From contig JAUXWS010000065.1 in assembly GCA_030685015.1 (NCBI GenBank), positions 1 to 11,323 of the forward strand: a stretch of 11,323 nt of DNA, read 5' to 3'. The notes below the pieces were generated by a model that was not told the origin of the DNA, made no database searches, and worked only from the letters and a program-made list of their open reading frames with translations. Within the stretch, counting starts at the first letter, position 1, and each line of letters opens with the position of its first letter. Positions 1 to 11,323 of the stretch are shown in pieces. This stretch comes from a bacterium. Lineage in GTDB: Bacteria; CAIWAD01. Made by a program: the position numbers and the translations under genes.

Positions 1-40
1 AGAAGGCATCCGACAATTCCCAGCTCGCCAATCGCGACAT
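1..40 (-). CDS. IS5-family transposase, N-terminal fragment (left copy)
   Basis: The ATG is at 40-38 on the minus strand and the frame runs off the left edge after 13 codons (MSRLASWELSDAF). This N-terminus, extended in the right-hand copy, resembles the DUF4096 domain that begins many IS5-type DDE transposases. Those enzymes cut and join the element's ends in the cytoplasm. A good Shine-Dalgarno GGAGGAG sits 8 nt upstream, but it lies in the 3' arm of a 6-bp hairpin that would mask it. The DDE catalytic residues are outside the window, so activity cannot be judged. Confidence 0.7.
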   Translation of the reverse strand, partial: MSRLASWELSDAF

Positions 41-118
41 GGCTGACTCCTCCAGTTGTGATGGAGGAAGCTGGCTCAACGGAATCGAAATGTCAACCTA
101 TTTACGGATAAGCTCTTA
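1..118 (-). mobile_element. IS5-type insertion sequence, left copy, 5' end only
   Basis: The reverse complement of these 118 bases is identical to 11181-11298, so the same insertion-sequence end lies at both window edges in opposite orientation. The outer tip reads TAAGAGCTTATCCG from position 118 leftwards, and 78 bp inside it is the transposase start codon. Both copies have TA at the junction with flanking DNA. That fits an IS5-family element using a TA-type target, but the far end is missing, so the terminal repeat and target duplication cannot be confirmed. The body of the element lies to the left, outside the window. Family assignment rests only on the first residues of the transposase. 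Confidence 0.85.
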
Positions 119-206
119 CTATGACATCAATTGCATCGTGGACGGCGGCGTGAAGCTCTACCGCGTGACCACCATACATAACTGGTTGAAGGATCGGATG
201 ACTTCG
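119..206 (+). pseudogene. Possible 3' remnant of a gene cut by the left IS
   Basis: Directly beyond the IS tip one frame has strong G/C third positions and reads YDINCIVDGGVKLYRVTT and onward. It has no start codon of its own, and its 5' part would lie beyond the IS. A terminator-like hairpin follows at 207-247, suggesting a rightward gene ended here. This frame, however, has no stop before the hairpin, while the other two forward frames have stops at 179-181 and 187-189. A small frameshift in a decaying 3' end would explain this. I do not recognise the family; the tail loosely resembles the ends of secreted beta-sandwich proteins. A chance open frame remains possible. Confidence 0.3.
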
Positions 207-247
207 GCGGCCGGTTCCCTGCCCTTGGGGAGCCGGCCGCTGCTTTT
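207..247 (+). terminator. Rho-independent-type terminator
   Basis: The stem GCGGCCGG (207-214) pairs with CCGGCCGC (233-240). An inner TCCC (216-219) can pair with GGGA (228-231). The run TGCTTTT follows at 241-247. It would end rightward transcription from the gene remnant at 119-206. The T run is short, so strength is uncertain. Confidence 0.55.
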
Positions 248-296
248 CCGTCTGTCTGCGGGAATGGACATAAGACGATGTGGGCAGCTTTGTACC

Positions 297-478
297 CGGC
301 CTTGGGGACTGTCCGCAGACTGTCCGCAGGCTGTCCGCAGACAGCCTATTCCTCGCGGCGCCACCACCTTCCGCCTCGTTGCCAGGCCCCCGCTCGCTCA
401 CGTAGTTGGTATGGTCGGATCCTCGCCCACCCGGGCGCCCATGAGCATCAGCGTCCCTGACACCTGCCCGCGGACGGC
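297..478. repeat. Direct repeat of about 190 bp, copy 1 (three 11-bp units)
   Basis: This segment recurs at 515-707. It begins with CGGCCTTGGGGACTGTCCG and contains three 11-bp units of consensus ACTGTCCGCAG (308-340), ending in the palindrome CTGTC-CGCA-GACAG. A second hairpin, CGCCC-ACCC-GGGCG, lies at 425-438, and the copy ends near CGGACGG. Outside the 11-bp tract I count about seven substitutions and one indel against copy 2. On the minus strand a frame ends in GTLMLMGARVGEDPTIPTT then a stop, but differences between the copies change residues, so coding constraint is not evident. It is probably an intergenic repeat of unknown type. Confidence 0.85.
308..340. repeat. Tandem 11-bp repeat, three units
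   Basis: Three head-to-tail units of ACTGTCCGCAG (the third begins with G) are followed by ACAGCC, so the last unit forms a short hairpin with its 3' flank. The 11-bp period is close to one helical turn, which would place any binding sites on one face of the DNA. No function is shown by the sequence. Confidence 0.85.
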
Positions 479-514
479 GGAGGCGAAAATGTCGCCCTTG
501 TGCAGCAAGGTCTT

Positions 515-707
515 CGGCCTTGGGGACTGTCCGCAGACTGTCCCCAGACTGTCCCTTGACTGTCCGCAGACAGCCTATTCCTCGCGGCGCCACCACCATC
601 CGCCTCGTTGCCAGGCCCCCGCTTGATCACGTAGTTGGTATGGGCGGATCCTCGCCCACCCGGGCGCCCGTGAGCATCAGCGTCCCTGGCACCCTGCCCG
701 TGGACGG
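515..707. repeat. Direct repeat of about 190 bp, copy 2 (four 11-bp units)
   Basis: This is the second copy of the element at 297-478, in the same orientation, with 36 bp between the copies. It is 11 bp longer because it has four 11-bp units (526-569) instead of three. The internal hairpin CGCCC-ACCC-GGGCG recurs at 653-666. The right boundary is near CCGTGGACGG. On the minus strand a frame from a GTG in the 720-755 region runs through about 40 codons to the same C-terminal peptide as copy 1 (GTLMLTGARVGED then PPIPTT and a stop). It could be a small open frame captured with the repeat. Confidence 0.85.
526..569. repeat. Tandem 11-bp repeat, four units
   Basis: The four units are ACTGTCCGCAG, ACTGTCCCCAG, ACTGTCCCTTG and ACTGTCCGCAG, followed by ACAGCC. 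The outer units match consensus exactly and the inner two have drifted. Against copy 1 this is a gain or loss of one whole unit, as expected of slippage or unequal exchange. Confidence 0.85.
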
Positions 708-767
708 ATGACTCGCACTCCACCGCCTCCAGAGTGCCGAGCTTTTTCTCACCACATTAATTGCTAC

Positions 768-795
768 TTATAAGGGGTATTTTAAAAAGAGCCCC
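768..795 (+). promoter_or_regulatory. Possible promoter/operator region of the Fe-S repair gene
   Basis: This is an AT-rich patch in otherwise GC-rich DNA just upstream of the gene at 842. TATAAG (769-774) could serve as a -10 box, but no good -35 is seen. Overlapping it is an imperfect dyad, GGGG (774-777) to CCCC (792-795), with TTTTAAAA near the centre. The part AAGGGGTATTT (772-782) resembles one half-site of the NO-sensing regulator NsrR, which controls this gene family in other bacteria. The second half-site is poor, so this is speculative. Confidence 0.25.
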
Positions 796-841
796 GGCGC
801 GATTCCGCGGCCAGGGCCAAAACCGAAGGAGAGGAATGCCC

Positions 842-1558
842 ATGATTGAGATTCACAGGCAAGAGCGGGTGGGGGACTTGGTGACCCGCCATCCCTCGCT
901 ATCCAAGTCTTTCGCCCAGGCCGGCATCGACTTCTGCTGCGGCGGCGGCCGGACCCTGGACGAGGCCTGCCGTGAGGCCGGTTGTGAACCTGAGGAGCTG
1001 CTGGCCGACCTGCGGCGGACCCTGTCGCGGGACGAGGCGCAGGAGCCGGACCTTCGCGCCATGTCCCTTACCCAATTGGTGGAGCACATCCTCGAACAGC
1101 ACCATGCCTACCTACGCACCGAGCATCCCCACCTGGACATGCTGACCGAGAAGGTGGCCCTCGTACATGGGTCCAAGGATGACCGCCTGGAAGCAGTGCG
1201 GCTGGAGTTCATCGGACTCTTCGAGGAACTCTTCGATCACATGGCGAAGGAGGAGCAGGTGCTCTTCCCCATGATCTGCCAATTGGAGGCTTCCGATCGT
1301 GCCCCGGACTTCCACTGCGGATCCCTGGCCAATCCCATCGGGCAGATGGAGCGGGAGCACGAAGCGGTGGGATCGGCCCTGCGCCGCCTGCGCGCCCTCA
1401 CCGACGGCTATCAAGCGCCCGACTGGGCCTGCAACACCTACCGTGCCATGGTGGACGGGCTTGCCCGGTTGGAGCACGACATCCATGTCCATGTGCACAA
1501 GGAGAACAACGTCCTCCATCCGGCCGCCCTGGAGCTGGAGGCCCGCCGCCAGTCCTGA
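842..1558 (+). CDS. ric: Iron-sulfur cluster repair di-iron protein (RIC/ScdA/YtfE family)
   Basis: RIC proteins are cytoplasmic non-haem di-iron proteins that help restore Fe-S clusters damaged by nitric oxide or oxidative stress. The 238-residue product matches the usual length and layout. An N-terminal ScdA domain (about 1-60) carries the FCCGGG motif (31-36), and a four-helix hemerythrin-like domain (about 75-230) follows. Candidate iron ligands are H87/H88, H133 and E137 (HxxxE), H173, and H217 and E221 (HxxxE). The start is ATG 842, giving the typical short N-terminus MIEIHRQERVGDLV. An in-frame ATG at 836 is also possible, since GAAGGAGAGGA at 825-835 can serve either. The next gene starts 278 bp downstream, so it is probably transcribed alone. 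The family call is firm; NO repair as the actual role is inferred from characterised homologues. Confidence 0.93.
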   Translation: MIEIHRQERVGDLVTRHPSLSKSFAQAGIDFCCGGGRTLDEACREAGCEPEELLADLRRTLSRDEAQEPDLRAMSLTQLVEHILEQHHAYLRTEHPHLDMLTEKVALVHGSKDDRLEAVRLEFIGLFEELFDHMAKEEQVLFPMICQLEASDRAPDFHCGSLANPIGQMEREHEAVGSALRRLRALTDGYQAPDWACNTYRAMVDGLARLEHDIHVHVHKENNVLHPAALELEARRQS

Positions 1559-1601
1559 TGCAGGATGGGACGCTTCTCGCGAGACCGCCCGCCCGATCCA
1601 T

Positions 1602-1631
1602 CGCCCGGCATCCGTGGGCGTGCACCGGGCG
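1602..1631 (+). terminator. Possible terminator hairpin after the Fe-S repair gene
   Basis: CGCCCGG (1602-1608) pairs perfectly with CCGGGCG (1625-1631) across a 16-nt loop, 44 bp after the stop codon. GGTTCTC follows, with no real T run, so it may be a weak terminator or simply GC-rich spacer. Confidence 0.25.
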
Positions 1632-1836
1632 GGTTCTCACATTCCACTTGCACCTGAAGACCTGCCGCACCAGATTGGAGCGGCATCCCACGCCAGCCTG
1701 CCCTCAGGACGACCGCCTGCCCCAGGCTGGGTCGCGACCAGGCCAGGCCGGCGACCCATGTCTTGCCGGGCGCCAGGGCGGGGCATCCGGGGCAGGTCCG
1801 CGGAAGGGATTCACCGATCAACGGAAGGAGACCGTC

Positions 1837-3399
1837 ATGAAAACCTCATGGAAGATGCGCCTTGCAGCCACGCTGGGACTGTTTCTGGCCCTGGCCCTGC
1901 CGTTGCGCGCCCAGTTCCTCATCACCTCCGTCACGCCCTCCGACGGCGCGGCCGGATTGCCTGGAGCGGTGTCGGTCTGCCTGACCTTCAACGCGGCGCT
2001 GGACACCACCCAGCGCTTCACCGTGAACGGCGGCGACGAGGCCGTACTGCCCGTGCAGGCGCTCATCGCCGAACCGGAGGACGGCATCGGCCTGACCGGC
2101 TGGACCTGGAGCGGCGGCACGAACATCCTCTGCCTTGAACTCACCCTCGCCGCCGGACACGACTACTACTTCCTGGTGGATCGCGCCATCAGTGCCCAGG
2201 GAGCGGATCTGGACGCTCCCCGCGACCTGCACCTGAGCCGCCTGCCCGCCATGGGCGAGCGCCAGGTCCAGGGTCAGGTGGCGCGCCTGGACGGGGAATC
2301 GCCCTACGGCGCGGTGGTGGGTCTTTTCGACGCCCCGCCCTTCGGCGAGGAGGACGCCCAGTTGCTGGCCGCCACGGTGGTCTTGCATCCCACCGGAACC
2401 TACGCCATCCCCTATGTGCGGCCGGGCCTCTACTATCCCATCACGGCCATGGACCTGGACAGGGACGGCAACATCAGCACGGAGGCGGGCGACCTCATCG
2501 GCTACTTGGACGCCGATGAGGACGGGGAGCCGGATGCCATCGTGGTGGGCGGGGAGGACGTGGACGGCATCGACATGCTGCTCTTCTCCATGAGCCTGAG
2601 CCCCTTCCTGGCCCGTGAAGGCCTGGAGGAGGCCCGCCAGCTGGCCGCGGAGCATGCGATGGTGACCGACGCGGAGCTGCGCGCCGTGCTGAGCATCGGC
2701 GAAACGGTGGAGGACAACGGCCGCAGCATGGGCTGGGGTTACCAGTTCTATTCGCCCACCTTGACGGCCTACATCATGGTCATCCACTTCACCCATATCA
2801 GTTGGGTGGAGATCGGCGGTTCGGACTGGCCGCCCATGGCCACCCTGCCGGAGGTGTTCATCGACAGCGACGCGGCCATGTCCATCGCCCTGAACAACGG
2901 CGGCTGGGAAGTGGAGGAGAGCCTGAGCGACGACATGCGCTGGGCCATGGCCGGCAACTTCCACTGGCTCTGGCCGGAGGACCCGACCCTTCCCCTCTGG
3001 GCCGTGCACTTCGCGGGCTGGTTCAACGGGACCCAATGGCAGGACCATGTCTTCGTCATCAACGCCGTCACCGGGGAATTCCTCGGCAGCTGGGACGAGA
3101 ACTCCGCCCTGCCAACCCCCGGACCGCTCGTGCCGTCCTCACTGGTTCTGGGCGATCCCTGGCCCAACCCCTTCAATCCAATCGTCCACATTCCCTTTGA
3201 GTTGACCAGTCCGGGAGACGTGCATCTCACCGTGCACAACCTGGCGGGCCAAGTGGTGGCAGAGTTGGTGCGGGGCGTTGTCCCGTCTGGCCGGCACCAG
3301 CTCGTCTGGGACGCGGCGGGACTGGCGGGCGGCCTCTATCTGGTGAGGCTGGAGCGGGACGGGCGGGTGGAAATGCGCAAGGCCCTGCTGCTGAAGTGA
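1837..3399 (+). CDS. Secreted multidomain protein: SbsA-type Ig domain, prealbumin-like domain, type IX sorting domain
   Basis: The 520-residue product is predicted to be exported and surface-attached or released; no specific function is recognised. Residues 1-25 are a signal peptide (cleavage after LRA-25). Residues about 26-130 resemble an SbsA-type bacterial Ig-like domain (FLITSVTPSDG). Residues about 143-235 look like a prealbumin-type beta-sandwich (GTYAIPYVRPGLYYPI) with Asp-rich, calcium-loop-like segments at 206-216 and 225-233. Residues about 255-420 include a PepSY-like ending (HVFVINAVTGEFLGSW). Residues 436-520 are the FlgD-like/Por sorting domain, with PNPFNP at 443-448 and the end KALLLK. 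ATG 1837 is chosen because GGAAGGAG lies 6 nt upstream and the signal peptide starts there. It stands between gaps of 278 and 314 bp, so it is probably monocistronic. Confidence 0.85.
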   Translation: MKTSWKMRLAATLGLFLALALPLRAQFLITSVTPSDGAAGLPGAVSVCLTFNAALDTTQRFTVNGGDEAVLPVQALIAEPEDGIGLTGWTWSGGTNILCLELTLAAGHDYYFLVDRAISAQGADLDAPRDLHLSRLPAMGERQVQGQVARLDGESPYGAVVGLFDAPPFGEEDAQLLAATVVLHPTGTYAIPYVRPGLYYPITAMDLDRDGNISTEAGDLIGYLDADEDGEPDAIVVGGEDVDGIDMLLFSMSLSPFLAREGLEEARQLAAEHAMVTDAELRAVLSIGETVEDNGRSMGWGYQFYSPTLTAYIMVIHFTHISWVEIGGSDWPPMATLPEVFIDSDAAMSIALNNGGWEVEESLSDDMRWAMAGNFHWLWPEDPTLPLWAVHFAGWFNGTQWQDHVFVINAVTGEFLGSWDENSALPTPGPLVPSSLVLGDPWPNPFNPIVHIPFELTSPGDVHLTVHNLAGQVVAELVRGVVPSGRHQLVWDAAGLAGGLYLVRLERDGRVEMRKALLLK

Positions 3400-3713
3400 T
3401 GGGTTCCTGCCTGGCGAAGGGAGGCCGCCGCCCGGGTGTTTTCGACCGGGACTGGGAGGATCGAATCCAGGACCAAACAGGCAACCAATTTTTCGCGCCC
3501 GTCACTTTGGTCTTGCGTACATGAATCGGCCGTGTTAACGTGGATGCGTCGTCGCCAACTGGCGACGGTCTCCCGTCAACGGTGGCTATCTGACCAGTCG
3601 ATCTTGCCCCCTGCCCAGCCGGTGCGGTTGACGGCCTGCCGTCCCCCTGCACGAGGATTGGACGGGAAGTTTCCCAGGGGGCACCCGGCTGGCAAGCAAC
3701 GTGCGAGGTCCCC
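3400..3713. other. 314-bp intergenic region with a run of perfect palindromes
   Basis: I see no convincing gene, tRNA or canonical promoter here. The region holds three perfect inverted repeats, each with a 2-nt centre: CGTCGCCA-AC-TGGCGACG (3550-3567), GACGGC-CT-GCCGTC (3630-3643) and GGGAA-GT-TTCCC (3664-3675). The first is flanked by near-complementary arms GTTAACG (3534-3540) and CGTCAAC (3574-3580). It separates two secreted-protein genes on the same strand and would form a long structured leader for the gene at 3714. Confidence 0.6.
3534..3580. promoter_or_regulatory. Large imperfect dyad with perfect 8-bp core palindrome
   Basis: The core CGTCGCCA-AC-TGGCGACG (3550-3567) is an 8-bp inverted repeat with a 2-nt centre. 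Outside it GTTAACG and CGTCAAC can pair at 6 of 7 positions, with unpaired spacers of 9 and 6 nt. A DNA operator or an RNA/cruciform hairpin are both possible. There is no T run to support a terminator. It lies 134 bp before the start of the beta-propeller gene. Confidence 0.35.
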
Positions 3714-6461
3714 ATGCGCTCCACCCACCTGACTCCCTTGCTTTTGCTTGCTGGCTTGGTCCTGCCGTCGGCGGCCATTCCGGCGGCGGATCTGCCACCC
3801 CACATTGTGCTGGACCCGGAGGTCCGCCAGGCAGTCCCCCCCATCCACGACACGGTGGTCGAGCCGGTCCTCAAGTGGGAGGCGCATCCGCGGGTGGACA
3901 CGAACTACGCCATCGGCGACGAGGTGGTGGTGGGGACGACCCGCTACGATTACCAGCACAACGGCTCCCATGGGAAGATGATCGCCGTTTCCGCAGATGG
4001 CGTCAGTCACGGTTCTTTCATGGGCGGTGCCAACGTGGGGGCTGGGAGGCGTGTCCTGGCCTGGTGTGTGGATCCCGACCTGAGCCTCACGCCTGCCATG
4101 AATGTAATGCTGGGCAGGGCCGGCTTCACCACCCACGCCACCACCAGCGCAGCCCCGGTCAACGGGTTGCCGTCAGAATCAGGAGTGGCGGGGTGTCACA
4201 CCACCACGGGCGCCTGGTTCGGGGTGGATTTCTGGGGTTGCACCCTGGCTTTCGACCTGATCCCTGAAACGGAAAACGCCGACATCCTCTGGCCCCACAT
4301 CGCCCTGGACTACCGCGACAAGCTGCACATGGTCTGCAGCAACGGTGGGACGGTCATCCCCAACGGCGTGCACTACACGGCCTCCACCAACGGCCAGTCT
4401 TGGGACGGACCCTACGTCCTGGTGACGGACGACAGCAACACAATCAGCGCCGTGCCCGTCGCCGCCAAGCACGCGCCGGGAGCGGCCGTCCTCTTCATGG
4501 AACGCACGGCGGCGGCGCCAGACGTCTATGAAGACCAGTTCTATGGAGCCAATCAGTGGTGCCACGACATCCTGTGCTACGAGACGCGGGGCGCGACCAA
4601 CAACCTCTTCACCCGCATCGCCCAGGGGAATCCTGTCAACCTGACGCGCTTCTGGGATCCCACCTCGCCCGCGCCGTTTCGCACCACCGTGGGCGCCTTC
4701 ACCGACATGGACGCCATCTACGACAGCCAGCAAACGCCGGACCTGCACGTGGCCTTCACTGCGCCCGTGGCGCGGGTGGACAGCCTGCAATGGGTCACGC
4801 TTGACGACAATGTGGCCCATTCCCTGCCCTTCATCGACTTGTGCTACCGCAGCGCCCTTTTTCACATCAATGCCTCAACGGGGGAGTGGGGGCACATCGG
4901 GGGTTGGTTGGCCGCCGACCACGAGGGGGAGGAGATTCCCTATGTCTTCGCCGGCGTCTTCCGTGTCAAGGAGGACCGCGTGCAACTGGCCCATGACCCG
5001 GACACGGGCCACCTCTACGCGCTGTGGAATGTCTACGACCTCGCCGATCGGCGCTCCCCGGGTTCCGACGGCAAGGCGATGGCCAACGGCGAACTCTACA
5101 TGGCCTGCTCGGCGGACAATGGGCGCACTTGGGGACCGCGCATCAACATCACCAACACGCCCAGCCCCGGCTGCCTGGCTCCCGATTGCCTGAGCGAGAC
5201 CTATGCCACCCTGGCCGAGACGGTGTCCGGAGGCTGTCTGCATGTGACCTTCCTGCAGGATCGCCATGCGGGCGCATCCATCCGCGACACGGACATCAAT
5301 GACGGATCGCTGGAGACGGAGAACGACGTCTACTACCTGCGCATCCCCATCGGCGAGATTCCGCCTCCGGCGGGCGAGGCCTGGGATGCCGCCGGGCATA
5401 TCGGTCTCAGTCGCTACAACAGCCACCGCACGGTCCTTTGGACCTATGGCTCACTGAACAACGTGCTCAACTGGGACCGTGTGGAAATCCTCAACGAAGG
5501 CTGGCAGCCGCGCCACTTGGACCGTCTCTCCTTCTACCACGATCCGCTGGATCCCTTCGACAGCGCCGGTCTATGGGTGACCTGGCAGGTCAAGCCGGGG
5601 GACTTGTTGGCGGACAACGAGTGGATCACCGAGCCCGCCGACGGCGGTGACTGGGATGGCCTGCTGCCCGTCATGGACGCCCTGCAGGTCAAGCTGGGCA
5701 TCGGCCACGTGGACTACCCGCTGCGCGAGCAGGCCTTCCGCTTCGAATTCGACGACGGAACCGTGCGCACTTACCGTTACCAGTATTACGGCCTTGATGG
5801 CAACGGATCGCTGGTGGAACTCATCGACCTGGACAACCTGGACCAGTATGCGAGCCGTGTCCTCTACGAACGACAGGCCGGCTTGCCGGTCTGCCAGGTC
5901 CATCCCGGCCTGTTGGACTTCGGCCAGCTGGAGACGGGCGAGGTGGTGGAGCAGTCCTTCGTCATCACCAATGCGGGCGGCGGCCGCCTGCAGGGAGAGG
6001 TGGAGGCCGCCTGTCCCGGCGTCACCATCCTCGACGGGATGCTCGACCTGGGCGCGGAAGAGAGCCAAACGGTCACCGTGCGCGTGGAGGGCCTTGCCCC
6101 GGGCGGGCTGGTCTGCGAGCTGGCGCTACCCGGACCGTGTCCGGCGGTGGTTGTGCAAGCTGTGGTGACACAGACCGTCGCGGCGGAGGAGTCCCCCGCG
6201 GCTTTCGGACTCACGGCCATCCGTCCCAATCCCTTCAACCCGACGACAACCATCGATTTCAGCCTGCCTGAAACGAGGCACGTGCTCCTTCGCGTCTATG
6301 ACACACAGGGACGGCTGGTGGGCAAACTGGTCGATCGGCTGGTGGAGCGAGGATCCCACCAAGTCGTGTTCGATGCCGCCAGCCTGCCCAGCGGCATCTA
6401 CATCGCCCACCTCCAGGCCGGCGAGTTTCAGGAGGCGCGCACTCTCTTGCTGGTGAAATAG
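3714..6461 (+). CDS. Large secreted beta-propeller-like protein with HYDIN-type Ig domain and type IX sorting domain
   Basis: The 915-residue product is predicted to be exported; the substrate is unknown. Residues 1 to about 22-25 form a signal peptide. Residues about 30-560 look like a sialidase-type beta-propeller. A perfect Asp-box, SADNGRTW (466-473), is present, with a degenerate one, ASTNGQSW (223-230). No sialidase catalytic set is evident, so a hydrolase function should not be assumed. Residues about 570-725 are unassigned. Residues about 729-820 resemble an ASH/HYDIN Ig-like domain (LDFGQLETGE). The final part is the sorting domain, with PNPFNP at 838-843 and the end TLLLVK. ATG 3714 has GAGG 5 nt upstream and begins the signal peptide. 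A strong terminator follows at 6497, so the gene forms its own unit. Confidence 0.85.
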   Translation: MRSTHLTPLLLLAGLVLPSAAIPAADLPPHIVLDPEVRQAVPPIHDTVVEPVLKWEAHPRVDTNYAIGDEVVVGTTRYDYQHNGSHGKMIAVSADGVSHGSFMGGANVGAGRRVLAWCVDPDLSLTPAMNVMLGRAGFTTHATTSAAPVNGLPSESGVAGCHTTTGAWFGVDFWGCTLAFDLIPETENADILWPHIALDYRDKLHMVCSNGGTVIPNGVHYTASTNGQSWDGPYVLVTDDSNTISAVPVAAKHAPGAAVLFMERTAAAPDVYEDQFYGANQWCHDILCYETRGATNNLFTRIAQGNPVNLTRFWDPTSPAPFRTTVGAFTDMDAIYDSQQTPDLHVAFTAPVARVDSLQWVTLDDNVAHSLPFIDLCYRSALFHINASTGEWGHIGGWLAADHEGEEIPYVFAGVFRVKEDRVQLAHDPDTGHLYALWNVYDLADRRSPGSDGKAMANGELYMACSADNGRTWGPRINITNTPSPGCLAPDCLSETYATLAETVSGGCLHVTFLQDRHAGASIRDTDINDGSLETENDVYYLRIPIGEIPPPAGEAWDAAGHIGLSRYNSHRTVLWTYGSLNNVLNWDRVEILNEGWQPRHLDRLSFYHDPLDPFDSAGLWVTWQVKPGDLLADNEWITEPADGGDWDGLLPVMDALQVKLGIGHVDYPLREQAFRFEFDDGTVRTYRYQYYGLDGNGSLVELIDLDNLDQYASRVLYERQAGLPVCQVHPGLLDFGQLETGEVVEQSFVITNAGGGRLQGEVEAACPGVTILDGMLDLGAEESQTVTVRVEGLAPGGLVCELALPGPCPAVVVQAVVTQTVAAEESPAAFGLTAIRPNPFNPTTTIDFSLPETRHVLLRVYDTQGRLVGKLVDRLVERGSHQVVFDAASLPSGIYIAHLQAGEFQEARTLLLVK

Positions 6462-6496
6462 GCCCTGCCGCGGCCAGGTTGTCAACGCTCCATGCT

Positions 6497-6537
6497 GGGC
6501 CGGCCTCGCGCGCGCGAGGTCGGCCCATTCTGTCTTT
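6497..6537 (+). terminator. Strong intrinsic terminator after the beta-propeller gene
   Basis: The stem GGGCCGGCCTCGCG (6497-6510) pairs with CGCGAGGTCGGCCC (6513-6526) over 14 positions, with one G-U pair and a tiny loop. ATTCTGTCTTT follows. It lies 35 bp after the stop codon at 6461 and separates this gene from the aminotransferase gene. Confidence 0.8.
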
Positions 6538-6605
6538 AACGCAAATCGATGTCAGACAACAGGTTCGCCCTGATCCGCGACAGTCGGGTCCGATCCGGGC
6601 GTCTC

Positions 6606-6621
6606 GGGGATGCGCATCCCC
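6606..6621. promoter_or_regulatory. Perfect 16-bp palindrome upstream of the aminotransferase gene
   Basis: GGGGATGCGCATCCCC is a perfect palindrome ending 52 bp before the ATG at 6674. CCTTCCTATCTTCC follows, so as RNA it could be a 6-bp hairpin with a pyrimidine-rich tail. As DNA it is a symmetric operator candidate. No canonical -35/-10 pair is recognisable nearby. Confidence 0.35.
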
Positions 6622-6673
6622 CTTCCTATCTTCCACTGTCGTTCTCTTAACACCCAATTGGGACAGGCATACC

Positions 6674-7891
6674 ATGAGCATCAGTCTGCTGGCACAGAGC
6701 ATCTCAGAGTCCCCGACTCTGGTCATGAACGAGAAGGCCCGGCTCCTGAAGGAGGCCGGCCAACCGGTGATCCACCTGGGCTCGGGCGAGCCTCAAAGCA
6801 AGACCCCCATTGACGCCGTGCGCGCCGCAGTGGCGCAATTGGTCACGGCCGACGTCCGCTACACGCCCACCGACGGCACCCCGGCCCTGAAGAAGGCCAT
6901 CCTCCGCTACACGGAGGAGAATTACGGCAAGGTGCTGGCCCCGGAGAACGTGGTGGTGAGCGCCGGCGCCAAGCAGTCGCTGGCGGGCATCCTCACCTGC
7001 ATCCTCAACCCGCAGGATGAGGTGATCATCCTCTCGCCCTATTGGGTGAGCTACCCGGAACTGGCCAAGCTCTTCTACGCCAAGCCCATCATCGTCACGC
7101 CGGAGGACGGCCGCTTCCATCCCCGCATGCAGGACATCGAGGCGGCGGTGACGGGCTACACGCGGGCCATCATCATCAACAGCCCCAACAACCCCAGTGG
7201 CGCCGTCTACGACGAGGCCTTCACCAAGGCCATCGTCGAGTTCTGCGAGAAGAAGGGCATCTGGCTCATCACCGACGACATCTACCACAAGCTGGTCTTC
7301 GACGGCGCCCGCTGGTATCCGGCCACCAGGTACCAGCAATGCGATTTCGACGACGGCAAACTCGTCGTCGTCAACGGCGTGAGCAAGCTCTACGGCATGA
7401 CCGGCTTCCGCATCGGCTGGTGCCTGGCGCCAAAGAAGCTGCAGGAGGCGATCGTGCGGGTCCAGGCGCAGACCGCCAGCTGCGCGCCGGCGCTCTCCCA
7501 GGCGGGGGCGGTGGGCGCGCTCAACGGGCTGCAGAGCGGCATCGAGAACCTGCGCCTCTCGCTGCAGAACAACGCGCTGGTGATGAAGAAGGAGCTGAAC
7601 GCCTTCAACGGCGTTTTCCTGCGGGAACCCCAGGGCACCTTCTACTGCCTGGCCGACTTCAGCACCTACGAGAGGGACTCGGTCAAGCTGGCCAACATGC
7701 TGCTGGAGAAAGTGATGGTGGTGACGGTGCCGGGCGTGAGCTTCGGCGTCGAGGGGCACCTGCGCCTCTCCACCTGCGGCACGGTGAAGCAGATCATGGA
7801 TGGCGTGGCCCGCATGAAGTGGGCGCTGGACCCCGAATCGCCCAACGAGATCTTCATCGGCGACCGCAAGATGGTGCGCAACTGGAATTAG
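6674..7891 (+). CDS. aspC: Aspartate aminotransferase-like PLP enzyme (class I)
   Basis: The likely reaction is reversible transfer of the amino group between aspartate and 2-oxoglutarate, giving oxaloacetate and glutamate in the cytoplasm. The 405-residue product shows the fold-type I signatures: GxGEP near 36-40, SPNNPSG (170-176), DDIY (201-204, D201 for the pyridine nitrogen and Y204 for the ring oxygen), the PLP lysine K238 in SKLYGMTGFRIG, R246, and the carboxylate-binding R364 in RLSTCG. It resembles the aspartate aminotransferase subgroup found outside enterics. Exact specificity (aspartate, prephenate or another acceptor) cannot be fixed from sequence. ATG 6674 fits the family N-terminus, although no strong Shine-Dalgarno is visible. 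PEP carboxykinase starts 20 bp after the stop, so the two are probably co-transcribed. A C-terminal tail of about 20 residues is slightly long. Confidence 0.88.
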   Translation: MSISLLAQSISESPTLVMNEKARLLKEAGQPVIHLGSGEPQSKTPIDAVRAAVAQLVTADVRYTPTDGTPALKKAILRYTEENYGKVLAPENVVVSAGAKQSLAGILTCILNPQDEVIILSPYWVSYPELAKLFYAKPIIVTPEDGRFHPRMQDIEAAVTGYTRAIIINSPNNPSGAVYDEAFTKAIVEFCEKKGIWLITDDIYHKLVFDGARWYPATRYQQCDFDDGKLVVVNGVSKLYGMTGFRIGWCLAPKKLQEAIVRVQAQTASCAPALSQAGAVGALNGLQSGIENLRLSLQNNALVMKKELNAFNGVFLREPQGTFYCLADFSTYERDSVKLANMLLEKVMVVTVPGVSFGVEGHLRLSTCGTVKQIMDGVARMKWALDPESPNEIFIGDRKMVRNWN

Positions 7892-7911
7892 GCGGCAGAG
7901 AGGACACGCAC

Positions 7912-9561
<1,650 letters not shown>

Positions 9562-9570
9562 TGGTGGACG

Positions 9571-9606
9571 GGTTGGATCGGGATCGAATCCGACCCCGAT
9601 CCGGCC
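9571..9606 (+). terminator. Long hairpin closing the aminotransferase-pckA unit
   Basis: GGTTGGATCGGG (9571-9582) pairs with CCCGATCCGGCC (9595-9606) over 12 positions, with two G-U pairs and a 12-nt loop, starting 10 bp after the pckA stop. No T run follows. It may therefore be a factor-assisted terminator, a processing signal or an mRNA-stabilising 3' end. Confidence 0.5.
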
Positions 9607-9684
9607 AGTGTCCAACGCGATGAGGTGCCGCAGGCCCATCCGTGGCGCGGGCCTCAAACAGACCTGTTGCCTTGCAGAGGACAT

Positions 9685-10548
9685 ATGAAGCACTCATGGT
9701 GTTGCGCGGCCATCCTGCTGGCGGCGGCCGTGGTGGCGCATGCCCAGGACTGCGCGTCGAGCGGGAACATCGTCTCCTTCAACCTCCTGGGGGTGGATTA
9801 CGAGATCGTGAAGGAGAACCTCGGCTGGGTCGACGCGGCCGCCTGCGCGGTGGAACGGGGCGGCCATCTGGCCGAGGTCGGCTCACAGGAGGAGCAGGAC
9901 GGGCTCTTCGCGCAGCTGAACCTGGCGGGCATCCTGCCGGAGCACACGGTGGCACCCGATGGCGGAGGCGCGTCCTATGTCTGGCTTGGCGGCAATGATC
10001 TGGCCGTCGAGGGAAGGTGGATCTGGGACGGTGACAACGATGGCGACGGCGTCCAATTCTGGGAGGGGACCGCCTCCGGCGAGCCGGTGGGCGGCCACTA
10101 CACCAACTGGGGCTTGGAGCCGGACAACTGGTCCAACCAGGACGCGCTGGGCCTGGCCATCACGGACTGGCCCTTGGGGGTGGCCGGCCAGTGGAACGAT
10201 GTGGACGCCGGCAACCTCTTGTACTACATTATCGAATTTCCGCCCGTCGGTGTCGGCGAGCGCGGCCCGGAGCTGGAACCCGCCAGGACCCTGGTCATGT
10301 CCCCCAACACGCCGAATCCCTTCAACCCGGAGACCGTCGTGCGCTGGTGGCAGCTCTCCGGTGGGGAGGCTTCCTTGACGGTCCACGATTTGGCCGGAAG
10401 GCTCGTGGTCGAGCATGGGCTTGGATACCGCCAGGCCGGCCGGCATCATCTACGACTTGATGGGAGCCAGTGGCCCGGCGGCATCTACCTGTGCGCCATC
10501 CGGGTCGGCGCCAGCTGTGACACACGCAAGATGCTGCTGCTCAAATGA
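9685..10548 (+). CDS. Secreted C-type-lectin-like protein with type IX sorting domain
   Basis: The 287-residue product is predicted to be exported and may bind sugars or other surface ligands. Residues 1-20 are a signal peptide (cleavage after AHA-20). Residues about 32-184 form a C-type lectin-like domain: GWVDAAACAVERGGHLAEV (47-65), YVWLGG (98-103), WIW (112-114), EPDN (145-148, where classical sugar-binding lectins have EPN) and WND (170-172), then YYIIEF. Asp-rich DGDNDGDG lies at 115-122. The usual last disulphide cysteine before the final strand is absent. Residues about 200-287 are the sorting domain, with PNPFNP at 210-215 and the end KMLLLK. ATG 9685 is chosen for the signal peptide; AGAGGA sits very close upstream. 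It lies 123 bp after pckA behind a hairpin and ends in its own terminator. Confidence 0.87.
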   Translation: MKHSWCCAAILLAAAVVAHAQDCASSGNIVSFNLLGVDYEIVKENLGWVDAAACAVERGGHLAEVGSQEEQDGLFAQLNLAGILPEHTVAPDGGGASYVWLGGNDLAVEGRWIWDGDNDGDGVQFWEGTASGEPVGGHYTNWGLEPDNWSNQDALGLAITDWPLGVAGQWNDVDAGNLLYYIIEFPPVGVGERGPELEPARTLVMSPNTPNPFNPETVVRWWQLSGGEASLTVHDLAGRLVVEHGLGYRQAGRHHLRLDGSQWPGGIYLCAIRVGASCDTRKMLLLK

Positions 10549-10619
10549 CGGTGGCGGAGCCGGTGGCCGGCCGCTGAGGCCTGAACTCCCAGTACAATAA
10601 TCGCGAATGCCACTCCCAG

Positions 10620-10649
10620 GGGCCCAGCGCCAGGCGCGCGGGCCCTTTT
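10620..10649 (+). terminator. Intrinsic terminator after the lectin-like gene
   Basis: GGGCCC (10620-10625) pairs with GGGCCC (10640-10645), with an inner GCGC/GCGC stem, and TTTT follows at 10646-10649. It lies 71 bp after the stop codon. Confidence 0.7.
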
Positions 10650-11014
10650 GCGTGATTTCGGTGGGGAATGTCAGGTGGACGGGACGATCGAGGCTCTGCA
10701 GCGGGAGTAACAGAGCACTTGGCGCAGATTCAGGGTTAGGTACTCCTCGATGAACTGGGCTAATCCGAACGTGTTCATGCTACGGCGGGGATTAAGTGGA
10801 TTCCAAATTTCAAGAGGATGCCAAAAAGAGAAAAGCACACATGACTCAAATTGAACAGTGAGAACAAAAGATCATGAAACGCCAAATTCGCAATGACTTG
10901 ATCATCAATCGTTTGGGTGGTGAAGCCGACTTGGCGTGGATCTTGCTCAGTTATGCTCTGTCCTCCTGCGAGCCCTGAAAGTCCAAACTCAGATATCAAC
11001 AAGGAGACCCATCC
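10650..11014. other. AT-richer spacer upstream of the ice-binding-like gene
   Basis: This spacer is visibly poorer in G and C than its neighbours, mainly at 10780-10910, where many A-rich words occur. I see no recognisable gene. Two very short open frames exist: minus strand 10778-10671 (35 codons, MNTFGLAQFIEEYLTLNL onward) and plus strand 10874-10978 (34 codons, MKRQIRNDLIINRL onward). Neither has a clear ribosome site or a family I know. TTGATCATCAA at 10898-10908 is a perfect 5-1-5 inverted repeat. The spacer may be a long leader, a gene remnant, or DNA that arrived with the downstream gene. Confidence 0.45.
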
Positions 11015-11197
11015 ATGAATGGCATGCGCACACTTCGAAGAGTTTGCTTGGTGGCCCTGGTGCCGGGCAGCATCTGGGCGACGGCACCCGTCAACCTGGG
11101 GACCGCCTACAGTTTCGCCGTCCTGGCCGGTTCGACCATCACCAATACGGGACCAACGATCCTGTATGGAGATCTGGGTCTAAGAGCTTATCCGTAA
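11015..11197 (+). pseudogene. DUF3494 ice-binding-like protein, N-terminal part, cut by IS
   Basis: Intact DUF3494 proteins are secreted beta-solenoids, some of which bind ice and others probably serve in adhesion. Here only the start remains. A signal peptide of about 22 residues (MNGMRTLRRVCLVALVPGSI and onward, ending near WA) is followed by APVNLGTAYSFAVLAGST and TNTGPTILYGDLG, which match the conserved opening of the domain. After residue 56 the frame enters the IS tip at 11181 and stops at TAA 11195-11197, adding only a few foreign residues. AAGGAG at 11001-11006 lies 8 nt before ATG 11015, so translation initiation looks intact. The rest of the gene would lie beyond the IS, outside the window. 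Confidence 0.8.
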
Positions 11198-11230
11198 ATA
11201 GGTTGACATTTCGATTCCGTTGAGCCAGCT

Positions 11231-11251
11231 TCCTCCATCACAACTGGAGGA
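11231..11251 (+). promoter_or_regulatory. Hairpin masking the transposase ribosome site
   Basis: TCCTCC (11231-11236) pairs with GGAGGA (11246-11251) across a 9-nt loop. The 3' arm is the transposase Shine-Dalgarno, 8 nt before ATG 11259. The same structure exists at the left copy. Such structures limit transposase translation in several known IS elements; here that role is inferred. Confidence 0.5.
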
Positions 11252-11258
11252 GTCAGCC

Positions 11259-11323
11259 ATGTCGCGATTGGCGAGCTGGGAATTGTCGGATGCCTTCTGG
11301 AGCCGAGTGGAGCCCCTGCTTCC
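11259..11323 (+). CDS. IS5-family transposase, N-terminal fragment (right copy)
   Basis: Only 21 full codons are present before the window ends, reading MSRLASWELSDAFWSRVEPL and LP. The pattern of a Leu-[ST]-Asp start, W/F-x-x-[IV], then EPLLP is characteristic of the DUF4096 N-terminal domain of IS5-family DDE transposases. ATG 11259 follows GGAGGAG by 8 nt. Catalytic residues lie outside the window. Confidence 0.8.
   Translation, partial: MSRLASWELSDAFWSRVEPLL

Follow-up and report, generated by a model that had tools for sequence, protein, structure and literature searches.

Two nearly identical stretches of DNA, each carrying a tract of 11-bp units, lie in direct tandem in a 3.6-Mb draft bacterial genome, and the question is what kind of element they are. 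The window that we analysed (11,323 bp) is one entire contig, C65, of the 105 contigs of this genome (G000). The two copies are flanked by a terminator-like hairpin at 205–242 (forward strand; one found against 0.4 expected), which may end the preceding transcription unit, and by the gene for a ScdA/RIC-type iron-sulphur repair protein at 842–1558 (forward strand; ScdA_N and hemerythrin domains), a neighbour outside the repeat. The repeat is therefore intergenic. The 11-bp tract probably belongs to a dispersed repeat family linked to a REP-associated tyrosine transposase (RAYT) encoded elsewhere in the genome, on contig C6. RAYTs (Y1 enzymes, TnpA_REP) are "domesticated" single-strand transposases.

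The rest of the contig can be described briefly. An identical 118-bp inverted repeat occupies 1–118 and 11181–11298, and a transposase frame opens at about 11259. The repeat resembles one terminus of an insertion sequence (IS), and the same IS probably borders the contig on both sides. The start of an ice-binding-like (DUF3494) gene at 11015–11197, a weak Pfam match, meets the IS end at 11181 and looks cut off by the insertion. Three secreted proteins (1837–3399, 3714–6461 and 9685–10548) carry a PNPFNP-type C-terminal domain, with Por_Secre_tail/FlgD_ig checked for the 1837–3399 protein alone; these domains suggest that the lineage has a sorting signal for type IX-like secretion.

The tract can be written (GAC-W-GTC + 4 nt)n, a 7-bp odd palindrome followed by four nucleotides, with n = 4 in copy 1 and n = 5 in copy 2. 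TRF reports period-11 arrays at 307–342 (score 65) and 525–571 (score 66). The units of array 1 (307–350, forward strand) start at 307, 318, 329 and 340 and read GACTGTCCGCA, GACTGTCCGCA, GGCTGTCCGCA and GACAGCC (heptamers GACTGTC twice, GGCTGTC and GACAGCC; spacers CGCA three times, then TATT). Array 2 (525–579, forward strand) has five units, at 525, 536, 547, 558 and 569, which read GACTGTCCGCA, GACTGTCCCCA, GACTGTCCCTT, GACTGTCCGCA and GACAGCC. The first-pass annotation had described 3 and 4 units closed by an inverted one; the counts agree with ours, but two of the four spacers in array 2 are other than CGCA. GACTGTC and its reverse complement GACAGTC differ in the central base only, and thus the "inverted" last unit, here GACAGCC, is a central-base variant.

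Dispersal within G000 was measured by pattern searches, with the reversed pattern as a control. The array pattern gave 29 forward and 8 reverse matches (37), against 1 + 1 (2) for the control. GACWGTC arrays lie at about ten loci (C5, C6, C34, C40, C45, C48, C59 twice, C65 and C80); this copy number is low and counts against a link to a RAYT. The phase is strict: TGTCC-N(k)-GACTGTC occurs 21 times at k = 3, which is the 11-bp period, and at most 3 times at every other k from 0 to 25. The helical-turn spacing noticed in the first pass is thus confirmed as a pattern, and two further unit families, described below, have it as well. At C5, C34, C40 and C48 the array closes a composite element of ~150 bp whose other part is the palindrome GGTGTCCGACCCATGGTCGGACACC. 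A genome search with this composite gave 48 matches, mostly to the palindrome part, and the palindrome is found on both sides of the RAYT gene of C19. C80 has four tandem blocks of ~150 bp, each with its own variable 11-bp tract; kinship of the window's block with the C80 block outside the array was considered and rejected, as the alignment score equals that of shuffled sequences.

G000 has five Y1_Tnp genes. REP_Tyr_transpos (NCBIfam) is the best model for four of them, at 58–80 bits with one exceeding the cut-off of 80, and the fifth looks like a plain IS200. No C-terminal HTH (Bac_DnaA_C, HTH_23 or HTH_28) was found in the five proteins, Y1_Tnp being the only match at E up to 1. The catalytic HUH and Y---NP residues are invariant in all seven aligned RAYTs. 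A loss of the catalytic Tyr (Tyr to His) in RAYTs of the C100 clade was considered and dropped, because the literature puts the class-2 catalytic Tyr in the conserved Y---NP. On C6 the RAYT frame continues into a GACWGTC array where the contig stops; the array lies in and beside the 3' end of the gene and on this side only, where the contig ends. Between C59 (at its end) and C6 (at its start), 21 bases of array are exactly shared, and from this overlap the two contigs may join. The RAYT gene of C100 has, on both sides and in the same orientation, arrays of another 11-bp unit, GCCCTGGTGTY, which is unrelated to the GACWGTC unit. GCCCTGGTGTY has 145 matches in G000 (0 for the control) and occurs at ten further loci with 6–23 units each. 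The RAYT gene of C94 (locus L048, with repeats at 492–592 and 1345–1835) is flanked by GGTCAGAC palindromes, and a 161-bp block is present in three tandem copies on one side; these are REP-like repeats within larger tandem blocks, as in the window.

Folding of the arrays as single-stranded DNA was compared with shuffled sequences. The two window tracts fold better than shuffles (z of −3.2 and −3.5), GACWGTC arrays overall give z of −3.2 to −8.2, and these arrays can form hairpins between adjacent units. In contrast, the C100-type array folds no better than shuffles (z of +1.2), and a hairpin therefore cannot be the substrate common to both array types. The GTAG foot is absent from 10 of the 11 stretches examined and incidental in the remaining one. 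What the array systems have in common is the 11-bp phase, near one turn of the duplex, and not a hairpin.

As an independent test of the link to RAYTs, we searched 84,980 species genomes for runs of three GACWGTC units in 11-bp phase and then checked array-bearing genomes for Y1 genes beside the arrays. The scan gave 67 stretches, many of them in an alphaproteobacterial MAG (JAFANP, G386) and in gut Bacteroidales MAGs. G386 has two Y1 genes. One of them, a RAYT gene of 194 aa (L252:1426–2007), has GGGGACACTCTGGTGACAGTCACGTGACTGTCACCAGAGTGTCCC upstream and a near-copy downstream; the flanking repeat consists of four units at 11-bp phase and is a perfect palindrome. With ~15 arrays in 3.6 Mb, the probability that a given gene has, by chance, an array within ~300 bp on both its sides is roughly estimated at ~1e-6. 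The predicted pairing of RAYT and array is thus seen in a lineage unrelated to that of the window. Among the Y1 genes of the other array-bearing genomes, none had arrays beside a RAYT; the flanks of the Geomonas RAYT carry a different palindrome. Twelve Bacteroidales MAGs with arrays gave no Y1_Tnp match. For REPs, gene loss with surviving repeats is suspected (PMC6006769). In Bacteroidales, an agent other than a RAYT is possible. A Paludibacteraceae MAG, Horse_feces145 (L168, L172, L176, L193, L194, L217 and L222), has many dispersed 11-bp-phased arrays, such as GACTGTCGGGT, GACGGTCACCC and similar ones, and no detectable Y1 transposase. The chromosome of Treponema putidum has eight perfect 11-bp units, GACTGTCAAAA (L211:2112–2217), and the complete genome gave no Y1_Tnp match.

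The association of RAYTs with the period was surveyed at 84 RAYT loci, where self-matches near the gene (~500 bp; 80.5 kb) were compared with those beyond 1 kb (271.5 kb). Self-matches at offset 11 numbered 27 near the RAYT and 4 far from it, a 20-fold excess, and offsets 22 and 44 showed a similar excess. Counted per locus, this excess comes from a few loci of one bacterial family: period-11 arrays of at least 3 units lie near three RAYTs (G000:C100, G001:C83 and G001:C281), with none in the far zones. Most RAYTs surveyed outside this family are without such arrays, and a further set of loci, chosen for resemblance to the C100 protein and in large part the same as the first, gave no 11-bp array outside the family. 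G001 is a sister species with its own 11-bp arrays beside its RAYTs, on both sides and in the same orientation at C281; the closest matches of the C100 protein are two G001 proteins (42–45% identity). CACCGGCACCR, the unit of G001, is matched 164 times in that genome and 0 times in G000, G002 and G003. Because it is confined to G001 among these four genomes, the unit sequence has been replaced between sister species while the period was kept. In G003, of the same family, a long GTGCCAGGGACS array lies upstream of the RAYT of C59 (L088), with a period of 12 bp and not 11 bp. The RIC gene of G003 has no GACWGTC array nearby; at 43% identity, this says little about insertion.

Three known systems can be compared with these arrays. 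In the REP/RAYT system (REPtron, with BIMEs; PMC2817692, PMC6006769, PMC8266576), as here, palindrome-bearing intergenic repeats lie beside a Y1 HUH gene and dispersed from it; the GACWGTC family adjoins such a gene on one side at C6 and on both sides at L252. BIMEs are composite elements, and here too the array is joined to the palindrome family of another RAYT. In E. coli, TnpA_REP recognises REPs as folded single strands, with the help of the GTAG foot and of a bulge in the stem, and its cleavage site is CT (PMC8266576), whereas the arrays lack this foot and consist of direct 7 + 4 bp units at 11-bp phase and in variable number, one family being without a hairpin. In the TIRYT/TIRtron system, subclass 2.1 of TnpA_REP (PMC3733652, PMC6006769), RAYTs likewise have flanking repeats without GTAG, which make up dispersed families of modest size. 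The GACWGTC arrays of C5, C34, C40, C48 and L252 start with GGGGACAG or GGGGACAC, which fits the published TIRYT motif GGGGWSAS, but the window tracts read GGGGACTG and do not fit it. Furthermore, TIRYTs have terminal inverted repeats and a C-terminal HTH, whereas at C100 and G001:C281 the arrays on the two sides of the gene point the same way, and no such HTH was found in the Y1 proteins of G000; the L252 repeats are self-complementary, and their orientation is therefore undefined. TAACTGA and other heptamer direct repeats (PMC4679880) are also intergenic, variable in unit number and patchy across phyla, but they are 7-bp head-to-tail units without spacers, in contrast to 7 + 4 bp units linked to RAYTs; the word "transposase" is absent from the text of that paper. 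No description of 11-bp arrays linked to RAYTs was found in the searchable library, which excludes subscription papers and supplements.

Since the common feature is the phase and not the hairpin, a RAYT-linked REP-like element with an altered mode of recognition is favoured. Most likely the tract is a variant of such elements, one that is phased by the helical turn and lacks the GTAG foot. The first-pass annotation had offered a REP-like or non-autonomous mobile family as one possibility for the whole ~190-bp unit. That idea holds for the 11-bp tract, which is dispersed and lies beside a RAYT in G000, and whose counterpart in the alphaproteobacterium lies on both sides of one, and fails for the ~190-bp unit, found only at the window. 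We suppose that recognition, nicking, spreading and unit turnover would be the work of the RAYT. Neighbouring units can form a short hairpin, whether or not it holds a central mismatch, and this is the type of single-stranded structure that Y1 enzymes read; the 11-bp phase sets all units on the same face of the duplex. The RAYT might then nick and join single-stranded copies of the array on the lagging strand, which would seed copies at new intergenic sites and add or lose whole units; slippage may contribute to the change in unit number.

The strongest competing view, which we regard as unlikely, is that the phased GACWGTC dyads are binding sites of a regulator or nucleoid protein, with the RAYT nearby by coincidence or acting only as a binder. 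The strict 11-bp phase, the symmetric core, the unfolded C100-type array and the Bacteroidales genomes with arrays and without a RAYT all agree with it. However, the unit sequence turns over fully between sister species and tracks the resident RAYT, an operator would not be expected to have as many as 23 units or to lie to the left and right of a RAYT, and the tandem and composite contexts resemble repeats.

The ~180-bp block that carries the tract has a different history. Copy 1 (~298–478, forward strand) and copy 2 (~516–697, forward strand) are direct copies. Self-comparison of the window gives ungapped 93% identity between 307–464 and 536–693 at a spacing of 229, while the left side, 281–336, pairs with 499–554 at a spacing of 218; the copies differ in length by one whole 11-bp unit. 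Outside the tract they have 6 differences in 121 aligned bases, in line with the few differences reported in the first pass. A genome-wide DNA search with the block gave the two window copies and one 38-bp match, which is the array alone, and plasmid DNA gave no match. It follows that the block arose by local tandem duplication, the outcome that the first-pass annotation had tied to a repeat unique to this locus; it would be a later event that carried the array along. One could go further and ascribe everything to slippage, as in long simple sequence repeats, and to local segmental duplication, without a dedicated protein. The variable unit number, the plain duplication of the block and the known occurrence in bacteria of simple repeats whose units reach 11 nt (cited in PMC4679880) speak for this reading, yet we consider it improbable: the GACWGTC unit recurs in unrelated phyla and, within G000, at about ten loci that are not linked, the dispersal and the flanking of RAYTs are left unexplained, and core and phase persist although the 4-nt spacers are degenerate.

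Least probable is a structured RNA or small protein from the ~190-bp repeat: a putative short GC-rich hairpin is indeed kept in both copies (424–440 and ~653–669), as had been noticed, and the GC-rich DNA has long open frames, but the block has no Rfam match, exists in two copies only and hence shows no covariation, the overlapping frames tested gave no Pfam match, 4–5 codons change between the copies in each of the six frames, which means no synonymous excess, and the period, 11 bp, is not divisible by 3.

As for the RAYT-linked element, we tentatively propose a class of RAYTs that have, as cognate substrate, a short-unit array phased at 11 bp and not a GTAG hairpin, with a sequence that turns over and a period that stays fixed. 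The fixed period points either to recognition of periodicity, by an oligomeric or duplex-reading RAYT complex, or to copying by the RAYT in 11-nt steps. One small bacterial family thus holds several RAYTs, each with its own array, which differ in sequence and have nearly the same 11-bp period. This set, which includes sister species whose unit families do not overlap, provides natural replicates for studying what a RAYT recognises, a question that purified proteins and a few oligonucleotides make testable. It also bears on how REP repeats are born, grow and are replaced, and on how RAYTs spread them.
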